From Clostridia bacterium (GTDB lineage: Bacteria > Bacillota > Clostridia > Monoglobales > Monoglobaceae): DNA of 64,000 nucleotides. The translations under genes were made by a program, and so were the position numbers. Below the pieces are notes generated by a model, which was given only the letters and a program-made list of their open reading frames with translations, was not told the DNA's origin and did not search any database. This document shows, one piece after another, positions 1 through 64,000 of this stretch (positions within the stretch are counted from its first letter, which is position 1; each line of letters begins with the position of its first letter). The stretch spans positions 1-64,000 of the forward strand of contig JAFYXL010000016.1 in NCBI GenBank assembly GCA_017546165.1. Direction: 5' to 3'.

Positions 1-1
1 C

Positions 2-904
2 TGTATGGTATTATATAGCTATGAGAATAAGGGCTATAAGAAATATCGTTTAAAAGCGGGTGAAACTGCTTGTGAAGAATGTAAGGAGCGAGAAAGAAAT
101 ACATATTTGATAGACAAACTCAAAGATGCGGAGTTTTTGCCGCTTGTACACCCAAACTGCAGATGCACTGTAGAAATTCTTGATGACAAAAACAAAGCTG
201 TTGCCACGGTTGACAGCAAAGTTATTGAAGAACAATTGGGAAAGACAGAAAGTGCCAAGAAAATGAGCTTTCTGGATTATGTAAGCTCGTTGCTTTCTGT
301 GGCTGCACTTATTCCGGGGGTTGACAGTGTTGTAGATTTAATTTCAATACCTGTTGACCTTCTCAGAGGTGACTTAATTTCTGCTGGGTTTGATTTAATT
401 GGGATAGTTCCGTTTATTGGCGAGGTCGGTGATGCAGGCAAGGCGCTTAAAATAGCGGATAAGGCAATAGATGGGGCAAAGGTTGTCGACAAGGTGGCAG
501 ATGGTGTTAAACTTGTTGATAGCACAAGTGATATTATAAAAACTGCAAAGCGCTCTCCGATAGAAATTCCAAAAACAGCAACGGTTAAGGAACAAGCAAA
601 AAATGGTTACTCACAAATTAAGTATACCTGGCAATCAGGTGATTATAAATATACAAGTCGCTGGCATACACAAACGCCAAATGCACCTTCGGGGCAAGGA
701 ACTACATGGGTGGTAGAAAGAAAAAGAAGTGGAATTGGTTATGGAAAGGATGCTAACCCGGGCAAACATGAAGTTTTAATTGGAAAAGATAAATGGATTT
801 CAATGGCTGAATGGAAGAAGACTATAACTGCAAGAAAACAGGGAACAGCAACAAGAGAACAAATCGAAATATTAAACAATGGTCACTGGAGGGATATAAA
901 ATGA
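2..904 (+). CDS. Polymorphic toxin, C-terminal part (5' end outside window)
   Basis: The reading frame is open to the window edge, so this is the C-terminal ~300 residues of a larger protein. In order: a cysteine motif (CEEC, then HPNCRC) like that at the end of Mu F-type minor head proteins, which is often borrowed by Firmicute toxins; a hydrophobic Gly/Val-rich helical stretch (about residues 95-165, with ALIPGVDSV and GIVPFIGEVGD) typical of pre-toxin domains; and a compact ~95-residue C-terminal domain with conserved-looking SRWHTQTPNAP, TWVVER and NNGHW. From memory the last domain resembles polymorphic toxin type 24 (Ntox24); I could not verify this, and the activity (possibly nuclease) is unproven. 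It overlaps the next gene by 4 nt, the usual toxin-immunity arrangement. Delivery route is unknown because the N-terminus is missing. Confidence 0.7.
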   Translation, partial: CMVLYSYENKGYKKYRLKAGETACEECKERERNTYLIDKLKDAEFLPLVHPNCRCTVEILDDKNKAVATVDSKVIEEQLGKTESAKKMSFLDYVSSLLSVAALIPGVDSVVDLISIPVDLLRGDLISAGFDLIGIVPFIGEVGDAGKALKIADKAIDGAKVVDKVADGVKLVDSTSDIIKTAKRSPIEIPKTATVKEQAKNGYSQIKYTWQSGDYKYTSRWHTQTPNAPSGQGTTWVVERKRSGIGYGKDANPGKHEVLIGKDKWISMAEWKKTITARKQGTATREQIEILNNGHWRDIK

Positions 905-1257
905 CAGATAAATTAGATTTTTATTCTGGATATGAGGGAGAACCTGAAATTATATTTGAGCTGATAAAAAATAATAACAGCATTAAAACTGTTCATATTT
1001 GGGATGGACACTTGCTTTTTATTGTTGAAAAAGCTGTCAAAACCGATATTGGCTGGAAAGGAATTGCCGGTGCTTATTATAATGGTGATATGGATGATGT
1101 TTGGGAATTTGATAATCTTCGTGAATGTTTAGATGATTTAGAAAGAACAGATATCTCAACTGAAGATAACGAGACACAAATGGTATATTATGCATTGATT
1201 GATTTATTTAAAGAGGCTATTGAAAAAGAATGCATCATAAAAGTGTATAATGATTAA
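901..1257 (+). CDS. Putative immunity protein for the upstream toxin
   Basis: 118-residue acidic cytoplasmic protein with no signal peptide or membrane segment. I chose the ATG at 901 because GGAGGG lies 7 nt upstream and the ATGA overlap with the toxin stop implies translational coupling; an earlier in-frame start at 811 lies inside the toxin domain. I do not recognise the family. The size, acidity and position directly after a polymorphic toxin gene support an immunity function by context only. No conserved catalytic motif is visible. Confidence 0.6.
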   Translation: MTDKLDFYSGYEGEPEIIFELIKNNNSIKTVHIWDGHLLFIVEKAVKTDIGWKGIAGAYYNGDMDDVWEFDNLRECLDDLERTDISTEDNETQMVYYALIDLFKEAIEKECIIKVYND

Positions 1258-1400
1258 TTAAGATAAACAGTGATGAAATTATTGAGTTTAGTCTGTTTGA
1301 AGACAATACTCTCTTGAAAATTGTCGCTTTTAATGATATAGACAATACCTCGTATGAAATTATTATAAAAGCAGATATTGTTAAAATTGTAAAACTTTAA
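1254..1400 (+). pseudogene. Relic of a small immunity-like or unknown ORF (C-terminal end only)
   Basis: This frame is open from 1254 to a TAA at 1398-1400 and reads as a plausible acidic protein tail (SDEIIEFSLFEDN, then SYEIIIKADIVKIVKL), but has no in-frame ATG/GTG/TTG with a ribosome binding site. It begins immediately after the immunity gene. It looks like the surviving 3' end of a gene whose start was lost, as is common in rearranging toxin-immunity tails. What it encoded is unknown. Confidence 0.4.
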
Positions 1401-1478
1401 AAATGGAATTTAAATACACTATTCAAAAACAGGCACGCATATTGTTCCTGAACGACCAATTGATTGGAGGGATCAAAT

Positions 1479-1793
1479 ATGTATTTTTTAAACGAAAAAG
1501 AGGAGAAAGTAATAGGTAAATTCTTAAATAGCACTGACGATATTCAAGGGAAAGAACTAAATCTGATATGGGATTATGGTAGCCAAGCGCACGCACTATA
1601 TGATTCTTATATAGAAGACGAATCGGATTTTGAAATTGATGAAGATGGCTATGAAGAGTTTTGGTCATTTGTTTTCAAAGTAATTACAGTTGATACTAAC
1701 ACGCCCATTGAGATTACAGAAGATAATTATTCTTTGATAAATTATCGTAATTTTCCTAAAGAAATTATTGTTAATGGGAAAAAGATTAATTAA
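1479..1793 (+). CDS. Small acidic protein, possible orphan immunity protein
   Basis: 104 residues, strongly acidic in the middle (SYIEDESDFEIDEDGYEEFW). Start ATG 1479 is preceded by GGAGGG at 1466-1471; the TTG at 1464 overlaps that Shine-Dalgarno and is rejected. No membrane segment. Family not recognised. It sits in the tail of a polymorphic toxin locus, where extra immunity genes for past or competing toxin tips accumulate, so orphan immunity is the best contextual guess. It is followed by a strong terminator. Confidence 0.5.
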   Translation: MYFLNEKEEKVIGKFLNSTDDIQGKELNLIWDYGSQAHALYDSYIEDESDFEIDEDGYEEFWSFVFKVITVDTNTPIEITEDNYSLINYRNFPKEIIVNGKKIN

Positions 1794-1842
1794 GTAAGAC
1801 GATGAGTTATAAAATCGATATAGTGAATGATTAAACCTCTGC

Positions 1843-1868
1843 ATCTATTATGAACGTGAAAGCCAAAA
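1843..1868 (+). repeat. 26-bp direct repeat, left copy
   Basis: ATCTATTATGAACG followed by TGAAAGCCAAAA. A second copy at 2669-2694 matches at 24 of 26 positions (CA replaces TG). Both copies sit directly before an intrinsic terminator. The pair brackets the palindromic element and the XRE / zinc-ribbon genes. Confidence 0.7.
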
Positions 1869-1870
1869 AT

Positions 1871-1900
1871 AAAAGCACTCAAACGAGTGCTTTTATTTTT
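1871..1900 (+). terminator. Intrinsic terminator after the toxin-immunity patch
   Basis: Perfect 10-bp stem AAAAGCACTC / GAGTGCTTTT with an AAAC loop, followed by ATTTTT. Confidence 0.85.
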
Positions 1901-1904
1901 GTAT

Positions 1905-1994
1905 TTGTGTCCGTAGGACACAACATCATTACGAGCGACAGCGAGTACACTGTTTGACTGCTTGCGGTCAACATCATTCCACTTGCGGACACAA
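1905..1994. repeat. 90-bp palindromic-ended, hairpin-rich element
   Basis: The ends form a perfect 9-bp inverted repeat (TTGTGTCCG at 1905-1913, CGGACACAA at 1986-1994). Inside are an 8-bp hairpin TTGTGTCC-gta-GGACACAA (1905-1923), a 5-bp hairpin TTGAC...GTCAA (1954-1971) and a direct repeat CAACATCATT (1921-1930 and 1969-1978). It is more GC-rich than its surroundings and has no ORF. It could be a small dispersed repeat or a non-autonomous mobile element. Confidence 0.5.
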
Positions 1995-2062
1995 AATGAA
2001 GTTGTGCTTACACACAGAAGTCAACACAAAAAAAGCATCTGACTATATACAATAATCAGGTG

Positions 2063-2266
2063 CTATTCCTTTTCAAATTCAATAACTTCCTCAATTTTGC
2101 AATCTAATGCAGTACAAATTTTATTTAAAATAAAACTGTCATATCTAATGACTTTGTTCTTATAATAATTATCAATTATGTGATAACGAATGCCTGTACG
2201 TTTTGACAATTCATATCTTGAAACATTATAATTTTTCAGTGCTGTATCAAGTGTAATTCTTATCAT
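2063..2266 (-). CDS. XRE/Cro-CI family small HTH regulator
   Basis: 67 residues consisting of a single helix-turn-helix domain of the Cro/CI type (TLDTALKNYNVSRYELSKRTG, then a recognition helix region IRYHIIDNYYKNK, ending DCKIEEVIEFEKE). There is no sensor domain, so it is a minimal phage-type repressor. GAGGTGAG lies 6-8 nt before the ATG. It is transcribed divergently from the zinc-ribbon gene at 2373, and the shared 100-bp gap holds overlapping promoters within a large inverted repeat, so it most likely represses both itself and the neighbour. Confidence 0.8.
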   Translation of the reverse strand: MIRITLDTALKNYNVSRYELSKRTGIRYHIIDNYYKNKVIRYDSFILNKICTALDCKIEEVIEFEKE

Positions 2267-2280
2267 AAACTCACCTCTAG

Positions 2281-2349
2281 ATATATTCTAATAAATATAT
2301 ATCTTGTTGACAATTCCCTTAAATAGATATATATTTATATAAGAATATA
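2281..2349. promoter_or_regulatory. Overlapping divergent promoters inside an inverted-repeat operator
   Basis: Plus-strand promoter: TTGACA 2307-2312, 17-bp spacer, TATATT 2330-2335, for the zinc-ribbon gene. Minus-strand promoter: TTGTCA (2313-2308), 17-bp spacer, TAGAAT (2290-2285), for the XRE gene. The two -35 boxes overlap at the centre. Arms 2281-2303 and 2326-2349 are near-perfect inverted repeats (one differs by two inserted bases), and each arm contains one -10 box. A dimeric repressor bound at the two arms would shut both promoters. Confidence 0.7.
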
Positions 2350-2372
2350 AATTAATTGGAGGAGAAGAAATT

Positions 2373-2651
2373 ATGGCTGAATTTTGCTTGAATTGCTGGA
2401 ATAAAATAAATAAAACTAATGACAATGAAAGAAAGTATATTATATCTAAAGATTTAGATTTGTGTGAAGGTTGTGGAGAATGGAAGCCTGTCATTATTAT
2501 GGAGCGCAAAGCATACTATATACATAAATTCAAATATTTTATTCTACCGTTCAGGGCTATTTGCAATGTTTTATATTTCATATGTATATTTTTAATACTT
2601 CTTTATTTAGTAGTTAAATATTATAAATCAGAGAATAAAGATAAGCTATAA
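2373..2651 (+). CDS. Small zinc-ribbon membrane protein
   Basis: 92 residues. The N-terminal half has two CxxC pairs (FCLNCW, and CEGCGEWKP) that should bind one zinc; residues about 62-82 form one hydrophobic segment (LYFICIFLILLYLVVKYY), giving a zinc-ribbon head on a membrane anchor. The start has GGAGGAGAAG 5 nt upstream. The CEGCGEWKP head is familiar from small Firmicute proteins found beside XRE regulators, but no function is known to me. Its promoter lies in the operator shared with the divergent repressor gene. Confidence 0.65.
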   Translation: MAEFCLNCWNKINKTNDNERKYIISKDLDLCEGCGEWKPVIIMERKAYYIHKFKYFILPFRAICNVLYFICIFLILLYLVVKYYKSENKDKL

Positions 2652-2668
2652 TTATTTACATATAGTGT

Positions 2669-2694
2669 ATCTATTATGAACGCAAAAGCCAAAA
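2669..2694 (+). repeat. 26-bp direct repeat, right copy
   Basis: Second copy of the repeat at 1843-1868 (24 of 26 identical), again immediately upstream of a terminator. Confidence 0.7.
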
Positions 2695-2695
2695 C

Positions 2696-2725
2696 AAAAA
2701 TCCTGTCGAAAGATAGGATTTTTGT
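2696..2725 (+). terminator. Intrinsic terminator
   Basis: AAAAATCCT / AGGATTTTT stem with a ~10-nt loop and T-rich tail. Confidence 0.8.
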
Positions 2726-2788
2726 TTTGTACTATATTTGTGAATTTTGTTTTTTTTAATGCAAATACTAAGTTGAAGAGGTGATAAA

Positions 2789-4090
2789 ATGGAATCTATA
2801 TGGTGGAATAATAAAATACAGAGGCCAAGATTTGAAGAATTAAAAAATGATATAAAAACGGATGTGTTGATTATAGGTGGAGGAATAACGGGTATATTAT
2901 GTGCATATATGCTGAAAAGTGCCGGGGTGGATTGTGTGGTTGCCGAAGCCGATAGGGTTTGCAGCGGAATTACCAAGAATACAACTGCAAAAATTACCTA
3001 TCAGCACGGACTTATATATGATAAAATGATTGGCAGATTTGGAGTTGAGAAGGCGCAACTTTATTTAGAGGCGCACAGTGTAGCGCTAGAACAATACCGA
3101 AACATAAGCGAAAAAGTCGAGTGTGATTTTGAAGAGTGTGATTCTTTTGTCTATTCACTTGCCCACAAGGACAAAATTGAAAAGGAAGTAACGGCTCTGA
3201 ATAAAATAGGTTGCTCTGCTACATTTGTGGATAGTCTTCAATTACCATTTGCAGTGGCAGGAGCTGTCAAGGTGAAAAATCAGGCCCAATTTAATCCTCT
3301 TAAATTTGTATTTTCCATTGCCAAAGATTTGCCGATATATGAACGGACAAAGGTCTTAGAAATCACACCCGATGTGGTGAAAACTGCGTATGGAAAAATC
3401 AAAGCGAAAAAAATTATTGTGGCAACGCATTTTCCGTTTATTAATAAGCACGGTGGGTATTTTTTAAAAATGTATCAGCATCGTTCTTATGCCATTGCCT
3501 TTAAAAACGCGCCGATCATAAAAGGAATATACGTTGATGAGTCAAAAAAAGGACTATCGTTCCGCAACTATGGTGATTTGTTGATTCTTGGGGGAGGGAG
3601 CCACCGAACAGGGAAAAAAGGAGGAAATTGGCAGGAATTGTTAGAATTTGCAAAGCTTAACTATCCAACGTCCCAGGAAGTGTGCCGATGGGCAACGCAG
3701 GATTGTATGACGTTGGATGATATTCCTTATATAGGACAATATTCAAAAGAGACACCGGATTTTTATGTAGCCACAGGCTTTAACAAATGGGGAATGACAT
3801 CTGCGATGACATCGGCTATGATTTTGACAGATTTGGTACAGGGAAAGGAAAATAAATATTCATCAGTGTTTTCACCCTCCAGAAGCAGTATGCGGCCGCA
3901 GTTGGCAATCAACACGGCGGAAGCCCTTATAGGAATTCTGACCCCTACCGTTCCCCGTTGTCCTCATTTGGGGTGTGCGCTGAAGTTCAACCGGCAGGAA
4001 CGCACTTGGGATTGTTCCTGTCATGGTTCGCGTTTTACTGAGGACGGCGAATTGATTGATAATCCGGCAAGTGGAGATAAAAAGAAGTAA
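2789..4090 (+). CDS. FAD-dependent oxidoreductase (DAO family) with C-terminal Rieske [2Fe-2S] domain
   Basis: 433 residues. An FAD-binding Rossmann fold opens the protein (VLIIGGGITGILCAYML, about residues 29-45), followed by a DadA/glycine-oxidase-like substrate domain with the second FAD contact region near DFYVATGFNKWGMTSAM. Residues about 388-415 hold CPHLGC and CSCHGSRF, the Cys/His pairs that ligate a Rieske cluster. This fusion is a known Firmicute family of unknown substrate; electrons probably pass between FAD and the Rieske centre. The Rieske domain ends soon after its second motif, which is normal for this family. GAGGTG precedes the ATG. It stands alone between two terminators. 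Confidence 0.85.
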   Translation: MESIWWNNKIQRPRFEELKNDIKTDVLIIGGGITGILCAYMLKSAGVDCVVAEADRVCSGITKNTTAKITYQHGLIYDKMIGRFGVEKAQLYLEAHSVALEQYRNISEKVECDFEECDSFVYSLAHKDKIEKEVTALNKIGCSATFVDSLQLPFAVAGAVKVKNQAQFNPLKFVFSIAKDLPIYERTKVLEITPDVVKTAYGKIKAKKIIVATHFPFINKHGGYFLKMYQHRSYAIAFKNAPIIKGIYVDESKKGLSFRNYGDLLILGGGSHRTGKKGGNWQELLEFAKLNYPTSQEVCRWATQDCMTLDDIPYIGQYSKETPDFYVATGFNKWGMTSAMTSAMILTDLVQGKENKYSSVFSPSRSSMRPQLAINTAEALIGILTPTVPRCPHLGCALKFNRQERTWDCSCHGSRFTEDGELIDNPASGDKKK

Positions 4091-4130
4091 CTATTTATGG
4101 ATGCTACGCCATATTGACAACAAGGATAGC

Positions 4131-4165
4131 AAAAGACAGCCTAAAATATATGATGGTTGTCTTTT
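4131..4165 (+). terminator. Probable terminator after the DAO-Rieske gene
   Basis: AAAAGACAGCC / GGTTGTCTTTT stem with one wobble pair and an AT-rich loop; the T tract forms part of the stem. Confidence 0.55.
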
Positions 4166-4337
4166 GAATTTACATAAAAGTGGGTTCCGGAAATTCGCAT
4201 AAAAATATTGCCGAAAATTTGGTCATTTATACGAAAATAGTAAATTACATTTTTATCCAAAAACTACAATCTTTACTGACGCAAGGGTTTGAAAGATTTT
4301 AAATAATTTTTCATTAAAAGGTGGTCCGAAATGCCTG

Positions 4338-4413
4338 TTGACAATTTTTTCAAGCTGCTATATAATAGCATATATAGTGCATTTACCAAAAGATGCAACC
4401 CTATATATTGTGT
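4338..4413 (+). promoter_or_regulatory. nrdG-nrdD promoter with paired NrdR boxes
   Basis: TTGACA 4338-4343, 17-bp spacer, TATAAT 4361-4366. Box 2 at 4398-4413 (ACCCTATATATTGTGT) matches the known NrdR-box consensus acaCwAtATATwgtgt at 15 of 16 positions. A weaker box 1 at 4365-4380 (ATAGCATATATAGTGC) matches 12 of 16. Their starts are 33 bp apart, about three helical turns, the usual paired geometry. The boxes overlap the -10 and the start site, fitting repression by NrdR, which is encoded at 33321-33776. Confidence 0.75.
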
Positions 4414-4475
4414 TGAAAGCGAAGAAAAAGCGGATTAAAGGTTTTGACGTACTTGGTTAGAAGAGGTGGACTGAG

Positions 4476-5165
4476 ATGAGAATTTGCGGACTTATAAAGA
4501 CCACATTACTTGATTTTCCGGGCAAGGTAGCTTGTACGGTGTTTCTTGGAGGATGCAATTTGAGGTGCCCTTTTTGCCACAATTCAGAGATTGCCTTTTC
4601 GAAAAAGGGCGATGAAGTTTCAGAAGAAGAATTTTTTAGTTTTCTGGCAAAGCGGAAAAGCCTACTTGAAGGTGTTTGTGTTACCGGCGGCGAGCCACTT
4701 ACGACAGATGAGATATTTGATTTTTTAAGAAAGATAAAGGATATGGGCTTTTGTGTAAAGATTGATACAAACGGATGCTTTCCCGAAAGACTTCAAAAAG
4801 TAATTGAAAGCGGCTATATAGATTTTGTGGCGATGGATATTAAAAATTCACTTTCTAAATATGAAAAAACAGTGGGTATTGAAAATTTTGATGTTACGGT
4901 TATTCAAAAATCCATAGAAATAATCAAAAGCTCAAATATTGATTATGAATTTCGCACAACTGTTGTAAAGGGACTTCATACAGAAGCAGACATTGAGGAT
5001 TTGGCAAGGATAATTCCAGGTGAGAATAATTACTTCTTACAAGGTTTTAAAATGAGTGACAGGGTTCCTGATAAGACTTTGGAGGAATTCACTCAGAGAG
5101 AAATGAAGAGAATGCTCAATAGGATAAAGACTTATGTGCCTGACAGCCAACTGAGAGGGGTATAA
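4476..5165 (+). CDS. nrdG: Anaerobic ribonucleoside-triphosphate reductase activating protein (radical SAM)
   Basis: 229 residues. CNLRCPFC supplies the CxxxCxxC ligands for the [4Fe-4S] cluster that cleaves S-adenosylmethionine, followed by HNSEIAF and the VTGGEPL motif that contacts SAM. It installs the glycyl radical on NrdD. The sequence style (ICGLIKTTLLDFPGKVA start) is that of the longer NrdG2-type activases in Clostridia. GAGGTGG precedes the ATG by 6 nt. It is the first gene of an operon with nrdD 27 nt downstream, under the NrdR-box promoter. Confidence 0.92.
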   Translation: MRICGLIKTTLLDFPGKVACTVFLGGCNLRCPFCHNSEIAFSKKGDEVSEEEFFSFLAKRKSLLEGVCVTGGEPLTTDEIFDFLRKIKDMGFCVKIDTNGCFPERLQKVIESGYIDFVAMDIKNSLSKYEKTVGIENFDVTVIQKSIEIIKSSNIDYEFRTTVVKGLHTEADIEDLARIIPGENNYFLQGFKMSDRVPDKTLEEFTQREMKRMLNRIKTYVPDSQLRGV

Positions 5166-5192
5166 ATAAAATATATACGGGAGGGAAATTGT

Positions 5193-7577
5193 ATGTATAA
5201 AGTAAGGAAAAGGGATAACAAGATTGTTGAATTTGAGTTGTCACGTATCAGCGATGCTATAATTCAGGCTTTTGAGGCACAAAACAGGGAGTATAACAGA
5301 GATATTATAGACTTATTGGCGCTCAAAGTTACGGCACACTTTGAACCAAGGATTGAAAACGGTGCAATTTCGGTCGAAAACATTCAGGACAGCGTGGAAG
5401 AAATTCTGGTTCAGGCAGGATATGCAGACGTTGCAAAAGCATATATCCTTTATCGTAAGCTCCACGAAAAGATGCGCAATATGCAGTCAACAATACTCAA
5501 TTATCAGGAAGTTGTTGATAATTATCTTAAGATAAACGATTGGCGCGTTAAGGAAAATTCAACTGTTACATACTCAGTGGGAGGACTTATTCTCAGTAAT
5601 TCGGGTGCAATTACGGCAAATTACTGGCTAAGCGAAATCTATGACGAAGAAATTGCAAATGCTCACCGCAGTGCAGATATTCATATACACGATTTGTCTA
5701 TGCTGACCGGTTACTGTGCGGGCTGGTCCCTTAAACAGCTTATTCAGGAGGGCCTGGGTGGTGTTGAAGGCAAGATTACTTCAGCTCCTGCAAAGCATCT
5801 TGCCACACTTTGCAACCAGATGGTTAACTTCCTTGGTATTATGCAGAATGAATGGGCAGGCGCTCAGGCGTTCAGCTCTTTTGATACTTATCTTGCGCCA
5901 TTTGTAAAGGTGGACAACCTGAGCTATGAACAGGTTAAAAAGTGCATTGAGTCATTTATTTATGGCGTAAACACTCCATCACGTTGGGGAACCCAGGCAC
6001 CATTTTCAAATATTACTCTTGATTGGACTGTTCCCAACGATTTGGCAGAACTTCCTGCCATTGTTGGAGGCAAGGAAATGGACTTTAAATACAAAGACTG
6101 CAAAAAGGAAATGGATATGGTCAACCGTGCCTTTATTGAAGTTATGATTGAGGGAGATGCCAATGGAAGAGGATTCCAGTATCCAATCCCCACATATTCA
6201 ATCACCCGTGACTTTGACTGGTCGGAAACCGAAAACAACAAGCTTTTGTTTGAGATGACTTCAAAGTATGGAACTCCATATTTCTCAAACTATATTAACA
6301 GTGATATGGAACCAAGCGATATCCGCAGTATGTGCTGCAGATTGCGTCTTGACCTTCGTGAACTTCGCAAAAAAACAGGTGGATTTTTTGGCAGCGGAGA
6401 GAGTACAGGCTCGGTTGGTGTTGTAACAATCAATATGCCGAGGATTGCTTATCTTGCAAAAAATGAGGAGGACTTCTTTAGACGGTTAAACAAACTGATG
6501 GATGTTTCAGCACGCTCACTCAGAATAAAGAGAGAAATAATTACACGACTCCTTGAAGAGGGACTTTACCCTTATACAAAGAGATATCTCGGCACTTTTG
6601 AAAATCACTTTTCTACAATTGGTATTATTGGTATGAATGAGGTGGGACTTAATGCAAGCTGGTTGCGTGCTGATATGACAGATGCCAAAACTCAGGAATT
6701 TACAAAAAAGGTTCTTAATCATATGCGTGAAAGACTAGCTGACTATCAGGAAAAATATGGTGACCTTTACAACCTCGAGGCAACCCCTGCTGAATCTACA
6801 ACATACCGCTTTGCAAAACACGATGTTGAAAAATATCCTGAAATCATTACTGCTGCAGAAGAGGGCGGAACACCGTACTATACCAACAGCTCACACTTGC
6901 CTGTTGGCTACACAAGTGACATATTTGATGCTTTGGATGTTCAGGACGAGCTTCAGACTTTATATACTTCAGGAACGGTATTCCACGCATTCATTGGTGA
7001 AAAGATGCCTGACTGGAAAGCGGCAGCCAGCCTCGTAAGAAAGATAGCGGAAAATTATCAATTACCTTATTACACATTGTCCCCTATTTATTCGGTATGT
7101 AAAAATCACGGTTATCTTGCAGGAGAACAAAAGGTATGCCCTGTATGTGGAGAAAAAACAGAGGTTTATAGCCGAATCACAGGTTACTATCGCCCTGTTG
7201 GAAACTGGAACGATGGTAAAACACAAGAATATAAAGAACGTAAATTATATGATATAAAAAATTCGGTTCTTAAGAAAAAAGCCGATTTGGGAGCAGTTGA
7301 AAAAGCTGCGGTATGGGAAGTGTCCCGGGAAGGTTGTGAGGGAGAAACAAATGTTATGCTCTTCACAACAAAAACTTGTCCCAATTGCAAGGTAGCTACA
7401 TCGGTGCTTGAAAAATACAATGTTGGTTATACTAAGGTTGATGCTGAAGAACGTGTTGATTTGGCAACAAGCTTTGATGTTCGCCAGGCGCCCACATTGG
7501 TGGTTGAAAGGGACGGCAAGGTACAGAAGTTTGCAGGTGTATCCGAAATACGCAAATATACAGACAACATCAACTAG
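5193..7577 (+). CDS. nrdD: Class III anaerobic ribonucleotide reductase with fused glutaredoxin-like domain
   Basis: 794 residues; converts ribonucleoside triphosphates to deoxy forms without oxygen. An N-terminal ATP-cone (about 1-90, starting YKVRKRDNKIVEF) senses ATP/dATP. The ten-stranded barrel follows. Near the C-terminus a zinc site (CKNHGY and CPVCGEKTE) precedes the glycyl-radical loop RITGYYR (Gly about 664). Most NrdDs end shortly afterwards, but here a linker leads to a ~74-residue thioredoxin-fold domain (about 721-794) with the redox motif CPNC and the cis-proline region RQAPTLVV. With trxB next, this domain probably supplies the reducing electrons. GGAGGG precedes the ATG by 7 nt. 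Confidence 0.93.
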   Translation: MYKVRKRDNKIVEFELSRISDAIIQAFEAQNREYNRDIIDLLALKVTAHFEPRIENGAISVENIQDSVEEILVQAGYADVAKAYILYRKLHEKMRNMQSTILNYQEVVDNYLKINDWRVKENSTVTYSVGGLILSNSGAITANYWLSEIYDEEIANAHRSADIHIHDLSMLTGYCAGWSLKQLIQEGLGGVEGKITSAPAKHLATLCNQMVNFLGIMQNEWAGAQAFSSFDTYLAPFVKVDNLSYEQVKKCIESFIYGVNTPSRWGTQAPFSNITLDWTVPNDLAELPAIVGGKEMDFKYKDCKKEMDMVNRAFIEVMIEGDANGRGFQYPIPTYSITRDFDWSETENNKLLFEMTSKYGTPYFSNYINSDMEPSDIRSMCCRLRLDLRELRKKTGGFFGSGESTGSVGVVTINMPRIAYLAKNEEDFFRRLNKLMDVSARSLRIKREIITRLLEEGLYPYTKRYLGTFENHFSTIGIIGMNEVGLNASWLRADMTDAKTQEFTKKVLNHMRERLADYQEKYGDLYNLEATPAESTTYRFAKHDVEKYPEIITAAEEGGTPYYTNSSHLPVGYTSDIFDALDVQDELQTLYTSGTVFHAFIGEKMPDWKAAASLVRKIAENYQLPYYTLSPIYSVCKNHGYLAGEQKVCPVCGEKTEVYSRITGYYRPVGNWNDGKTQEYKERKLYDIKNSVLKKKADLGAVEKAAVWEVSREGCEGETNVMLFTTKTCPNCKVATSVLEKYNVGYTKVDAEERVDLATSFDVRQAPTLVVERDGKVQKFAGVSEIRKYTDNIN

Positions 7578-7606
7578 ATGAAGTATTGAAAGGGATGAAA
7601 ATACAA

Positions 7607-8512
7607 ATGTACGATATCATAATTATCGGCGGTGGTCCTGCGGGGCTCACCGCTGCCCTTTATGCACTCCGGGCAGAGAAGTCCGTGCTTGTGCTGGAAA
7701 AATTAGGCATTGGCGGGCAGATTGCGTTGTCAAGCAGGGTTGAGAACTTTCCCGGAGTTAAATCAATAAGCGGGTTTGAATTTGCCGAAAACCTGGCAAC
7801 CCAGGTGACTGATTTGGGCGGACAGATTGAGTATGAAGATGTGATTGGAATAAGGGACGGAAAAACAAAAACTGTTATTACCGATTCCGCTGAGTATGAG
7901 GCAAAGGCGGTGATTATTGCAACCGGCGTTAAAAACCGTACCCTTGGCGCAGCAGGTGAATCAGAACTGATTGGCAGCGGCATATCTTTTTGTGCAGTAT
8001 GCGATGGGGCATTTTACCGTGGGAAAACCGTTGCGGTAATAGGCGGAGGCAACACGGCTGTTGAGGATGCTGAATATCTGTCCAATATTGCGCAAAAGGT
8101 GTATATTATACACCGCCGCGATAAGTTCAGGGCGGAGGAACGCCTTGTAAAAAAGCTTGAAAAGTGTCAAAATGTTGAGTTTTTATTGAGTGCCACTGTG
8201 GAAAAGTTCTGTGGTGATGGCAAAATATCAGGCCTTGACCTTGTATCAACCAAGGATGACAGTAAATGGCATATCGATGTTGACGGGGCCTTTGTTGCTG
8301 TGGGGCAAATCCCGCAAAATGATATTTTAAAGGGTTTGATTAACCTTAGCGATGAAGGATATGTGTCTTCGGGGGAAGATTGTCTTACCAATATAGAGGG
8401 AATATTTGTGGCGGGAGATTGCCGCAAAAAGAGTATCAGGCAGTTGACAACCGCGGTAGGTGATGGAAGCGTTGCGGCACTTGCGGCCTGCAGCTTTGTT
8501 GATGCAGGATAG
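7607..8512 (+). CDS. trxB: Thioredoxin-disulfide reductase
   Basis: 301 residues. FAD-binding GGGPAG near the N-terminus, the redox-active CAVC in FCAVCDG (about residue 130), an NAD(P)H-binding GGGNTAVEDA, and the C-terminal FAD motif GIFVAGDCR. It reduces thioredoxin-type CxxC proteins with NAD(P)H. I chose ATG 7607 (MYDIIIIGG), placing the Rossmann strand at the very N-terminus as is normal; AAAGGG lies 12 nt upstream, and upstream starts at 7586 or 7595 abut or overlap it. The short gap after nrdD suggests it reduces the fused NrdD domain. Confidence 0.93.
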   Translation: MYDIIIIGGGPAGLTAALYALRAEKSVLVLEKLGIGGQIALSSRVENFPGVKSISGFEFAENLATQVTDLGGQIEYEDVIGIRDGKTKTVITDSAEYEAKAVIIATGVKNRTLGAAGESELIGSGISFCAVCDGAFYRGKTVAVIGGGNTAVEDAEYLSNIAQKVYIIHRRDKFRAEERLVKKLEKCQNVEFLLSATVEKFCGDGKISGLDLVSTKDDSKWHIDVDGAFVAVGQIPQNDILKGLINLSDEGYVSSGEDCLTNIEGIFVAGDCRKKSIRQLTTAVGDGSVAALAACSFVDAG

Positions 8513-8523
8513 AACGAAAAATT

Positions 8524-8552
8524 AAAACGGACCTTTTAAAAGGCCCGTTTTT
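8524..8552. terminator. Bidirectional terminator between trxB and spoVT
   Basis: AAACGG-a-CCTTTT / AAAAGG-c-CCGTTT stem with T tracts on both sides, serving two convergent genes. Confidence 0.8.
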
Positions 8553-8556
8553 TTAT

Positions 8557-9096
8557 TTATTCCATTGTCTTGCCCAAAAAGCCTGCAGCAACTTCTGCCA
8601 GCTTTGATTCAACGTCACCAAAGTCACGGTTGCCATCGGGGGAAATAATCATTACTGTGCCGATGCTGTCGCCTTCAAAAACAATAGGAGCAATAACGCC
8701 TGCTTTGTAGTTGTTGTTGCCATCAACTATTGCAACATCCTGGCCGTCTTTCCCGGCAAGGAATCCCGTTTTGTCATGCATTATTTTTTCTGCTTCTGAA
8801 GACAGCTTTTTGTCAGCAAGTTCTTTTTTTGGCGCGCCGGATACGGCGATTATGGTGTCTTTATCCGAGATGCAGCAGGCGAGCCCTGTTGTTTTTGCCA
8901 AAGATTCGGCATATTGGTGTGCAAACTCGCCAAGCTCACCTATTGGTGAATATTTCTTAAATATAACAGTCCCGTCATTTTCGGTGAAAATTTCCAAAGG
9001 GTCGCCTTCCCGAATCCGCATTGTACGGCGGATTTCTTTTGGAATAACAATTCGACCCAGATCGTCTATTCTGCGCACAATTCCTGTTGCTTTCAT
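8557..9096 (-). CDS. spoVT: Stage V sporulation protein T, transcriptional regulator
   Basis: 179 residues. The N-terminal ~50 residues form an AbrB-type swapped-hairpin DNA-binding domain (MKATGIVRRIDDLGRIVIPKEIRRT), followed by a GAF-like C-terminal domain (about 55-178). In spore formers SpoVT acts in the forespore, tuning sigma-G-dependent genes. Length and layout match the family throughout. AGGAG lies 9 nt before the ATG. It is convergent with trxB, so it has its own promoter upstream near 9100-9180. Its presence is the clearest sign that this organism sporulates. Confidence 0.95.
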   Translation of the reverse strand: MKATGIVRRIDDLGRIVIPKEIRRTMRIREGDPLEIFTENDGTVIFKKYSPIGELGEFAHQYAESLAKTTGLACCISDKDTIIAVSGAPKKELADKKLSSEAEKIMHDKTGFLAGKDGQDVAIVDGNNNYKAGVIAPIVFEGDSIGTVMIISPDGNRDFGDVESKLAEVAAGFLGKTME

Positions 9097-9169
9097 ATCT
9101 GAATTCTCCTTTTATTTCATTTTACCTTGCTATTATTTGTGAAAACGCATAAATTATCCAAAGAAATAT

Positions 9170-9197
9170 TTGACAAAAAAATGGTATATGATATAAT
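9170..9197 (+). promoter_or_regulatory. Promoter of the alpha/beta hydrolase gene
   Basis: TTGACA 9170-9175, 16-bp spacer, TATAAT 9192-9197, in the gap divergent from spoVT. Confidence 0.7.
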
Positions 9198-9256
9198 AAA
9201 TACATTATATAGAAAACCCATACTGAAGTATAAAAGTGCTTTGAGGGACTTTATTT

Positions 9257-10075
9257 ATGGAGCGTTTTATTATGAAAATTGAAGTTATGAATTTGTGGAA
9301 CAAAATTCCCGGTGAGAATGGGGATGTGCCTACGATTACAGCATATATCCCCGAGAATAAAATGCACAATGGTGCAGTGGTAGTATTTGCGGGCGGAGGC
9401 TATGGATTTCGTTCTCCCCACGAGGGTGAGGGCTATGCAAAATTTTTAGCGGAAAATGGAATTTGTGCATTTGATGTAGCTTATAGAGTGGCTCCTTATG
9501 AATTTCCTATTGAACTTCTTGATGCAAGACGCAGTGTGAAGTTTGTCCGTCATTTTGCGGATAAATACGGCATTGACAAAGACAAAATTGCAGTTATGGG
9601 ATCATCTGCAGGGGGACACTTGGCGGCACTTTGCTCAACCTATAAAAAAGACATTGATTTTGAAGTGGAAAATGACGAAATTGAGAAGGAAGACTTTCTC
9701 CCAAATGCTCAGATTCTTTGTTATCCTGTTGTTAAGCTCAGCGCACCTATCGGTCATCAAGGCTCAGGCGACAACCTTATGGGCGGCAAAAAGACACAGG
9801 AACTTGAGAACAGCCTGACTCCGGACCTGATTGCGGATGACAGTGCACCCCGTGCCTTTATCTGGCATACATTTACCGATGAATTGGTAAATGTAATAAA
9901 CAGTCTCGGCTATGCCAAAAAGCTGAAAGAAGCAGGAGGCTCTGTGGAACTTCACATCTTCCCTGATGGGGATCACGGTATGGGACTCAGCCAAAACAAG
10001 GGAACTGCTGTGGGTGACCACGTTTCACAATGGAATGGACTTTTGCTTAACTGGCTCAAATATATTGGATTTTAA
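9257..10075 (+). CDS. Alpha/beta hydrolase, acetyl-esterase-like
   Basis: 272 residues, no signal peptide, so cytoplasmic. The oxyanion region VVVFAGGGYGFRSPHEGEG and nucleophile elbow GSSAGGH (about residue 117) are followed by an acid in HTFTDELV and the catalytic His in FPDGDHGMGL. The pattern resembles acetyl-xylan or BD-FAE type carbohydrate esterases that deacetylate imported oligosaccharides; the substrate is inferred from family resemblance only. GAGGGA is 8 nt before ATG 9257; ATG 9272 is a possible alternative start. It is monocistronic, with a terminator-like hairpin downstream. Confidence 0.75.
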   Translation: MERFIMKIEVMNLWNKIPGENGDVPTITAYIPENKMHNGAVVVFAGGGYGFRSPHEGEGYAKFLAENGICAFDVAYRVAPYEFPIELLDARRSVKFVRHFADKYGIDKDKIAVMGSSAGGHLAALCSTYKKDIDFEVENDEIEKEDFLPNAQILCYPVVKLSAPIGHQGSGDNLMGGKKTQELENSLTPDLIADDSAPRAFIWHTFTDELVNVINSLGYAKKLKEAGGSVELHIFPDGDHGMGLSQNKGTAVGDHVSQWNGLLLNWLKYIGF

Positions 10076-10152
10076 AAGAATATAATTTTTTTGAATAAAT
10101 ATAAAAATAATATGGATTTTTTTATTAATATGTGATACAATTGAAAATAGCG

Positions 10153-10182
10153 TAAAAGTTTGGCAACTTGCCGGACTTTTAT
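10153..10182 (+). terminator. Probable terminator
   Basis: Stem AAAAGT-tt-GGCAA / TTGCC-gg-ACTTTT with a T-rich 3' arm. Confidence 0.55.
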
Positions 10183-10214
10183 ACTTTAAAAATCAGTTTG
10201 AGGTAATGAGTAGA

Positions 10215-10664
10215 ATGGAAACTTTAAAAAAAGTTGAGATTTTTACTGACGGTGCGTGCAGTGGCAACCCCGGCCCGGGCGGTTATGGTACCATACTTCG
10301 TTTTGGGAATCACGAGAAAGAGCTTTCCGGCGGAGACAGGGAGACTACCAACAACCGTATGGAGCTGACCGCGGCAATTGTGGGGCTTGAGGCACTTAAG
10401 GAACCCTGCTCTGTTACACTATACAGTGATTCCAAGTATCTTATTGATGCTGTAAATTGCGGCTGGGCTGTACGGTGGCGTGAGAACGGTTGGATGCGTA
10501 CAAAACGTGAAAAAGCGCAAAATCCTGATTTGTGGGAAAGGCTGCTTGACCTGATTGAAAAACACGAGGTAACTTTTGTTTGGGTAAAGGGTCACGCCGG
10601 ACACCCCGAAAACGAGCGATGCGACCGACTGGCAGTTTTGGAGACGGAAAAACATCGTGGCTAA
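10215..10664 (+). CDS. rnhA: Ribonuclease HI
   Basis: 149 residues; cuts the RNA strand of RNA-DNA hybrids. The catalytic carboxylates are visible: Asp in [19 protein letters not shown], Glu in [12 protein letters not shown], Asp in [12 protein letters not shown], and the last Asp in [11 protein letters not shown]; the handle region [10 protein letters not shown] is present, as in the E. coli type. I prefer ATG 10215, with GAGG 11 nt upstream, over ATG 10206, which sits only 2 nt from it. It is a free-standing gene before the iscS operon. Confidence 0.93.
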
Positions 10665-10667
10665 CTG

Positions 10668-10736
10668 GTTTTGATAAATCAAAACGGAGAGATCTACTTT
10701 TCATAGATTATTCACACAATGTGTGAAGTCACTCCG
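10668..10736 (+). promoter_or_regulatory. Dyad-rich leader upstream of iscS
   Basis: Three inverted repeats lie in 69 bp: GTTTTGAT-aa-ATCAAAAC (10668-10685), outer arms CGGAG/CTCCG (10685-10689 with 10732-10736), and within them TTCACAC-aat-GTGTGAA (10711-10727). The second and third could form one nested RNA structure; the dyads could equally be protein sites. No clear promoter is seen in the gap. Confidence 0.35.
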
Positions 10737-10762
10737 CTATTTTGGAAAGGTAGGATTTATAA

Positions 10763-11941
10763 ATGGAAGCAAAAAGAATTTATGTGGATCATTCAGCAAC
10801 CACTCCTATGAAAAAAGAAGTTCTTGATGCCATGCTTCCCTATTTTACGGAAAGCTTTGGCAATGCCTCAACGGTATATGCCGAGGGCAGAGAGACAAAA
10901 AAAGCGATTAATACAGCGCGTGAACAAGTAGCAAAGGCTATTGGAGCAACGGCAGATGAGATTTTCTTCGCAGGCTCAGGCACAGAAGCTGACAACTGGG
11001 CAATACGTGGTATTGCTGCGGCAAACCGCAATAAGGGCAACCATATTATTACATCAGCGGTTGAACATCACGCAATTTTGCACACCTGTGCAGCACTTGA
11101 AAAGGATGGGTTTGAGGTTACCTATCTTCCTGTTGATGAGTATGGTATGGTATCACCTGAAAGTGTGAGAGATGCAATTACTGACAAGACAATTCTTGTG
11201 AGTATTATGACAGCTAATAACGAAATTGGAACCATTATGCCAATCGCTGAAATAGGTAAGATCGTAAAGGAAAAAGGTGTAATTTTCCATACTGATGCCG
11301 TGCAGGCAATAGGTATGATGAAAATTGATGTTGATGAACTGAATGTTGACTTGCTTTCAGTCACCGGTCACAAGTTCTATGGACCAAAAGGTTCAGGCGC
11401 CTTGTATGTGAGGAAGGGTACAAAGATCAGTCCATTTGTTACAGGTGGCGGACAGGAGAAAAACAAAAGAGCTGGCACTGAAAACGTACCTGCCATTGTT
11501 GGCCTTGGTAAAGCGATTGAACTTGCAACAGAGGATATTGAAGGCCACAACAAAAAACTTCGCCAAATGCGGGACAGATTTATTGATAGAATTCTAAACG
11601 AAATTCCTTATACAAGACTTAACGGTCACAGAACAGAGAGAATGGCAAGCAATGCTAATATCTCATTTGAGTTCATTGAAGGGGAATCACTTCTTCTTAT
11701 GCTTGATATGAAGGGAATATCCGCATCAAGCGGCAGTGCCTGCACATCCGGGTCACTTGACCCATCCCACGTTCTGCTTGCCATAGGTTTAAAACACGAA
11801 ACCGCTCACGGCTCGCTCAGGGTTACTTTTGGCAACAGCAACACGATGGAAGATGTGGATACAATAGTTGAGGAACTGAAGGTTATTGTTGCTCGGCTCA
11901 GGGAAATGTCACCACTGTATGAAGCTGTTAAGAATAAATAA
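10763..11941 (+). CDS. iscS: Cysteine desulfurase (NifS/IscS type)
   Basis: 392 residues, PLP enzyme that takes sulfur from cysteine to form a protein persulfide. PLP lysine is in SVTGHKFYGPKGSG; a conserved His in SAVEHHAIL stacks on the cofactor; the mobile catalytic cysteine is in SSGSACTSGSLDPSHVL, the group I (IscS/NifS) form. AGGTAGG is 8 nt before the ATG. It is followed by iscU and mnmA, so its sulfur goes to Fe-S clusters and to tRNA 2-thiouridine. No iscR, hscA or fdx accompanies it, which is usual in Clostridia. Confidence 0.94.
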   Translation: MEAKRIYVDHSATTPMKKEVLDAMLPYFTESFGNASTVYAEGRETKKAINTAREQVAKAIGATADEIFFAGSGTEADNWAIRGIAAANRNKGNHIITSAVEHHAILHTCAALEKDGFEVTYLPVDEYGMVSPESVRDAITDKTILVSIMTANNEIGTIMPIAEIGKIVKEKGVIFHTDAVQAIGMMKIDVDELNVDLLSVTGHKFYGPKGSGALYVRKGTKISPFVTGGGQEKNKRAGTENVPAIVGLGKAIELATEDIEGHNKKLRQMRDRFIDRILNEIPYTRLNGHRTERMASNANISFEFIEGESLLLMLDMKGISASSGSACTSGSLDPSHVLLAIGLKHETAHGSLRVTFGNSNTMEDVDTIVEELKVIVARLREMSPLYEAVKNK

Positions 11942-11964
11942 AGTACGAAAGGGAAATATAGATT

Positions 11965-12414
11965 ATGTATAGTGAAAAAGTAATGGACCATTTTTCAAAT
12001 CCAAGAAATGTGGGAGAAATTGAAGATGCAAACGCAGTAGGACAGGTAGGAAACCCTAAGTGCGGCGACATAATGAAAATTTATATGAGTATAAACGATG
12101 ATACCAAAGTGATTGAGGATGTAAAGTTTAAAACCTTTGGTTGCGGAGCGGCTGTTGCAACTTCCAGTATGGCGACAGAACTTGTAAAGGGCAAAACCAT
12201 TGATGAGGCACTGGCTGTTACCAACGTTGCAGTGGCAGAGGCTCTTGACGGGCTTCCTCCGGTAAAGATGCACTGCTCAAACCTTGCTCAGGAAGCAATA
12301 CATTCTGCAATTGCAGATTATTATAACCGCAAGGGCATTGACCCAACAGGTATTGTGGGATGTAATGGTGATTGTGCTTGTTGTCACGGTCATCACGCTG
12401 AAGAGGAAGAATAA
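11965..12414 (+). CDS. iscU: Fe-S cluster scaffold protein IscU/NifU N-terminal type
   Basis: 149 residues. The scaffold cysteines are present in GNPKCGDIM, FKTFGCGAAVATSS and VKMHCSNLAQEA; an Asp adjoins the first. This is the NifU-like short scaffold on which IscS-derived sulfur and iron assemble into clusters. The C-terminal tail (CNGDCACCHGHHAEEEE) adds four cysteines and several histidines beyond the core scaffold, possibly metal binding. GAAAGGG is upstream of the ATG. It follows iscS by 23 nt and ends before a terminator. Confidence 0.93.
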   Translation: MYSEKVMDHFSNPRNVGEIEDANAVGQVGNPKCGDIMKIYMSINDDTKVIEDVKFKTFGCGAAVATSSMATELVKGKTIDEALAVTNVAVAEALDGLPPVKMHCSNLAQEAIHSAIADYYNRKGIDPTGIVGCNGDCACCHGHHAEEEE

Positions 12415-12424
12415 AATGAAAGGT

Positions 12425-12457
12425 AAAAAGACCGGCTTGTATTCAGTCGGTCTTTTT
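12425..12457 (+). terminator. Terminator-like hairpin between iscU and mnmA
   Basis: Perfect 10-bp stem AAAAAGACCG / CGGTCTTTTT with a 13-nt loop. The 3' arm supplies the T tract. It ends 14 nt before the mnmA start codon. Confidence 0.75.
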
Positions 12458-12471
12458 AAAACATTGAAATT

Positions 12472-13521
12472 ATGAAACCGGAAAAAGTTGCGATAGGTAT
12501 GTCGGGCGGCGTAGATTCAAGCGTTGCGGCGGCACTTCTTAAAAAGTCTGGATATGAGGTAATCGGCCTTACTATGATTCTTTGGGACAATGACAAAAAT
12601 GCCATAGAGGATGCAAAACGAGTTTGCGAAAAAATGGAGATTGAACATCACTGTGTCGATTTTCGTGATGAGTTCAACAAAATAGTGATTGACTATTTTG
12701 TTGAGGAATATCAAAGTGGCAGAACCCCCAATCCTTGTATTGTGTGTAACAGGTTTTTGAAGTTTGATGCGATGCAAAGTTATGCTGAAACTCTTGGTGC
12801 TGACAAAATTGCTACGGGGCATTATGCAAAAATCCAGTTGGATGAAGAATCCGGAAGATATTTGTTGAAACAGGCAAATTCTTGCGAAAAAGACCAGACA
12901 TATGTCTTGTATTCATTAACTCAAAAACAGCTGTCCAGGACATTAATGCCTCTTGGTGAGCTGAAAAGCAAAGCAGAGACTCGTGAGATTGCTGAACAGT
13001 TAGGGTTTGACGTAGCAACCAAAGCGGATAGTATGGAAATCTGCTTTATACCCGACCAGGATTATGTGAAGTTTATTGAAAGATATTCCGGCAAGAAATG
13101 CACACCGGGTGATTTTGTTGATGCAAACGGCAATGTTCTTGGTAAACACAGCGGAATTATAAACTACACAATAGGACAGCGCAAGGGTCTTGGTGTTACA
13201 TTTGGCAAGCCTATGTTTGTAACCCGGATTGATGCTGAAAAGAATACAGTTGTTCTTGGTGAAAAAGGGACAGAATTTTCTCAGGAACTTATGGCAAATA
13301 AGCTGAATTTTATACCATTTGAAAAACTCACACAACCCATCCAGGTGGTGGCCAAGGTGCGTTATAGCGCCAAACCGGCGCCTGCTACTGTGATTCCTGA
13401 GGGTGAAGATATGGTCAGGGTAGTATTTGATTTGCCGCAAAGAGCGGTTACTCCGGGCCAGGCAGTAGTATTTTATGATAAGAACGATATGAGTGTAATC
13501 GGCGGAGGAATTATCCGCTGA
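12472..13521 (+). CDS. mnmA: tRNA-specific 2-thiouridylase
   Basis: 349 residues; activates U34 of Glu/Gln/Lys tRNAs with ATP and replaces oxygen by sulfur from a cysteine desulfurase. The PP-loop GMSGGVDSSVAA is at the N-terminus; the catalytic Cys pair is in NPCIVCNRFLKF and the downstream MEICFIPDQDY; GHYAKI and the IGQRKGLGV motif are present. Only ATG 12472 fits the family N-terminus, yet no Shine-Dalgarno is visible and a terminator stem ends 14 nt upstream, so its expression signals are odd. Its place after iscS-iscU fits the sulfur relay. Confidence 0.94.
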   Translation: MKPEKVAIGMSGGVDSSVAAALLKKSGYEVIGLTMILWDNDKNAIEDAKRVCEKMEIEHHCVDFRDEFNKIVIDYFVEEYQSGRTPNPCIVCNRFLKFDAMQSYAETLGADKIATGHYAKIQLDEESGRYLLKQANSCEKDQTYVLYSLTQKQLSRTLMPLGELKSKAETREIAEQLGFDVATKADSMEICFIPDQDYVKFIERYSGKKCTPGDFVDANGNVLGKHSGIINYTIGQRKGLGVTFGKPMFVTRIDAEKNTVVLGEKGTEFSQELMANKLNFIPFEKLTQPIQVVAKVRYSAKPAPATVIPEGEDMVRVVFDLPQRAVTPGQAVVFYDKNDMSVIGGGIIR

Positions 13522-13549
13522 AATCAGAATTTAAAAAGGAAAAAGGCCT

Positions 13550-15907
13550 ATGAACTTTCTTGAAATACGAAAAAAAATAATTGCAAATAGTTGGAGCAAC
13601 TTAAACAACAAACAGCTTGAGGCGGTAGTAAATACTGAGGGCCCACTCCTTGTAATTGCAGGGGCGGGCTCAGGCAAGACTACAGTAATTATACATAAAA
13701 TTGCACATTTGATGATATATGGAAAGGCTTATTTTGATACTGTTGTCCCTGATATATCAGAAGAGGAACTTGAGATACTTGAGTGGTATTCACAGGGCGA
13801 GATTGATGAGCTGCCTTTGGAACTTCGCAAATATCTGGTGGCCAATCCTGTAGAGCCGTATAATATACTTGCCATAACATTTACTAATAAGGCAGCGGCA
13901 GAGCTTAAATCAAGACTTAGCTCCAAGCTGGGCCCAAGCGGAGAAGAAGTATGGGCATCCACATTCCATTCCTCCTGCGTAAAGTTCTTAAGACGGGATA
14001 TTGACAGACTCGGCTTTGAAAGAAATTTTGTGATTTTTGATACCGCAGATAGTCAGACTTTGATTAAAGAGTGTATGAAGGATTTAAATATTGACTCCAA
14101 GGAATTTACACCTAAAGCAATTGGCGGAGCAATAAGTCAGGCGAAAAATGAATTAATTACCCCTGAGGATTATGCCGCTATATTTAAAACGGATTTTTAC
14201 AAATCCACGGTGGCGAGAATTTATACAATGTATCAAAGCCGTCTGAAAAAGTACAATGCTCTTGATTTTGATGACCTTATTATGTGTGCGGTTAAGCTGT
14301 TTGAGGAAAATCCTGATGTTCTTGAATATTATCAAAACAGGTTTAGATATATACTTGTGGATGAATACCAGGATACCAATCACGCTCAGTATCGGCTTGT
14401 GAGTCTTCTGGCGGCAAAACACAGAAATATTTGTGTGGTAGGCGATGATGACCAAAGTATTTACAAATTCCGTGGTGCGGATATAACAAATATCCTGGGC
14501 TTTGAAGACGAATTTGAAAATGCAAAAACCATTAAGCTTGAAGAAAACTATCGCAGTACACAGAATATTTTAAGTGCTGCCAATAAAGTGATTTCCAATA
14601 ATTGTGGCAGAAAACCTAAGAAACTCTGGACTCAGAACGGTTCAGGCGAGCCTGTGACTATTTATAATGCAAGCAACGAGCACGATGAGGCTAAATACAT
14701 TGCGGACAAGATTGCACAGCTTCACTCAAAGGGAGATACATTCAATGATTGCGCAATACTTTATCGTATGAATGCTGAATCCCGAGTTGTGGAGGATACT
14801 CTCCTTAGAAATGCTATCCCTTATAAAGTTTTTGGCGGCCTGAGATTTTACGACCGCAAGGAAATCAAAGATTTGACATCTTATTTAAGACTTGTTCAAA
14901 ACAAAAACGACAATGTGGCTTTTTCGAGAATTGTAAATGTGCCCAAGCGTGGCATAGGGGATACAACTGTTGACAAAATTTTAAGCCTTGCTGAAGAAAA
15001 TGAGTTGAGTGCCTTTGAAATTGCAAAGAGTGCAGGTGATTACCCTGAACTCTCACGCAGTGCGACTAAGATAAGGGTGTTTATAGAACTTATTGATGGA
15101 ATGGCTGACAAAAAGGATTCAGGGATGGACCTTGAAACCTTTATCAGAGATGTAATGTACGATTCAGGAATGATGTCGGCATTGGAACTTGAGAATACTG
15201 TTGAAAGCCGTACCAGGATTGAAAACTTAAAAGAATTTCTGTCAGTGGTACAGGAGACCGTGAAACAGGAGCCGGAAACAGATCTTGAAAACCTGCTTGA
15301 AAATATTTCGCTGGTATCTGACATTGATAATTATGACGATGCGCAGGAAACCGTAACTCTTATGACGCTTCACAGTGCAAAGGGCCTTGAATTTAAAAAT
15401 GTTTTCCTTATCGGTATGGAGGAGGGAGTATTTCCGGGAGTTCGGTCAATGAACACTGAAGAAGAAATGGAGGAAGAGCGTCGCCTTTGTTATGTGGGCA
15501 TTACCCGTGCAAAGGAAAAGCTATTTCTGTCCCATACCGAAACCAGAACTCTTTTTGGTACGACTAAGTATAATATGAAGTCAAGGTTTTTGAAGGAGAT
15601 TCCAAAAGACTTTGTAAATGAAGAAAAGTACCGCTTGGCAAATGAAGAATTGTTTGAATATGCAGGGCTTAAAAAGCCTGAGATGGACAAATCTATGTTT
15701 AAAACCGCAACCCATCAACCAAAGCCTGCTAAAAATGCAGAAGAACTTGATTTTAGTATAGGTGACAGAGTATCACACCGTAAGTTTGGCGAGGGAACGG
15801 TGCTTGAAGCGAAAGCGTTAGGTGCGGATATGTTTCTTAAGATTAAGTTTGATTCTGTGGGTGAGAAAAACCTTATGGCGGCATATGTTAAACTCGAAAA
15901 ACTGTAA
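13550..15907 (+). CDS. pcrA: ATP-dependent DNA helicase PcrA/UvrD
   Basis: 785 residues, superfamily 1A 3'-5' helicase for repair and replication restart. Motifs in order: Walker A AGAGSGKT (about 38-45), Ia AITFTNKAA (about 108), II VDEYQDTN, III GDDDQSIYKFRGA, IV ENYRST, V TLMTLHSAKGLEF, VI YVGITRAKEKL. The C-terminal ~45 residues form the Tudor-like RNA-polymerase-binding domain (IGDRVSHRKFGEGTVLEAK). Between motifs I and Ia lies an acidic insertion of ~44 residues (about 58-101) that typical PcrA lacks. A GGAAAAAGG precedes the ATG. Confidence 0.93.
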   Translation: MNFLEIRKKIIANSWSNLNNKQLEAVVNTEGPLLVIAGAGSGKTTVIIHKIAHLMIYGKAYFDTVVPDISEEELEILEWYSQGEIDELPLELRKYLVANPVEPYNILAITFTNKAAAELKSRLSSKLGPSGEEVWASTFHSSCVKFLRRDIDRLGFERNFVIFDTADSQTLIKECMKDLNIDSKEFTPKAIGGAISQAKNELITPEDYAAIFKTDFYKSTVARIYTMYQSRLKKYNALDFDDLIMCAVKLFEENPDVLEYYQNRFRYILVDEYQDTNHAQYRLVSLLAAKHRNICVVGDDDQSIYKFRGADITNILGFEDEFENAKTIKLEENYRSTQNILSAANKVISNNCGRKPKKLWTQNGSGEPVTIYNASNEHDEAKYIADKIAQLHSKGDTFNDCAILYRMNAESRVVEDTLLRNAIPYKVFGGLRFYDRKEIKDLTSYLRLVQNKNDNVAFSRIVNVPKRGIGDTTVDKILSLAEENELSAFEIAKSAGDYPELSRSATKIRVFIELIDGMADKKDSGMDLETFIRDVMYDSGMMSALELENTVESRTRIENLKEFLSVVQETVKQEPETDLENLLENISLVSDIDNYDDAQETVTLMTLHSAKGLEFKNVFLIGMEEGVFPGVRSMNTEEEMEEERRLCYVGITRAKEKLFLSHTETRTLFGTTKYNMKSRFLKEIPKDFVNEEKYRLANEELFEYAGLKKPEMDKSMFKTATHQPKPAKNAEELDFSIGDRVSHRKFGEGTVLEAKALGADMFLKIKFDSVGEKNLMAAYVKLEKL

Positions 15908-15924
15908 GTTAGGAGAATTCCATT

Positions 15925-16668
15925 ATGTATAACGATTTTGCAGAGGTCTATGATAAATTGCAAGACGCAGATTATGAGCAGTTTGTGGATTATTATGAGA
16001 AAATATTTAAAAGGTTCGACAAATCACCAAAGCTTGTATTGGATCTTGCTTGCGGAACAGGGAATATAACAATTCCAATGGCGAAACGCGGGTACGATAT
16101 GATAGGCCTTGATTTATCTTGCGAGATGCTGAATATTGCCAGGGGAAAAGCGGTAGCTGACAATCTTGATATATTGTTTTTGAATCAGGATATGTGCGAA
16201 ATGGAACTTTATGGCACAGTTGATGCTATTGTCTGTGCTTTGGACGGGCTCAACTACATAACTGACCCTGATGATATGCAGAAGGTATTCCGGTTAGCGG
16301 CAAATTATTTGAACCCGGGCGGATTGATGATTTTTGATCTTAATACAGAATATAAGCTTCGTGAAGTTTTGGGCGGGAACACATTTGTGTGTGAGGAAAA
16401 CGATATATATTACGTATGGCAGAGTGAGTTTTGCGATGACACCAAAGTGTGTGAATTTGAGCTTAATTTCTTTTGCGAGCAGCCTGATGGAAGTTATGAG
16501 AGATTTGATGAATTTCAGGCTGAACGTGCATATTCCAAAGAGGAAATTTTAAAATTTGCAAAAGATGCAGGACTTGAGTTGCAAGGAATTTACAAACCTT
16601 TTGAATTTGCGACAAATTCTGACAGGGACGAGAGGGTTTTTTTTGTTATTTCCAAAAAAATGTGTTGA
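15925..16668 (+). CDS. Class I SAM-dependent methyltransferase
   Basis: 247 residues. The SAM-binding glycine loop is VLDLACGTGNITIPMA (about residues 38-53), followed by an acidic end of strand 2 (MIGLDLSCEMLNIA) and motif NPGGLMIFDLNTEYKL. It belongs to the broad methyltransferase 11/25 type; no substrate can be assigned. AGGAG precedes the ATG by 9 nt. It lies 17 nt after pcrA, so probably shares its transcript. The promoter of the next gene, a cold-shock protein, overlaps its stop codon. Confidence 0.8.
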   Translation: MYNDFAEVYDKLQDADYEQFVDYYEKIFKRFDKSPKLVLDLACGTGNITIPMAKRGYDMIGLDLSCEMLNIARGKAVADNLDILFLNQDMCEMELYGTVDAIVCALDGLNYITDPDDMQKVFRLAANYLNPGGLMIFDLNTEYKLREVLGGNTFVCEENDIYYVWQSEFCDDTKVCEFELNFFCEQPDGSYERFDEFQAERAYSKEEILKFAKDAGLELQGIYKPFEFATNSDRDERVFFVISKKMC

Positions 16669-16693
16669 CAGATATTGGTTAAGGTGATATACT
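16665..16693 (+). promoter_or_regulatory. Promoter of the cold-shock protein gene
   Basis: TTGACA 16665-16670, 17-bp spacer, TATACT 16688-16693; the -35 overlaps the preceding stop codon. Confidence 0.75.
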
Positions 16694-16738
16694 AATCGAG
16701 TGAATATCACAAGTTGACCGAAATTGGAGGGGCGATTT

Positions 16739-16939
16739 ATGCAAAAAGGTAAGGTAAAATGGTTTAATGCCGAAAAAGGATTTGGCTTCATCGAGAGCGA
16801 GGAAGGAACAGACGTGTTTGTTCATTTTTCAGCTATTGCTATGGATGGATACAAGACCTTGGAAGAGGGCGCAGAAGTTGAATTTGAGGTTGTAGAAGGA
16901 ACTAAAGGACCACAGGCGGCAAACGTTACACGCGTGTAA
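16739..16939 (+). CDS. csp: Cold-shock protein (CspA family)
   Basis: 66 residues, a single OB-fold cold-shock domain. RNP1 (KGFGFIE) and RNP2 (DVFVHFS) bind single-stranded RNA or DNA, letting it melt mRNA structure. The start at ATG 16739 is fixed by GGAGGGG 7 nt upstream; a TTG at 16724 is rejected as overlapping that site. It is monocistronic with its own promoter and terminator. A cold-responsive 5' leader would be short here (about 40 nt), so strong thermosensor regulation is not evident. Confidence 0.95.
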
Positions 16940-16975
16940 TCCTTTTAATATATTTAAACGATCGCAAAAAACTTA

Positions 16976-17007
16976 AAATCGGCTCATAAAAATGAGCCGA
17001 TTTTTTT
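16976..17007 (+). terminator. Intrinsic terminator after csp
   Basis: Perfect 12-bp stem AAATCGGCTCAT / ATGAGCCGATTT followed by T residues. Confidence 0.9.
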
Positions 17008-17056
17008 ACAATTGGAACACATATACACAGACAAAATATCGAAAGGAAATTTTGAA

Positions 17057-17938
17057 ATGTCAGATACATTAACAAAAGCTGTTACCCGCAATGGTCTTAT
17101 TCGAATTTATGCTGTTAATTCAAAAACAATTGTCCAAGCTGCGCAAGACTTTCACAAAACCCTGCCACTTGCCACTGCGGCACTTGGCAGGCTTTTAACC
17201 GGAGCGGTTCTTATGGGAAGTATGATGAAGGAGGAGGATTCATCTCTTACTCTCCAACTTCACGGTGACGGACCGCTGGGCAGAGTGTTGGCTGTAGCAA
17301 ATTCAAAAGGCCAGGTAAAGGGGTATGTTGAAAACCCATTGGCAGATTTACCTCTTAACAATGTTGGGAAAATTGATGTGGGCAGTGGTATAGGCCAAGG
17401 TTATTTAAGTGTAGTAAAGGACTTAAAACTCAAAGAACCATACATTGGACAAGTTCCAATCCAGACAGGGGAAATAGGGGACGATATTGCGTTCTATTAC
17501 GCCCAGTCTGAGCAGGTGCCAAGTTTGGTTGCCCTGGGGGTTTTGGTTGACCGTGATTATACTGTTAAACAAGCAGGCGGCTTTATTGTCCAGATTATGC
17601 CTGATTGTGATGAATTTAATCTCAGGAAGTTTGAAAAAGCAGCGGAAAACATAAAAAGTGTTACCGGAATGCTGGAGAAAGGTCTTTCGAATGAGGAATT
17701 AATACGTGAGGTTATGAAAGACTTTGAAGTGGATATTCTTGAAGAAACTGAAGTTGATTATGTTTGTGATTGTAGTGACGAACGTATGAGGCGTGCTATT
17801 ATAAGCCTGGGGAAAAAAGAAATTCAGGATATAATTACCGAACAGGGTGAAGCGGAAATCCTCTGTCAATTTTGCAACAAAGCATATTTATACGACAAAG
17901 AAGAACTTCAGAAAATGTTTGAAAAAGCAAGAAAATAG
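17057..17938 (+). CDS. hslO: Redox-regulated chaperone Hsp33
   Basis: 293 residues. The N-terminal chaperone domain (TKAVTRNGLIRIYAVNSK) is followed by the C-terminal zinc redox switch: VCDCS (CxC) and ILCQFCNKAY (CxxC). Oxidation releases zinc and turns on holdase activity. ATG 17057 is chosen because GAAAGGAAA lies 7 nt upstream and the product starts like other Hsp33; ATG 17012 has no ribosome site. It follows the csp terminator and precedes another, so is a single gene. Confidence 0.93.
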   Translation: MSDTLTKAVTRNGLIRIYAVNSKTIVQAAQDFHKTLPLATAALGRLLTGAVLMGSMMKEEDSSLTLQLHGDGPLGRVLAVANSKGQVKGYVENPLADLPLNNVGKIDVGSGIGQGYLSVVKDLKLKEPYIGQVPIQTGEIGDDIAFYYAQSEQVPSLVALGVLVDRDYTVKQAGGFIVQIMPDCDEFNLRKFEKAAENIKSVTGMLEKGLSNEELIREVMKDFEVDILEETEVDYVCDCSDERMRRAIISLGKKEIQDIITEQGEAEILCQFCNKAYLYDKEELQKMFEKARK

Positions 17939-17941
17939 TAA

Positions 17942-17973
17942 AAAAGTGAGTGGTTAAACTGCTCACTTTTTTT
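17942..17973 (+). terminator. Intrinsic terminator after hslO
   Basis: Stem AAAAGTGAG / CTCACTTTT with a ~12-nt loop and a run of T. Confidence 0.85.
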
Positions 17974-18075
17974 GTGTTTTATGTAAAATGTTCAATAAGA
18001 AGGAAGGAAAGTTGGTCTAAAATTTACATTGTATGCTTAATGCCCAAAGGAATCGTAAAATTTAACTAAAAAAAT

Positions 18076-18155
18076 GCACTTTTTATACAAAAAGTGCTTG
18101 ACGTTTTGCACAATTACTGTTATAATGTTGGAAGAGATAGAGAATGTTGGAAGAG
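18076..18155 (+). promoter_or_regulatory. ABC-importer promoter with dyad and tandem repeats
   Basis: TTGACG 18098-18103, 17-bp spacer, TATAAT 18121-18126. An inverted repeat GCACTTTTT...AAAAAGTGC (18076-18097) abuts the -35. AATGTTGGAAGAG occurs twice with a 19-bp period (18124-18136, 18143-18155) from the -10 onward. Both are candidate operators. The rest of the 17974-18075 stretch shows nothing I can identify. Confidence 0.65.
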
Positions 18156-18244
18156 TTTTTTGTTCAATATGCTATGTTTATTGTTTGAAAAAAATAAAAG
18201 TTTAAATATATGTGTTAAAACACAAATTTTAGGAGGTACATAAA

Positions 18245-19645
18245 ATGAACACAAATCTTAAAAGAGTATTAGCTGTTATGCTGTGTCTTGTTATGTCAGT
18301 AACATTATTTGTTGGCTGCGGCAAAGATACATCAGACAAGGATGAACAGGGCAGAACAATGATTACAGTTGGTAACTACCCTGCAGAAGGTACTCCAAAA
18401 CGTGAAACTTTTGATGCAAGACTTGCAGCTTACAATGCAGCAAATCCTGACGTTGCAGTTACACCTCTTGAATGGAGTTTCGACCTTAAGGCTTTCTATT
18501 CACAGGCAGCAGGCGGTCAGCTTCCTACAGTTTTCAATGCAAACTTTACAGAAGTTAACCCTGCAGCTCAGGCAGGTTATGCTGCTGACCTTACAAAGGT
18601 TCTCAAGAAGCGCGGTTATGACGGTCAGTTCAACCAGCAGATCCTTGATGCACTCAGCCCTGACGGCAAGATTTACTCATTCCCAATCAGCTCATACATT
18701 GTTGGTCTTTGGTGCAACATTGACCTGTTTGAAAAAGCTGGTCTTATGCAGGAAGATGGCACACCAATGCAGCCAAAAACTTGGGATGAACTTGCTCAGT
18801 TTGCTGTAAAAATTAAGGAAGCAACAGGTAAAGCAGGTATCGTAATGGCTTCTAACTCAAACGTTGGTGGTTGGCTCTTCACACCACTTGCTTGGTCATA
18901 CGGTGTTGAATTTATGAAACAGAACGAAGATGGTACATATACAGCAACATTCAACAGCCCTGAGGCTGCTGCTGCACTCCAGTTCGTTAAGGACCTTAAG
19001 TGGAAGTATGATGTACTTCCTGCTGATACACTTGTTGACAACAACAAGAAGTTCCAGCTCTTTGCTACAGGCGAAGCTGCAATGTTCCTCGATGCAGGTG
19101 ACTCAGCTCCAAGACTTCTCCAGTACGATATGGACATCAATGATATGGGTGTAATGGCTCTTCCTGCAGGTCCTGCAAAGCACGTTACTCTCCTTGGCGG
19201 TTACACATATATGATGCCTTCAAATGCAACAGATGATCAGCTTGATGCAGCTGTTCGTTGGATTGAAACAGAGTACAAGTCAAAGGTTGATGATGTAGTT
19301 AAGGAAACAAAGACAAAGGACATTGAAACTCAGGTTGCTGATGGTCAGCTCGTTGGTATTAAGTCAATGTCAGTTTGGTCAAATGACTCAGAGTTTGTTA
19401 AATGGAACAATGCTTTGATCGACAAATACACAAACATCAATCCTAACCACGTTAAACTCTACAATGAATTCGTTGCAAATTGTCCTGCTGAAATCCGTCC
19501 TGAAGAACGTATCTGTGCTCAGGAGCTTTACGGAATTCTTGACAACTGCATCCAGGAAGTTTGGTCAGACAAGAATGCTGACGTTGTAAAAGTTCTTGAA
19601 AAGGCAAATTCAGACTTCCAGAACGACTATTTGAACAATTTCTAA
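18245..19645 (+). CDS. Extracellular solute-binding lipoprotein, sugar ABC importer
   Basis: 466 residues. A lipoprotein signal (positively charged start, LCLVMSVTLFVGC with a lipobox-type VGC, Cys about 27) anchors it outside the membrane. The body is a family-1 sugar-binding fold (YPAEGTPKRETFDARL, then FPISSYIVGLWCNIDLFEKAGL). It delivers a sugar or oligosaccharide to the two permeases downstream; which sugar cannot be told. AGGAGGT precedes the ATG by 7 nt. Its codon use is narrower than its neighbours (few synonymous codons, many CTT/GTT/AAG), a sign of very high expression. Confidence 0.88.
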   Translation: MNTNLKRVLAVMLCLVMSVTLFVGCGKDTSDKDEQGRTMITVGNYPAEGTPKRETFDARLAAYNAANPDVAVTPLEWSFDLKAFYSQAAGGQLPTVFNANFTEVNPAAQAGYAADLTKVLKKRGYDGQFNQQILDALSPDGKIYSFPISSYIVGLWCNIDLFEKAGLMQEDGTPMQPKTWDELAQFAVKIKEATGKAGIVMASNSNVGGWLFTPLAWSYGVEFMKQNEDGTYTATFNSPEAAAALQFVKDLKWKYDVLPADTLVDNNKKFQLFATGEAAMFLDAGDSAPRLLQYDMDINDMGVMALPAGPAKHVTLLGGYTYMMPSNATDDQLDAAVRWIETEYKSKVDDVVKETKTKDIETQVADGQLVGIKSMSVWSNDSEFVKWNNALIDKYTNINPNHVKLYNEFVANCPAEIRPEERICAQELYGILDNCIQEVWSDKNADVVKVLEKANSDFQNDYLNNF

Positions 19646-19687
19646 AGATTAATGACTGCTAGGCAGTTTTAATACGAAGTTAATGTA

Positions 19688-19714
19688 TGTAGGGGCGACA
19701 AAAGCGCCCCTACA
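19688..19714. repeat. Stem-loop between binding-protein and permease genes
   Basis: Perfect 10-bp inverted repeat TGTAGGGGCG / CGCCCCTACA with a 7-nt loop and no T tract. In importer operons such stems often protect the binding-protein mRNA and lower downstream expression. A second, looser dyad (GCACAGA at ~19720 and TCTGTGC at ~19795) lies in the same gap. The GGGGCG core also suggests a dispersed repeat. Confidence 0.6.
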
Positions 19715-19844
19715 AACTTGCACAGAGATATTTTTATATGGAAGAAAAGAGAAAAAAGCTCTTGCCTTTCTGACGGATATAAATTTCTGACTATCTGTGC
19801 GAAGAAAATCAACATATTGACAGAAAGAAGGTTAGTCAGAATAA

Positions 19845-20777
19845 ATGAAACTTTCAAAAAATAAAGGTGCAGTTTCAGTGTCTGCTACGAAAAGAAAAAT
19901 GAAAATTCGTAATGACATAAATGGTTGGTTGTTTTTGCTTCCAACAGTTATAATGCTGTACATACTTATATGGCGTCCTACGGTATTGGGTGCGGTTTGG
20001 TCTTTCTTCAAAATGCACGCATATACAGTTGGTGACTTTATAGGCCTTGATAACTTTAAGATGGTAATTAACCACTCCAGATTCTGGCAGATGATGTCTA
20101 ATACCCTTATGTATGTATTTTGGTCTTTGGTAATAGGATTTTTGCCACCGGCGATTATTGCTATTATGATAAATGAAGTAGTTTATTTCAAACAGTCAAC
20201 AAGAATACTTATATATGTGCCTACAATTATTCCGGGTATCGTTGCATACCTTATGTGGACATATATATATGCTCCTGACAATACAGGCCTTTTGAATATG
20301 CTGCTTTCCAAAATCGGCATAGCTCCTTACGAATGGCTTAATGACGCTAAATTCACCATTGCCGGACTTAATATTCAGTCTGCCTGGAAAAATATGGGTA
20401 GTGCAATGCTTCTTTACTATGCCTGCCTTCAGGGTGCCAGCATTGAACTTTATGAAGCTGCAATTCTTGATGGTGCGGGAATGTTCAGACGTGCTTGGAC
20501 TGTTACTAGACCGGCACTTTCAGCGACACTGCTTCTTAACTTTGTCAACCAGATTATAAGTGTGTTCCAGGCTCTTGATGCACCACTTGTTATGACAGGT
20601 GGTGGACCAAACGGTGCATCTGCAAACCTTGGTTTCCAGCTCTATCAGTACGCTTTTAATAGTGGTGGTAGAGGTACAGGTCAGGCTATGGCTTTGGGCG
20701 TTATAATTTTCGTTGTTCTTTTGGTTGCCACACTTTTCTACTTCTGGATTAACAAAAGAATTGAAGATAGTTATTAA
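19845..20777 (+). CDS. Sugar ABC transporter permease, MalF-like
   Basis: 310 residues with six predicted membrane helices, the first starting at about residue 27 (GWLFLLPTVIMLYILIW, a hallmark of family permeases). The cytoplasmic EAA loop reads ELYEAAILDGAGMFRRAWTVTRP and docks the ATPase. It forms the import channel with the next gene product. The start ATG has only a weak AAGG 13 nt upstream, and a TTGACA-like box at about 19818 may give weak local transcription. Codon use is less biased than in the binding protein. Confidence 0.9.
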   Translation: MKLSKNKGAVSVSATKRKMKIRNDINGWLFLLPTVIMLYILIWRPTVLGAVWSFFKMHAYTVGDFIGLDNFKMVINHSRFWQMMSNTLMYVFWSLVIGFLPPAIIAIMINEVVYFKQSTRILIYVPTIIPGIVAYLMWTYIYAPDNTGLLNMLLSKIGIAPYEWLNDAKFTIAGLNIQSAWKNMGSAMLLYYACLQGASIELYEAAILDGAGMFRRAWTVTRPALSATLLLNFVNQIISVFQALDAPLVMTGGGPNGASANLGFQLYQYAFNSGGRGTGQAMALGVIIFVVLLVATLFYFWINKRIEDSY

Positions 20778-20791
20778 GGAGGTGCAATTAG

Positions 20792-21703
20792 ATGTTTAAA
20801 AAATTCAAAGATAAGCCTGCAGGCTTACTCAGCCATTCAGACTTGAGAACAGTAAAAGGACAGACAGTGCATTGGATTTTTGTTGCGATATTGTTTGTGT
20901 TCTCCTTGATAGCAATAGTTCCTACAATTTGGGTTGTAATGACAGCCTTCAAAGATACGCAGGAAATATACTCAGGATTTACATTTTTCCCACAAGATAT
21001 GTCTTGGAATAGGATAGTTACAAGAATATCAGAATCTTGGGCGATACTAAGACTTGGTGGCACTATTGTAGATACTCTATTTAAATCTATTGGTGACGTT
21101 GCATTTACACTTGTATTTTGTGGATTTGCCGGATATGCTCTTTCAAAGCTGAAACCAATAGGACACAAGGTTGTATTTACTTTGGTTGTATGGACAATGA
21201 TGATGCCTACACAGATAAGAATGGTGCCTAACTATATGACGATGCTTCACTTCCCATTTGCATACGATTGGGGCGGTGTAAATCTTCTCAATACATATTG
21301 GCCATTGTGGTTGAATCAGGCGTGTGCATCCTATACCATAATTTTGTTTAAGAACAATTTCGATGCACTCTCAACTTCATATGTTGAAGCTGCCAGAATT
21401 GATGGTTGTAGTGATGCAGGAATATTCTTCCGCATTATGTTACCACTTTCAGTTCCGATAGTTATGTATGTATCAATTGGTGCACTTCAGGTAGCGTGGG
21501 CAGATTATTTCAATCCGCTGATTTATCTTACAGACAATATCACTCTTCCTCTGAAACTGTTAAGAATGAAGAATGATCCAACTGTTAGAATGAATACCTA
21601 CTTTATGGGTCTTATATTTGGTACAATTCCGCCGCTGATTATATTCTTGATATGTCAGAGACATATCTTGGGCGGTATCACCGTAGGTGGCGTAAAAGGT
21701 TAA
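20792..21703 (+). CDS. Sugar ABC transporter permease, MalG-like
   Basis: 303 residues, six membrane helices beginning about residue 28 (HWIFVAILFVFSLIAIVPTIW). The EAA loop is SYVEAARIDGCSDAGIFFRIMLPLSVP, and the protein ends GGITVGGVKG, typical of MalG-type permeases. It pairs with the upstream permease. AGGAGGTG precedes the ATG. The operon ends here with a terminator and has no ATP-binding subunit or glycosidase gene, so a shared MsmX/MsmK-type ATPase encoded elsewhere probably powers it. Confidence 0.9.
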   Translation: MFKKFKDKPAGLLSHSDLRTVKGQTVHWIFVAILFVFSLIAIVPTIWVVMTAFKDTQEIYSGFTFFPQDMSWNRIVTRISESWAILRLGGTIVDTLFKSIGDVAFTLVFCGFAGYALSKLKPIGHKVVFTLVVWTMMMPTQIRMVPNYMTMLHFPFAYDWGGVNLLNTYWPLWLNQACASYTIILFKNNFDALSTSYVEAARIDGCSDAGIFFRIMLPLSVPIVMYVSIGALQVAWADYFNPLIYLTDNITLPLKLLRMKNDPTVRMNTYFMGLIFGTIPPLIIFLICQRHILGGITVGGVKG

Positions 21704-21721
21704 AAAGTTAATAAAACTTAC

Positions 21722-21756
21722 AAAAAAAGGCTTGGAATTATTCCAAGCCTTTTTGA
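21722..21756. terminator. Terminator between importer operon and rubredoxin
   Basis: Stem AAAAAAGGCTTGGAA / TTCCAAGCCTTTTT; it can serve both convergent genes. Confidence 0.9.
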
Positions 21757-21773
21757 TTGGTTGAATATTAATA

Positions 21774-21932
21774 CTATTCTTCGGAAAACATATCTTTGCC
21801 TACACCGCAAAGAGGACATTCAAAATCTTCGGGTAAATCCTCAAATTTTGTACCGGGAGCAATGCCCATATCAGGGGCACCCAATTCCTCGTCGTAAACC
21901 CAACCGCACGCATCACATACATATTTTTTCAT
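21774..21932 (-). CDS. rd: Rubredoxin
   Basis: 52 residues, read on the minus strand from ATG 21932. It has the two iron-binding CxxC pairs of rubredoxin ([16 protein letters not shown] and [12 protein letters not shown]) around the [12 protein letters not shown] core, which matches the family over its full length. AGGAGGT lies 9 nt upstream. It carries single electrons in the cytoplasm, here most likely to rubrerythrins encoded 5-7 kb away in oxygen and peroxide defence. It appears monocistronic. Confidence 0.95.
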
Positions 21933-21979
21933 AAAATTCTACCTCCTGAAATTTGATATTAGTATATCCTGAAATGAAT

Positions 21980-22168
21980 TTAACATTCAGAAAAAGTTGG
22001 CATTACAAGTGCAGCAATTATGTATATTAGAATTCCTGTCCCAAACCATATTGCTAAAATTGCCCAAATGAGGCGCACTATTGTGGAATCAATATTAAAA
22101 TATTCTGCAATACCGCCGCAGACTCCGAAAAGTTTTTTGTCAGTTGTTGATTTAAAAAGCTTTCTCAT
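21980..22168 (-). CDS. PspC-domain small membrane protein
   Basis: 62 residues. The PspC signature KLFGVCGGIAEYFNIDSTIVRL is followed by one hydrophobic helix (WAILAIWFGTGILIYIIAALVMP). PspC proteins sit in the membrane and are linked to envelope stress in proteobacteria; small stand-alone forms in Firmicutes have no settled role. AAGGAGG precedes the ATG on the minus strand. It lies just upstream of rubredoxin on the same strand with a 47-nt gap. Confidence 0.88.
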   Translation of the reverse strand: MRKLFKSTTDKKLFGVCGGIAEYFNIDSTIVRLIWAILAIWFGTGILIYIIAALVMPTFSEC

Positions 22169-22284
22169 TGGGTAACAATGCCTCCTTTTTGATATAATTT
22201 TAACTCATTAAATTCCATATGTCAATAAAAATTGATATTTTATAACGACGGATAAATTAAATTTAAAAAGAATTAAAATTATAC

Positions 22285-22313
22285 TTGACTTTAATAGTGA
22301 AAGTCGCTATAAT
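22285..22313 (+). promoter_or_regulatory. rpsU promoter
   Basis: TTGACT 22285-22290, 17-bp spacer, TATAAT 22308-22313. Confidence 0.75.
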
Positions 22314-22397
22314 AGAAAGGTAGAATTTTTTATAATATTATTTGACTAAAGAAAATCCACATTTCCAATTTTATTATTGGAGGGAGGGAAATCAATA

Positions 22398-22574
22398 ATG
22401 GCTGAAATCAGAGTTAAAGAAAATGAATCATTAGACAGTGCTCTTCGCCGCTTTAAGCGTTCTTGCGCAAAAGCAGGTGTTATTTCAGAAGTCAGAAAAA
22501 GGGAACATTATGAGAAACCCAGTGTAAGACGTAAGAAGAAATCAGAGGCTGCGAGAAAGCGTAAGTTCAGATAA
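22398..22574 (+). CDS. rpsU: 30S ribosomal protein S21
   Basis: 58 residues, highly basic, with the S21 signature [32 protein letters not shown] and a Lys/Arg-rich tail. It sits on the small-subunit platform near the anti-Shine-Dalgarno. ATG 22398 has GGAGGGAGGG upstream; the earlier in-frame ATG at 22377 would make that very site coding and is rejected. A rho-independent stem separates it from yqeY, a common rpsU-yqeY pairing in Firmicutes. Confidence 0.97.
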
Positions 22575-22589
22575 CTTTATTATTGATTA

Positions 22590-22625
22590 TTTAAGGCCGC
22601 CGTCTTATGATGGCGGCCTTTAAAA
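22590..22625 (+). terminator. Terminator after rpsU
   Basis: Stem AAGGCCGCC / GGCGGCCTT with a ~10-nt loop, then TAAAATTTT; the modest T tract may allow read-through into yqeY. Confidence 0.7.
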
Positions 22626-22643
22626 TTTTAGGAGGTCAGGAAA

Positions 22644-23087
22644 ATGGCACTTAAAGAAAAACTTATGGAAGATTTAAAAGCGGCAATGAAGGATAAGGAC
22701 GTAATTCGCAAAAACACAGTTCAAATGGTGCGGTCAGCTGTTTTGCAGTTTGAAAAGGACCATTTGTGCGAGCTTGACGATGAAGGTATCCTTGACGTTA
22801 TAGCAAAAGAACTCAAAAAACGTCGGGACGTTTTGCCTGAATATGAAAAGAGTGGAAGAGATGACCTTATTGCGGATATGAATAAGGAAATTGAGACTTT
22901 ACTTGCGTACCTTCCGGCTCAGCTTACTGTTGAGGAACTTCAGGTGATAGTTAGCGATGCAATTGCAGAGGTAGGAGCAACTTCTATGAAGGATATGGGC
23001 AAAATTATGGCGGCTGTTATGCCAAAAACCAAAGGCAGAGCAGATGGCAAAATGATTAATGCAATTGTAAAAGAAAAATTGTCTTAG
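22644..23087 (+). CDS. yqeY: GatB/YqeY domain protein
   Basis: 147 residues, the full length of the YqeY family: an all-helical protein related to the tail domain of the GatB amidotransferase subunit (LKEKLMEDLKAAMKDKDVIRKNTVQMVRSA ... YLPAQLT ... MGKIMAAVMPKTKGRADGKMINAIVKEKLS). It may bind tRNA; no catalytic site is known. AGGAGG precedes the ATG by 8 nt. It follows rpsU, its conserved neighbour across Firmicutes. Confidence 0.92.
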   Translation: MALKEKLMEDLKAAMKDKDVIRKNTVQMVRSAVLQFEKDHLCELDDEGILDVIAKELKKRRDVLPEYEKSGRDDLIADMNKEIETLLAYLPAQLTVEELQVIVSDAIAEVGATSMKDMGKIMAAVMPKTKGRADGKMINAIVKEKLS

Positions 23088-23162
23088 TTTCAAGAATTAT
23101 CTCAGGGAGCAAAGTTGCTCCCTGAATAGATGTTTACGGATTGAAAGTTTGAGGAATGATAT

Positions 23163-23654
23163 ATGGGAAGCATTTTTTTGCCTGACATTTTTGTGGATAC
23201 AGTATTTGATATGGATTTGGAAAAGCTAAAAGCTGATGGCGTAAAGGCTTTTATTTTTGATATTGACAATACCCTTGCCACCTATGCGATGCCCGTTGCG
23301 GATGAAAAAACTGCCATTTGGGTAAAAGGGCTTAAAGACGAGGGGTTTAAAGTCTTTATTGCATCTAATAATGACAAGGACAGGGTACGGATATTTGCCG
23401 AAAACATAGATGTTCCGTATTTTGGAAAGGCGCTTAAACCTCTGGGATTTTATCTCTGCAAGGCGTGTCGTATTATGGATGTAAAAACAAAAGAGGTTGC
23501 TTTGGTAGGGGATCAGCTATTCACCGATATTTGGGGCGGAAATCTTCTTAATATGAAAACAATTCTTGTTAAACCGATTTCTGAGGTTGAAGATGGCTTT
23601 GTAAGGTTTAAACGTCGGTTTGAAAGACGGATACTTAAAAATATGGAAAGGTAA
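23163..23654 (+). CDS. yqeG: YqeG family HAD phosphatase
   Basis: 163 residues. HAD motif I FDIDNTLATY (Asp nucleophile, about residue 37), motif II in IASNNDKDRV, and motif IV VGDQLFTDIWGGN. This matches the YqeG/PGP-like class IIIA phosphatases of Firmicutes; the physiological substrate is not settled. GAGG is 8 nt before the ATG. It lies 13 nt before nfo and probably shares a transcript with it. The conserved yqeH-aroE-yqeK set does not follow here. Confidence 0.9.
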   Translation: MGSIFLPDIFVDTVFDMDLEKLKADGVKAFIFDIDNTLATYAMPVADEKTAIWVKGLKDEGFKVFIASNNDKDRVRIFAENIDVPYFGKALKPLGFYLCKACRIMDVKTKEVALVGDQLFTDIWGGNLLNMKTILVKPISEVEDGFVRFKRRFERRILKNMER

Positions 23655-23667
23655 AAGGGATTGATAA

Positions 23668-24537
23668 ATGGGTGCAATTCTGGGTCCTGCGGGCAACTGT
23701 GAGGAATTTTATGAAACAAGACACAAGTCATCACTTGAGGCCCCTGAGTGGGTTAGTCAAAAAGGACTTGGTGCTTATGAATATCAGTGCGGCAAAGGTG
23801 TAAAGATATCCATTGAAGCTGCGAGGAAGTTGGGCGAACGTGCAAAAAATGCAGAGGTCGCTCTTTCTGTTCACGCACCTTATTATATAAGCCTGTCATC
23901 TACTGAAAGTGATAAGCGTGACAAAAGCATAGATTATATTTTAAGAACACTGGAAGTAGCAAAAGCTATGGGCGCAAAGCGAATAGTTGTGCATTCCGGC
24001 ACTGCGGGAAGTATTACCCGCCGGGAGGCAATGGAACTTGCCAAGGACACCCTTGCAAGAAGCCTTGATGCAGCAAAAGTGGTGGGGTTCGGAGATATAT
24101 TTATATGTCCTGAAACTATGGGGAAAGTCAAACAACTTGGAAGCGTTGAAGAGGTAGCTGAACTTTGCTTGCTTGATGAAAGACTCTTGCCTACGATTGA
24201 CTTTGGACATGTAAACTCGATGACCCTTGGCGGTCTTAAAACTATGGGCGATTATGAGCGGGTTTTCGATGTGCTCAGCAATAAGCTGGGCAAGTGGAGG
24301 GCAACAAACTTCCACGCCCATTACAGCCGTATTGAATATACTAATGCGGGGGAAAAGAAACATCACCGTTTTGACGAGGTGGAATTTGAACCGGAGTTTG
24401 ATCCTATAGCAGAAATTATTGCAAAACGCAATTTGTCACCAACCATAATATGTGAATCTCGGGGAACACAGACACGTGATGCAGTGGAAATGCAAAAGAT
24501 TTGCAGGAGGTATGAAAATGCATACAAAGCTAAGTAA
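23668..24537 (+). CDS. nfo: Endonuclease IV family apurinic/apyrimidinic endonuclease
   Basis: 289 residues, TIM-barrel AP endonuclease of the xylose-isomerase-like superfamily. Metal ligands typical of the family are visible: SVHAPYY, VVHSGTAG, ICPETMGK, TIDFGHVN, FHAHYSRI and ICESRGTQ. It nicks DNA 5' to abasic sites. It has the divergent YqfS-like or archaeal-like sequence rather than the E. coli form, so substrate preference may differ. AAGGGATTG precedes the ATG. The 3' end overlaps the next gene by 20 nt. Confidence 0.85.
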   Translation: MGAILGPAGNCEEFYETRHKSSLEAPEWVSQKGLGAYEYQCGKGVKISIEAARKLGERAKNAEVALSVHAPYYISLSSTESDKRDKSIDYILRTLEVAKAMGAKRIVVHSGTAGSITRREAMELAKDTLARSLDAAKVVGFGDIFICPETMGKVKQLGSVEEVAELCLLDERLLPTIDFGHVNSMTLGGLKTMGDYERVFDVLSNKLGKWRATNFHAHYSRIEYTNAGEKKHHRFDEVEFEPEFDPIAEIIAKRNLSPTIICESRGTQTRDAVEMQKICRRYENAYKAK

Positions 24538-25567
24538 TCTTTTGGAAAAATGTGACGGGATACTTTTGACTTCGCCACACAATATGCGGTATTTTAGCGG
24601 ATTTTCAGGCGGAGAAGGTGCTGTTTGGATATCGAAGTCAACTAAGAAGGTGTTTACGGATTCCCGTTACTCTGAACAAGCCCAAAATGAGTCAAAAAAT
24701 TTTGAGGTAAATGAAACCAATAATTGGCTTGACGAAGTTTGTGAAGTCGCAGAATCTGAAACGGCAGAGACTATAATTTTTGAAGATAATGATTTAAGTT
24801 CCGGGAGCTACCTGATGCTTTCGGAAAAACTTGGCAAGGTGGAACTTTGCGGTGGGTCTAAAGACTTAAATACACTTCGTATGGTTAAAACCGATGAAGA
24901 GATTGAAATTATGCAAAAGGCAGAAAGTATTGCTTGCCGTGCTTTTGAGAGGATAATTAACTTTATCCAGCCGGGAATCAGCGAAAAGGCTGTAGCGGCG
25001 GAACTTGAATATTATATCAGGCAGGAAGGTGGCGATGGTCCTGCTTTTGAAACTATTGCAATCTCAGGGGTAAGATGTAGCTTGCCACACGGGGTTCCAA
25101 CAGATAAAATCATTGAAAAAGGTGATTTTGTCACTATGGATTTTGGAGCTTTGGTAAAAGGATACTGCTCGGATATGACTCGCACTGTAATTGTTGGCAG
25201 AGCAACAGAGGAGCAGAAGAAAGTTTACAACACTGTCAAGGCGGCACAGCAAACAGGTCTTGAATTTATTCGTGCCGGAATTCTGGGAAAGGAAGCGGAT
25301 TGTGCGGTAAGAACTGTAATTGAACAGGCTGGTTACGGAGAATATTTCAGACATTCTTTAGGCCACGGTGTAGGACTTCTCATTCACGAACTCCCCAATC
25401 TTTCTCCCAAATCAGATATAGTTCTGCTTGACAATATGATTGTAACCTGTGAACCTGGCATTTACATTCCAGGCTTTGGTGGTGTACGTATCGAAGATAT
25501 GGTTTGCGTTAAGAATGATGGGGCTCTTAATCTTACATCTTCTTCAAAGGAATTGATTGAGCTTTAA
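24518..25567 (+). CDS. Xaa-Pro peptidase (M24 family, aminopeptidase P-like)
   Basis: 349 residues. An N-terminal creatinase-like domain (about 1-120, with SPHNMRYFSGFSGGEG) is followed by the pita-bread M24 metallopeptidase domain: VTMDFGALVKGYCSDMTRT supplies two Asp, HSLGHGVGLLIHE the His, TCEPGIYIPG and GVRIEDM the two Glu that bind two metal ions. It removes N-terminal residues before proline. Start ATG 24518 is set by AGGAGG 7 nt upstream; it overlaps nfo by 20 nt, so translation is probably coupled. Often found before efp, as here. Confidence 0.92.
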   Translation: MHTKLSNLLEKCDGILLTSPHNMRYFSGFSGGEGAVWISKSTKKVFTDSRYSEQAQNESKNFEVNETNNWLDEVCEVAESETAETIIFEDNDLSSGSYLMLSEKLGKVELCGGSKDLNTLRMVKTDEEIEIMQKAESIACRAFERIINFIQPGISEKAVAAELEYYIRQEGGDGPAFETIAISGVRCSLPHGVPTDKIIEKGDFVTMDFGALVKGYCSDMTRTVIVGRATEEQKKVYNTVKAAQQTGLEFIRAGILGKEADCAVRTVIEQAGYGEYFRHSLGHGVGLLIHELPNLSPKSDIVLLDNMIVTCEPGIYIPGFGGVRIEDMVCVKNDGALNLTSSSKELIEL

Positions 25568-25683
25568 TAGTGAAAAAAGCAGTAAAAATCATTAAATTTT
25601 GGGTTTTTATAAAATTTTTCTTGATTTTTTAATGATAGTATTATACAATATACAAAGAAATAAAAATTATGGAGGGAATACCA

Positions 25684-26238
25684 ATGATATCTGCGGGTGA
25701 TTTCAGAAATGGCATTACTTTTGAATTTGAAGGCAATGTTTATCAGGTTGTAGAATTTCAGCACGTAAAGCCGGGTAAGGGCGCAGCTTTTGTAAGAACA
25801 AAGATGAAGAATGTTGTTACAGGCGGCGTTGTTGAAAGAAGCTTTAATCCAACAGAAAAGGTTGAAAAAGCACATATTGAAAGAAAGGATATGGAGTATA
25901 TATACGAAGACGGTGGTCTTTACTACTTTATGGATCAGGACTACGAGCAGATTCCTCTCAGTGCAGACCAGTTGGGTGATGCACTTAAGTTTGTAAAAGA
26001 AAATATGACCGTTACTATTCTTTCATACAAGGGCAATGTTTTTGCTGTTGAACCACCAACATTTGTTGAACTTGAGGTTATTGCAACAGAACCGGGTGTT
26101 AAGGGTAACACTGCAACAAACGTTACAAAACCTGCAACAGTTGAGACAGGTGCAATTGTTACTGTACCTATGTTTATCAACGAGGGCGACAAAATTAAGA
26201 TTGATACAAGAACATCAGAGTATCTTTCAAGAGTTTAA
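25684..26238 (+). CDS. efp: Elongation factor P
   Basis: 184 residues, three beta-barrel domains. Domain I tip reads [16 protein letters not shown], with Lys at the site that carries the beta-lysine, rhamnose or 5-aminopentanol modification in other bacteria. The C-terminal signature ([22 protein letters not shown]) is present. EF-P relieves ribosome stalling at polyproline. ATG 25684 has GGAGGG 7 nt upstream. It follows the Xaa-Pro peptidase by 116 nt, the usual neighbour, and has a terminator after it. Confidence 0.97.
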
Positions 26239-26245
26239 TAAAACA

Positions 26246-26280
26246 ATCCTGTCAAAGAACTTTGGCAGGATTATTTTTCC
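26246..26280 (+). terminator. Terminator after efp
   Basis: Stem AATCCTG-t-CAAAG / CTTTG-g-CAGGATT followed by ATTTTT. Confidence 0.85.
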
Positions 26281-26290
26281 TTAAATTCCC

Positions 26291-26319
26291 TTTACTATTT
26301 TTAAAATATGTGGTAAAAT
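26291..26319 (+). promoter_or_regulatory. Probable promoter of the CD1247-like gene
   Basis: TTTACT 26291-26296, 17-bp spacer, TAAAAT 26314-26319. Confidence 0.5.
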
Positions 26320-26360
26320 AAGAAAGTAATAAAACCAAAGAATGATGGAGGGTTTAAATT

Positions 26361-26771
26361 ATGTCAGAATTTACAAATCGTGCAGCTTACCTTAAAGGCC
26401 TTGCTGATGGAATGAAGCTGGATACAGAGAAGAACGAAGGAAAACTTCTTAGTGAGATAATCGATTTCCTTTGTGATATTTCTGCTGAAATTGAGGCAAT
26501 TGACGATGAGCAAGGCTTCATAGCAGACCAGCTTGATGAACTTGAAGAAGAGGTTGAACTTATCGGTGATGAAGTCTTTGAAGACTATGACGATGAGGAC
26601 TATGATGATGAGTTCCAAATCACCTGCGAAGCTTGTGGCGAAGATATAATCGTTACAACTGAGGATTTGATGGATGGTGAAATCCTGTGTCCTACCTGCG
26701 GTGAAACAATTGAATTCGATTTTGATTGTGATTGCGACTGCGAAGACTGCGATTGCGAGGATTGTGAATAA
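26361..26771 (+). CDS. CD1247 N-terminal-domain protein with zinc-ribbon and Cys/Asp tail
   Basis: 136 residues, acidic. The N-terminal ~55 residues (RAAYLKGLADGMKLDTEKNEGKLLSEIIDFL) match the clostridial CD1247-type domain. A very acidic hinge (DYDDEDYDDEF) leads to a zinc-ribbon-like CEACG...CPTCG pair, and the last 15 residues alternate Cys with Asp/Glu (DCDCDCEDCDCEDCE). Function is unknown; four ribbon cysteines plus six in the tail suggest metal binding. GGAGGG precedes the ATG. Own promoter and terminator. Confidence 0.75.
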   Translation: MSEFTNRAAYLKGLADGMKLDTEKNEGKLLSEIIDFLCDISAEIEAIDDEQGFIADQLDELEEEVELIGDEVFEDYDDEDYDDEFQITCEACGEDIIVTTEDLMDGEILCPTCGETIEFDFDCDCDCEDCDCEDCE

Positions 26772-26779
26772 TAATATTT

Positions 26780-26809
26780 TAAAAGCAGGCCGAAAGACCT
26801 GCTTTTTTA
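26780..26809 (+). terminator. Intrinsic terminator
   Basis: Stem AAAAGCAGG / CCTGCTTTT with a short loop and T tract. Confidence 0.9.
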
Positions 26810-26830
26810 TGTGAACCTTCTTTGTGCAAA

Positions 26831-26992
26831 ATGAGTAATATTATTATGGCAATATTTTCAGGTTTTATGGTGTTTATTTCGGTTGATGAATTGTTACCAT
26901 CGGCAAGGGAATATAGCCAAAGCCACCTGGCGGTTTACGGACTTATAAGAGAGATGATTGTTATGGCGTTGAGTTTTATAGGATTTATGTAA
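26831..26992 (+). pseudogene. C-terminal remnant of a ZIP-family metal transporter
   Basis: An ORF of only 53 codons from ATG 26831 reads as the last two membrane helices of a ZIP (ZupT-like) zinc/iron permease: FSGFMVFISVDELLP, SAREYSQSHLAVYGL, then REMIVMALSFIGF. A complete ZIP protein has about 260 residues and eight helices, and the sequence just upstream is the terminator of the previous gene, so the rest was deleted. No ribosome binding site is visible. Confidence 0.65.
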
Positions 26993-27000
26993 AAAAAGTG

Positions 27001-27029
27001 TTGATTTTTCCACACAGGAATGGTAAAAT
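27001..27029 (+). promoter_or_regulatory. Rubrerythrin promoter
   Basis: TTGATT 27001-27006, 17-bp spacer, TAAAAT 27024-27029. No convincing PerR box is seen here. Confidence 0.6.
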
Positions 27030-27055
27030 ATTCTTACAGAAAGGTGGTAATGAAT

Positions 27056-27595
27056 ATGGCAAATATCAAAGGAACAAAAACGGAAGCCAATTTGTTGGCA
27101 GCATTTGCAGGTGAATCACAGGCAAGAAATAAATATACTTACTATGCTTCAAAAGCAAGAAAAGATGGATATGTTCAGATAGCTGATTTATTTGAAGAAA
27201 CAGCAAATCAGGAAAAAGAACATGCAAAAATCTGGTTCAAACTGCTCCACGATGGTATAGGTGCAACACTTGACAACCTCAAGGATGCAGCTGAAGGCGA
27301 AAACTACGAATGGACAAATATGTATCCTGAATTTGCAAAGGTTGCAAAGGAAGAAGGGTTTGACGAAATCGCAAAGCTTTTCGAGATGGTATCTGCAATT
27401 GAGAAGGCTCACGAAGACAGATACAAAAAACTCCTTTCTAACATTGAGGAGGGAACAGTATTCTCTAAAGACGGCGATGTTATCTGGCAGTGTTTCAACT
27501 GTGGACATTTGGTAATCGGCAAAAAAGCACCGGAAGTATGTCCGGTATGCGCTCATCCGCAAAGCTATTTCAGAGTAAAGGCTGAAAATTATTAA
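27056..27595 (+). CDS. rbr: Rubrerythrin
   Basis: 179 residues. The N-terminal ferritin-like four-helix bundle holds the diiron ligands ([35 protein letters not shown]) and the C-terminal ~35 residues form a rubredoxin domain ([24 protein letters not shown]). It reduces hydrogen peroxide using electrons passed through rubredoxin, a main peroxide defence of anaerobes. ATG 27056 is chosen with AAGGTGG 8 nt upstream; 27020 and 27050 are less well placed. Monocistronic, with promoter and terminator. Confidence 0.95.
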
Positions 27596-27597
27596 AT

Positions 27598-27626
27598 AAA
27601 AAGGGTGATTCTTCACCCTTTTTATT
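27598..27626 (+). terminator. Terminator after rubrerythrin
   Basis: Perfect stem AAAAAGGGTG / CACCCTTTTT with a short loop. Confidence 0.9.
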
Positions 27627-27680
27627 TATCTTTAAGAATAAAATGTTTGCAAAAAAATTTATAAAAAGTTAAAAAAACTA

Positions 27681-27730
27681 TTGACAATCAAAAAATATTT
27701 GTTATAATAATAGTAACGATTATCATTATT
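27681..27730 (+). promoter_or_regulatory. perR promoter with Fur/PerR-type box
   Basis: TTGACA 27681-27686, 16-bp spacer, TATAAT 27703-27708. Directly after it, 27712-27730 read on the minus strand as AATAATGATAATCGTTACT matches the classical Fur-box consensus at 15 of 19 positions. It contains a 7-1-7 dyad TAACGAT-t-ATCATTA with one mismatch. Its place over the start site fits autorepression by the PerR encoded next. Confidence 0.7.
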
Positions 27731-27760
27731 GTTTTAGAAAATAATAAATGAGGTTTTACT

Positions 27761-28144
27761 ATGAATACATCAAAACACAGCAGACAAAGAGATGCCATCC
27801 TTGAGGCTCTCAGGGATACCAAAGCTCATCCCACTGCCGATTGGGTTTATGAAGAAGTTCGTAAGTCTATACCAAACATCAGCTTAGGTACTGTTTATCG
27901 AAATCTTGCTAAACTTTCGGATGACAATGTGATTGTCAAGCTTGGCCTTGGCACAGGGGTTGAACATTTTGATGGTAATCCCGAACCGCACTATCACGTG
28001 ATGTGTACTGAATGTGGGGCTATTGACGATATTGAGGCACAGCCTCTTAATGAATTAAATGATTGGGCCTCAAAATTATTTAAAGGTGAAATCTATAAAC
28101 ATTCTGCCATATTCTTTGGCAAATGCGAAAAATGTAAAAAATAA
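27761..28144 (+). CDS. perR: Fur-family peroxide-responsive repressor PerR
   Basis: 127 residues. An N-terminal winged helix (RQRDAILEALRDTKAHPTADWVYEEVRKSIPNISLGTVYRNL) precedes a regulatory domain with the metal-sensing HFDGNPEPHYHVMC region and two CxxC zinc pairs (CTECG, CEKCKK). In PerR the sensing histidines are oxidised by peroxide, releasing DNA. I favour PerR over Fur because of the neighbours (reverse rubrerythrin, rubrerythrin). TGAGG is 7 nt before the ATG. It leads a three-gene operon. Confidence 0.88.
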   Translation: MNTSKHSRQRDAILEALRDTKAHPTADWVYEEVRKSIPNISLGTVYRNLAKLSDDNVIVKLGLGTGVEHFDGNPEPHYHVMCTECGAIDDIEAQPLNELNDWASKLFKGEIYKHSAIFFGKCEKCKK

Positions 28145-28167
28145 AAAAGTTTTAGGAGGAAAAAATT

Positions 28168-28710
28168 ATGAAAAAATTTGTATGTCAGGTTTGCGGCTAT
28201 GTTCACGAGGGAGATCAGGCTCCTGAAAAATGCCCACAGTGTGGTGTTCCTGCTGAAAAATTCAGCGAGCAGGCAGGCGAAAAGACTTGGGCTGCAGAAC
28301 ACGTTGTAGGTGTTGCAAAGGGTGTTTCAGAGGATATCATTATGGATCTCAGAGCAAACTTTGAAGGCGAATGCTGCGAGGTTGGTATGTATCTTGCGAT
28401 GGCAAGAGTTGCACATCGTGAAGGTTATCCGGAGATTGGTCTTTACTGGGAGAAAGCAGCTTATGAAGAAGCTGAGCACGCTGCAAAATTTGCAGAACTT
28501 TTGGGTGAAGTTGTTACAGATTCAACAAAGAAAAACCTTGAGATGAGAGTTGATGCAGAAAACGGTGCTACAGCAGGTAAGTTTGACCTTGCAAAGAGAG
28601 CAAAAGCTCAGAACTTAGATGCAATTCACGATACAGTTCACGAAATGGCAAGAGACGAAGCTCGTCACGGAAAGGCTTTTGAAGGCCTCTTGAAGAGATA
28701 TTTCGGTTAA
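28168..28710 (+). CDS. revRbr: Reverse rubrerythrin
   Basis: 180 residues with the domain order reversed compared with ordinary rubrerythrin: an N-terminal rubredoxin ([24 protein letters not shown], about 1-35), then a diiron four-helix bundle ([50 protein letters not shown]). In Clostridium acetobutylicum this type gives NADH-linked oxygen and peroxide reduction and is PerR-repressed (established knowledge). AGGAGG precedes the ATG. It lies 23 nt after perR. Confidence 0.94.
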
Positions 28711-28727
28711 TGTTGGAGGCGATTAAT

Positions 28728-28931
28728 ATGGATATGCATGAAAACTATATGGTTTGCAATTGCAAGCAAGTGAGTTACACTGACATAGCGGATGCTCTTG
28801 ATACAAATCAAAACTTTAAAGATGTACTTGATGCTTTTGAAAGTGTTAAGGAAGTAACACATTGCTCAACAGGTTGTGGTGGTTGTCACGACAAAGTTTT
28901 GGGAGTTATCTCGGATATTATGATGAAATAA
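28728..28931 (+). CDS. BFD-like [2Fe-2S]-binding protein
   Basis: 67 residues. The four cluster ligands of the bacterioferritin-associated-ferredoxin fold are visible as VCNCKQVSYTDI and HCSTGCGGCHDKV. Small proteins of this type carry electrons or deliver Fe-S clusters. ATG 28728 is chosen because GGAGGCG lies 7 nt upstream; the in-frame TTG/ATG at 28710 overlaps the reverse-rubrerythrin stop. As third gene of the perR operon it may serve as an electron carrier to the rubrerythrins; that role is inferred. Confidence 0.85.
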   Translation: MDMHENYMVCNCKQVSYTDIADALDTNQNFKDVLDAFESVKEVTHCSTGCGGCHDKVLGVISDIMMK

Positions 28932-28935
28932 AAAG

Positions 28936-28970
28936 GAATAGAGCGGAGTGAAAACTCCGCTCTATTTGTC
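28936..28970 (+). terminator. Terminator of the perR operon
   Basis: Perfect 12-bp stem AATAGAGCGGAG / CTCCGCTCTATT followed by T-rich sequence. Confidence 0.9.
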
Positions 28971-29040
28971 TTTTTATTTGTTCGTCAAAACCGCTATTTT
29001 TAAGAATGTTTTTTAGTGTTTATTACTAACGCGCTTTTTG

Positions 29041-29069
29041 TTGACTTTATATTGAAATTGTGATAAAAT
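29041..29069 (+). promoter_or_regulatory. Promoter of the cohesin-like gene
   Basis: TTGACT 29041-29046, 17-bp spacer, TAAAAT 29064-29069. Confidence 0.65.
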
Positions 29070-29117
29070 TATTTATAATTAGTTTAAGTGTGCTCAGGCG
29101 CAGAAAGGAAGACTGAA

Positions 29118-30290
29118 ATGAAGAGAAAGTTATTATTGATGTTAACTGTAGCAATGTTGACTATGACTTTAGTTTTTAATACATTTGTGTTTGCCGCAGA
29201 TGCTTCCGGAAATATCACAATTGGAAAAATCAGTATATCTGAAAATGCTGAAAATCCAGATAAGTATTTTGATGTAACTGTTCCATATACTGCAACAGGT
29301 GTTGAAAGATTGACCATCTCGGTTGCTGCTAAAGATGTTTCAGGAACTTTGTCAAGCAGTGAAAATGCAGTTGTCTATATTGATGAGATTGAAAATACTG
29401 CCGGCAGCGGTACACTTGCTTTCAAGATGAATCGCAGCAGGGTTGAGAGTGCAGTAGCGGCTGCAACAGGAAACAGTTCTTCACTTACAGGGGCGTTGCT
29501 GTATTTCCGCCTTGGTGGTACAGGTGTTGCCAGTTCGGTTTCTGCAACTTCAGTAGTAGCATATGAAAAAATCAACTTATCTTTGTCATATAAGATAACA
29601 AATAAAGCCGGCACGGTAAAAGAAAAGGCTGAACCCGGGGATGTTGTGGCAGTAACATTGAATGTTTCTGAAAATACAGCTTTTGCCGGCGGAACTTTTG
29701 AAATTATTTATGATGATGATATGCTTGCATACAGCAGTACAGTGTTTGATTCTTCTGTTACAGGATTGAATCCTTCAAGCGAGAACGGAGTTGTAACTTG
29801 CAAATTCTCAAGCTCTTCTGTAATCAAGGCAACGGCTGTGGCTACATTGAAGTTTGAAGTTAAGCAAGAGGCAGAGGCCGGTTCTGTTGGGTTCAAATTA
29901 ACAGCATCCAAGGTTGAGATTATTGATGGCGGAGATGTTGTTGAAGTTACAGATTACACAAACAGCAACAGCACAACACCGCTGGAAGTGGTTATAAAAG
30001 CATTTACCACTGTTACCACATATACAGGCGGAACCAACACTTCAGGAAACTTCACTGTAACAATAAAAGATTGGCCAAGTGATATTGAAACAAGTGGCAC
30101 ACTTTATATAGGATGTTATGCTGCAAATGGCAAACTTTTGGCTTGCGGAAGCAAACAGGTGACTAAATCAACAATGGAAAGTTTTTCTGTGACAACTGAG
30201 GCGCCGGGAGATGCTGCTTATTTCAAAGTGTACATTTGGGGTAGCAACAACAAACCTTTGAAAACATATGTGGAGAAAAAGAATTTCTAA
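29118..30290 (+). CDS. Secreted protein with cohesin-like domain
   Basis: 390 residues. A Sec signal peptide opens the protein (MKRKLLLMLTVAMLTMTLVFN, cleavage near VFAA-DA). Two beta-rich regions follow: residues about 25-145, not recognised, and about 150-295, which looks like a cohesin or carbohydrate-binding-module fold (PGDVVAVTLNVSENTAFAGG, EIIYDDDMLAYSS, ATLKFEVKQEAEAGS). A C-terminal beta domain ends the chain with few Cys. There is no anchor motif. ATG 29118 has AGGAAG upstream. The SLH protein next suggests a cell-surface assembly, but dockerin partners are not seen here. Confidence 0.65.
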   Translation: MKRKLLLMLTVAMLTMTLVFNTFVFAADASGNITIGKISISENAENPDKYFDVTVPYTATGVERLTISVAAKDVSGTLSSSENAVVYIDEIENTAGSGTLAFKMNRSRVESAVAAATGNSSSLTGALLYFRLGGTGVASSVSATSVVAYEKINLSLSYKITNKAGTVKEKAEPGDVVAVTLNVSENTAFAGGTFEIIYDDDMLAYSSTVFDSSVTGLNPSSENGVVTCKFSSSSVIKATAVATLKFEVKQEAEAGSVGFKLTASKVEIIDGGDVVEVTDYTNSNSTTPLEVVIKAFTTVTTYTGGTNTSGNFTVTIKDWPSDIETSGTLYIGCYAANGKLLACGSKQVTKSTMESFSVTTEAPGDAAYFKVYIWGSNNKPLKTYVEKKNF

Positions 30291-30317
30291 CTGAATATTT
30301 TAGGTAGGTGTTAATAC

Positions 30318-31019
30318 TTGAAAAAGTATATTATTGCTATATTGATTATTGTTATGGCAATCTCTACACTTGTATTTAATGAGGACTCGATAGCTTATGC
30401 TATCGAGCCTTCTGCAAGTAATGAGATTGAATTTACAGATGAAACCTTGCCTGTTGATAAGGTTGGTGTTGAAGGCTCTGTAGATTTTGTTGATATAAGT
30501 CCTGATGATTGGTTTTACCAAAGTGTAATGTTTGTTAAAGACGAGGGACTTATGGGCGGTGTTAGTGGTGATGAGTTTGCCCCTCAGGAATCCGTTACCA
30601 GAGCAATGCTGGTTGTTGTTCTCCATAGGCTTGAGGGCGAGCCAAAATCGGAGAGTAGCAAGTTTGTAGATATTGAGGATGGCCAGTGGTGCTCAGATGG
30701 AATCTCGTGGGCGGCAAATGCAGGGATAGTGAATGGGGTAGGTGAAGGTATGTTTGAACCGGATGCACCTATTACTCGTGAGCAGATTGCCACAATTATC
30801 TACAAGTATTCAGCTCAAAAAGGCAAAATAGATGCACAGTCTATCGGCATCATTGCACCGGATAAGGATAAAATATCCGATTGGGCTCTAGAAGGTATGA
30901 GCTGGGCTGTTGGACAAGGACTCATAAATGGCAAAGACGGCGGTGTACTTGACCCGGGTGGAGAGGCGACCCGTGCTGAAATTGCAACCATACTTATGAG
31001 ATTTATCCAAAATTCATAA
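30318..31019 (+). CDS. S-layer homology (SLH) domain protein
   Basis: 233 residues. TTG 30318 is taken as the start: AGGTG lies about 8 nt upstream and it gives a proper signal peptide (KKYIIAILIIVMAISTLVF, cleavage near AYA). The mature chain is three SLH repeats: FVDISPDDWFYQSVMFVKDEG, FVDIEDGQWCSDGISWAANAG, and ISDWALEGMSWAVGQGLING, each ending in a TRAE/TREQ motif. SLH domains bind pyruvylated secondary cell-wall polymer. There is little besides SLH, so it may be an anchoring module or adaptor. It lies 27 nt after the cohesin-like gene. Confidence 0.85.
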   Translation: MKKYIIAILIIVMAISTLVFNEDSIAYAIEPSASNEIEFTDETLPVDKVGVEGSVDFVDISPDDWFYQSVMFVKDEGLMGGVSGDEFAPQESVTRAMLVVVLHRLEGEPKSESSKFVDIEDGQWCSDGISWAANAGIVNGVGEGMFEPDAPITREQIATIIYKYSAQKGKIDAQSIGIIAPDKDKISDWALEGMSWAVGQGLINGKDGGVLDPGGEATRAEIATILMRFIQNS

Positions 31020-31025
31020 ACACTT

Positions 31026-31066
31026 CATAATATCCATTCTCAGAGGGTGGATATTATATTTTTTTG
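31026..31066 (+). terminator. Terminator after the SLH gene
   Basis: Stem ATAATATCCA / TGGATATTAT with an ~11-nt loop followed by ATTTTTTT. Confidence 0.85.
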
Positions 31067-31072
31067 AACATA

Positions 31073-31101
31073 TTGAAAAAATAAAAAATGTGTGTTATTA
31101 T
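31073..31101 (+). promoter_or_regulatory. Promoter of the DAHP synthase gene
   Basis: TTGAAA 31073-31078, 17-bp spacer, TATTAT 31096-31101. Confidence 0.6.
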
Positions 31102-31148
31102 TTTAAGAGTACGAAAAGACGTTAAGCAAGAGGAGTTAATGACGTAAA

Positions 31149-32177
31149 ATGAATATGATTTTTGAAAGAAAGTTGCCTATACCTAAAGAGGTGAAGGAAC
31201 AATACCCATTGTCACCGGAACTTTCCCGAATAGTAACCGACAGGGCAACTGAAATAAAAAAAATTTTTGAAGGTAAGTCACAAAAGCTTGCTTTGATTAT
31301 AGGACCCTGTTCTGCAGATAATGAGGATAGTGTTATTGATTATATCACAAGGCTGAGGAAATTATCAGATAAGGTTGAGGACAAGATTTTTATAATTCCC
31401 AGAATTTATACCAACAAACCCAGGACGACAGGAGATGGATACAAGGGTATGCTTCATCAACCTGACCCAAATGAAAAGTCAGATATGTATAAAGGGATTG
31501 TTTCAATCAGAAATCTGCATATGAGGGCTTTGACAGAAACAGGTTTTTCTTGTGCTGATGAGATGCTGTATCCGGAAAACCACAGATATCTGAATGATAT
31601 TCTTGCATATGTGGCAGTTGGTGCCCGGTCGGTTGAAAATCAACAGCATCGTCTTACCGCCAGTGGCCTGGATGTTCCTGTGGGTATGAAAAATCCTACA
31701 AGTGGTGATGTGTCGGTTATGATGAACTCAATTACAGCAGCACAACACAAACATACTTTTATATACAGAGGGTGGGAGGTTCACTCACAGGGTAACCCCT
31801 GGACCCACGCAATATTAAGAGGATATGTAAACAAACACGGGCAGTCTTTGCCAAACTATCACTATGAGGACTTGCTTCACTTGTGTGAAACTTATACTGA
31901 CAGCGGACTGCAAAATCCGGGTGTTATTATTGATACCAATCACGCGAATTCCGGTAAGAAGTATCTCGAGCAAGTGCGTATTACAAAGGAAGTTTTACAT
32001 AGCTGTCGCCATAATACAGATATTAAAAAATTGGTAAAAGGTTTTATGATTGAAAGTTATATTGAGGACGGTGCGCAGAAAATTGGTGAGTGTATTTATG
32101 GTAAGTCAATAACCGATCCTTGTCTTGGTTGGGAAAAAACTGAACGACTCATTCTTGATATTGCGGATTTGATATAG
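31149..32177 (+). CDS. aroF: 3-deoxy-7-phosphoheptulonate (DAHP) synthase, type I AroG-like
   Basis: 342 residues; joins phosphoenolpyruvate and erythrose 4-phosphate, the first step to chorismate and aromatic amino acids. Family motifs: LALIIGPCSADNEDSV, IPRIYTNKPRTTGDGYKG, GARSVENQQHR, VGMKNPTSGDV, IIDTNHANSGK and EDGAQKIG. It is the AroF/G/H type without a chorismate-mutase fusion. The Shine-Dalgarno AGGAG is 13 nt from ATG 31149, and a two-codon ORF (ATG ACG TAA) lies between them. ATG 31155 is an alternative start. The gene is alone, apart from other aro genes. Confidence 0.93.
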   Translation: MNMIFERKLPIPKEVKEQYPLSPELSRIVTDRATEIKKIFEGKSQKLALIIGPCSADNEDSVIDYITRLRKLSDKVEDKIFIIPRIYTNKPRTTGDGYKGMLHQPDPNEKSDMYKGIVSIRNLHMRALTETGFSCADEMLYPENHRYLNDILAYVAVGARSVENQQHRLTASGLDVPVGMKNPTSGDVSVMMNSITAAQHKHTFIYRGWEVHSQGNPWTHAILRGYVNKHGQSLPNYHYEDLLHLCETYTDSGLQNPGVIIDTNHANSGKKYLEQVRITKEVLHSCRHNTDIKKLVKGFMIESYIEDGAQKIGECIYGKSITDPCLGWEKTERLILDIADLI

Positions 32178-32252
32178 AACGAGTAACAGGTTTTAAAAAT
32201 TTTCAAGATTTGTTGAAAAAATGTGGCTGTTTAGAATTAAGGAGGCAATATA

Positions 32253-32870
32253 GTGGACGCAGAAGCAAAACGTGCAAGGGAACAGATGAAAAAACTCCCA
32301 TTTAAAAAAAAGTTGGAAAATTTTTGGTTTTATTACCGAATTCATGTATTTGTGGCTATTTTCTGCGTTATTCTTTTAGGCGGTGGTATGGCCAAATGTG
32401 CTATGCAGCAGGAATATGATATGTCGGTGTCGCTTTATTGTACTAATCCAATTGACACAAAAAAGATAAATGAGATAGTTAAAATTCTTGAGGAACATAG
32501 CATAGATATAAACGACAACAATTCGGTGGATGTTAATGTAATTACTTACGTAGGGGATATAACCTTGGAGGTGCCGGAACCGCAGACTCAGGCTATATAT
32601 GTAAAACTGCAGGCTGAAATTGTATCGAATGCTTGCGCAGGGTACATTATGGATGAGAATTACAAAAACTTTGTTGTTGAGGGATATGAAGGGGCAACGG
32701 ATAAAGTTGTTGATTTGAGCACAATACCTGAAGTAAAGGCAAGATTAGGACTTTCAGAGGACGAAAAACTTTACTGGGTATCGGCGGTTAAAACCATTGA
32801 AGGCGATAACAGTAAGCAGTTTGTTAATGGGGAAAGAGTAGAAAAGTATTTTGAGGAAAATGTTAAATAA
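32253..32870 (+). CDS. Membrane-anchored protein of unknown function
   Basis: 205 residues, GTG start with GGAGG 8 nt upstream. A basic N-terminus (KKLPFKKKLENFWFYYRIH) precedes one membrane helix (VFVAIFCVILLGGGMAKCA, about residues 30-50), and the rest should lie outside the membrane. I do not recognise the outer domain; it contains a single Cys pair too far apart to call. Similar single-helix proteins starting FWxYYRxH are common in clostridial genomes. It stands alone before a terminator. Confidence 0.6.
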   Translation: MDAEAKRAREQMKKLPFKKKLENFWFYYRIHVFVAIFCVILLGGGMAKCAMQQEYDMSVSLYCTNPIDTKKINEIVKILEEHSIDINDNNSVDVNVITYVGDITLEVPEPQTQAIYVKLQAEIVSNACAGYIMDENYKNFVVEGYEGATDKVVDLSTIPEVKARLGLSEDEKLYWVSAVKTIEGDNSKQFVNGERVEKYFEENVK

Positions 32871-32871
32871 C

Positions 32872-32910
32872 AAAAAGAGGAGAATACATTTGAATTCTCC
32901 TCTTTTTGGA
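32872..32910. terminator. Bidirectional terminator
   Basis: Perfect 14-bp-class stem AAAAAGAGGAGAAT / ATTCTCCTCTTTTT between convergent genes. Confidence 0.9.
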
Positions 32911-32937
32911 TAATATAGCCGGTTTAATGGCAAAAAT

Positions 32938-33144
32938 TTAGTTTTCCTTGTCGATGATAGGTGTATCTTTGAAGAAAAACGAAATAGACCAAAGACCTGC
33001 GAGACCTACAACTGTAAAAATGATACGGCTCATCAGACTAAGCTGACCGCCAAAAATCATTCCCACAAGGTCAATGCCGAAAAGTCCGATGCTGCCCCAG
33101 TTGATTGCGCCGACTATCACCAGGATTAAAGCTATAGCATTCAT
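32938..33144 (-). CDS. DUF378 family small membrane protein
   Basis: 68 residues with two membrane helices: IALILVIVGAINWGSIGLFG (the conserved NWG motif of DUF378) and IIFTVVGLAGLWSISFFF. Family function is unknown. AAGGAG lies 8 nt before the ATG on the minus strand. Its promoter shares the 33145-33320 gap with nrdR, which is transcribed the other way. Confidence 0.88.
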   Translation of the reverse strand: MNAIALILVIVGAINWGSIGLFGIDLVGMIFGGQLSLMSRIIFTVVGLAGLWSISFFFKDTPIIDKEN

Positions 33145-33256
33145 ATGGACAACTCCTTTTTTAAAATTTGATGTTTATTTGTTCAAAGATATTTTGGCAT
33201 TAATGACACATTAATATTCATCAATATTTATGTTTATAATGGTAAAATAATTATGT

Positions 33257-33285
33257 TTGACATTTTTTTTAAAATATGTTAAAAT
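33257..33285 (+). promoter_or_regulatory. nrdR promoter
   Basis: TTGACA 33257-33262, 17-bp spacer, TAAAAT 33280-33285. Confidence 0.7.
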
Positions 33286-33320
33286 GTTAAAAATTGTATA
33301 TTAAATTGGAGTTGATATAT

Positions 33321-33776
33321 ATGCGTTGTTTGTTTTGTGGACATATGGAGAGTAAGGTTATAGATTCGCGCTCCACTGAAGAGGGTAATACAATCCGCCG
33401 CCGCAGAGAATGTCTCGAATGCGGCAAGCGTTTTACCACATATGAAAAAATCGAAACGATACCTATGATTGTAATTAAAAAAGACGGCATAAGAGAAACC
33501 TTTGACCGGGATAAAGTTCTTAATGGAATACTCCGCGCTTGTGAAAAACGTCCGGTTACATTGAGTGATATTGAGAAACTGATTGATGATATTGAATCAA
33601 AACTCTATAATATGCTTGAGAGGGAAGTTACATCAGAACGCATTGGCGAGATGGTTATGGAACGCCTCAAGGATATTGATGATATTGCTTATGTGAGATT
33701 TGCCTCTGTTTACAGACAGTTTAAGGACATTAATTCCTTTATGGATGAGCTGGCAAAAATCATAAAAAAAGCTTGA
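33321..33776 (+). CDS. nrdR: Transcriptional repressor NrdR
   Basis: 151 residues. An N-terminal zinc ribbon with four cysteines ([16 protein letters not shown]) binds DNA, and an ATP-cone (about 50-140, [22 protein letters not shown]) senses ATP/dATP. It represses ribonucleotide reductase genes when dATP is high. ATG 33321 is the family start; TTGGAG lies 8 nt upstream. Its likely target, the box pair at 4365-4413, is in this same window. The promoter of the next operon overlaps its stop codon. Confidence 0.96.
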
Positions 33777-33801
33777 CAACAGCGAACTTTTGTGATATTA
33801 T
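33773..33801 (+). promoter_or_regulatory. rimP-nusA operon promoter
   Basis: TTGACA 33773-33778 (overlapping the nrdR stop), 17-bp spacer, TATTAT 33796-33801. Confidence 0.75.
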
Positions 33802-33826
33802 TATTGCAACGTAAATATTGTTCAGG

Positions 33827-33857
33827 AAGAGTGAGGGTTACCTCACTCTTTTGTTTA
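33827..33857 (+). terminator. Leader terminator/attenuator before rimP
   Basis: Perfect 10-bp stem AAGAGTGAGG-gtta-CCTCACTCTT, then TTGTTT. It begins only about 20 nt after the predicted transcription start and ends ~30 nt before rimP, so it can act only on this operon. The interrupted T tract suggests a weak, factor-dependent terminator. Confidence 0.75.
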
Positions 33858-33885
33858 CATTTTGGATATGAAAGGAATGTTGAAA

Positions 33886-34350
33886 ATGGCATACTCAAAA
33901 ATTGAACAGCAGGTTTTAGAAATGGCAAAGCCTGTTGCAGATGATAATGGCTGTTATATTTACGATGTCGAATATTTAAAAGAGGGCAAATCCCGGACGC
34001 TGAGAATATTTGTTGACAAAGAAGATGGCGGAATATCCCTTGACGAATGCGAGGCAATCAGTCGAAGAATGAGTGATTTGCTTGATGAAAGTGATCCGGT
34101 AAAAGAAAATTATATGCTTGAAGTTTCATCTCCGGGTATCGAAAGACGATTGAGCCAGGACTGGCATTTTGAAAAGTATATGGGAGAGACGATAGATATA
34201 GGACTTTACAAGGCGATTAACGGAAGCAAACAATTAAGCGGCAAGTTGATATCATATTCAGATGGCAAAATCACTATTGAATCCGATAATGGCGAACTGT
34301 CAATTATGCAGAGTGAAACCACAGGCGTAAAGCTTCACTTTGATTTTTAA
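33886..34350 (+). CDS. rimP: Ribosome maturation factor RimP
   Basis: 154 residues. It has the RimP N-terminal domain (YDVEYLKEGKSRTLRIFVDKEDGGISLDECEAISR) and the signature YMLEVSSPGIERRL, then an SH3-like C-terminal barrel. It assists 30S subunit assembly. ATG 33886 has GAAAGGAA 8 nt upstream and gives the family N-terminus; 33862 and 33868 are rejected. First gene of the rimP-nusA-ylxR-ylxQ-infB-rbfA operon, with the leader hairpin just upstream. Confidence 0.94.
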   Translation: MAYSKIEQQVLEMAKPVADDNGCYIYDVEYLKEGKSRTLRIFVDKEDGGISLDECEAISRRMSDLLDESDPVKENYMLEVSSPGIERRLSQDWHFEKYMGETIDIGLYKAINGSKQLSGKLISYSDGKITIESDNGELSIMQSETTGVKLHFDF

Positions 34351-34383
34351 TAGATTTAAATTAAGTTAGGAGAGATTAAAAAA

Positions 34384-35421
34384 ATGAGTTCAGAATTATT
34401 TTTACTGTTGGATGAAATCGAGAAGGAAAAAGGCATCAGCCGCGATGTTGTGCTGGACGCTCTTACAGGCGCACTTTTAAGCGCTTACAAGAAGAATTTT
34501 GGTGCAGTACAGGATGCAAAGGTGCTTATAGATGAAGAAACCGGTGCAATCAAGGTATATGCTCGTAAAAACGTTGTCGAAGAGGTTGAAAACAGAGAAT
34601 GTGAAATATCTGTTGAGGATGCACAGAAGATTAATCCAAACTATGAAGCCGGTGACGTCTATGAAACTGAAGTTACCCCTGCTGCCTTTGGTAGAATTGC
34701 AGCTCAGACTGCAAGACAGGTTGTGCTTCAGAGAATCCGCGAAGCGGAAAGAGAAAAAGCTTTTGATGAGTTTTCAGACAGAGCAAATGATATAATGACT
34801 GCAACTGTACGCAAAATTGACAGACGCAACATTATGCTTGAGATTGGAGATACCGAATCAGTACTTATGCCAAATGAACAGGTAAAGAACGACAATTACA
34901 AGCCGGGTGAAAAGTTCAAGGTTTTTGTAGTTGAAGTTGCAAATTCCGTTAAGGGCGTTCATCTTGTGGTTTCACGTTCACACCCGGGTTTGGTTCGCAG
35001 ACTTTTTGAACTTGAAGTTCCGGAAATCAAAAAAGGTATAATAGAAATTAAGGGTCTCACTCGTGAGCCCGGTTCAAGAAGCAAACTTGCTGTTCATTCC
35101 ACAGTTGAGGGCGTGGATCCGGTTGGAACCTGTATCGGCCCCAAGGGTATGAGGGTTCAAGCGGTTATTGATGAACTAAGAGGCGAAAAGATTGATATTG
35201 TCAGATACAGCGAAGACCCTGCAGAATATATCGTTCAGGCCCTTAGCCCTGCACAGGTTGTGTCAATAACTGTTGATGAAGAAAAGAAGATGTGCAGCGT
35301 AATTGTACCAAGTGATCAGCTTTCACTTGCAATTGGCAAGGAAGGTCAAAACGCAAGACTTGCAGCTCGTCTTACAGGTTGGAAGATAGACCTTAAGCCA
35401 GAGAGCGAAGTTAACGAATAA
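34384..35421 (+). CDS. nusA: Transcription termination/antitermination factor NusA
   Basis: 345 residues. The N-terminal RNA-polymerase-binding domain (about 1-125) is followed by S1 (about 135-200, ATVRKIDRRNIMLEIGDTES) and two KH domains, with GTCIGPKGMRVQAVIDEL and LAIGKEGQNARLAARLTGWKIDL. It lacks the C-terminal acidic repeats of E. coli NusA, as expected for Firmicutes. It stimulates intrinsic termination, especially at weak terminators, and may therefore act on the leader hairpin of its own operon. AGGAGAG precedes the ATG. Confidence 0.96.
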   Translation: MSSELFLLLDEIEKEKGISRDVVLDALTGALLSAYKKNFGAVQDAKVLIDEETGAIKVYARKNVVEEVENRECEISVEDAQKINPNYEAGDVYETEVTPAAFGRIAAQTARQVVLQRIREAEREKAFDEFSDRANDIMTATVRKIDRRNIMLEIGDTESVLMPNEQVKNDNYKPGEKFKVFVVEVANSVKGVHLVVSRSHPGLVRRLFELEVPEIKKGIIEIKGLTREPGSRSKLAVHSTVEGVDPVGTCIGPKGMRVQAVIDELRGEKIDIVRYSEDPAEYIVQALSPAQVVSITVDEEKKMCSVIVPSDQLSLAIGKEGQNARLAARLTGWKIDLKPESEVNE

Positions 35422-35438
35422 AAGAGCAGGAGAACATT

Positions 35439-35690
35439 ATGAAACCACAGCGTATGTGCACGGTGTGCAGAGAACTGAAAAGTAGGGAAAAACTGTTTAG
35501 AGTGGTAAAAACCCCTGATGGAGTTTTTGTTGATGTAAACAATAAAATTCAAGGTAGGGGCGCATATATTTGTAAAGGGGAATGCGTCCTTGTTGCCCGC
35601 AAACGCACAGCTTTAGAACGCAGTTTGTCCTGCAAGGTGGATTCTGGTGTTTATGATATACTGGAGGATTTGGTGAAAAATGCAGAATGA
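35439..35690 (+). CDS. ylxR: YlxR/RnpM family RNA-binding protein
   Basis: 83 residues. It starts MKPQRMCTVCRELKSREKLFRVV and contains the core GRGAYICKGECV, both diagnostic of YlxR (DUF448). YlxR homologues bind RNA and have been reported to regulate RNase P. The CTVC/CKGEC cysteines might bind metal. AGGAG is 8 nt upstream. It overlaps ylxQ by 11 nt, so the two are translationally coupled. Confidence 0.93.
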   Translation: MKPQRMCTVCRELKSREKLFRVVKTPDGVFVDVNNKIQGRGAYICKGECVLVARKRTALERSLSCKVDSGVYDILEDLVKNAE

Positions 35691-35985
35691 CAAATTTTTC
35701 AGAATGCTTGGACTTGCTGTAAGGGCAGGAAGTGTTGCCTTTGGTGAAGGCGCAGTCCGTGACAGTATTCGGTCAAAAGTGGCAAAGATGGTTATAGTAT
35801 CACAAGACGGGTCAGACAATACCAAAAAAAAGTTTAGCGACAATTGCAGATTTTATTCTGTGCCGTACTTTGAATGTAGCAACAGATTTGACCTTGGCAA
35901 AGCCACAGGAAGAAGTTTTGCTGTGGTAATGGCGGTCACCAATGACGGGTTGGCAAAAGGCATTATTGATATTCTGCAGAATTAA
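35680..35985 (+). CDS. ylxQ: L7Ae-family ribosomal protein YlxQ
   Basis: 101 residues of the L7Ae/L30e/S12e/Gadd45 fold (RMLGLAVRAGSVAFGEGAVRDSIRSK, MVIVSQDGSDNTKKKF, SFAVVMAVTNDGLAKGI). These proteins bind kink-turn RNAs; the role of YlxQ is poorly known. GGAGG precedes the ATG within the ylxR coding end. Position between ylxR and infB is conserved across Firmicutes. Confidence 0.93.
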   Translation: MQNDKFFRMLGLAVRAGSVAFGEGAVRDSIRSKVAKMVIVSQDGSDNTKKKFSDNCRFYSVPYFECSNRFDLGKATGRSFAVVMAVTNDGLAKGIIDILQN

Positions 35986-36052
35986 AAAATCTATTCAGTA
36001 AATATTGTTACAGATAAGATTTTAAGGGATATCTTATCGGAAAGGAAATGTT

Positions 36053-38335
36053 ATGACAAAGATTAAAGCATATGAAATTTCAAAAGGCTTTGGCGTTTCA
36101 AGCAAGGATGTTGTAAATGTGCTTCACGAGTATGGTGTTTCTGAAAAGAACCATATGAGCGCCTTGGATGAAAATGAATTGAATGTTATTTTTGAATATT
36201 ATACTCAAAAGAATCAGGTGGAAGACTTTTCACCATTGTTTGCGGTGGTTGAGCAGGCTGAACCTGAGAAAAAGGCTGAAGACAAAAAGCCCAAAAAGGG
36301 AGAAGCCGCAACCGACTCTTCTGTGGAGGAGACCGGGGTGAACTTTTCGGATGAGCCTATTCAGGCACGCAAAACCCGTGTTGTTGATACCCGTGTCAAC
36401 AATGTTGACCTTGATCGTTTGGACAACGAAAAGCTTGAAGAACTTATTCCTGAAAACGTTAAAGAATCAGGTGGAAGCTCAAATAAGCAAAAGATAAAGA
36501 CGGGCAATAAAAAGAGTAAACTTGCAAAAGAAAAACAGGGAATGAAAGAACCCGAAAAGCCTGTTAAAAAGGAAAAGAAGGAAGTTTTGGAAGTTCTTGT
36601 TCCGGATACCATTACAGTAGGAGAACTCTCGGAAAGATTAAACAAGCCTTCAACTGAGGTAATCAAAAAGCTTATGATGCTTGGTATTATGGCATCAGTA
36701 AATGAAACTTTGGATTTTGATACCGCATCTCTTATTGTGGAAGATTTTGGTGGAAAGGTTGAACACGAAATAATTCTTACAGAAGAGGATAAACTGTTTA
36801 ATGATGTTGAAGATTCACCGGAGTCATTGGTTCCACGTTCACCTGTTGTAGTTGTTATGGGACACGTTGACCACGGTAAGACTTCACTTCTTGATACTAT
36901 CCGTAATGCAAACGTGACTGATGGCGAGTTCGGTGGAATCACTCAGCATATCGGTGCTTATCGAGTTCGTGTAAATGATAAAAAGATTACTTTCCTTGAT
37001 ACTCCCGGACACGAAGCGTTTACTGCTATGCGTGCAAGAGGCGCACTTGTTACTGATATTGCAATACTTGTTGTTGCTGCAGATGATGGTATTATGCCAC
37101 AGACAATCGAGGCTATAAACCACGCAAGGGCGGCTGAAGTTTCGATAATTGTTGCAATCAATAAAATTGACAAAGAAGGTGCAAACCCAGACAGAGTACG
37201 CCAGGAACTTACAGAACACGGACTTGTTCCTGAAGAATGGGGCGGCGATACAATCTGTGTAGAGGTTTCAGCTAAACAGCATAAAAACATTGATCAACTT
37301 CTTGAAATGGTACTTCTTGTTGCTGAAATGAAGGAGCTCAAAGCCAACCCTAACCGTCTTGGCAAGGGTACAGTTATTGAAGCTCAGCTTGATAAGGGCA
37401 GAGGGCCTGTTGCAACCCTTCTTGTTCAAAACGGTACTCTTCGCACAGGCGATATTGTTGTTGCGGGTACTGCAGTAGGCAGAGTTCGTGCAATGAACGA
37501 CGACAAGGGCAAGACAATCAAAAAAGCAGGTCCATCAATCCCTGTGGAAATACTTGGCCTTTCGGAAGTTCCTGATGGCGGCGATGTATTCTATGTTGTA
37601 GAAGACGAACGTAAGGCCCGTCAGGTAGTTGAAGCAAGAAAATTCAAACAGAAGCAGGAGGCTCAAAAACAGAGCCAGGCAGTTTCTCTGGATAACCTTT
37701 TTGAACAGATTGAGGCCGGTAAGACAAAAGACCTTAACATCATTGTCAAAGCGGACGTTCAGGGTTCGGTTGAGGCTGTTCGTCAATCCCTTGAAAGAAT
37801 TACTAACGAAGAGGTAAAGGTGAATGTAATCCACGGGGCAGTAGGTGCGGTTACCGAATCTGACGTTATGCTTGCAACAGCGTCAAATGCAATTATTGTT
37901 GGATTTAATGTTCGTCCCACACCGGGTGCAACAGTTTCAGCTGACAGCTCAGATGTTGATATCAGACTCTATCGTGTTATTTATGATGCTATTGAGGATA
38001 TCGAGGCTGCTATGAAGGGTATGCTTGCGCCAAAATTCCAGGAGCAGATTACCGGACATATCGAAATCAGAACAACCTTCCGTGTATCAGGTGTTGGTAC
38101 AATTGGTGGTGCATATGTTACCGATGGCAAAGTGCAGAGAAACAGTCTTGTGCGCGTTGTCCGTGACGGCATTGTTATCCACGAAGGTGAACTTGGTTCC
38201 CTCAAACGTTTCAAAGATGATGTTAAGGAAGTTGCTACAGGTTACGAATGTGGTGTAAGCATAGAGAAGTTTAATGACATTAAGGAAGGCGACGTTATCG
38301 AAGCTTACGTTATGGAACAGATTATGCCACAGTAG
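36053..38335 (+). CDS. infB: Translation initiation factor IF-2
   Basis: 760 residues. The N-terminal region (1-~190) has a helix-turn IF2-N module and a long Lys/Glu-rich linker, then a second IF2-N module. The GTPase domain begins about 265: G1 [11 protein letters not shown]3 DTPGHEAF, G4 NKID, G5 VSAK. Domains II, III and the fMet-tRNA-binding C-terminal domain follow ([18 protein letters not shown]). It places initiator tRNA on the 30S subunit. GGAAAGGAAATG context gives the ribosome site. Length is normal for Firmicutes. Confidence 0.97.
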
Positions 38336-38361
38336 GAATAGGGCAGAAAGGCGGTGCAGTT

Positions 38362-38700
38362 ATGCCTGCATATAACAGAATAGATAGAATCTCAGAAGAA
38401 GTAAAAAAAGAACTCAGCATTATAATTCGTGAACTAAAGGACCCACGGATTACAACAGTTATTTCGGTTGTGAATGTAAATGTTACAAAGGACCTCAAAT
38501 TTGCCAAAGCTTATATAAGTGTATTTGGTGATGAAAACGCTCAGAAGGGCGTGCTTGATGCCCTTAACAGTGCAGCGGGGTTTATTCGCCGTGAGATAGG
38601 GCATCGTGTAAAGCTTCGTGCAACACCTGAGTTTAGCTTTGTGCTTGACAACTCCATTGAGTATGGTGCGCACATAAATGAGGTGCTTAAGAATCTGTAA
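38362..38700 (+). CDS. rbfA: Ribosome-binding factor A
   Basis: 112 residues with the KH-like RbfA fold: YNRIDRISEEVKKELSIIIRELKDPRITTVISV and RREIGHRVKLRATPEFSFVLDNSIEYGAHI. It is needed for 30S maturation and 16S rRNA 5' processing. AAAGGCGGTG precedes the ATG. It lies 26 nt after infB, the conserved order. Confidence 0.95.
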   Translation: MPAYNRIDRISEEVKKELSIIIRELKDPRITTVISVVNVNVTKDLKFAKAYISVFGDENAQKGVLDALNSAAGFIRREIGHRVKLRATPEFSFVLDNSIEYGAHINEVLKNL

Positions 38701-38718
38701 TTTGGTGAGGTGAGCTTT

Positions 38719-39681
38719 GTGCTTGATAAAATTATAGAGAAGATACAAAAATCAAATAAAATCGCAATATTTAATCATATAAACCCGGACGGAGATGCTC
38801 ACGGCAGCGCTTTTGGGCTAAAACTTGCTTTACTTGAGCTGGGTAAGCAGGCTGAAGTATTTATCCGTAAGGGCGATGAGTTGACAAAGGAATATAAAAT
38901 TCTTAAAGGGACTATGAAAAGTGCTCTCGAAGTTTCAGATTGTGATCTCTTGATTGCAGTTGATTGTGCGGATATAGGCCGGCTTGGCGAGTTTTCTGAT
39001 GTGTTTAAGGGTAATACGGTGGCGATTGACCACCATATTACCCATAATCCCTTTGCGGATATCTCGTTGGTGGTTCCCGATGCTCCGGCCACGGGTGAAA
39101 TTATATTTGATGTGGTAAAAGCATTAGGAGTAGAACTGACTTATGATATTGCGTACAATATTTATCTCGCGATTGTCTGTGATACCGGAAACTTCAAATA
39201 CTCATCAACAACGCCAAAAACCCATATGGTAGCCGCAGAACTTTTAAAGACGGGTATCAATTTTGCGGATATGACAAAACGTTTGTTTGACAGTAAAAGT
39301 CTTGAGTATCTTAAAATGTACAAAGAAGGAATTGAAAAGCTTGAACTTTATGAAGACGGCAAGATAGCTGTTCTTTCGTTTACCGAAGAAGATTTTAAAA
39401 AGGCAGGCATAAGCGAAGCTGATGCAGATGGTGTTGTCAATTTGCCAAATAGTGTCGCAGACACAGAGGTTGGGGTGTATATAAGACAAAGAGATGATGA
39501 CTTTAAGGTAAGCCTTAGGTCAAATGGCGTTTTGAACGTGGCAGAGATTGCCACAGAATTTGGCGGTGGTGGTCACGAAAAGGCAAGCGGATTTTCAATG
39601 GACCTCCCTCTTGATGAAGTTAAGAAAAAAGTTACTGAAAGACTAAAAATTGCAATCGACAAGACAACTTTGGAGAAGTAA
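38719..39681 (+). CDS. nrnA: DHH-family bifunctional oligoribonuclease/pAp phosphatase NrnA-like
   Basis: 320 residues. DHH motifs: FNHINPDGDAHGSAFGL (I), AVDCADIGRLG (II), AIDHHITHNPF (III, the DHH), and DTGNFKYSSTTP (IV); DHHA1 motif GGGGHEKASGFSM near the C-terminus. It degrades nanoRNAs and dephosphorylates pAp. I chose GTG 38719, since GAGGTG at 38707-38712 is its ribosome site and the earlier GTG 38710 falls within it. Conserved place between rbfA and truB. Confidence 0.94.
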   Translation: MLDKIIEKIQKSNKIAIFNHINPDGDAHGSAFGLKLALLELGKQAEVFIRKGDELTKEYKILKGTMKSALEVSDCDLLIAVDCADIGRLGEFSDVFKGNTVAIDHHITHNPFADISLVVPDAPATGEIIFDVVKALGVELTYDIAYNIYLAIVCDTGNFKYSSTTPKTHMVAAELLKTGINFADMTKRLFDSKSLEYLKMYKEGIEKLELYEDGKIAVLSFTEEDFKKAGISEADADGVVNLPNSVADTEVGVYIRQRDDDFKVSLRSNGVLNVAEIATEFGGGGHEKASGFSMDLPLDEVKKKVTERLKIAIDKTTLEK

Positions 39682-39682
39682 G

Positions 39683-40576
39683 ATGAATGGAATTATAAAT
39701 GTATGTAAGCCACTTGGTATTACATCACACGATGTTGTTTACAAGCTGAGGAAGATATTGGGGATAAAAAAGATTGGTCATACAGGGACTTTAGACCCTG
39801 ATGCCTCAGGCGTTCTTCCTATGTGCATAGGCAAAGGGACAAAACTTGCTGAGCTTCTCACAGGAGCGGACAAGCAATATCTTGCGGAGATGACCTTGGG
39901 TGCCATTACTGATACGCAGGATGCCAGCGGTGAGGTCGTTGAAAGCTTTGAGGTAAATGTGTCAGAGGATGAGATAACCAGGGCTATAAAGTCCTTTGTC
40001 GGTGAAATTGAGCAGATACCACCTATGTACTCAGCTATAAAAATTGACGGCAAGAAGCTCTATGAACTTGCCCGTGAAGGTAAAACCGTTGAACGCAAAC
40101 CGCGCAGAGTGGTAATAAAGAATTTAGAGATTAAAAATATTGACCTTGATAAAAAGAGCATTACAATGCTGGTTGATTGTACGAAGGGTACATATATCAG
40201 GACTCTTTGTGAAGACATAGGCAAAAAACTTGGCTGCGGAGGATATATGTCAGCTTTGACTCGGACACAATCTGGAAGATTCAGCATTGAAAATGCGTAT
40301 GATCTTGATAAAATTGCTCAAATGACAGAAATTGGTGACTTTGAGTTTCTTGTCCCTGTTGAGGATGCAATGCCTGAATATGAAAAGGTGATCCTGGCAG
40401 AACGAAATGCTAAAAAAGTGCGAAACGGAATAAAAGTTTCGGTTCAGGGGCTTACTTTGGGTGAAACCTACCGTGTTTTTGATGAGAAGGGCGAGTTTTT
40501 GGTTATAGCACAGCAAGGAGAGAAAAATCTTGAAATTTTGAAAACCTTTTATGATGGCAGTCAAAGTGCAAGATGA
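39683..40576 (+). CDS. truB: tRNA pseudouridine(55) synthase
   Basis: 297 residues; makes pseudouridine 55 in the tRNA T-loop. Catalytic Asp in GHTGTLDPDASGVLP (about residue 38), the motif GTYIRTLCEDIG, and SGRFSIENAY are present, followed by a C-terminal PUA-like domain. ATG 39683 with GGAG 7 nt upstream overlaps no other start; the in-frame ATG 39650 lies inside nrnA. The stop of nrnA is at 39681, one base before this start, so translation is coupled. Confidence 0.95.
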   Translation: MNGIINVCKPLGITSHDVVYKLRKILGIKKIGHTGTLDPDASGVLPMCIGKGTKLAELLTGADKQYLAEMTLGAITDTQDASGEVVESFEVNVSEDEITRAIKSFVGEIEQIPPMYSAIKIDGKKLYELAREGKTVERKPRRVVIKNLEIKNIDLDKKSITMLVDCTKGTYIRTLCEDIGKKLGCGGYMSALTRTQSGRFSIENAYDLDKIAQMTEIGDFEFLVPVEDAMPEYEKVILAERNAKKVRNGIKVSVQGLTLGETYRVFDEKGEFLVIAQQGEKNLEILKTFYDGSQSAR

Positions 40577-40591
40577 TTTGGGAGCGGATAA

Positions 40592-41494
40592 ATGATTGTT
40601 ACAAACAGTGATGAATTAATTAAATATGCACACAAGAAGACAGCTGTGGCGCTTGGCTCTTTTGATGCGATTCACAAAGGTCATATTGCAATAATAAGCG
40701 AGACTATAGAGTTTGCGAAGCAGAATGATATGCTGTCTTTGGTGCAATTGTTTGAGGTTCCTCCTGCTGTCATATGCGGAGCAAAGGCGATAAACTCCCT
40801 TGAAAAGCGAATAGGGATTATAGAGGAGTTAGGTGCAGATATTGTAGTTGTTGAGCGATTTGATGAAGAATTTAAGAGTATTGAATACACTGATTTTGTA
40901 AAAGAATATTTAAGCAATCGTTATAACAGCGGTATGGTGTTTGCAGGCAACAATTATCGGTTTGGACACTTTGCTAAGGGCGATGCAGAAAAGCTGATTG
41001 ATGAGTGCCAAAAATATAGCATTGGTGCCAAAGTTTTGGACTGTCTCTCGCTTGATGGTGTGATTTCCAGCACCCGGATACGCGAATATATTAAAAACGG
41101 TGAAGTAGATATGGCTGCCACTCTTATGACTCGACCATATTCGGTGACAAATGAGGTAGTAAAAGGCAAGGCTTTGGGTAGAAGCATTGGTTTTCCCACT
41201 GCTAATATGAATATACCTCAGGGGTTGATTATGCCAAAGGATGGCGTTTATGCAACCAGAGTAAAATTTGAGGGAAAAACCTTTTTGGGAATAACGAACG
41301 TAGGCTCCAAGCCCACGGTTGGAAATGAGAAAAGAAATATTGAAACCTACATCTTAGATTTTCAAGAAGAGATTTATGACAAAAAAATCGAAGTTGAATT
41401 TCTTAAAAGATTAAGAGATATTAAAAAATTTGATAATCTTGATGGACTTAAAAATCAATTAAAAAAAGACAGAGAACAAATGTTGAAAATTTAA
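40592..41494 (+). CDS. ribF: Bifunctional riboflavin kinase/FAD synthetase
   Basis: 300 residues. The N-terminal FAD synthetase has the nucleotidyltransferase motif GSFDAIHKGHIAII and SSTRIREYIKNGEV; the C-terminal flavokinase has GRSIGFPTANM and the TNVGSKPTVGNEKRNIETYI region. It turns riboflavin into FMN and FAD. The first part is a bit divergent (GSFDAIHKGH rather than GNFDGVHLGH). GGGAG precedes the ATG by 7 nt. Last gene of the operon, with a terminator just after. Confidence 0.94.
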   Translation: MIVTNSDELIKYAHKKTAVALGSFDAIHKGHIAIISETIEFAKQNDMLSLVQLFEVPPAVICGAKAINSLEKRIGIIEELGADIVVVERFDEEFKSIEYTDFVKEYLSNRYNSGMVFAGNNYRFGHFAKGDAEKLIDECQKYSIGAKVLDCLSLDGVISSTRIREYIKNGEVDMAATLMTRPYSVTNEVVKGKALGRSIGFPTANMNIPQGLIMPKDGVYATRVKFEGKTFLGITNVGSKPTVGNEKRNIETYILDFQEEIYDKKIEVEFLKRLRDIKKFDNLDGLKNQLKKDREQMLKI

Positions 41495-41508
41495 TTAAAA
41501 AATTATAG

Positions 41509-41537
41509 GAACAGGCGAATTTGCCTGTTCTTTTTTT
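41509..41537 (+). terminator. Terminator of the nusA-infB operon
   Basis: Stem GAACAGGC / GCCTGTTC-type with short loop followed by seven T. Confidence 0.92.
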
Positions 41538-41626
41538 ATGTTTAATGACGAATTTTCTTAATTTTAAAATATTTCATTTGTGTTAAAAATTTTTTGCAAA
41601 ATAATTAAAAAATTTTCAAAAAACTA

Positions 41627-41700
41627 TTGCAAAATTGCAAAAAATATAGTATTATAGAGGAAAGTGGAACGAAGTGGAATAAAATCCCCATAAAGTGGAG
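41627..41700 (+). promoter_or_regulatory. dcw-cluster promoter with MraZ operator
   Basis: TTGCAA 41627-41632, 17-bp spacer, TATTAT 41650-41655. Three copies of (A/G)AAGTGGA(A/G)-type repeats follow: GTGGA at 41664, 41674 and 41695, spaced 10 and 21 bp, on one face of the helix. This matches known MraZ operators made of GTGG-type repeats at ~10-bp steps, placed over the start of transcription for autorepression. Confidence 0.8.
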
Positions 41701-41732
41701 CAAAATTTTCACAGGCAAGGAGATGAAAATCG

Positions 41733-42158
41733 GTGCTTATAGGTGAGTATTACCACAATTTAGACGCAAAGGGTCGTGTTAGTATCCCCTCAAAGTTCAG
41801 AGATGACTTGGGCGGGACTTTTGTGCTGTCTAAAGGTCTTGACAACTGCCTGTATGCATATTCCACAAAGGAGTGGGAAGGGTTCCAGAATGAACTTTTG
41901 ACCCTCCGAGGTGCGGACGCACAAAGAGTTCGCAGGTTTTTCTTTAGTGGCGCTAGCGAATGTGAGATAGATTCACAGGGCCGCGTGGTGTTGCCACCAA
42001 TGTTCAGAGAGTATGCAGGACTTAAAAAAGAGTTGGTTATCATTGGCGTTTCAAACCGTGCTGAAATCTGGGACAAAGAGAAATGGGAAAAATACATTTC
42101 AGATTCTTCCTTTGATTCAGAAGAAATCTCAGACGCGATGGAGCGACTTGGATTATGA
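41733..42158 (+). CDS. mraZ: Transcriptional regulator MraZ
   Basis: 141 residues with two AbrB-like swapped-hairpin motifs: YYHNLDAKGRVSIPSKFRDDLG (about 7-28) and CEIDSQGRVVLPPMFREYAGL (about 77-97). It forms a ring that binds repeated GTGG boxes and represses the dcw cluster. GTG 41733 is the start, with AGGAGATG ~8 nt upstream and the family N-terminus MLIGEYYHNLD. Its own operator lies 30-70 bp upstream. It overlaps rsmH by 4 nt. Confidence 0.95.
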   Translation: MLIGEYYHNLDAKGRVSIPSKFRDDLGGTFVLSKGLDNCLYAYSTKEWEGFQNELLTLRGADAQRVRRFFFSGASECEIDSQGRVVLPPMFREYAGLKKELVIIGVSNRAEIWDKEKWEKYISDSSFDSEEISDAMERLGL

Positions 42159-43096
42159 GTATAGAATTCAGACACATATCGGTTTTGCTTGAAGAAAGTG
42201 TTGATTTGCTTGAGGTTAAGCCTGACGGCATATATGCCGACGGCACTTTGGGAGGAGGCGGACATTCTTCGCTGATTTGTTCAAAACTTCAGCAAGGCGG
42301 TAGATTAATCGGGATTGACCGTGATATTACAGCAATCAAAGCAGCAACTGAAAGATTGAAAGAGTTTGATGAAAAAGTTACGATAGTGCATAATAACTTC
42401 GCCAATATAAAAGATGTTTTGAATGGGTTAAAAATAGAAAAAATAGATGGCGCAATACTTGATCTTGGGGTCTCATCCCCGCAACTTGACACGGCAGACA
42501 GAGGCTTTAGTTATAATATGGATGCAAAGCTTGATATGCGTATGAATCGTGACGATGCCATCAGTGCCTATGAGATAGTTAATAACTACAGCGAAAACGA
42601 ACTTGCAAAAATAATTTTTGATTATGGCGAAGAACGCTTTGCAAGGCAAATTGCAAAAGGCATTGTTTCAAAAAGGGAACAAGGAAACATTGAGACAACC
42701 TTTGAACTGTGTGAGATAATAAAAAATTCAATACCTGCAAAGGCCAGATTTGGAGATAAGCATCCTGCAAAAAGGACTTTTCAGGCAATCAGGATTGAAG
42801 TAAACAAAGAACTTGAAATTTTAGAAAATGCTATCCGTGATTTTGTGGATGTTTTAAAGCCCGGCGGAGTACTTTCAATAATAACTTTTCATTCGTTGGA
42901 AGACAGGATAGTAAAGCAGACATTTCAAAAGTTGGCTGAAGGGTGTACCTGCCCTAAGAGTTTTCCGGTTTGTGTATGCGGAAACCAACCAAAGGTAAAA
43001 ATTCTTACCCGCAAGCCTGTTGTGTCAGGAGATGCGGAACTTGAGATGAATATGCGTGCTCACAGCGCAAAACTGAGAGCGATTAAAAAAATATAA
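42155..43096 (+). CDS. rsmH: 16S rRNA (cytosine-1402-N4)-methyltransferase
   Basis: 313 residues. Signature FRHISVLLEESVDLL, SAM loop YADGTLGGGGHSSLI, DLGVSSPQLDTADRGFSY, and GDKHPAKRTFQAIRIEVNKEL with FHSLEDRIVKQTF. It methylates C1402 in the ribosomal P site. A C-terminal CTCPKSFPVCVCG cysteine group is typical of the Firmicute enzymes. The start overlaps the mraZ stop (ATGA), with GGAG 11 nt upstream. Confidence 0.96.
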   Translation: MSIEFRHISVLLEESVDLLEVKPDGIYADGTLGGGGHSSLICSKLQQGGRLIGIDRDITAIKAATERLKEFDEKVTIVHNNFANIKDVLNGLKIEKIDGAILDLGVSSPQLDTADRGFSYNMDAKLDMRMNRDDAISAYEIVNNYSENELAKIIFDYGEERFARQIAKGIVSKREQGNIETTFELCEIIKNSIPAKARFGDKHPAKRTFQAIRIEVNKELEILENAIRDFVDVLKPGGVLSIITFHSLEDRIVKQTFQKLAEGCTCPKSFPVCVCGNQPKVKILTRKPVVSGDAELEMNMRAHSAKLRAIKKI

Positions 43097-43115
43097 AAAG
43101 AGAGGATTTCTGAAA

Positions 43116-43625
43116 ATGGCGAATTTGTACGGTTATAATACAAGCTCAGCTTACAAGTTGGGCGGAACTGACTCAAGATACGGACAGAATTTGCACAGAG
43201 AAATTCATAAAGAAAATAAAAGGGTAGCAAAACCTGTAGCAAAAGCCAAAAACGGACTTGCGAATCTTGTTTTGGTCGCAATGTTTTTTGTGATGGCATT
43301 TGCGGTTGTAAGCGGTTATGTTGCTATCAATGAAGCAAATAATGAAATATCTTCGCTTAAAAGCGAATATAATGAGATAGTGGCAAGCAATCAGGCTATT
43401 CAAGTGAAGATTGACAAAGCTATTGATTTAAATAAGCTTCAGTCGGTTGCGGGCGAAAGATTCGGTATGGTTCGTCCTGAACGCTACCAGATGTTTTATG
43501 TAGATCTTCAGATGGGTGATTTTTCTGAAAAAACATCAGACAAAGTGGAGAGTGAGAAAAGTCAGAAAATTGCAAATATGGGCGTTCCCGGAGTGATTAC
43601 AGGGGCATTGAATATCTTCCGTTAA
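43116..43625 (+). CDS. ftsL: FtsL/septum formation initiator-like protein
   Basis: 169 residues, bitopic. A basic, poorly conserved cytoplasmic N-terminus (1-~45) precedes one membrane helix (LANLVLVAMFFVMAFAVVSGYVAI, about 48-71) and a coiled coil (NEANNEISSLKSEYNEIVASNQAIQVKIDKA). The layout and position between rsmH and the transpeptidase identify it as FtsL, though FtsL sequences diverge. It would join FtsQ/DivIB and DivIC in activating FtsW-PBP. AGAGG precedes the ATG. Confidence 0.75.
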   Translation: MANLYGYNTSSAYKLGGTDSRYGQNLHREIHKENKRVAKPVAKAKNGLANLVLVAMFFVMAFAVVSGYVAINEANNEISSLKSEYNEIVASNQAIQVKIDKAIDLNKLQSVAGERFGMVRPERYQMFYVDLQMGDFSEKTSDKVESEKSQKIANMGVPGVITGALNIFR

Positions 43626-43711
43626 TACTTGCATATATTATTTGAGATAACAGTAAAAATATAGAATGAATGTTAGAAACCGAAACGGTTAAATCGTTTG
43701 GAGGTATTGTT

Positions 43712-45937
43712 GTGCAAAACGAACAAAGCACATTCAAACAACGTAAAAGAATCATAATTCTGTTGGCGGCAGCAATTTTGATTTTTTTTCTTTTAATAGT
43801 GAGAGTTGCCTGGCTTCAAATCGTGGATGGTGAGAAGCTTTCTTCTGCTGCCCGTGAACAGCAAACCACGGATAATACCATAAGCCCCAAGCGTGGCCTT
43901 ATTTATGACAGAAATATGAAAATACTGGCAAACAATTTAAGTGTTGAAACGATTAGCATTACACCTAAAAATGTGAGGTCAAATTCAAAACAGACACCTG
44001 GTCAGATCGCTGCAAAATTGGCTGAAATATTGGAACTTGATGAGGAGTCTGTTCTTAAGAAGATTGAAAAAGAATCAAACTTTGAATACATAAAGCGTAA
44101 AGTCGAGAAAGACCAGGCGGATGCTGTACGTGCATACGTTGATGAATATCGTCTTGATGGTATAAAGTTTTCAGAGGATACAAAACGGTACTATCCTTAC
44201 GGGAATTTTGCGTCACAAGTTATAGGCTTTGTGGGTAATGACAATAACGGTCTTGAAGGCATTGAGATGGTTTATGATGAACAACTAAAAGGTGTTCCCG
44301 GCAGAATTGTCTCTGCCAACAAAACTGCGGGCCTTGAAATTCCTGACAATTATGAAAGTTACTACGAGGCACAGAATGGAAAAAGTGTAGTACTCACCAT
44401 TGATGAAACAATACAGCACTTTGTTGAGAAGCATCTTGAAACAGCCAGAATTGAGAATCAACTTGAAGAAGGAGCAGCAGCAATTGTAATGAATGTTAAA
44501 ACCGGTGAGATTCTTGCTATGGCAACCAAGCCTGATTATGACTTAAATGAGCCATTTGCGGTAACTGAAGCAGTTGAACAAAAATATCCGGAAATAAAAG
44601 ATGAACTCGAGAAACTTGAAGGTTCCGAATATAATGCAAGATTAACAGAAGTGACACAGTTTTTAAGACGAAACAAGGCTGTGGTTGATTCTTATGAACC
44701 AGGTTCTACTTTTAAGATTGCGGTGGCATCAATGGCGCTTGAAGAAAACGTTGTAGGACTTAATGACCATTTCTTCTGTGGCGGTTCAATAAAGGTTGCG
44801 GATCGTGTAATCCACTGCGCAAACAGAAACGGACACGGCGCCGAAACATTTGTAAAAGGCGTTCAAAACTCTTGCAACCCGGTGTTTATTGAAGTTGGTG
44901 CCAGGGTAGGTCGCGAAAAGTTTATGAAATATGTTCAGGGATTTGGCTTTCGTGACAAAACAGGCATTGAACTCCCTGGTGAGACGGACGGCATCTTCCA
45001 TGTAGCAGAGAATTTTAAAGAAATCGACCTTGCTACTTCGTCTTTTGGCCAGAGTTTCAATGTGACTCCGCTGCAGATGATTACAATGGTGGCGGCGGTT
45101 GCAAACGGTGGCAAACTTATGAAGCCCCACCTTGTGAAACAGTTGGTTGATGAGGACCAAAGTGTTATTGAAGAGTATAAACCGACGATAGTAAGACAGA
45201 TTATATCAGAAGAAACAAGTAAAACAATGTGCCAGATACTTGAATCAGTTGTATCTGAAGGCGGCGGTAAAAATGCTTATCTTGCAGGCTACAGAATTGC
45301 AGGCAAAACTGGTACATCTGAAAAGCAGCCACGTGGCAATGGTAAGTATATAGCATCATTTATAGGCTTTGCTCCGGCAGATGATCCTGAGATTGTGTGC
45401 CTTGTGATCCTTGACCAGCCACCGGCAGGAAATACCTATTATGGTGGACTTATTGCAGCACCTGTTGTAAAAAATATATTAGAAGAGAGTTTACAATATC
45501 TTGGTGTTGAGCCGGAATACACTCAGGAAGAGCTTGCGCTTATTGATATTACTGTTCCTGACATCACAGGTAAAACACGCAAAGAAGCAGAAGCCGTGCT
45601 TAAGGAAGTAGGCGTGAATATTTCAATAAAAGGTCAGGGTGATATTATACTTGATCAGGTACCTAAAGCCAATTCCAAGCTTGCGAAGAATTCAAAGGTT
45701 GTTGCATACACCGAGGGTGAAGAAAGTAAAAAATCAGTAGTTATACCTAATGTGGTCGGATGTTATGGTTCTGAAGCAAATAAGGGTATAATAAATGCAG
45801 GACTTAATGTAAGATTAAAGGGTTCAAACAGTGGCGGAGTTGCTATTTGTACTGAACAATCACCGGCCGCAGGCACGGTGGTTGAACCGGGAACCATTGT
45901 AACCCTTGATTTCAGATTTGCGGAAATACGAGACTGA
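43712..45937 (+). CDS. spoVD: Division/sporulation transpeptidase (PBP2b/SpoVD type) with two PASTA domains
   Basis: 741 residues, class B PBP. One N-terminal membrane anchor (RIIILLAAAILIFFLLIVRVAW), a dimerisation domain starting QLAA-like region RGLIYDRNMKILANN, and the transpeptidase domain with PGSTFK (Ser about 332), the SxN-equivalent region VQNSCNPVF and KTGTSEK. Two C-terminal PASTA domains follow (about 605-740: VPDITGKTRKEAEAVLKEVG and IPNVVGCYGSEANKGI). PASTA domains point to SpoVD/PBP2x-type rather than plain FtsI; with no second PBP here it may do both jobs. GTG 43712 is set by TTTGGAGG 7 nt upstream. Confidence 0.9.
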   Translation: MQNEQSTFKQRKRIIILLAAAILIFFLLIVRVAWLQIVDGEKLSSAAREQQTTDNTISPKRGLIYDRNMKILANNLSVETISITPKNVRSNSKQTPGQIAAKLAEILELDEESVLKKIEKESNFEYIKRKVEKDQADAVRAYVDEYRLDGIKFSEDTKRYYPYGNFASQVIGFVGNDNNGLEGIEMVYDEQLKGVPGRIVSANKTAGLEIPDNYESYYEAQNGKSVVLTIDETIQHFVEKHLETARIENQLEEGAAAIVMNVKTGEILAMATKPDYDLNEPFAVTEAVEQKYPEIKDELEKLEGSEYNARLTEVTQFLRRNKAVVDSYEPGSTFKIAVASMALEENVVGLNDHFFCGGSIKVADRVIHCANRNGHGAETFVKGVQNSCNPVFIEVGARVGREKFMKYVQGFGFRDKTGIELPGETDGIFHVAENFKEIDLATSSFGQSFNVTPLQMITMVAAVANGGKLMKPHLVKQLVDEDQSVIEEYKPTIVRQIISEETSKTMCQILESVVSEGGGKNAYLAGYRIAGKTGTSEKQPRGNGKYIASFIGFAPADDPEIVCLVILDQPPAGNTYYGGLIAAPVVKNILEESLQYLGVEPEYTQEELALIDITVPDITGKTRKEAEAVLKEVGVNISIKGQGDIILDQVPKANSKLAKNSKVVAYTEGEESKKSVVIPNVVGCYGSEANKGIINAGLNVRLKGSNSGGVAICTEQSPAAGTVVEPGTIVTLDFRFAEIRD

Positions 45938-45962
45938 TTTTGATATAAGTGAGGTAAGGACA

Positions 45963-47414
45963 ATGACATTATCGAAGTTACTTGAAAGTGTAGATATTGC
46001 GAGTGTTCAAGGCAATATAGATATTAAAATTTCAGGCATTGCCTTTAATTCAACCGATGTAAAACCCGGGGATGTGTTTGTGTGTATTACAGGGTTTAAA
46101 ACAGATGGTCATATGTATGCCCAGGATGCCCTTGAAAAGGGTGCGGTTGCTATTGTGGCGGAAAAAGATATAGAGGATACAGCGGCAACAGTTGTAAAGG
46201 TAAAAAATACGAGACTTGCTCTTGCCCATATGGCAGCAGTTTATTATGATCATCCATATAAAAACTTTACACTTATTGGCGTTACAGGTACAAACGGAAA
46301 AACAACAACAACTTATCTTTTAAAAGCTATTTTAGAAAACAAAGGCAAAAAGGTTGGACTTATCGGCACAAATCAAAATATGATAGGGGATGAAGTAATC
46401 CCGTCACACCATACAACTCCTGATTCTTTGGAACTTATGAAACTTTTCAGATATATGGCGGATGAAGGTGCGGACTTCGTGGTTATGGAGGTTTCGTCGC
46501 ATTCGCTTGCGCTTGACAGGGTTGCTGCCTGCGAGTTTGACGTAGGGGCTTTCACCAATATAACGCAAGACCATCTTGATTTTCACAAAACTATGGATGA
46601 ATATATACTTGCAAAGGCGCAACTTTTCAGTATGTGTGGGGTAGGCGTTCTAAACAGCGATGATGAGGCATTTTCAAAAATGGAAAATGCAAGCACTTGC
46701 GATGTAATAAAATACAGTACAATAAAAAATGATGGAATATTTGCGGATAATATAAAATATAATGCTGACGGTGTTATATTTGACCTTTCTTACAAAAATC
46801 AAAAGGTGAAGGTTGAGCTTGCAATTCCGGGTAGATTTTCGGTTTACAATGCACTTACTGCGGCAGGATGCTCAATTGCAGCAGGCTTTTCGCTTAAGGA
46901 TGTTGCGGAGGGGCTTAAATCTGCATCAGGTGTAAAAGGCAGGATTGAGGTTGTCAAAACAAATACCGACTACACTGTTATAATTGATTACGCACATACT
47001 CCTGACGGACTTTTAAATATTCTGAATGCTATCCGTGATTTTGCAAAAGGAAGGATAATAACTCTCTTTGGATGCGGAGGAGACCGTGACAGGACAAAAC
47101 GTCCGCAGATGGGTAAAATTGCCGGTGAACTTTCGGATTTTTGTATTGTCACAAGTGACAACCCAAGAAGTGAAGAGCCTTCATCAATCATCGGAGATAT
47201 TCTTGAAGGTATGAAAGAGACGAATTGTGAATATAAGGTAATAGAAAATAGATTTGAGGCAATAGAATATGCCCTTGACAACGCTAAGAAAGATGATATA
47301 ATTCTTCTTGCAGGTAAGGGTCACGAACCCTATCAAATTTTAAAAGACAGAACGATTGTCTTTGATGAACGGGAGATTGTTATAAAATTGATTGACCCTT
47401 CGGAAGGTAGGTAG
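45963..47414 (+). CDS. murE: UDP-N-acetylmuramoyl-tripeptide synthetase MurE (meso-DAP type)
   Basis: 483 residues; adds the third stem-peptide residue. The ATP loop GVTGTNGKTTTTYLLK lies about residue 110; carbamylated-Lys region and GCGGDRDRTKRPQMG follow. TSDNPRSEEP contains DNPR, the signature of enzymes that use meso-diaminopimelate rather than lysine. ATG 45963 is set by GAGGTAAGG just upstream; the earlier start at 45906 lies within the PBP gene. Fourteen-base gap to murF region ensures co-transcription. Confidence 0.95.
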   Translation: MTLSKLLESVDIASVQGNIDIKISGIAFNSTDVKPGDVFVCITGFKTDGHMYAQDALEKGAVAIVAEKDIEDTAATVVKVKNTRLALAHMAAVYYDHPYKNFTLIGVTGTNGKTTTTYLLKAILENKGKKVGLIGTNQNMIGDEVIPSHHTTPDSLELMKLFRYMADEGADFVVMEVSSHSLALDRVAACEFDVGAFTNITQDHLDFHKTMDEYILAKAQLFSMCGVGVLNSDDEAFSKMENASTCDVIKYSTIKNDGIFADNIKYNADGVIFDLSYKNQKVKVELAIPGRFSVYNALTAAGCSIAAGFSLKDVAEGLKSASGVKGRIEVVKTNTDYTVIIDYAHTPDGLLNILNAIRDFAKGRIITLFGCGGDRDRTKRPQMGKIAGELSDFCIVTSDNPRSEEPSSIIGDILEGMKETNCEYKVIENRFEAIEYALDNAKKDDIILLAGKGHEPYQILKDRTIVFDEREIVIKLIDPSEGR

Positions 47415-47433
47415 TTAAATTTTGGAAAGAATA

Positions 47434-48825
47434 ATGACCTTAAAGCAAGTTGCGGCTGCCTGTGGCGGTACTTTTTGTGGACCCAATGATGAACTTTTGA
47501 TTACAGATGTTGTTACCGACAGCCGAAAAATATCGGAAGGTTCTGTTTTTGTGGCATTAAAAGGCGAGAAGTTTGATGGCCATAATTTTGTCAAACAGAG
47601 CTATGACCTTGGCGCAATTTGCTGTGTTGTAAATTCTGACTTTGAAAACACTCAGGGACTTTCTGTTATTATGGTTGAGGATACCTATGCGGCCTTACGT
47701 GATATTGCAAGTTATTATCGCACAAGGTTTAGTTTACCATCGGTTGCAATCACGGGAAGTGTTGGCAAAACAAGTACAAAAGATATGGTAGCGGAGGTTT
47801 TAAATCAACACTATAAGGTGCTTAAAACTGACGGCAACTTTAATAATGAAATCGGACTGCCTCTCACTGCTTTCAGACTGAGTCAGAAAGATGAAATTGC
47901 CGTATTTGAGATGGGGATGAGTGCCTTTGGCGAGATTTCAAGACTTTCTAAAATTGCATTGCCGGAAACTGCAATAATTACCAATATAGGTTTTTCTCAC
48001 ATTGAACATTTGGGTTCCCAGGAGAATATTTTAAAAGCAAAGCTTGAAATCCTTGACGGTATGTCTCCCGGTGGTACAGTTATATTGAATGCCGATGACG
48101 AGTTTTTAAATGGAGCCATAGACAATATCCCCTTTGAAACACTCAGTTATGGAATAGAAAATAAAAATGCCGATATGGTGGCATATAATATTAAAAAATC
48201 ATCTGAAGGTACAGAGTTTGATGTTAAGGTTGAGGCAGAGGAATGGCATATTTCTGTAAATGTTCCAGGACTTCATCACGTATATAATGCACTTTCTGCA
48301 ATTCTTACAGGACTACTATACAATATGCCAATGGAGGAAATAGTAGAGGGTATTGCAACGTTCAGACCATCAGGTATGCGTCAGAATGCTATTGAACTTT
48401 CAGATAAGGTTATCGTTAAAGATTGCTACAACGCAAGCCCTACTTCTATGAAATCGGGACTTGAAGTTTTATCGGTTACCCCACCAAAGAATAGCGAAAT
48501 CTCCAGCCGACGTGTTGCTGTGCTCGGAGATATGCTGGAGCTTGGTGATTATGCTGAAGAGGCCCATAGACAGGTTGGGCGGCTTTGCTGTGAGTATGAG
48601 CTTGGCTGTCTTATTGCTATAGGACCAAATGCCAAGTTTGTGGTAGAAGGTGCTATTGAATGTGGGTTTAATTCATCTGAACTTTATGTCTTTTATGATA
48701 ATAACACAGCAAAAGAACATATAAATGAAATATTAAAACCAAACGATGTGGTACTCTTCAAGGGGTCTCGAGGTATGAGATTAGAAGAAATTGCAGATTT
48801 TGTTGCTGAAAATGCTGAAGGTTAA
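47434..48825 (+). CDS. murF: UDP-N-acetylmuramoyl-tripeptide-D-alanyl-D-alanine ligase
   Basis: 463 residues; attaches D-Ala-D-Ala to the UDP-MurNAc tripeptide. ATP loop AITGSVGKTSTKDMVAEVL (about 110), NFNNEIGLPLTAF, EMGMSAFGEISRLS, and YNASPTSMKSGLEVL plus GDMLELGDYAEEAHR are all present. The start is uncertain: ATG 47434 (MTLKQVAAACGG, family-like, GGAAAG nearby) or TTG 47422 (with AGGTAG upstream). It follows murE by ~19 nt. Confidence 0.95.
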   Translation: MTLKQVAAACGGTFCGPNDELLITDVVTDSRKISEGSVFVALKGEKFDGHNFVKQSYDLGAICCVVNSDFENTQGLSVIMVEDTYAALRDIASYYRTRFSLPSVAITGSVGKTSTKDMVAEVLNQHYKVLKTDGNFNNEIGLPLTAFRLSQKDEIAVFEMGMSAFGEISRLSKIALPETAIITNIGFSHIEHLGSQENILKAKLEILDGMSPGGTVILNADDEFLNGAIDNIPFETLSYGIENKNADMVAYNIKKSSEGTEFDVKVEAEEWHISVNVPGLHHVYNALSAILTGLLYNMPMEEIVEGIATFRPSGMRQNAIELSDKVIVKDCYNASPTSMKSGLEVLSVTPPKNSEISSRRVAVLGDMLELGDYAEEAHRQVGRLCCEYELGCLIAIGPNAKFVVEGAIECGFNSSELYVFYDNNTAKEHINEILKPNDVVLFKGSRGMRLEEIADFVAENAEG

Positions 48826-48866
48826 AGAATTTATTTTGAAAAATTCAGGCTTAGCGGAGGATAAAA

Positions 48867-49844
48867 ATGGTTAATTTGTTAATAATTATTGCGATTGCTT
48901 TTGTTGCTTCGGCAGTTAGCGGACTTTTTCTCATTCCTTTTTTACATAAATTGAAGTTTGGTCAGGAAATAAGGGAAGAGGGGCCGGCTTGGCATCAAAA
49001 GAAGTCAGGAACACCTACTATGGGTGGTTTTATATTTATCGTTGCAGTTTTGGTGTCTGTGGCTCTAGGAATTTTCATCACAAACCTTAACGAATACACC
49101 GAAGATGTACTTTCGTTGATTGCTATGCTCGGAGCAGCATTAGGATTTGGTTCAGTAGGATTTTTGGATGATTATATAAAAGTAATATTAAAACGGAATT
49201 TAGGCCTTCGTGCAGGACAAAAGTTTTCGTTACAATTTTTGGTTTCACTTATTTTTGCAGTGTGGATTGTGGCATCAGGCCTTGTTGATACTGAAATTAT
49301 AATTCCATTTACAGACATTACGGTGGAACTCGGATATATAATTTACATTCCGTTTATAATTTTGGTAATGCTTGCTGCGGTAAACAGTGTAAATCTTACA
49401 GACGGACTTGACGGTCTGGCGGGTTTTGTTACTTTGTTTGTTGCAATTTTCTATCTTGCGGTATCAAACATAAAAGGTATTACAACTGTGGCAGTTTTTG
49501 CGGCAACATTGATTGGTGGAATACTTGGATTTTTGCTTTACAACAAATATCCTGCAAAGGTGTTTATGGGTGACACAGGCTCGCTCTTTCTTGGCGGTGC
49601 AATTTCTGCAATGGCGATATTTATGAAGAATCCCCTGGTTTTGCTGATTGTGGGTTTTGTGTATGTAGCTGAGGCTCTTTCTGTTATTATCCAGGTTGCA
49701 TACTTCAAAAAGACAGGTAAGCGAATATTTAAAATGAGCCCAATTCACCATCACTTTGAGATGTGTGGCTGGAGTGAAGGCAAAGTGGTTACGGTGTTCT
49801 CATTGGTTACAATATTATTGTGCCTTGTAAGTTTGGCGGCATAA
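48867..49844 (+). CDS. mraY: Phospho-N-acetylmuramoyl-pentapeptide-transferase
   Basis: 325 residues, ~10 membrane helices. Family motifs: GTPTMGGFIFI, FLDDYIKVILKRNLGL (the DD metal motif), NSVNLTDGLDGLAG, GDTGSLFLGGAI, and SPIHHHFEMCGWSEGKVV (HHH motif). It makes lipid I on undecaprenyl phosphate. GGAGG is 6 nt before the ATG. The usual next gene, murD, is absent; ftsW follows after 35 nt. Confidence 0.97.
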   Translation: MVNLLIIIAIAFVASAVSGLFLIPFLHKLKFGQEIREEGPAWHQKKSGTPTMGGFIFIVAVLVSVALGIFITNLNEYTEDVLSLIAMLGAALGFGSVGFLDDYIKVILKRNLGLRAGQKFSLQFLVSLIFAVWIVASGLVDTEIIIPFTDITVELGYIIYIPFIILVMLAAVNSVNLTDGLDGLAGFVTLFVAIFYLAVSNIKGITTVAVFAATLIGGILGFLLYNKYPAKVFMGDTGSLFLGGAISAMAIFMKNPLVLLIVGFVYVAEALSVIIQVAYFKKTGKRIFKMSPIHHHFEMCGWSEGKVVTVFSLVTILLCLVSLAA

Positions 49845-49879
49845 TGAATTAAAATCTTATTGAAAGGACGGCTTGAAAA

Positions 49880-51076
49880 TTGAAAATTATACGAAAAAAA
49901 AGAAATATAAGACGCACAATGCCGTCCACAGGCAGATTGCCCGACCTGAAAGTACATAATATTAAGGAAACGGTGAAAAGTGTTGACACACAATTTTTGG
50001 TGTCAATTTACATATTACTTGCGTTTGGACTTCTTATGGTGCTTAGTGCAAGCAGCCCTATTGCTTACGCAAGCAGTGCCACAAACCACGACAGCTTTTA
50101 TTATTTTAAAAAGCAGCTTATGTGGGCGTGTCTGGGAACTGTTGCTATGTTTATAACAGCAAATTATGATTATAAGAAGTTAAAGAACTGGGCATTTCCT
50201 GCCCTCGCACTTAGTGTGTTGCTTCTTTTGTTGGTTCTTGTGCCTGGAATAGGACGCAAAATAAATGATGCCAGACGTTGGATTTACATAGGACCAATAA
50301 ACTTTCAGCCATCAGAGGTTGCCAAAATAACCACTATAATATTTTTCTCCTATAGCCTTTCAAAAAATTACAAAGAGCTTAGCAATTTTGGTGTATTTTT
50401 GATGTATATAGGAATTATTGGGGTTATTGCACTTATAATTATGATGGAGCCTCATTTTAGCTGTACCATGCTTATTGCAGCAACTGCTTGCATTCTTTTG
50501 CTTGTTGCTGGTGCAAAAATCAAACACTTTATGGTTCTTGGCTGTTGCGCACTTCCGGCCATTGTGCTTCTAATCATAAAGGCGCCCTACCGTCTTGCCA
50601 GAGTGGTTACATTTCTTGATCCCTTTGAGGATATTCAGGGTAGCGGATGGCAGATAGTTCAGTCTCTTTATGCCATAGGCTCAGGCGGAATTTTTGGGGC
50701 AGGACTTGGTCAGAGCAGGCAAAAGTATATGAACATTCCGGAACCACAGAATGACTTTATTTTTTCAATTTTGGCTGAGGAGTTTGGTTTGCTTGGGGCA
50801 ATACTGGTTGCATTGATGTTTATATTCCTGATCGTCAGAGGTATTAAGATTGCATTAAATGCACCTGACCTTTTTGGTACACTTCTTGCAACAGGAATTG
50901 TGGCAATGATAGCCATCCAGGCAATTGTAAATATTGCGGTTGTAACATCATCAATGCCGGTTACAGGTATGCCGCTTCCATTCTTTAGCTACGGCGGAAC
51001 GGCTTTGGCGATAACCATGGCTGAAATGGGAATTGTATTGAATATTTCGAGGCACCAAAAAGACAAATTAAAGTAA
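49880..51076 (+). CDS. ftsW: SEDS glycosyltransferase FtsW/SpoVE
   Basis: 398 residues, ten membrane helices, beginning after a basic N-terminal tail (1-~38). SEDS family features: RRWIYIGPINFQPSEVAKI, GSGGIFGAGLGQSRQKYMNIPEPQNDFIFSILAEEFGL, and MPLPFFSYGGTALAITMAEMG. It polymerises lipid II into glycan with the PASTA PBP. TTG 49880 gives the longest product with AAAGGA ~11 nt upstream; ATG 49919 is the alternative. It may be SpoVE and FtsW in one, since only one SEDS gene is seen in the cluster. Confidence 0.93.
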   Translation: MKIIRKKRNIRRTMPSTGRLPDLKVHNIKETVKSVDTQFLVSIYILLAFGLLMVLSASSPIAYASSATNHDSFYYFKKQLMWACLGTVAMFITANYDYKKLKNWAFPALALSVLLLLLVLVPGIGRKINDARRWIYIGPINFQPSEVAKITTIIFFSYSLSKNYKELSNFGVFLMYIGIIGVIALIIMMEPHFSCTMLIAATACILLLVAGAKIKHFMVLGCCALPAIVLLIIKAPYRLARVVTFLDPFEDIQGSGWQIVQSLYAIGSGGIFGAGLGQSRQKYMNIPEPQNDFIFSILAEEFGLLGAILVALMFIFLIVRGIKIALNAPDLFGTLLATGIVAMIAIQAIVNIAVVTSSMPVTGMPLPFFSYGGTALAITMAEMGIVLNISRHQKDKLK

Positions 51077-51080
51077 GAAC

Positions 51081-51135
51081 AAGGCTCAGGCTTAAAACGA
51101 TGCAGCGCATCCGCTTTAAGCCTTGATGTGTTTTT
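51081..51135 (+). terminator. Strong stem-loop between ftsW and murG
   Basis: Near-perfect stem GGCTTAAAaCGATGC / GCATCcGcTTTAAGCC (51089-51122) followed by TTGATGTGTTTTT. It may act as a partial terminator or as an mRNA-stabilising structure within the cluster. Confidence 0.6.
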
Positions 51136-51172
51136 AAAGAATGTAAAGTTTTAGGAAAGGTGTGGCAAGATT

Positions 51173-52288
51173 ATGAAAATTCTATTTGCGGGTGGTGGAA
51201 CAGCAGGGCACGTAAATCCTGCCGTTGCTGTAGCAAATTATATAAAAGAAAAAGAACCGGCAAGTGAGTTTTTGTTTGTCGGCACAAAAGAAGGGATGGA
51301 AAGTACCCTTATCCCGAAACAAGGTTATAATATTGAATTTATAAAGGCTCACGGCTTTAAACGTTCCATTAGTCTTGCTAATATAAAAACTGTGGCAGAA
51401 ATTGTTACAGGTACGGCAAAAGCGCGAAAGATTATTAAAAGTTTCAAACCGGATGCGGTGGTAGGTACAGGCGGTTATGTTGCGGGACCTGTACTTCTTG
51501 CTGCGGCGATGATGAAAATCCCCACATTGATTCACGAATCCAATGCGTTTCCCGGGGTGACGGTACGTATGCTTGCCAGGTTTGTGAATGTAGTTGCACT
51601 TGGTATGGGAGATGCGGCAAAGTTTTTGAAAAAGGGGTGCAGGATTGAAGTGACAGGAAATCCTGTAAGACCGTCTATTTTGGCTACTACAAAAAGCAAT
51701 GCAAAAAAAGCCTTAGATCTTGATGAACGCAAAACGGTACTTATTTTTGGAGGTAGTCTGGGGGCTGAAAAGATAAATGAAGTTACTGTTGATTGGATTT
51801 CACAAATAGCAAAGGAACGGAAATACCAGATAATAATGTCAACCGGAAGGGATAATCATTATCAGGGCGTGATGAAACATTTTGGAGAAAATGGTATAAA
51901 TTTGTCCGAGTATCCACAGTTGCGTGTGTCGGAATATATATATGATATGGACTTGTGTCTCAATGCTGCAGATTTGATTATTGCACGTTCCGGTGGGTCG
52001 GTAAGTGAGATGACTGCACTTGGAAAGGCAGCGATTCTTATACCGTCACCTTATGTAGCGGGCAATCATCAGGAACACAATGCAAGAGCAGTCGAACGTT
52101 CGGGTGGAGCTGTGGTAATTTGCGAAAAGGATTTGAGTTTAAAAACTTTAAAAAATGCTGCTGAATCCATACTTGAGAACGACTCTGTTTTAGAAAAAAT
52201 GAGTCAGGCATCTCAAAGTATCGGCATAAAGGATGCAACAGATAAAATATACAAAATTTTGCAAGAACTGATAAACAACAGAAAATAA
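51173..52288 (+). CDS. murG: UDP-GlcNAc-lipid I N-acetylglucosaminyltransferase
   Basis: 371 residues, GT-B fold. N-terminal loop FAGGGTAGHVNPAVAVA, VVGTGGYVAGPVLLAA, and IHESNAFPGVTVRMLA; the C-terminal UDP-GlcNAc site has IFGGSLGAEKIN and IIARSGGSVSEMTALGKAAILIPSPYVAGNHQEHNA. It makes lipid II on the inner membrane face. AAGGTG lies upstream of the ATG. It is separated from ftsW by a strong stem-loop, and from murA by 81 nt. Confidence 0.96.
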   Translation: MKILFAGGGTAGHVNPAVAVANYIKEKEPASEFLFVGTKEGMESTLIPKQGYNIEFIKAHGFKRSISLANIKTVAEIVTGTAKARKIIKSFKPDAVVGTGGYVAGPVLLAAAMMKIPTLIHESNAFPGVTVRMLARFVNVVALGMGDAAKFLKKGCRIEVTGNPVRPSILATTKSNAKKALDLDERKTVLIFGGSLGAEKINEVTVDWISQIAKERKYQIIMSTGRDNHYQGVMKHFGENGINLSEYPQLRVSEYIYDMDLCLNAADLIIARSGGSVSEMTALGKAAILIPSPYVAGNHQEHNARAVERSGGAVVICEKDLSLKTLKNAAESILENDSVLEKMSQASQSIGIKDATDKIYKILQELINNRK

Positions 52289-52369
52289 TAGCAGTTTTTC
52301 AAGTAACACATTCAAAAGCCATACATAGTATGAAATGTGTGGAGTTAAATCGGATTTGGAGGTGTTACA

Positions 52370-53620
52370 GTGAGTAAAATTGCAATATGCGGGGGGCAGA
52401 AACTAAATGGCGAAATAATGGTTCAGGGCTCTAAGAATGCAGCGTTGCCCATTCTCGCTGCTACGGTTTTAAGTGATGAAGAATGTGTGCTTTTTAATTG
52501 CCCTGACCTTGAAGATGTGAGGGCGGCTCTTAAAATAATTGATTGGTTGGGTGGAGATACTGAGTATTCAAAACACACAGCAACAATAAGTGGAGGAAAC
52601 ATACATAGATACAAAATTCCTGAGGAACTTATGAATAGCATGAGGTCGTCGGTTCTCTTTTTGGGACCGATGCTTGCAAAACTCAAAAGAGCTGAAATTT
52701 CATATCCCGGCGGTTGCAGTATAGGACTAAGACCGATTGATTTACATATAAAAGCATTTAGACAATTGGGCGTTACAGTTGAGGAAATTGGGGGCAGGAT
52801 ATATTGCTCGGCAGAAAAAATAAAACCTTGTAAAGTAAATCTTTTATTTCCAAGTGTTGGTGCAACTGAGAATATAATGTTGCTTTGTGCGCTTTCTGAT
52901 GGTGAAACACAAATCTTAAATGCTGCACGGGAACCTGAGATTGTAGATTTGCAGAATTTTCTGAATAGTATGGGTGCAAAAATTTCCGGTGCAGGAAGTG
53001 AGACAATTCACATAATAGGTGTTGAAAAATTACAAAAAGTGCAGTATAATATAATGTCAGATAGGATTTTTGCCACCACTGTTCTTTGTGCTGTTGCCTG
53101 TTGTGGCGGTGATGTAATTTTAAGAAATATAAATCCCAATCATATCGAATTGATGCTTTCAATGCTGGCCGGAGCCGGTTGCAATATAATAACCGGAGAG
53201 AATTATGTAAGAATAAGGTGCTCAAAGCGGCTTTTGGGGCTCGGCAAGGTTATGACCTCACCATATCCGGGATTTCCGACAGATGCCCAGGCTCTGTTTA
53301 TGTCGGCACTTTCCGGGGCAGAAGGTACGACTGTTTTTGTAGAGAATATTTTTGAAAGCAGATATAAACACGTTCCTGAACTTATTAAAATGGGAGCAGA
53401 CATAATTGTAGATGGTCGGCTTGCTGCGGTTACAGGATGCAATTATCTGCAAGGCGCAACGGTTGAGGCCCAGGATTTGAGAGGCGGCGCGGCTTTGGTG
53501 ATTGCAGGACTTTCAGCCATTGGTGATACAGTGATAGGTGGAATAAGACATATTGATCGCGGTTATGAGCATATCGAGGAAACTTTCAAAGGTCTTGGCG
53601 CAAATATAAGAAGGATTTAA
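52370..53620 (+). CDS. murA: UDP-N-acetylglucosamine 1-carboxyvinyltransferase
   Basis: 416 residues; first committed step of peptidoglycan synthesis. The N-terminal GSKNAALPILAATVLSDEE includes the catalytic Lys, and the fosfomycin-sensitive Cys lies in ISYPGGCSIGLRPIDLH (about residue 118). VENIFESRYKHVPELIKMGAD, DLRGGAALVIAGLSA and IDRGYEHIEETFKGLGA are the other signatures. GTG start with GGAGGTG upstream. Cys is present, so fosfomycin should bind. A hairpin lies directly after the stop. Confidence 0.95.
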   Translation: MSKIAICGGQKLNGEIMVQGSKNAALPILAATVLSDEECVLFNCPDLEDVRAALKIIDWLGGDTEYSKHTATISGGNIHRYKIPEELMNSMRSSVLFLGPMLAKLKRAEISYPGGCSIGLRPIDLHIKAFRQLGVTVEEIGGRIYCSAEKIKPCKVNLLFPSVGATENIMLLCALSDGETQILNAAREPEIVDLQNFLNSMGAKISGAGSETIHIIGVEKLQKVQYNIMSDRIFATTVLCAVACCGGDVILRNINPNHIELMLSMLAGAGCNIITGENYVRIRCSKRLLGLGKVMTSPYPGFPTDAQALFMSALSGAEGTTVFVENIFESRYKHVPELIKMGADIIVDGRLAAVTGCNYLQGATVEAQDLRGGAALVIAGLSAIGDTVIGGIRHIDRGYEHIEETFKGLGANIRRI

Positions 53621-53651
53621 TATGGGGGCGTCCTTTGGACGCACCCATATA
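53620..53651. repeat. Stem-loop between murA and ftsQ
   Basis: Stem TATGGG-g-GCGTCC / GGACGC-a-CCCATA with a TTT loop directly after the murA stop. No T tract, so more likely an RNA-stability or repeat element than a terminator. Confidence 0.6.
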
Positions 53652-53693
53652 TATAAAAATAAGATGGGACAAGCTTGGAAAGGAGGCGTTTTT

Positions 53694-54602
53694 GTGGCAA
53701 TGAACAAACTTAGTGAATTTGAAACGAAAAAGAAACAACTTGTAAAAAAGAAAAAGCGTAACAGGGCAAAAAGACGGCTTATACTATTTTTGTTTTTATT
53801 TATTTGTATAGGAACTATTTTTACCATATTAAAGGCGCCCTTTTTCAATGTAAAAACTATAATATGTGTAGGACAGGAAACTATTAGTGAAGAAGAAATT
53901 ATAAAAATTGCAGGGGCAAAAACAGATGTAAATATATTCAGCATAGGCGTGGGGACAATGAAACGCAGATTAAACGGAAACCCGGGAATTGCTGAATGTA
54001 ATGTTCGCCGCCTTTTCCCCAATAAAATAAAAATTTGGGTAAGGGAGTCAAAAGCAGTTGTTTGCGTTGAAAATGGCGGAGTTTTTCTGCTTGCCGACAA
54101 AAACGGACAGATAATAAAGGTCGTGGATTCAAAGGACAAAGATGCGGTCAAGTGCGTTGCAAAGCTTAATGATTTTGAACCGTTTTCTACCAAGATTGGT
54201 GAATATATAAATAAAAAGGATGATAGTGCCCATAAAGTGATTTTTGAGTGCATAGGCATACTTGAAAGACTGGATATGATTAATGATGTAACGTTGATAT
54301 CAGCCTCGGATTTATCCGATATAAGAATTGATTATCAGGATAGACTTTATATTATGCTGGGTAATTACGAGAAGATTGACTACAAGTTGACTTTTGTAAA
54401 AAAGGTTATAGACGAAAATCTTTCAAAGTATGAAAAAGCAATTCTTGATTATCGTGGAAATAGCCTCTATGTAGGTCCAAGAACTGAGGAAGAACAGACT
54501 GCTGTCCAGGAAGGCGAGAAACCTGAAGGAGAAAAAACAGAGGAAAATACGGAAAATAGCACTGAAGCTGACGAGGATAAGAAAAAATCATCAGAGGAAT
54601 AG
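53694..54602 (+). CDS. ftsQ: FtsQ/DivIB-type cell-division protein
   Basis: 302 residues, bitopic. A short basic cytoplasmic tail (KKKQLVKKKKRNRAKRRL) precedes one membrane helix (LILFLFLFICIGTIFTIL, about 28-46), a POTRA domain (FFNVKTIICVGQETISEEEIIKIAG) and an FtsQ beta domain (NVRRLFPNKIKIWVRESKAV). The last ~45 residues are an acidic Glu/Lys-rich disordered tail. GTG 53694 is taken, with AAGGAGG 7 nt upstream; ATG 53700 is possible. It links FtsL/DivIC and the septal synthases. Confidence 0.88.
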   Translation: MAMNKLSEFETKKKQLVKKKKRNRAKRRLILFLFLFICIGTIFTILKAPFFNVKTIICVGQETISEEEIIKIAGAKTDVNIFSIGVGTMKRRLNGNPGIAECNVRRLFPNKIKIWVRESKAVVCVENGGVFLLADKNGQIIKVVDSKDKDAVKCVAKLNDFEPFSTKIGEYINKKDDSAHKVIFECIGILERLDMINDVTLISASDLSDIRIDYQDRLYIMLGNYEKIDYKLTFVKKVIDENLSKYEKAILDYRGNSLYVGPRTEEEQTAVQEGEKPEGEKTEENTENSTEADEDKKKSSEE

Positions 54603-54618
54603 TTAAGAGGGAAGAAAA

Positions 54619-55368
54619 ATGAATTTGGAGAAAAAACAAAAATTTCAAATATCTATGTCAATAGTAATATTGATACTTGTTTTTGCGGTCACCTGGCAGA
54701 TAAAGGGTGTAAGGAAAAACAATGCGGTGGGAAATCAATTTTCAAATAGAATTGAAATGCTGCAACAGGACTATAAAGCGGAACTTGATAAAAATGAAAA
54801 GCTTTTACAACAAGTTCTTGAACTACAAAATGACCTTACCAAATACAGAGAACAAGTTGCCCAAAGTGGTGGTGCGGCCAAAATTCTCAAAGAGGAGCTT
54901 AATCGTGCTGAAACCATCGCGGGACTTACTGACGTTACAGGCAAAGGAATTATTGTAACCATAAAGGATGGCAACAACCAGGGGGTTGGGAATATCGTAT
55001 ATGATGACGGATATGGCATTGTTCACGACTCATATCTCCTGACAATACTTAATGAGTTGCGTGCATCCGGAGCAGAGGCACTGAGCATAAATGATGAAAG
55101 AATTTTGGCCACAAGTGAAATCCGTTGCGTAGGCCCCACAGTGAGCGTCAACAATACAAAATTGGCTGCACCTTTTGAAATTAAAGCCATAGGCAACCCG
55201 GACACGTTGGAAAACGCTCTCAGAATGCCCGGCGGTGCAGTTGAACAAACGACGTTTTATGGAGTAGATGTTACAATTAAACGAAGCAACAAGCTTCTTA
55301 TAAAAAAATATGCAGGGGCAAGCACTTTCAAATATGTTCAGGCAGTTGAGCCGGAGGTGACAGAATAA
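54619..55368 (+). CDS. DUF881 family membrane protein
   Basis: 249 residues. One N-terminal membrane helix (ISMSIVILILVFAVTWQI, about 11-28), a coiled coil (RIEMLQQDYKAELDKNEKLLQQVLELQNDL), then the DUF881 domain (GKGIIVTIKDG, LRASGAEALSINDERI, GPTVSVNNTK, and a C-terminal GVDVTIKRSNKLLI). YlxW/YlxX-like proteins of this family sit before ftsA or ftsZ in Firmicutes and are thought to be envelope factors; function is not established. GAGGG precedes the ATG. Its stop overlaps the next start by 1 nt. Confidence 0.9.
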   Translation: MNLEKKQKFQISMSIVILILVFAVTWQIKGVRKNNAVGNQFSNRIEMLQQDYKAELDKNEKLLQQVLELQNDLTKYREQVAQSGGAAKILKEELNRAETIAGLTDVTGKGIIVTIKDGNNQGVGNIVYDDGYGIVHDSYLLTILNELRASGAEALSINDERILATSEIRCVGPTVSVNNTKLAAPFEIKAIGNPDTLENALRMPGGAVEQTTFYGVDVTIKRSNKLLIKKYAGASTFKYVQAVEPEVTE

Positions 55369-55874
55369 TGTTTTTTATTATTGCAGTTCTGGTAGGAATA
55401 TTATTAGGAATTTTGATACCCTATAACTTGAATTCGTCAATGCTGTCATATGTGGCTGTAGCGCTTATTGCGGCACTTGATTCGGTGTTTGGTGGACTTT
55501 TGGCAAATCTCAATAAACGTTTCAATATCAATGTGTTTATGATAGGTCTTGTCTCAAATGCAATCCTTGGTATATTCCTTACAGTTATAGGAAATATCCT
55601 TGGTATCAGCCTGTCTTTTGCCGTTATAATTGTTTTTGGTGTAAGAATGTTTAACAATATGGCAGCAATCAGACGTTTGACCTTTGATAGATATTTTGAG
55701 AAAAAGGCAAGAGAACGGGAACGGGAAGCAAGATTCAAACTGGAATCCGCAAAGGATGAAACGGAACTTGAAGACTTTGAGGATATCGAGGATGTTGAGG
55801 AAGTGACAGAAGAGAAAACGGTAGAAGAAAACCGCGAAGAAACAGAGAAATCTGAATCTGATGTGGAGAAATAG
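55368..55874 (+). CDS. sbp: Small basic protein (sbp, DUF1290) with long acidic tail
   Basis: 168 residues. The first ~105 residues are the membrane domain (IIAVLVGILLGILIPYNLNSS, AALDSVFGGLLANLNKRFN, FMIGLVSNAILGIFLTVIG) found next to ftsZ in many Firmicutes. Usual sbp is about 110 residues; here a Glu-rich tail of ~55 residues (after RFKLESAKDETELEDFEDIED) is added. Function unknown. GGAGGTG precedes the ATG. The tail is likely disordered and cytoplasmic. Confidence 0.9.
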   Translation: MFFIIAVLVGILLGILIPYNLNSSMLSYVAVALIAALDSVFGGLLANLNKRFNINVFMIGLVSNAILGIFLTVIGNILGISLSFAVIIVFGVRMFNNMAAIRRLTFDRYFEKKAREREREARFKLESAKDETELEDFEDIEDVEEVTEEKTVEENREETEKSESDVEK

Positions 55875-55937
55875 ACATACTTGTCCGATGAAAGGCAAAA
55901 AAATATAACAAAATCGGAATAAATTTTTAAATTTGTA

Positions 55938-55966
55938 TTTACAAAAAAAAATTAAAATGTTATACT
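55938..55966 (+). promoter_or_regulatory. ftsZ promoter
   Basis: TTTACA 55938-55943, 17-bp spacer, TATACT 55961-55966; it gives ftsZ transcription of its own. Confidence 0.6.
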
Positions 55967-56011
55967 AATTATATATGTATAATGTTATTGATACAGATAG
56001 GAGGAATTATT

Positions 56012-57181
56012 GTGTTTGAGTTTGATACTGAAACTACAAGCCCGGCAAAAATAAAAGTTGTTGGTGTCGGCGGTGGTGGTAACAACGCAGTAAACAGAAT
56101 GATTGACGCAGATGTTAAATGCGTTGAATTTATAGCAGTTAATACGGACAAACAGGACTTGTCACTTTCAAAAGCTACCCAAAAGATTCAGATTGGTGCA
56201 AAACTTACCAAGGGGCTTGGCGCAGGTGCTGTTCCTGAGATTGGTGCAAAAGCCGCTGAGGAAAGTCGTGACGAGATTGCTCTTGCGATTAAGGATGCAG
56301 ATATGGTATTTGTTACAGCAGGTATGGGCGGCGGAACAGGTACAGGCGCTGCTCCAATCGTTGCTGAAATTGCAAAAGAAATGGGAATTTTGACAGTTGG
56401 TATCGTTACAAAGCCATTTTGGTTTGAAGGTGCTATGAGAGCAAAAAATTCCGGTGTTGGAATTGAAAATCTTAAAACCGCAGTTGATACTTTGGTTGTT
56501 ATCCCAAATGACAAGCTTCTTGCTATTGCTGAAAACAAAACACCGCTTACCGAGTCATTCAAAATGGCAGATGATGTTTTGAGACAGGGTGTTCAAGGTA
56601 TTTCAGACCTTATTTCAAGACCTGGTCTTATCAGTCTTGACTTTGCTGATGTTAAAACAATTATGAAAAACACAGGATATGCTCATATGGGTATCGGCAA
56701 GGCAACAGGTGAAAACCGTGCACAGGATGCGGCTACAAAAGCTATCAACAGCCCGCTTCTTGAAACAACTATTACAGGTGCAAAAGGTGTTATTCTGAAT
56801 GTTACAGGCGGTAGCGACCTCGGTATTTTAGAAATTCAGACTGCTTCTGAAATTATTACAAATGCTGCTGATAAGGATGCTAATATCATTATTGGTGCAA
56901 TTATTGATGAGACTTTGGGTGATGAACTCCAGGTTACTGTTATTGCAACAGGTTTTGAGGGCAAAAACACGCCTCGCATAGACAGACCATCCATCTTCGG
57001 AGCAGGCGAAGGCAAGGGTATCTTTGCTGCTATGCGCGAGGAAATGGATGAAAAAAAGCCTGAAGAAATTCCAAGTGTAACCATTGAAAGCCCGGCAAAA
57101 AAAAAGGGTGATTTTTACAACAAGGTAAGTGAAGATGATGGAATTGATGTTCCTGTTTTTCTTCGCAAGGGACAGGAGTAA
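56012..57181 (+). CDS. ftsZ: Cell-division GTPase FtsZ
   Basis: 389 residues. Nucleotide site [16 protein letters not shown] and the tubulin signature [22 protein letters not shown] (about 100-121), T7 loop [13 protein letters not shown] region and [32 protein letters not shown] short linker ends in the conserved tail peptide [12 protein letters not shown] that binds membrane tethers. GTG 56012 is the start, with GGAGG 7 nt upstream. No ftsA precedes it; the tether is encoded elsewhere or is SepF. Confidence 0.97.
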
Positions 57182-57213
57182 TTAAATAAATTATTAATAA
57201 TATCAAAAAACCC

Positions 57214-57242
57214 TTGAAAAATTAAAAGGTTTATGATAGTAT
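57214..57242 (+). promoter_or_regulatory. secG promoter
   Basis: TTGAAA 57214-57219, 17-bp spacer, TAGTAT 57237-57242. A small 6-bp hairpin TAACCA/TGGTTA (57263-57279) lies in the leader. Confidence 0.5.
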
Positions 57243-57307
57243 TGATGCATTGATGTGAAAATTAACCACTTTTTGGTTATGTTCATACGATTTAGGAGGA
57301 AAAATAA

Positions 57308-57628
57308 ATGCAGACAGCTTTAATTGTTATTCACGTTATTATTTCACTTGTGCTCATCGTTGTAGTTTTGATGCAGCACGGCAAACAGCAGGGACTATCC
57401 GGCGCAATCGCAGGTGGCGCTGAGACTTTCTTCGGCAAAAACAAGGGCAGAACAATCGATGCCGCTCTTAAGAAGGTTACAGCAGTTGTTGCTATTTTAT
57501 TCGTTTTGAGCTCAATTGTTTTAGCGGCTTATTCAATTGATAAGAGCAAGGCTGAGGCTGAAGCACTCAACCAGACAATCCAGAGCCAAGTAGAAGCCGA
57601 AGCGAATGCGCAGACAGACGCTGAATAG
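57308..57628 (+). CDS. secG: Preprotein translocase subunit SecG
   Basis: 106 residues with two membrane helices: TALIVIHVIISLVLIVVVLM (about 2-21) and VTAVVAILFVLSSIVLAAYS (about 57-76), joined by the SecG-typical QHGKQQGLSGAIAGGAETFFGKNKGRTIDAALKKV. It supports SecYE. Usual SecG is ~75-80 residues; here a ~25-residue Glu/Ala/Gln-rich tail is added. AGGAGG precedes the ATG. The gene is followed by a terminator and then rnr, the common Firmicute order. Confidence 0.93.
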   Translation: MQTALIVIHVIISLVLIVVVLMQHGKQQGLSGAIAGGAETFFGKNKGRTIDAALKKVTAVVAILFVLSSIVLAAYSIDKSKAEAEALNQTIQSQVEAEANAQTDAE

Positions 57629-57650
57629 CTGAATTTTAGACAGACAATTT

Positions 57651-57680
57651 ACCGCTCCAAATTATTTGGGGCGGTTTTTG
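57651..57680 (+). terminator. Terminator after secG
   Basis: Stem ACCGCtCCAAA / TTTGGgGCGGT followed by TTTTGTT. Confidence 0.85.
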
Positions 57681-57729
57681 TTAAATATGATTTGTAATTT
57701 TGGGTAAATTAAAAAAGGAGGTAAGGAAA

Positions 57730-59790
57730 ATGAGATTTGTAGATTTATTAAGTGAATATCACATTATGCCACAATTCCCGCCGAATGTGGTAAGACAAGC
57801 GGGGTCTATACCGGTTGAAGTAACAGATGCTGATCTCAAAGATAGAGTTGACCTTGAAGACCTCCTTACAATAACAATTGATGGTGATGATGCAAAGGAC
57901 TTTGACGATGCGGTATCTCTTGAAATTTTAGAAAACGGTAATTTTTGTCTTGGCGTGCATATAGCCGATGTTACCCACTATGTGTCTGAAAATTCACCAA
58001 TTGACCGTGCGGCATTTTCCAGAGGCACAAGTGTATATCTGATTGATACGGTTATACCAATGTTGCCATTTGAACTTTCAAATGAGCTTTGCAGTCTTAA
58101 GCCAAACCAAACAAGACTTACTGTTTCAGTGTTTATGGAAATTGATAGTAAGGGCATTGTTAAAGATTACAAAATTTGCAAAAGTTTTATCAAGTCCCAT
58201 CAGCGTATGACTTATGCCAAAGTTACCAAAATTCTTGAGAATGATAGAGGGCTTTGTGAAAAGTATTCCCATCTCGTTCCAATGCTAAAAAATATGAAAT
58301 GTCTGGCAGACATTTTAAATAAAAAAAGAGTTAAGAACGGTTCAATTGAGTTTGTTACTCACGAATCAAAAATTACCTTGGACAAAAATGGTGTACCCAC
58401 AGATGTATGCAGGTATCCAATCACCATATCCAATAATATAATTGAAGAATTTATGCTTATGGCAAATGTAACGGTGGCAAAACATCTTTCCAAAAACGAT
58501 TTGCCTTGTGTTTATCGTGTCCACGAAAGTCCCGACTTTGACAGGGTTGAACGTCTTGCGAAAGTCCTGCCTGAGCTTGGCGTTGAATTTAGATTTAAGC
58601 CTGATATGAGGCCAAGAGACTTTCAAAACATTTTGGAATCCGTGTCGAGCCTCGACACTTGCAGTGTCGTGAACTATCTTGTGCTTCGCAGTATGAGCCG
58701 TGCACGATACAGCGAGAACAATCTTGGCCATTTTGGATTAGCATTTGGAGATTATTGCCATTTTACTTCACCTATACGTCGTTATCCTGACCTTGTGGTT
58801 CACAGGATTTTGAAAGAGTCCCTGGAAGGAGAAGTCAAAACAAACAGGCTTGAGTACTTTAAGGCCCTTACGGTTTCTGCATCAGTAACAGCTTCGGTTA
58901 CAGAAAGTAATGCAGCAGAGGCGGAGCTTAAGTGGAAGGATATTAAAAAAGCTGAGTATATGACCAAACATATTGGTGAAAAATATATTGCTACAATCAC
59001 ACACGTGACAGCATCGGGATTTTTCGCCGAGCTTGAAAATACAGTTGAAGGCTTTGTCCCGGCACGGACAATTGAGGATGACCTTTATATGATGACAGAC
59101 AATGGCTTGGCTCTGGAGGGAACAAGGTCAAAAGGACGATTTACCATTGGTGACAAGGTGGAAGTCAAGGTGGTTGCGGCAGATATAGAAGATGCGAAGA
59201 TTGATTTTGAGGTGGTTGGCTCAAGACAGTTAAAGCCGTTGCGTCGCAAACAAAACAAAAACAGAAGTGACAAAAAAGTGTTGAGTAAGGAAGAGAAACG
59301 TGTACTCAGAAAGTTTAAGGCAGAGCAACGTGAGGAAAAACAGCAAAAAAGGAATGATCGCAGCAAGGCAGACGCGGAGAGGTATATCTTTGAAAATGCC
59401 ATAACTTATGAGCTCTTCCAACTACTTGACTCAAAATATAAGTTCAAAAAGGCGGAAAAGGGATTTGTTGGAGTTACATTGAGGGATTTGGCATCTGTGA
59501 TTTCCGCACCCGTATATAGGGCAAACCTTTTTGATATAGACGAAGTGGCCTTCGAAAATGCGATTGTTTCAGCTTCTATGAATGTTAGAAATACTTTTGG
59601 GATTATTTGTGACAGCTTTGGCATAGAGGAAGATGAAGTATTGGTCCAATTTGCTGTAAAGTATGTGTGCAAGGCACTTAGACATTTTGATGATTGTATG
59701 CAGCTTGAGAATATTAATTTTACAAAACGTGAGAATGAATATGACAGTATTATGAACAAGCTGAAATTAAGGAGGAAAGAGGAACGATGA
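57730..59790 (+). CDS. rnr: RNase R family 3'-5' exoribonuclease lacking N-terminal cold-shock domains
   Basis: 686 residues. The RNB catalytic domain starts almost at once (TIDGDDAKDFDDAVSLE near residue 54, with the metal-binding Asp cluster; GVHIADVTHYV; CHFTSPIRRYPDLVVHR near 340). An S1 domain follows (about 420-500, IGEKYIATITHVTASGFFAELENTVEGFVP). The usual ~150-residue N-terminal helix-turn-helix and cold-shock domains are missing: ATG 57730 has a strong AAGGAGGTAAGG and no coding frame lies upstream. After S1 a basic linker and a ~150-residue helical domain of no recognised family extend the C-terminus. Its 3' end overlaps the next gene by 4 nt. Confidence 0.88.
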   Translation: MRFVDLLSEYHIMPQFPPNVVRQAGSIPVEVTDADLKDRVDLEDLLTITIDGDDAKDFDDAVSLEILENGNFCLGVHIADVTHYVSENSPIDRAAFSRGTSVYLIDTVIPMLPFELSNELCSLKPNQTRLTVSVFMEIDSKGIVKDYKICKSFIKSHQRMTYAKVTKILENDRGLCEKYSHLVPMLKNMKCLADILNKKRVKNGSIEFVTHESKITLDKNGVPTDVCRYPITISNNIIEEFMLMANVTVAKHLSKNDLPCVYRVHESPDFDRVERLAKVLPELGVEFRFKPDMRPRDFQNILESVSSLDTCSVVNYLVLRSMSRARYSENNLGHFGLAFGDYCHFTSPIRRYPDLVVHRILKESLEGEVKTNRLEYFKALTVSASVTASVTESNAAEAELKWKDIKKAEYMTKHIGEKYIATITHVTASGFFAELENTVEGFVPARTIEDDLYMMTDNGLALEGTRSKGRFTIGDKVEVKVVAADIEDAKIDFEVVGSRQLKPLRRKQNKNRSDKKVLSKEEKRVLRKFKAEQREEKQQKRNDRSKADAERYIFENAITYELFQLLDSKYKFKKAEKGFVGVTLRDLASVISAPVYRANLFDIDEVAFENAIVSASMNVRNTFGIICDSFGIEEDEVLVQFAVKYVCKALRHFDDCMQLENINFTKRENEYDSIMNKLKLRRKEER

Positions 59791-60518
59791 AAACAGCTTT
59801 GATAACAGGTGCGTCCAGAGGCATTGGCAGAGCAACTGCATTAAAATTTGCAAAATCAGGATATTGCGTTGCTATTAATTATAACAAAAACACCGAAATG
59901 GCCGAAAGTCTGCGTCAGGAAATAAAAAGTTTAGGGGCAAGAGCCGAAATCTTTAGGGCAGATATCTCCGATTGTTCTGAGGTACAGAAGATGGTTGCGG
60001 ACATGAAGGATAAATTTGGCAGAATAGATGTGCTTGTTAACAATGCAGGTATTGCCCTTCCACAAGGCTTATTTACGGATTTTGGCGAAGATGATATTAA
60101 ATCGGTTTTTGATACCAATGTAATTGGTATGATGAATTGCACTAAGGCGGTAACTAAACATATGGTTCACAATAAGTCGGGGCAGATAGTAAATATTTCA
60201 TCTGTTTGGGGAACTATAGGTGGTTCCTGTGAAGTAATTTATTCTGCAAGCAAGGCTGCGGTTATTGGTTTTACAAAAGCACTTGCAAAAGAACTTGCTC
60301 CGTCAGGAATACGTGTAAATTGCGTTGCCCCCGGACTTATTGAAACGGATATGAATTCGCATTTAACTCATAACGAAAAAGCGGAATTTGCCGAAGGAGT
60401 TGCTTTAGGTAGAATTGGTAAAGCAGAGGAAGTTGCTGAGACAGTGTTCTTCCTTGCATCAGAGGCGGCAAGCTACATAACAGGTGAAGTTTTATCAGTT
60501 GACGGCGGAATTATATAA
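59787..60518 (+). CDS. Short-chain dehydrogenase/reductase, FabG-like
   Basis: 243 residues, classical SDR. NAD(P) loop TGASRGIG, the DIS/NNAGIA motif, catalytic Ser in NISSVWG, and YSASK (Tyr and Lys), then PGLIETDM and the C-terminal YITGEVLSVDGGII. It resembles 3-oxoacyl-ACP reductase (FabG), but without fab neighbours the substrate is open; the protein could act on other ketones. ATG overlaps the rnr stop (ATGA), so translation is coupled. A terminator follows. Confidence 0.85.
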   Translation: MKTALITGASRGIGRATALKFAKSGYCVAINYNKNTEMAESLRQEIKSLGARAEIFRADISDCSEVQKMVADMKDKFGRIDVLVNNAGIALPQGLFTDFGEDDIKSVFDTNVIGMMNCTKAVTKHMVHNKSGQIVNISSVWGTIGGSCEVIYSASKAAVIGFTKALAKELAPSGIRVNCVAPGLIETDMNSHLTHNEKAEFAEGVALGRIGKAEEVAETVFFLASEAASYITGEVLSVDGGII

Positions 60519-60526
60519 GGAAAAAG

Positions 60527-60565
60527 AAAGTCCCTACGCGCAACAGTGCGTAGGGACTTTTTGTT
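60527..60565. terminator. Bidirectional terminator between SDR and trpB
   Basis: Perfect 13-bp stem AAAGTCCCTACGC / GCGTAGGGACTTT with T tract; serves the SDR gene and convergent trpB. Confidence 0.92.
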
Positions 60566-60567
60566 TT

Positions 60568-61809
60568 TTAGATATCGTAGTCAAGTTTAAATTGTTCGCC
60601 ACAACCGTATTTTTCGTAAACATAGTCAATATCTTTGTCGCCTCTGCCTGAAAGACAAGCAAGGATAGAACCAGTCTTATGTTCTTTTGCATAGCGGATA
60701 GCATATGCAACTGCGTGGGCACTTTCAATAGCCGGGATAATACCCTCATATCTTGAAAGCAAGAAGAATGCTTCCATAGCTTCTTCATCAGATACTGCAT
60801 CATAATGCACTCTGCCAAGATCACGCAAAAGTGCGTGTTCAGGACCAACACCCGGATAGTCAAGACCGCTGGCAATTGAGTAAACAGGCAACGGCTCACC
60901 ATTTTCGTCTTGAAGTACATAGCTTTCAAATCCGTGGATTTTTCCTTTTGTACCAAATTTCATTGTTGCGGCGTGGTCACCCACATTGCATCCTCTGCCT
61001 AAAGGCTCAACACCATAAATCTCAACGGGGTCGGCAAGGAAGGGTGTAAACATACCTAATGAGTTTGAGCCACCTCCAACACAGGCACAAACGGCATCAG
61101 GCATAATGCCCGTCATTTCAAGGAACTGTTCTCTTGCTTCGATACCAATAACAGATTGGAAGTCTCTTACCATTTTGGGGAATGGGTGTGGACCTGCAGC
61201 AGTACCAATGCAGTAAATTGCGTTTTCGTATTCATTGAGGTATGCTTCAAAAGCAGCGTCGCAAGCTTCCTTCAAGGTTTTAAGTCCTTTTGTGACAGGA
61301 ATAACATTTGCACCAAGCATCTTCATACGAATAACGTTTGGATGTTGTTTTTCGATATCAACTTCACCCATATAAACGTCACATTCCATACCAAAGTAAG
61401 CTGCGGCGGTAGCAATGGCAACCCCGTGCTGACCGGCACCTGTTTCGGCAATAATCTTCTTTTTGCCCATATACTTTGCAAGAAGACCTTCTCCCATACA
61501 ATGATTAAGCTTGTGCGCACCGGTATGGTTTAAATCTTCTCGTTTTAAATAAATCTGACAGTTGCCAAAAATTTTAGAAAGTCTTTCACAATGATAAACA
61601 GGTGTAGGTCTGCCCTGGAATTCCTTTCTTATTCTGCGGAGCTCATTGATAAACTGAGCAGAATGACAAATGGCCTCGTAGGCATCGTCGGCCTCTTTAA
61701 ATGCTGCAATAAGTTTGTCAGGCATATATGCGCCGCCATATTCGCCAAAGTAACCCTCTGCGTTTGGGTATTCTTTTAAGTAGTTGTCAAAATCCTTATA
61801 TTTATTCAT
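60568..61809 (-). CDS. trpB: Tryptophan synthase beta chain (stand-alone)
   Basis: 413 residues. The PLP lysine is in [20 protein letters not shown] (about residue 95), with [17 protein letters not shown], the cofactor-phosphate loop [12 protein letters not shown], and the C-terminal [11 protein letters not shown]. It joins indole and serine to make tryptophan. ATG 61809 is set by AGGAG 9 nt upstream; the ATG at 61827 has none. No trpA or other trp gene adjoins, so it may salvage free indole or work with a distant TrpA. Expression is probably attenuated by the leader at 61859-62006. Confidence 0.95.
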
Positions 61810-61858
61810 ACTTATGTACTCCTTCATTCTAAAATATTAAAATATTTGGAATTTTCAA

Positions 61859-61892
61859 TAAAAAAATCCTCTGAACAACAAATCAGAAGATT
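61859..61892 (-). terminator. Attenuator (intrinsic terminator) in the trpB leader
   Basis: Read on the minus strand: AATCTTCTGA (61892-61883), 8-nt loop, TCAGAGGATT (61874-61865) with one G-U pair, then a run of T (61866-61859). It lies about 50 nt upstream of the trpB start and ~75 nt after the predicted transcription start, so its purpose is to stop the transcript before trpB. Confidence 0.8.
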
Positions 61893-61926
61893 AAAATAAC
61901 AAAGTATATAAATACCTTTTAATCTC
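61887..61926 (-). promoter_or_regulatory. Possible antiterminator of the trpB leader
   Basis: GAGATTAAAA (61926-61917) can pair with TTTTAATCTT (61896-61887), nine Watson-Crick pairs plus one G-U, with a 20-nt loop. The 3' arm overlaps the 5' arm of the terminator stem, so only one of the two can form. The 5' arm contains the last GAG triplet of the repeat array. Confidence 0.6.
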
Positions 61927-61971
61927 GTCTAATCTCATTATATTCAATCTCATCTAATCTGTTCTGTTCTT
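61924..61971 (-). promoter_or_regulatory. TRAP-like (NAG) repeat array in the trpB leader
   Basis: On the minus strand, triplets start at an exact 5-nt period from 61971 to 61924: AAG, CAG, CAG, TAG, GAG, two non-matching positions (TGA, ATA), GAG, TAG, GAG. Eight of ten positions are NAG and five are GAG or TAG. TRAP (MtrB) of Bacillus binds 11 G/UAG triplets separated by 2-3 nt in trp leaders (established knowledge). Five-nucleotide spacing equals a triplet plus a 2-nt spacer, the optimum. Confidence 0.6.
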
Positions 61972-61976
61972 TTATC

Positions 61977-62006
61977 AATATATCATAAATATAAGTTAGT
62001 TGTCAA
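61977..62006 (-). promoter_or_regulatory. trpB promoter
   Basis: On the minus strand TTGACA (62006-62001), 18-bp spacer, TATATT (61982-61977). Transcription would start near 61970, at the edge of the NAG array. Confidence 0.65.
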
Positions 62007-62025
62007 TACTTTTGCAAAAAAGAAT

Positions 62026-62047
62026 AAAGACGGCGATTGCCGTCTTT
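62026..62047 (-). terminator. Terminator of the acyl-CoA synthetase gene
   Basis: Perfect 9-bp stem AAAGACGGC / GCCGTCTTT, 4-nt loop, with TATTCTTTTTT on the minus strand. Confidence 0.85.
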
Positions 62048-62053
62048 AAAATT

Positions 62054-63775
62054 TTAGACCAAAGCGGGTTCTTCTTTTGTTTCAAGTGAGTTTTCAAGAT
62101 CGCGGTATGCAACTTTGCCCACCATAGTTTTGGGAAGTTCGTCCCTGAATTCAATAGCCCTGGGCATTGCATACTTGGCAATATGTTTTGAACAGTAGCT
62201 AAGTATCTGTTTTTTTGTTTCCTCGGTTTTTGGCACGCCGTCTTTAAGCATTATAAATGCCTTAACCTGCTGCATACGGTAATCATCTTTGACACCAACT
62301 ACACAGCTCATCTGAACCAAATCGCAGGCATCCAGAACATTTTCCACCTGATTTGGATACACATTATAGCCGGAAGTAACAATCATACGCTTTGCTCTGC
62401 CTTTGAAATAAACAAATCCTTCAGGGTCCATTGTTCCCAAGTCACCTGTATAAACCCATTTAAGACCGTCTGTGTGGGTACGGAGAGTCTGGGCGGTTTC
62501 AACAGGGTGATTCAGGTATTCAAGCATAGTAGATGGACCTGCAAGCAGAATCTCGCCGGTTTCACCATAAGGTAGTTCCTCGTCAGTTCCGGGCTTTACG
62601 ATTTTGATATAAGTATCAGGAAAAGGCAAGCCTATACTGCCCTCTTTTGCCATATGGGGAGGGGTAAGACAGCAAGCACAGACGGTTTCAGTAGTGCCAT
62701 ATCCCTCGCGGACCTGAATAACTGACTTGTGGTCATAGAGAAATTTGTCAAGCTTCTTTTTAAGTTCAACTGAGAGGGAGTCACCACCGGAAAAGACCCC
62801 TTTAAGGAATGAAAGGTCTGCTTTTTCCAGAGATGGCATACGAAGCAGCGCTTCGTACAAAGTAGGTACTCCCGCCATAAAGTTACATTTGTATTTAGTA
62901 ATCAATTTTGCATAGCTTGATGCAGTAAAGCGCGGAACCAGGATACATCTTCCGCCGCTTATTAACATTGCGTGGATACAAACACCAAGGCCAAATCCGT
63001 GAAAAATCGGCATTGCAGCCAGCATTTTGTCACCTGGTCTGAACATTGGATTTGAGGCAATAGTTTGTCTGCCCATAGCATTAAAGTTTCTATTGGTCAA
63101 AACAATACCCTTTGTTTTGCCTGTTGTACCGCCTGAATAGAGAATAACAGCAGGGTCGTCTGCTTTTCGCTCAACCTTATAGTTCCAAAAACAAGCTTTA
63201 CCAAGCTTTAAAAAATCATTCCAACGGATAACAGGGGCATCATCAGGGATTTTTTTGATTTTATAGCTTTCGGTAAACATATATCCTGCCCTTACAGGTT
63301 TTGAAAGCTCGTCCTTAATTGATGCAATAATTACATTAACCAATTTTGTGTTGTGGCGGATTGCCTCAAATTTGTGGTAAAACTGGTCAAGAGTAATTAC
63401 AGTTACACTGTCGGATTCGTTCAGGTAAAATTCAATTTCCTTTTCTGCAGAAAGTGGATGAATCATATTGCAGATACCACCTACCAAGTTTACTGCATAA
63501 AAAAGAAAAACAGATTGAGGACAGTTGGGCATAGCGATTGTGACACGATCCCCTTCGCGGATACCGATAGTTTTTAAACTTTTTGCGCAGGTTTCAATCT
63601 TTTCCATAAAGACTTTGTATGTAGTAGATTTACCCATAAAGTCAAATGCTATTGAATCAGGGTACTTATCTGCTGACTCTTTAAGTGCATCATACATTGA
63701 ACCGCTAGGATACTCAAGAGTCGCAGGTATGTCACCTATGTGATTAAGCCACGGCGCTTTTGCAGTAATATTCAA
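62054..63775 (-). CDS. AMP-dependent acyl-CoA synthetase (ANL superfamily)
   Basis: 573 residues. The ATP-binding loop is ILYSGGTTGKTKGIVLTNRN (about 210-229), followed by GYGTTETVCACC, the hinge YTGDLGTMDPEGFVYFKGRAKRM and the C-terminal Lys region LPKTMVGKVAYRDLE. It activates a carboxylic acid as acyl-AMP, then acyl-CoA; the size is that of medium/long-chain fatty-acid ligases, but the acid is not determined. TTG 63775 is the start, with AAGGAG ~9 nt upstream. It follows the E2-like gene by 14 nt on the minus strand and probably shares its transcript. Confidence 0.88.
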   Translation of the reverse strand: MNITAKAPWLNHIGDIPATLEYPSGSMYDALKESADKYPDSIAFDFMGKSTTYKVFMEKIETCAKSLKTIGIREGDRVTIAMPNCPQSVFLFYAVNLVGGICNMIHPLSAEKEIEFYLNESDSVTVITLDQFYHKFEAIRHNTKLVNVIIASIKDELSKPVRAGYMFTESYKIKKIPDDAPVIRWNDFLKLGKACFWNYKVERKADDPAVILYSGGTTGKTKGIVLTNRNFNAMGRQTIASNPMFRPGDKMLAAMPIFHGFGLGVCIHAMLISGGRCILVPRFTASSYAKLITKYKCNFMAGVPTLYEALLRMPSLEKADLSFLKGVFSGGDSLSVELKKKLDKFLYDHKSVIQVREGYGTTETVCACCLTPPHMAKEGSIGLPFPDTYIKIVKPGTDEELPYGETGEILLAGPSTMLEYLNHPVETAQTLRTHTDGLKWVYTGDLGTMDPEGFVYFKGRAKRMIVTSGYNVYPNQVENVLDACDLVQMSCVVGVKDDYRMQQVKAFIMLKDGVPKTEETKKQILSYCSKHIAKYAMPRAIEFRDELPKTMVGKVAYRDLENSLETKEEPALV

Positions 63776-63789
63776 ACCAAACCAACTCC

Positions 63790-64000
63790 TTAATATTCAA
63801 CAGGTGTAGATGCAGATTCTTCCAAAAGCTCAGGATTTTCAAGCAACTTTTTGAGTAGCTTGATTGTTTTTGAAAAGTAGTAACCGTCTGCAATTCGTTC
63901 ATCAACTGTAAGGCCGATATCAACAGTATCTTTCATCTCATAACTTCCATCATCTGAAAATACAGGACGAAGCTTCTTCTCCCCTATAATAACGAAGACA
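63790..64000 (-). CDS. 2-oxoacid dehydrogenase E2-like acyltransferase, C-terminal end (partial)
   Basis: The last 69 residues of a gene that continues beyond the window. The piece VDIGLTVDERIADGYYFSKTIKLLKKLLENPELLEE matches the C-terminal catalytic fold of the E2/chloramphenicol-acetyltransferase superfamily; the usual catalytic His/Asp pair (DHR.xDG) is replaced here by DERIADG, typical of the short clostridial relatives without lipoyl domains. Function is therefore uncertain, but it is linked to the next acyl-CoA synthetase. Confidence 0.6.
   Translation of the reverse strand, partial: VFVIIGEKKLRPVFSDDGSYEMKDTVDIGLTVDERIADGYYFSKTIKLLKKLLENPELLEESASTPVEY

Follow-up and report, generated by a model that had tools for sequence, protein, structure and literature searches.

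A probable TRAP-type transcription attenuator in the leader of a lone trpB gene from an uncultured Monoglobaceae clostridium

Translation of trpP and trpG in Bacillus subtilis is controlled by TRAP, the product of mtrB. The B. subtilis trp attenuator, whose target is trpEDCFBA, contains 11 repeats in a 203-nt leader together with a 5' stem-loop and an antiterminator at +60 to +111 (PMC3913778, PMC4027176), and stable TRAP binding has been reported with 7 or more (G/U)AG repeats (PMC4027176). A leader of related layout was found on the minus strand of the DNA analysed here, the window, which comprises 64,000 nt (positions 1-64,000 of contig JAFYXL010000016.1, Clostridia bacterium, Monoglobaceae). 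In common with the B. subtilis trp attenuator are (G/U)AG repeats with 2-3 nt spacing, mtrB in trans, a (here predicted) antiterminator overlapping the binding site and a weak intrinsic terminator, also overlapping, ahead of the gene (PMC3913778, PMC4027176). Unlike in B. subtilis, the window leader has 8 NAG triplets (5 strong) with a gap, its array lies at the very 5' end, it measures about 117 nt to the U-tract, the first half of the array is the predicted antiterminator strand, and the target is a lone trpB.

We consider it very likely that the window leader is a TRAP-type transcription attenuator, a reading first put forward in a first-pass annotation and now supported by mtrB in the genome, a triplet period kept in relatives and a computed fold switch. 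The mechanism would be the known one of Bacillus TRAP attenuation, and the new features would be the lone salvage gene as target, the compact 5'-end layout, an antiterminator strand supplied by the first half of the array, and leader types that alternate among relatives at one orthologous gene. With trpP and trpG the system shares the protein and the triplets, and in two relatives an array covers the ribosome-binding site or the start codon, at trpB in L080 and at a TrpB2 gene in G062. The window array differs in lying well upstream of its ribosome-binding site, with a terminator downstream. T-box leaders, which precede orthologous trpB genes in sister species, likewise switch a terminator but sense uncharged tRNA(Trp) and not free tryptophan, and none occurs in the window. 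No description of TRAP arrays before a lone trpB was found in the literature covered, a partial coverage with most subscription papers outside it.

The gene following the leader (60568..61809, minus strand) encodes a tryptophan synthase beta subunit of 413 aa and matches the equivalog TIGR00263 with 533 bits (cut-off 392); when the genome was searched with this TrpB protein, the sole match was the protein itself. Its ATG at 61809, the same Met as used by the orthologues, is preceded by the Shine-Dalgarno sequence AAGGAG (61820..61825, minus strand). The leader begins with a sigma-A-type promoter (61977..62006, minus strand) made of TTGACA at 62006-62001, an 18-nt spacer and TATATT at 61982-61977, and comparable boxes are present in the trpB leaders of congeners. 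The TRAP-site-like array (61924..61971, minus strand) has NAG at eight of ten positions with an exact 5-nt period, namely AAG 61971, CAG 61966, CAG 61961, TAG 61956 and GAG 61951, then two non-NAG positions (TGA 61946, ATA 61941) that leave a mid-array gap, then GAG 61936, TAG 61931 and GAG 61926. Five triplets are thus strong (G/U)AG and three weak (AAG, CAG, CAG), and the array ends about 115 nt upstream of the start codon, far from the Shine-Dalgarno sequence. The intrinsic terminator (61860..61892, minus strand) consists of a perfect 10-bp stem including one G-U (61892-61883 with 61874-61865), an 8-nt loop and a tract of 7 T (61866-61860), the stem having a folding energy of -11.3 kcal/mol, and stands about 50 nt before the ATG. 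Direct reading therefore confirmed the promoter, the eight-of-ten array with five GAG or TAG between 61971 and 61924, and the terminator of the first-pass annotation, and its stand-alone trpB is borne out by a genome without trpA. Behind the upstream acyl-CoA-ligase-like gene (62054-63775) there is a terminator-like hairpin (62025..62047, minus strand), so the trpB leader looks like a separate transcription unit.

The window array exceeds chance expectation. The 8/10 register occurs at a single site in the whole window, and among 150 dinucleotide shuffles of the window none contained it, with 0.03 sites per shuffle at seven or more positions. Five consecutive NAG at period 5 were found once in the 1.34-Mb genome, in the window leader, and six were found nowhere in this genome, the run being interrupted by the mid-array gap. 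Since a reversed control pattern of the five-NAG run was found at two sites in the same genome, the run alone is not rare, and it is the full register that is unusual and carries weight.

The lack of a TRAP-like gene had been named in the first-pass annotation as one ground for abandoning its reading. A PF02081 search of the genome (1.34 Mb, 88% complete) detected a single mtrB (E = 6e-36), so this ground falls away. The 79-aa product aligns to solved TRAP structures and retains the EKLDKGE and KVRGK motifs, which we take to hold the known RNA-binding residues of TRAP. Among 100 relatives sampled through the class, 40 have TRAP. The mtrB of Bacillus adjoins folE; that of the present genome (L001 1489-1728) does not, and is flanked by genes read from sequence as dipicolinate-synthase-subunit-like and CDP-alcohol phosphatidyltransferase-like. 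In several clostridial TRAPs the Arg of KVRGK (Arg58 in B. subtilis numbering) is replaced by Asn or His (changed in L022, L142 and L143; His also in L018 and L019). Unlike in the Bacillus TRAP regulon, anti-TRAP (rtpA) was not found here; searches gave weak matches only, inside frames of about 380 aa read as DnaJ zinc fingers, and the match in the present genome was below the cut-off.

Orthologous trpB leaders of TRAP-bearing congeners keep both the 5-nt triplet period and the terminator, so the other ground named in the first-pass annotation, a stem kept without the period, falls away as well. In three congeners (G002, G005, G006) and another member of the family (G019), the leader consists of promoter, array and terminator, with NAG at 10/11, at least 9 of 11, 8/11 and 9 positions, respectively, and in L095, from another genome, seven consecutive NAG and a terminator lie ahead of trpB. 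Strong (G/U)AG triplets number 6 to 7 in the relatives' arrays. A gap of the form TGAAT-ATnnT is common to G005 and G006, where the triplets on either side stay in register, while the G002 array has a one-unit gap and the register slips in G019. A different layout is seen in L080, where AAG AA TAG AG GAG AA TAG covers the Shine-Dalgarno sequence directly 5' of the start codon, with a stem-loop upstream, between two triplet groups (L080:520-602), and no apparent terminator in the leader. This genome encodes TRAP, and its array is probably a translational version of TRAP control.

To compare arrays with TRAP presence, the leaders of the 80 best trpB orthologues were scored for arrays before TRAP was searched in the genomes; the L080 array was flagged by the scan and accepted as a site only after TRAP had been found in its genome. 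TRAP was present in 5 of the 80 genomes, and all five carry arrays, four of attenuator type (L066, L077, L095, L106) and one over the Shine-Dalgarno sequence (L080), and TRAP was found in every relative whose trpB leader carries an array. The remaining 75 leaders showed no comparable array (L063 and L124 being too short to judge); they contain T-boxes, Trp-containing mini-ORFs or nothing recognised. For the first 50 genomes, arrays were found in 5/5 TRAP-bearing genomes vs 0/45 (p = 4.7e-7, genomes taken as independent), or p = 2.2e-5 for the four attenuator arrays only, relatedness ignored. The trpB tree is poorly resolved, with 4 changes on the best tree and a single origin compatible; it contains only 1 to 4 independent contrasts, so a phylogenetically corrected co-occurrence test is without power. 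The congeners G001 and G004 have neither TRAP nor array. In G016, TRAP is present, a T-box-like leader precedes a more distant trpB homologue (72% identity), and an array precedes a TrpB2 gene. Since the genomes are metagenome-assembled and incomplete, single TRAP absences may be false.

An antiterminator/terminator switch was computed for the window leader. With the array free, the best fold (minimum free energy) is one long helix between the first half of the array (61937..61969, minus strand) and 61873..61900 (minus strand), the latter running through the terminator 5' arm and loop and two bases into the 3' arm; this helix, at -24.2 kcal/mol, takes in array positions 1-7 and excludes the terminator. 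The first-pass annotation had placed the antiterminator at 61926-61917 with 61896-61887, its 5' arm holding the last GAG. This 10-bp helix does exist but falls short of the best fold (-19.4 kcal/mol when forced, with -18.1 kcal/mol for the forced terminator), and the main antiterminator is predicted to be the first half of the array paired with the terminator 5' arm and loop. The computed probability of the terminator is 0.0001 for a free array vs 0.96 for a masked one, and pairing of the 5' arm with the array reaches 98% in a transcript that lacks the 3' arm. Four further leaders switch in the same way, so that terminator and array-terminator pairing are retained in five of the six attenuator-type leaders; G005 is weak, its terminator standing at 0.78 at equilibrium even unbound, with the 5' arm pairing to the array only before the 3' arm exists. 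Folding energy alone is a weak test of tuning, as 13-42% of shuffles that kept the NAG triplets gained equally. By the sharper measure of terminator probability, which was chosen after folding energy had been tried, 1.3% of NAG-kept shuffles reached a value as low as that of the window, and the corresponding shares were 1.3% for G002, 14.7% for G006, 18.7% for G005, 4.0% for G019 and 2.0% for L095. The modelled pairing suggests why the weak CAG triplets and the gap would persist, as these same bases would pair with the terminator.

In the proposed mechanism, transcription would start beside the array. As long as no TRAP charged with tryptophan is bound, the array's purine-rich first half would pair with the pyrimidine-rich terminator 5' arm and loop, allowing trpB to be transcribed. 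When tryptophan is present, a TRAP ring made from the mtrB located elsewhere in the genome would bind the NAG triplets and block this pairing, whereupon the 10-bp terminator would form and trpB would be turned off. We infer tryptophan-dependent binding and termination of this kind at the window leader.

TRAP bound to the leader could instead work chiefly through translation or RNA stability, in which case the terminator would be constitutive or play a secondary part. The L080 layout is of this kind, and transcriptional and translational modes thus both seem to occur at trpB, but the distance of the window array from the Shine-Dalgarno sequence and the pairing kept in five of six attenuator-type leaders make such action improbable here. 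Counting against TRAP control of the window leader are its five strong triplets, fewer than in G002, G005 and G019 and below the 7 or more reported for stable binding of B. subtilis TRAP, and its two missing mid-array positions; in addition, some genomes with trpB arrays encode a TRAP with Asn for the KVRGK Arg. These triplets and the gap would suit a decayed TRAP site, with weak or no control now, or a site used by another NAG-reading protein. This is also quite unlikely, since the genome has an intact TRAP and the gap looks maintained: it is found again in G005 and G006 between triplets that stay in register, and in the predicted antiterminator its bases pair with the terminator. We know of no other protein that reads NAG at a 5-nt period.

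The T-boxes and Trp-containing mini-ORFs at orthologous trpB genes of sister species raise the question of ribosome-mediated leader-peptide attenuation or a T-box in the window. Neither fits the sequence: there is no TGG codon from promoter to terminator and no Trp-containing short ORF ahead of the terminator, and Rfam gave no RF00230 match and nothing above threshold on the window, so that this explanation is largely refuted and its probability very slight. Equally slight is the probability of chance periodicity in a purine-rich sequence beside an ordinary terminator. Although a five-NAG run is not rare by itself, the absence of the full register from all shuffles speaks against chance, and the fact that arrays and TRAP coincide exactly from genome to genome refutes it. 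The TRAP attenuator remains the preferred reading of the window leader.

The physiological role of the gene was considered from its partner. In the absence of TrpA, the only route to tryptophan open to TrpB is from free indole and serine. No trpA was found in the present genome or in 8/8 congeners searched (genomes 68-89% complete), while the same search found trpA in 14/14 control genomes. With trpA missing in the genus, TrpB likely salvages indole, and salvage of indole from the gut is its most likely role; the switch would halt this salvage when tryptophan is plentiful. It is suggested that these gut bacteria regulate how much of the gut signal indole they turn into tryptophan, and TRAP control would reach beyond the biosynthetic operons of Bacillus and take in a salvage gene of uncultured gut clostridia. 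In a broader picture, which we hold to be evenly balanced between right and wrong, TRAP controls indole salvage in uncultured ruminant-gut clostridia through a compact attenuator, the 5'-end TRAP site being the antiterminator strand and its gap being shaped by pairing, and TRAP, T-box and leader-peptide control are interchanged among close relatives at this orthologous trpB, tracking gain or loss of mtrB.

A scan of the class for seven consecutive NAG at period 5, in which arrays made of GAG and TAG were considered, located such arrays mostly before tryptophan genes. They precede trpE (G086, G015), trpP-like ECF transporters (G074, G094, G070), a TrpX-like substrate-binding protein (G036) and TrpB2-like enzymes (G037, G016 and G062, the last over the start codon). 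The gene names are readings of the translations, and the G016 and G015 genes adjoin TrpB-family matches. The G037 genome (74% complete) yielded no TRAP gene. Seven-NAG matches in relatives from low-complexity repeats (AGTAAAG, AGCACAG) were set aside, as was the L161 match, a coding coincidence. In the TRAP-bearing genome G086, a GAG/TAG array also covers the start region of a phenylacetate-CoA-ligase-like gene (L186, G086:C1 ~2788150), a possible further TRAP target judging from this array.

At one orthologous trpB, at least three kinds of tryptophan-related leader (TRAP array, T-box, Trp mini-ORF) occur among close relatives, and since arrays track mtrB presence at this gene, regulator replacement is directly testable. 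An Rfam RF00230 T-box was found in leader L108. Directly 5' of trpB, and often downstream of a T-box, there is a mini-ORF of the form M(F/Y)(I/Y)(L/S)xxRW(R/Q/C)...stop, seen in the last 150 nt before trpB among orthologues L061-L138 (e.g. L121, L108, L084). The hexamer CGATGG is present in 39 of 79 leaders vs a shuffled mean of 1.3, and the mini-ORF Arg codon is CGA in 37/37, against a share of roughly 7% for CGA among the Arg codons of the same trpB genes. This mini-ORF has the appearance of a second layer of control, by Trp sensing or an arrest peptide, and no description of such a layer was found in the literature covered. Another leader ORF, MTFLKKYILNQ(W/S)GGN(I/T)WA*, lies about 80-140 nt before trpB in L064 (=L033), L082 (=L035) and L139, in leaders with no Rfam match. 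ORFs of this type occur in TRAP-less genomes only, and their stop codon is within the loop of GGGCGTAAGCCC.
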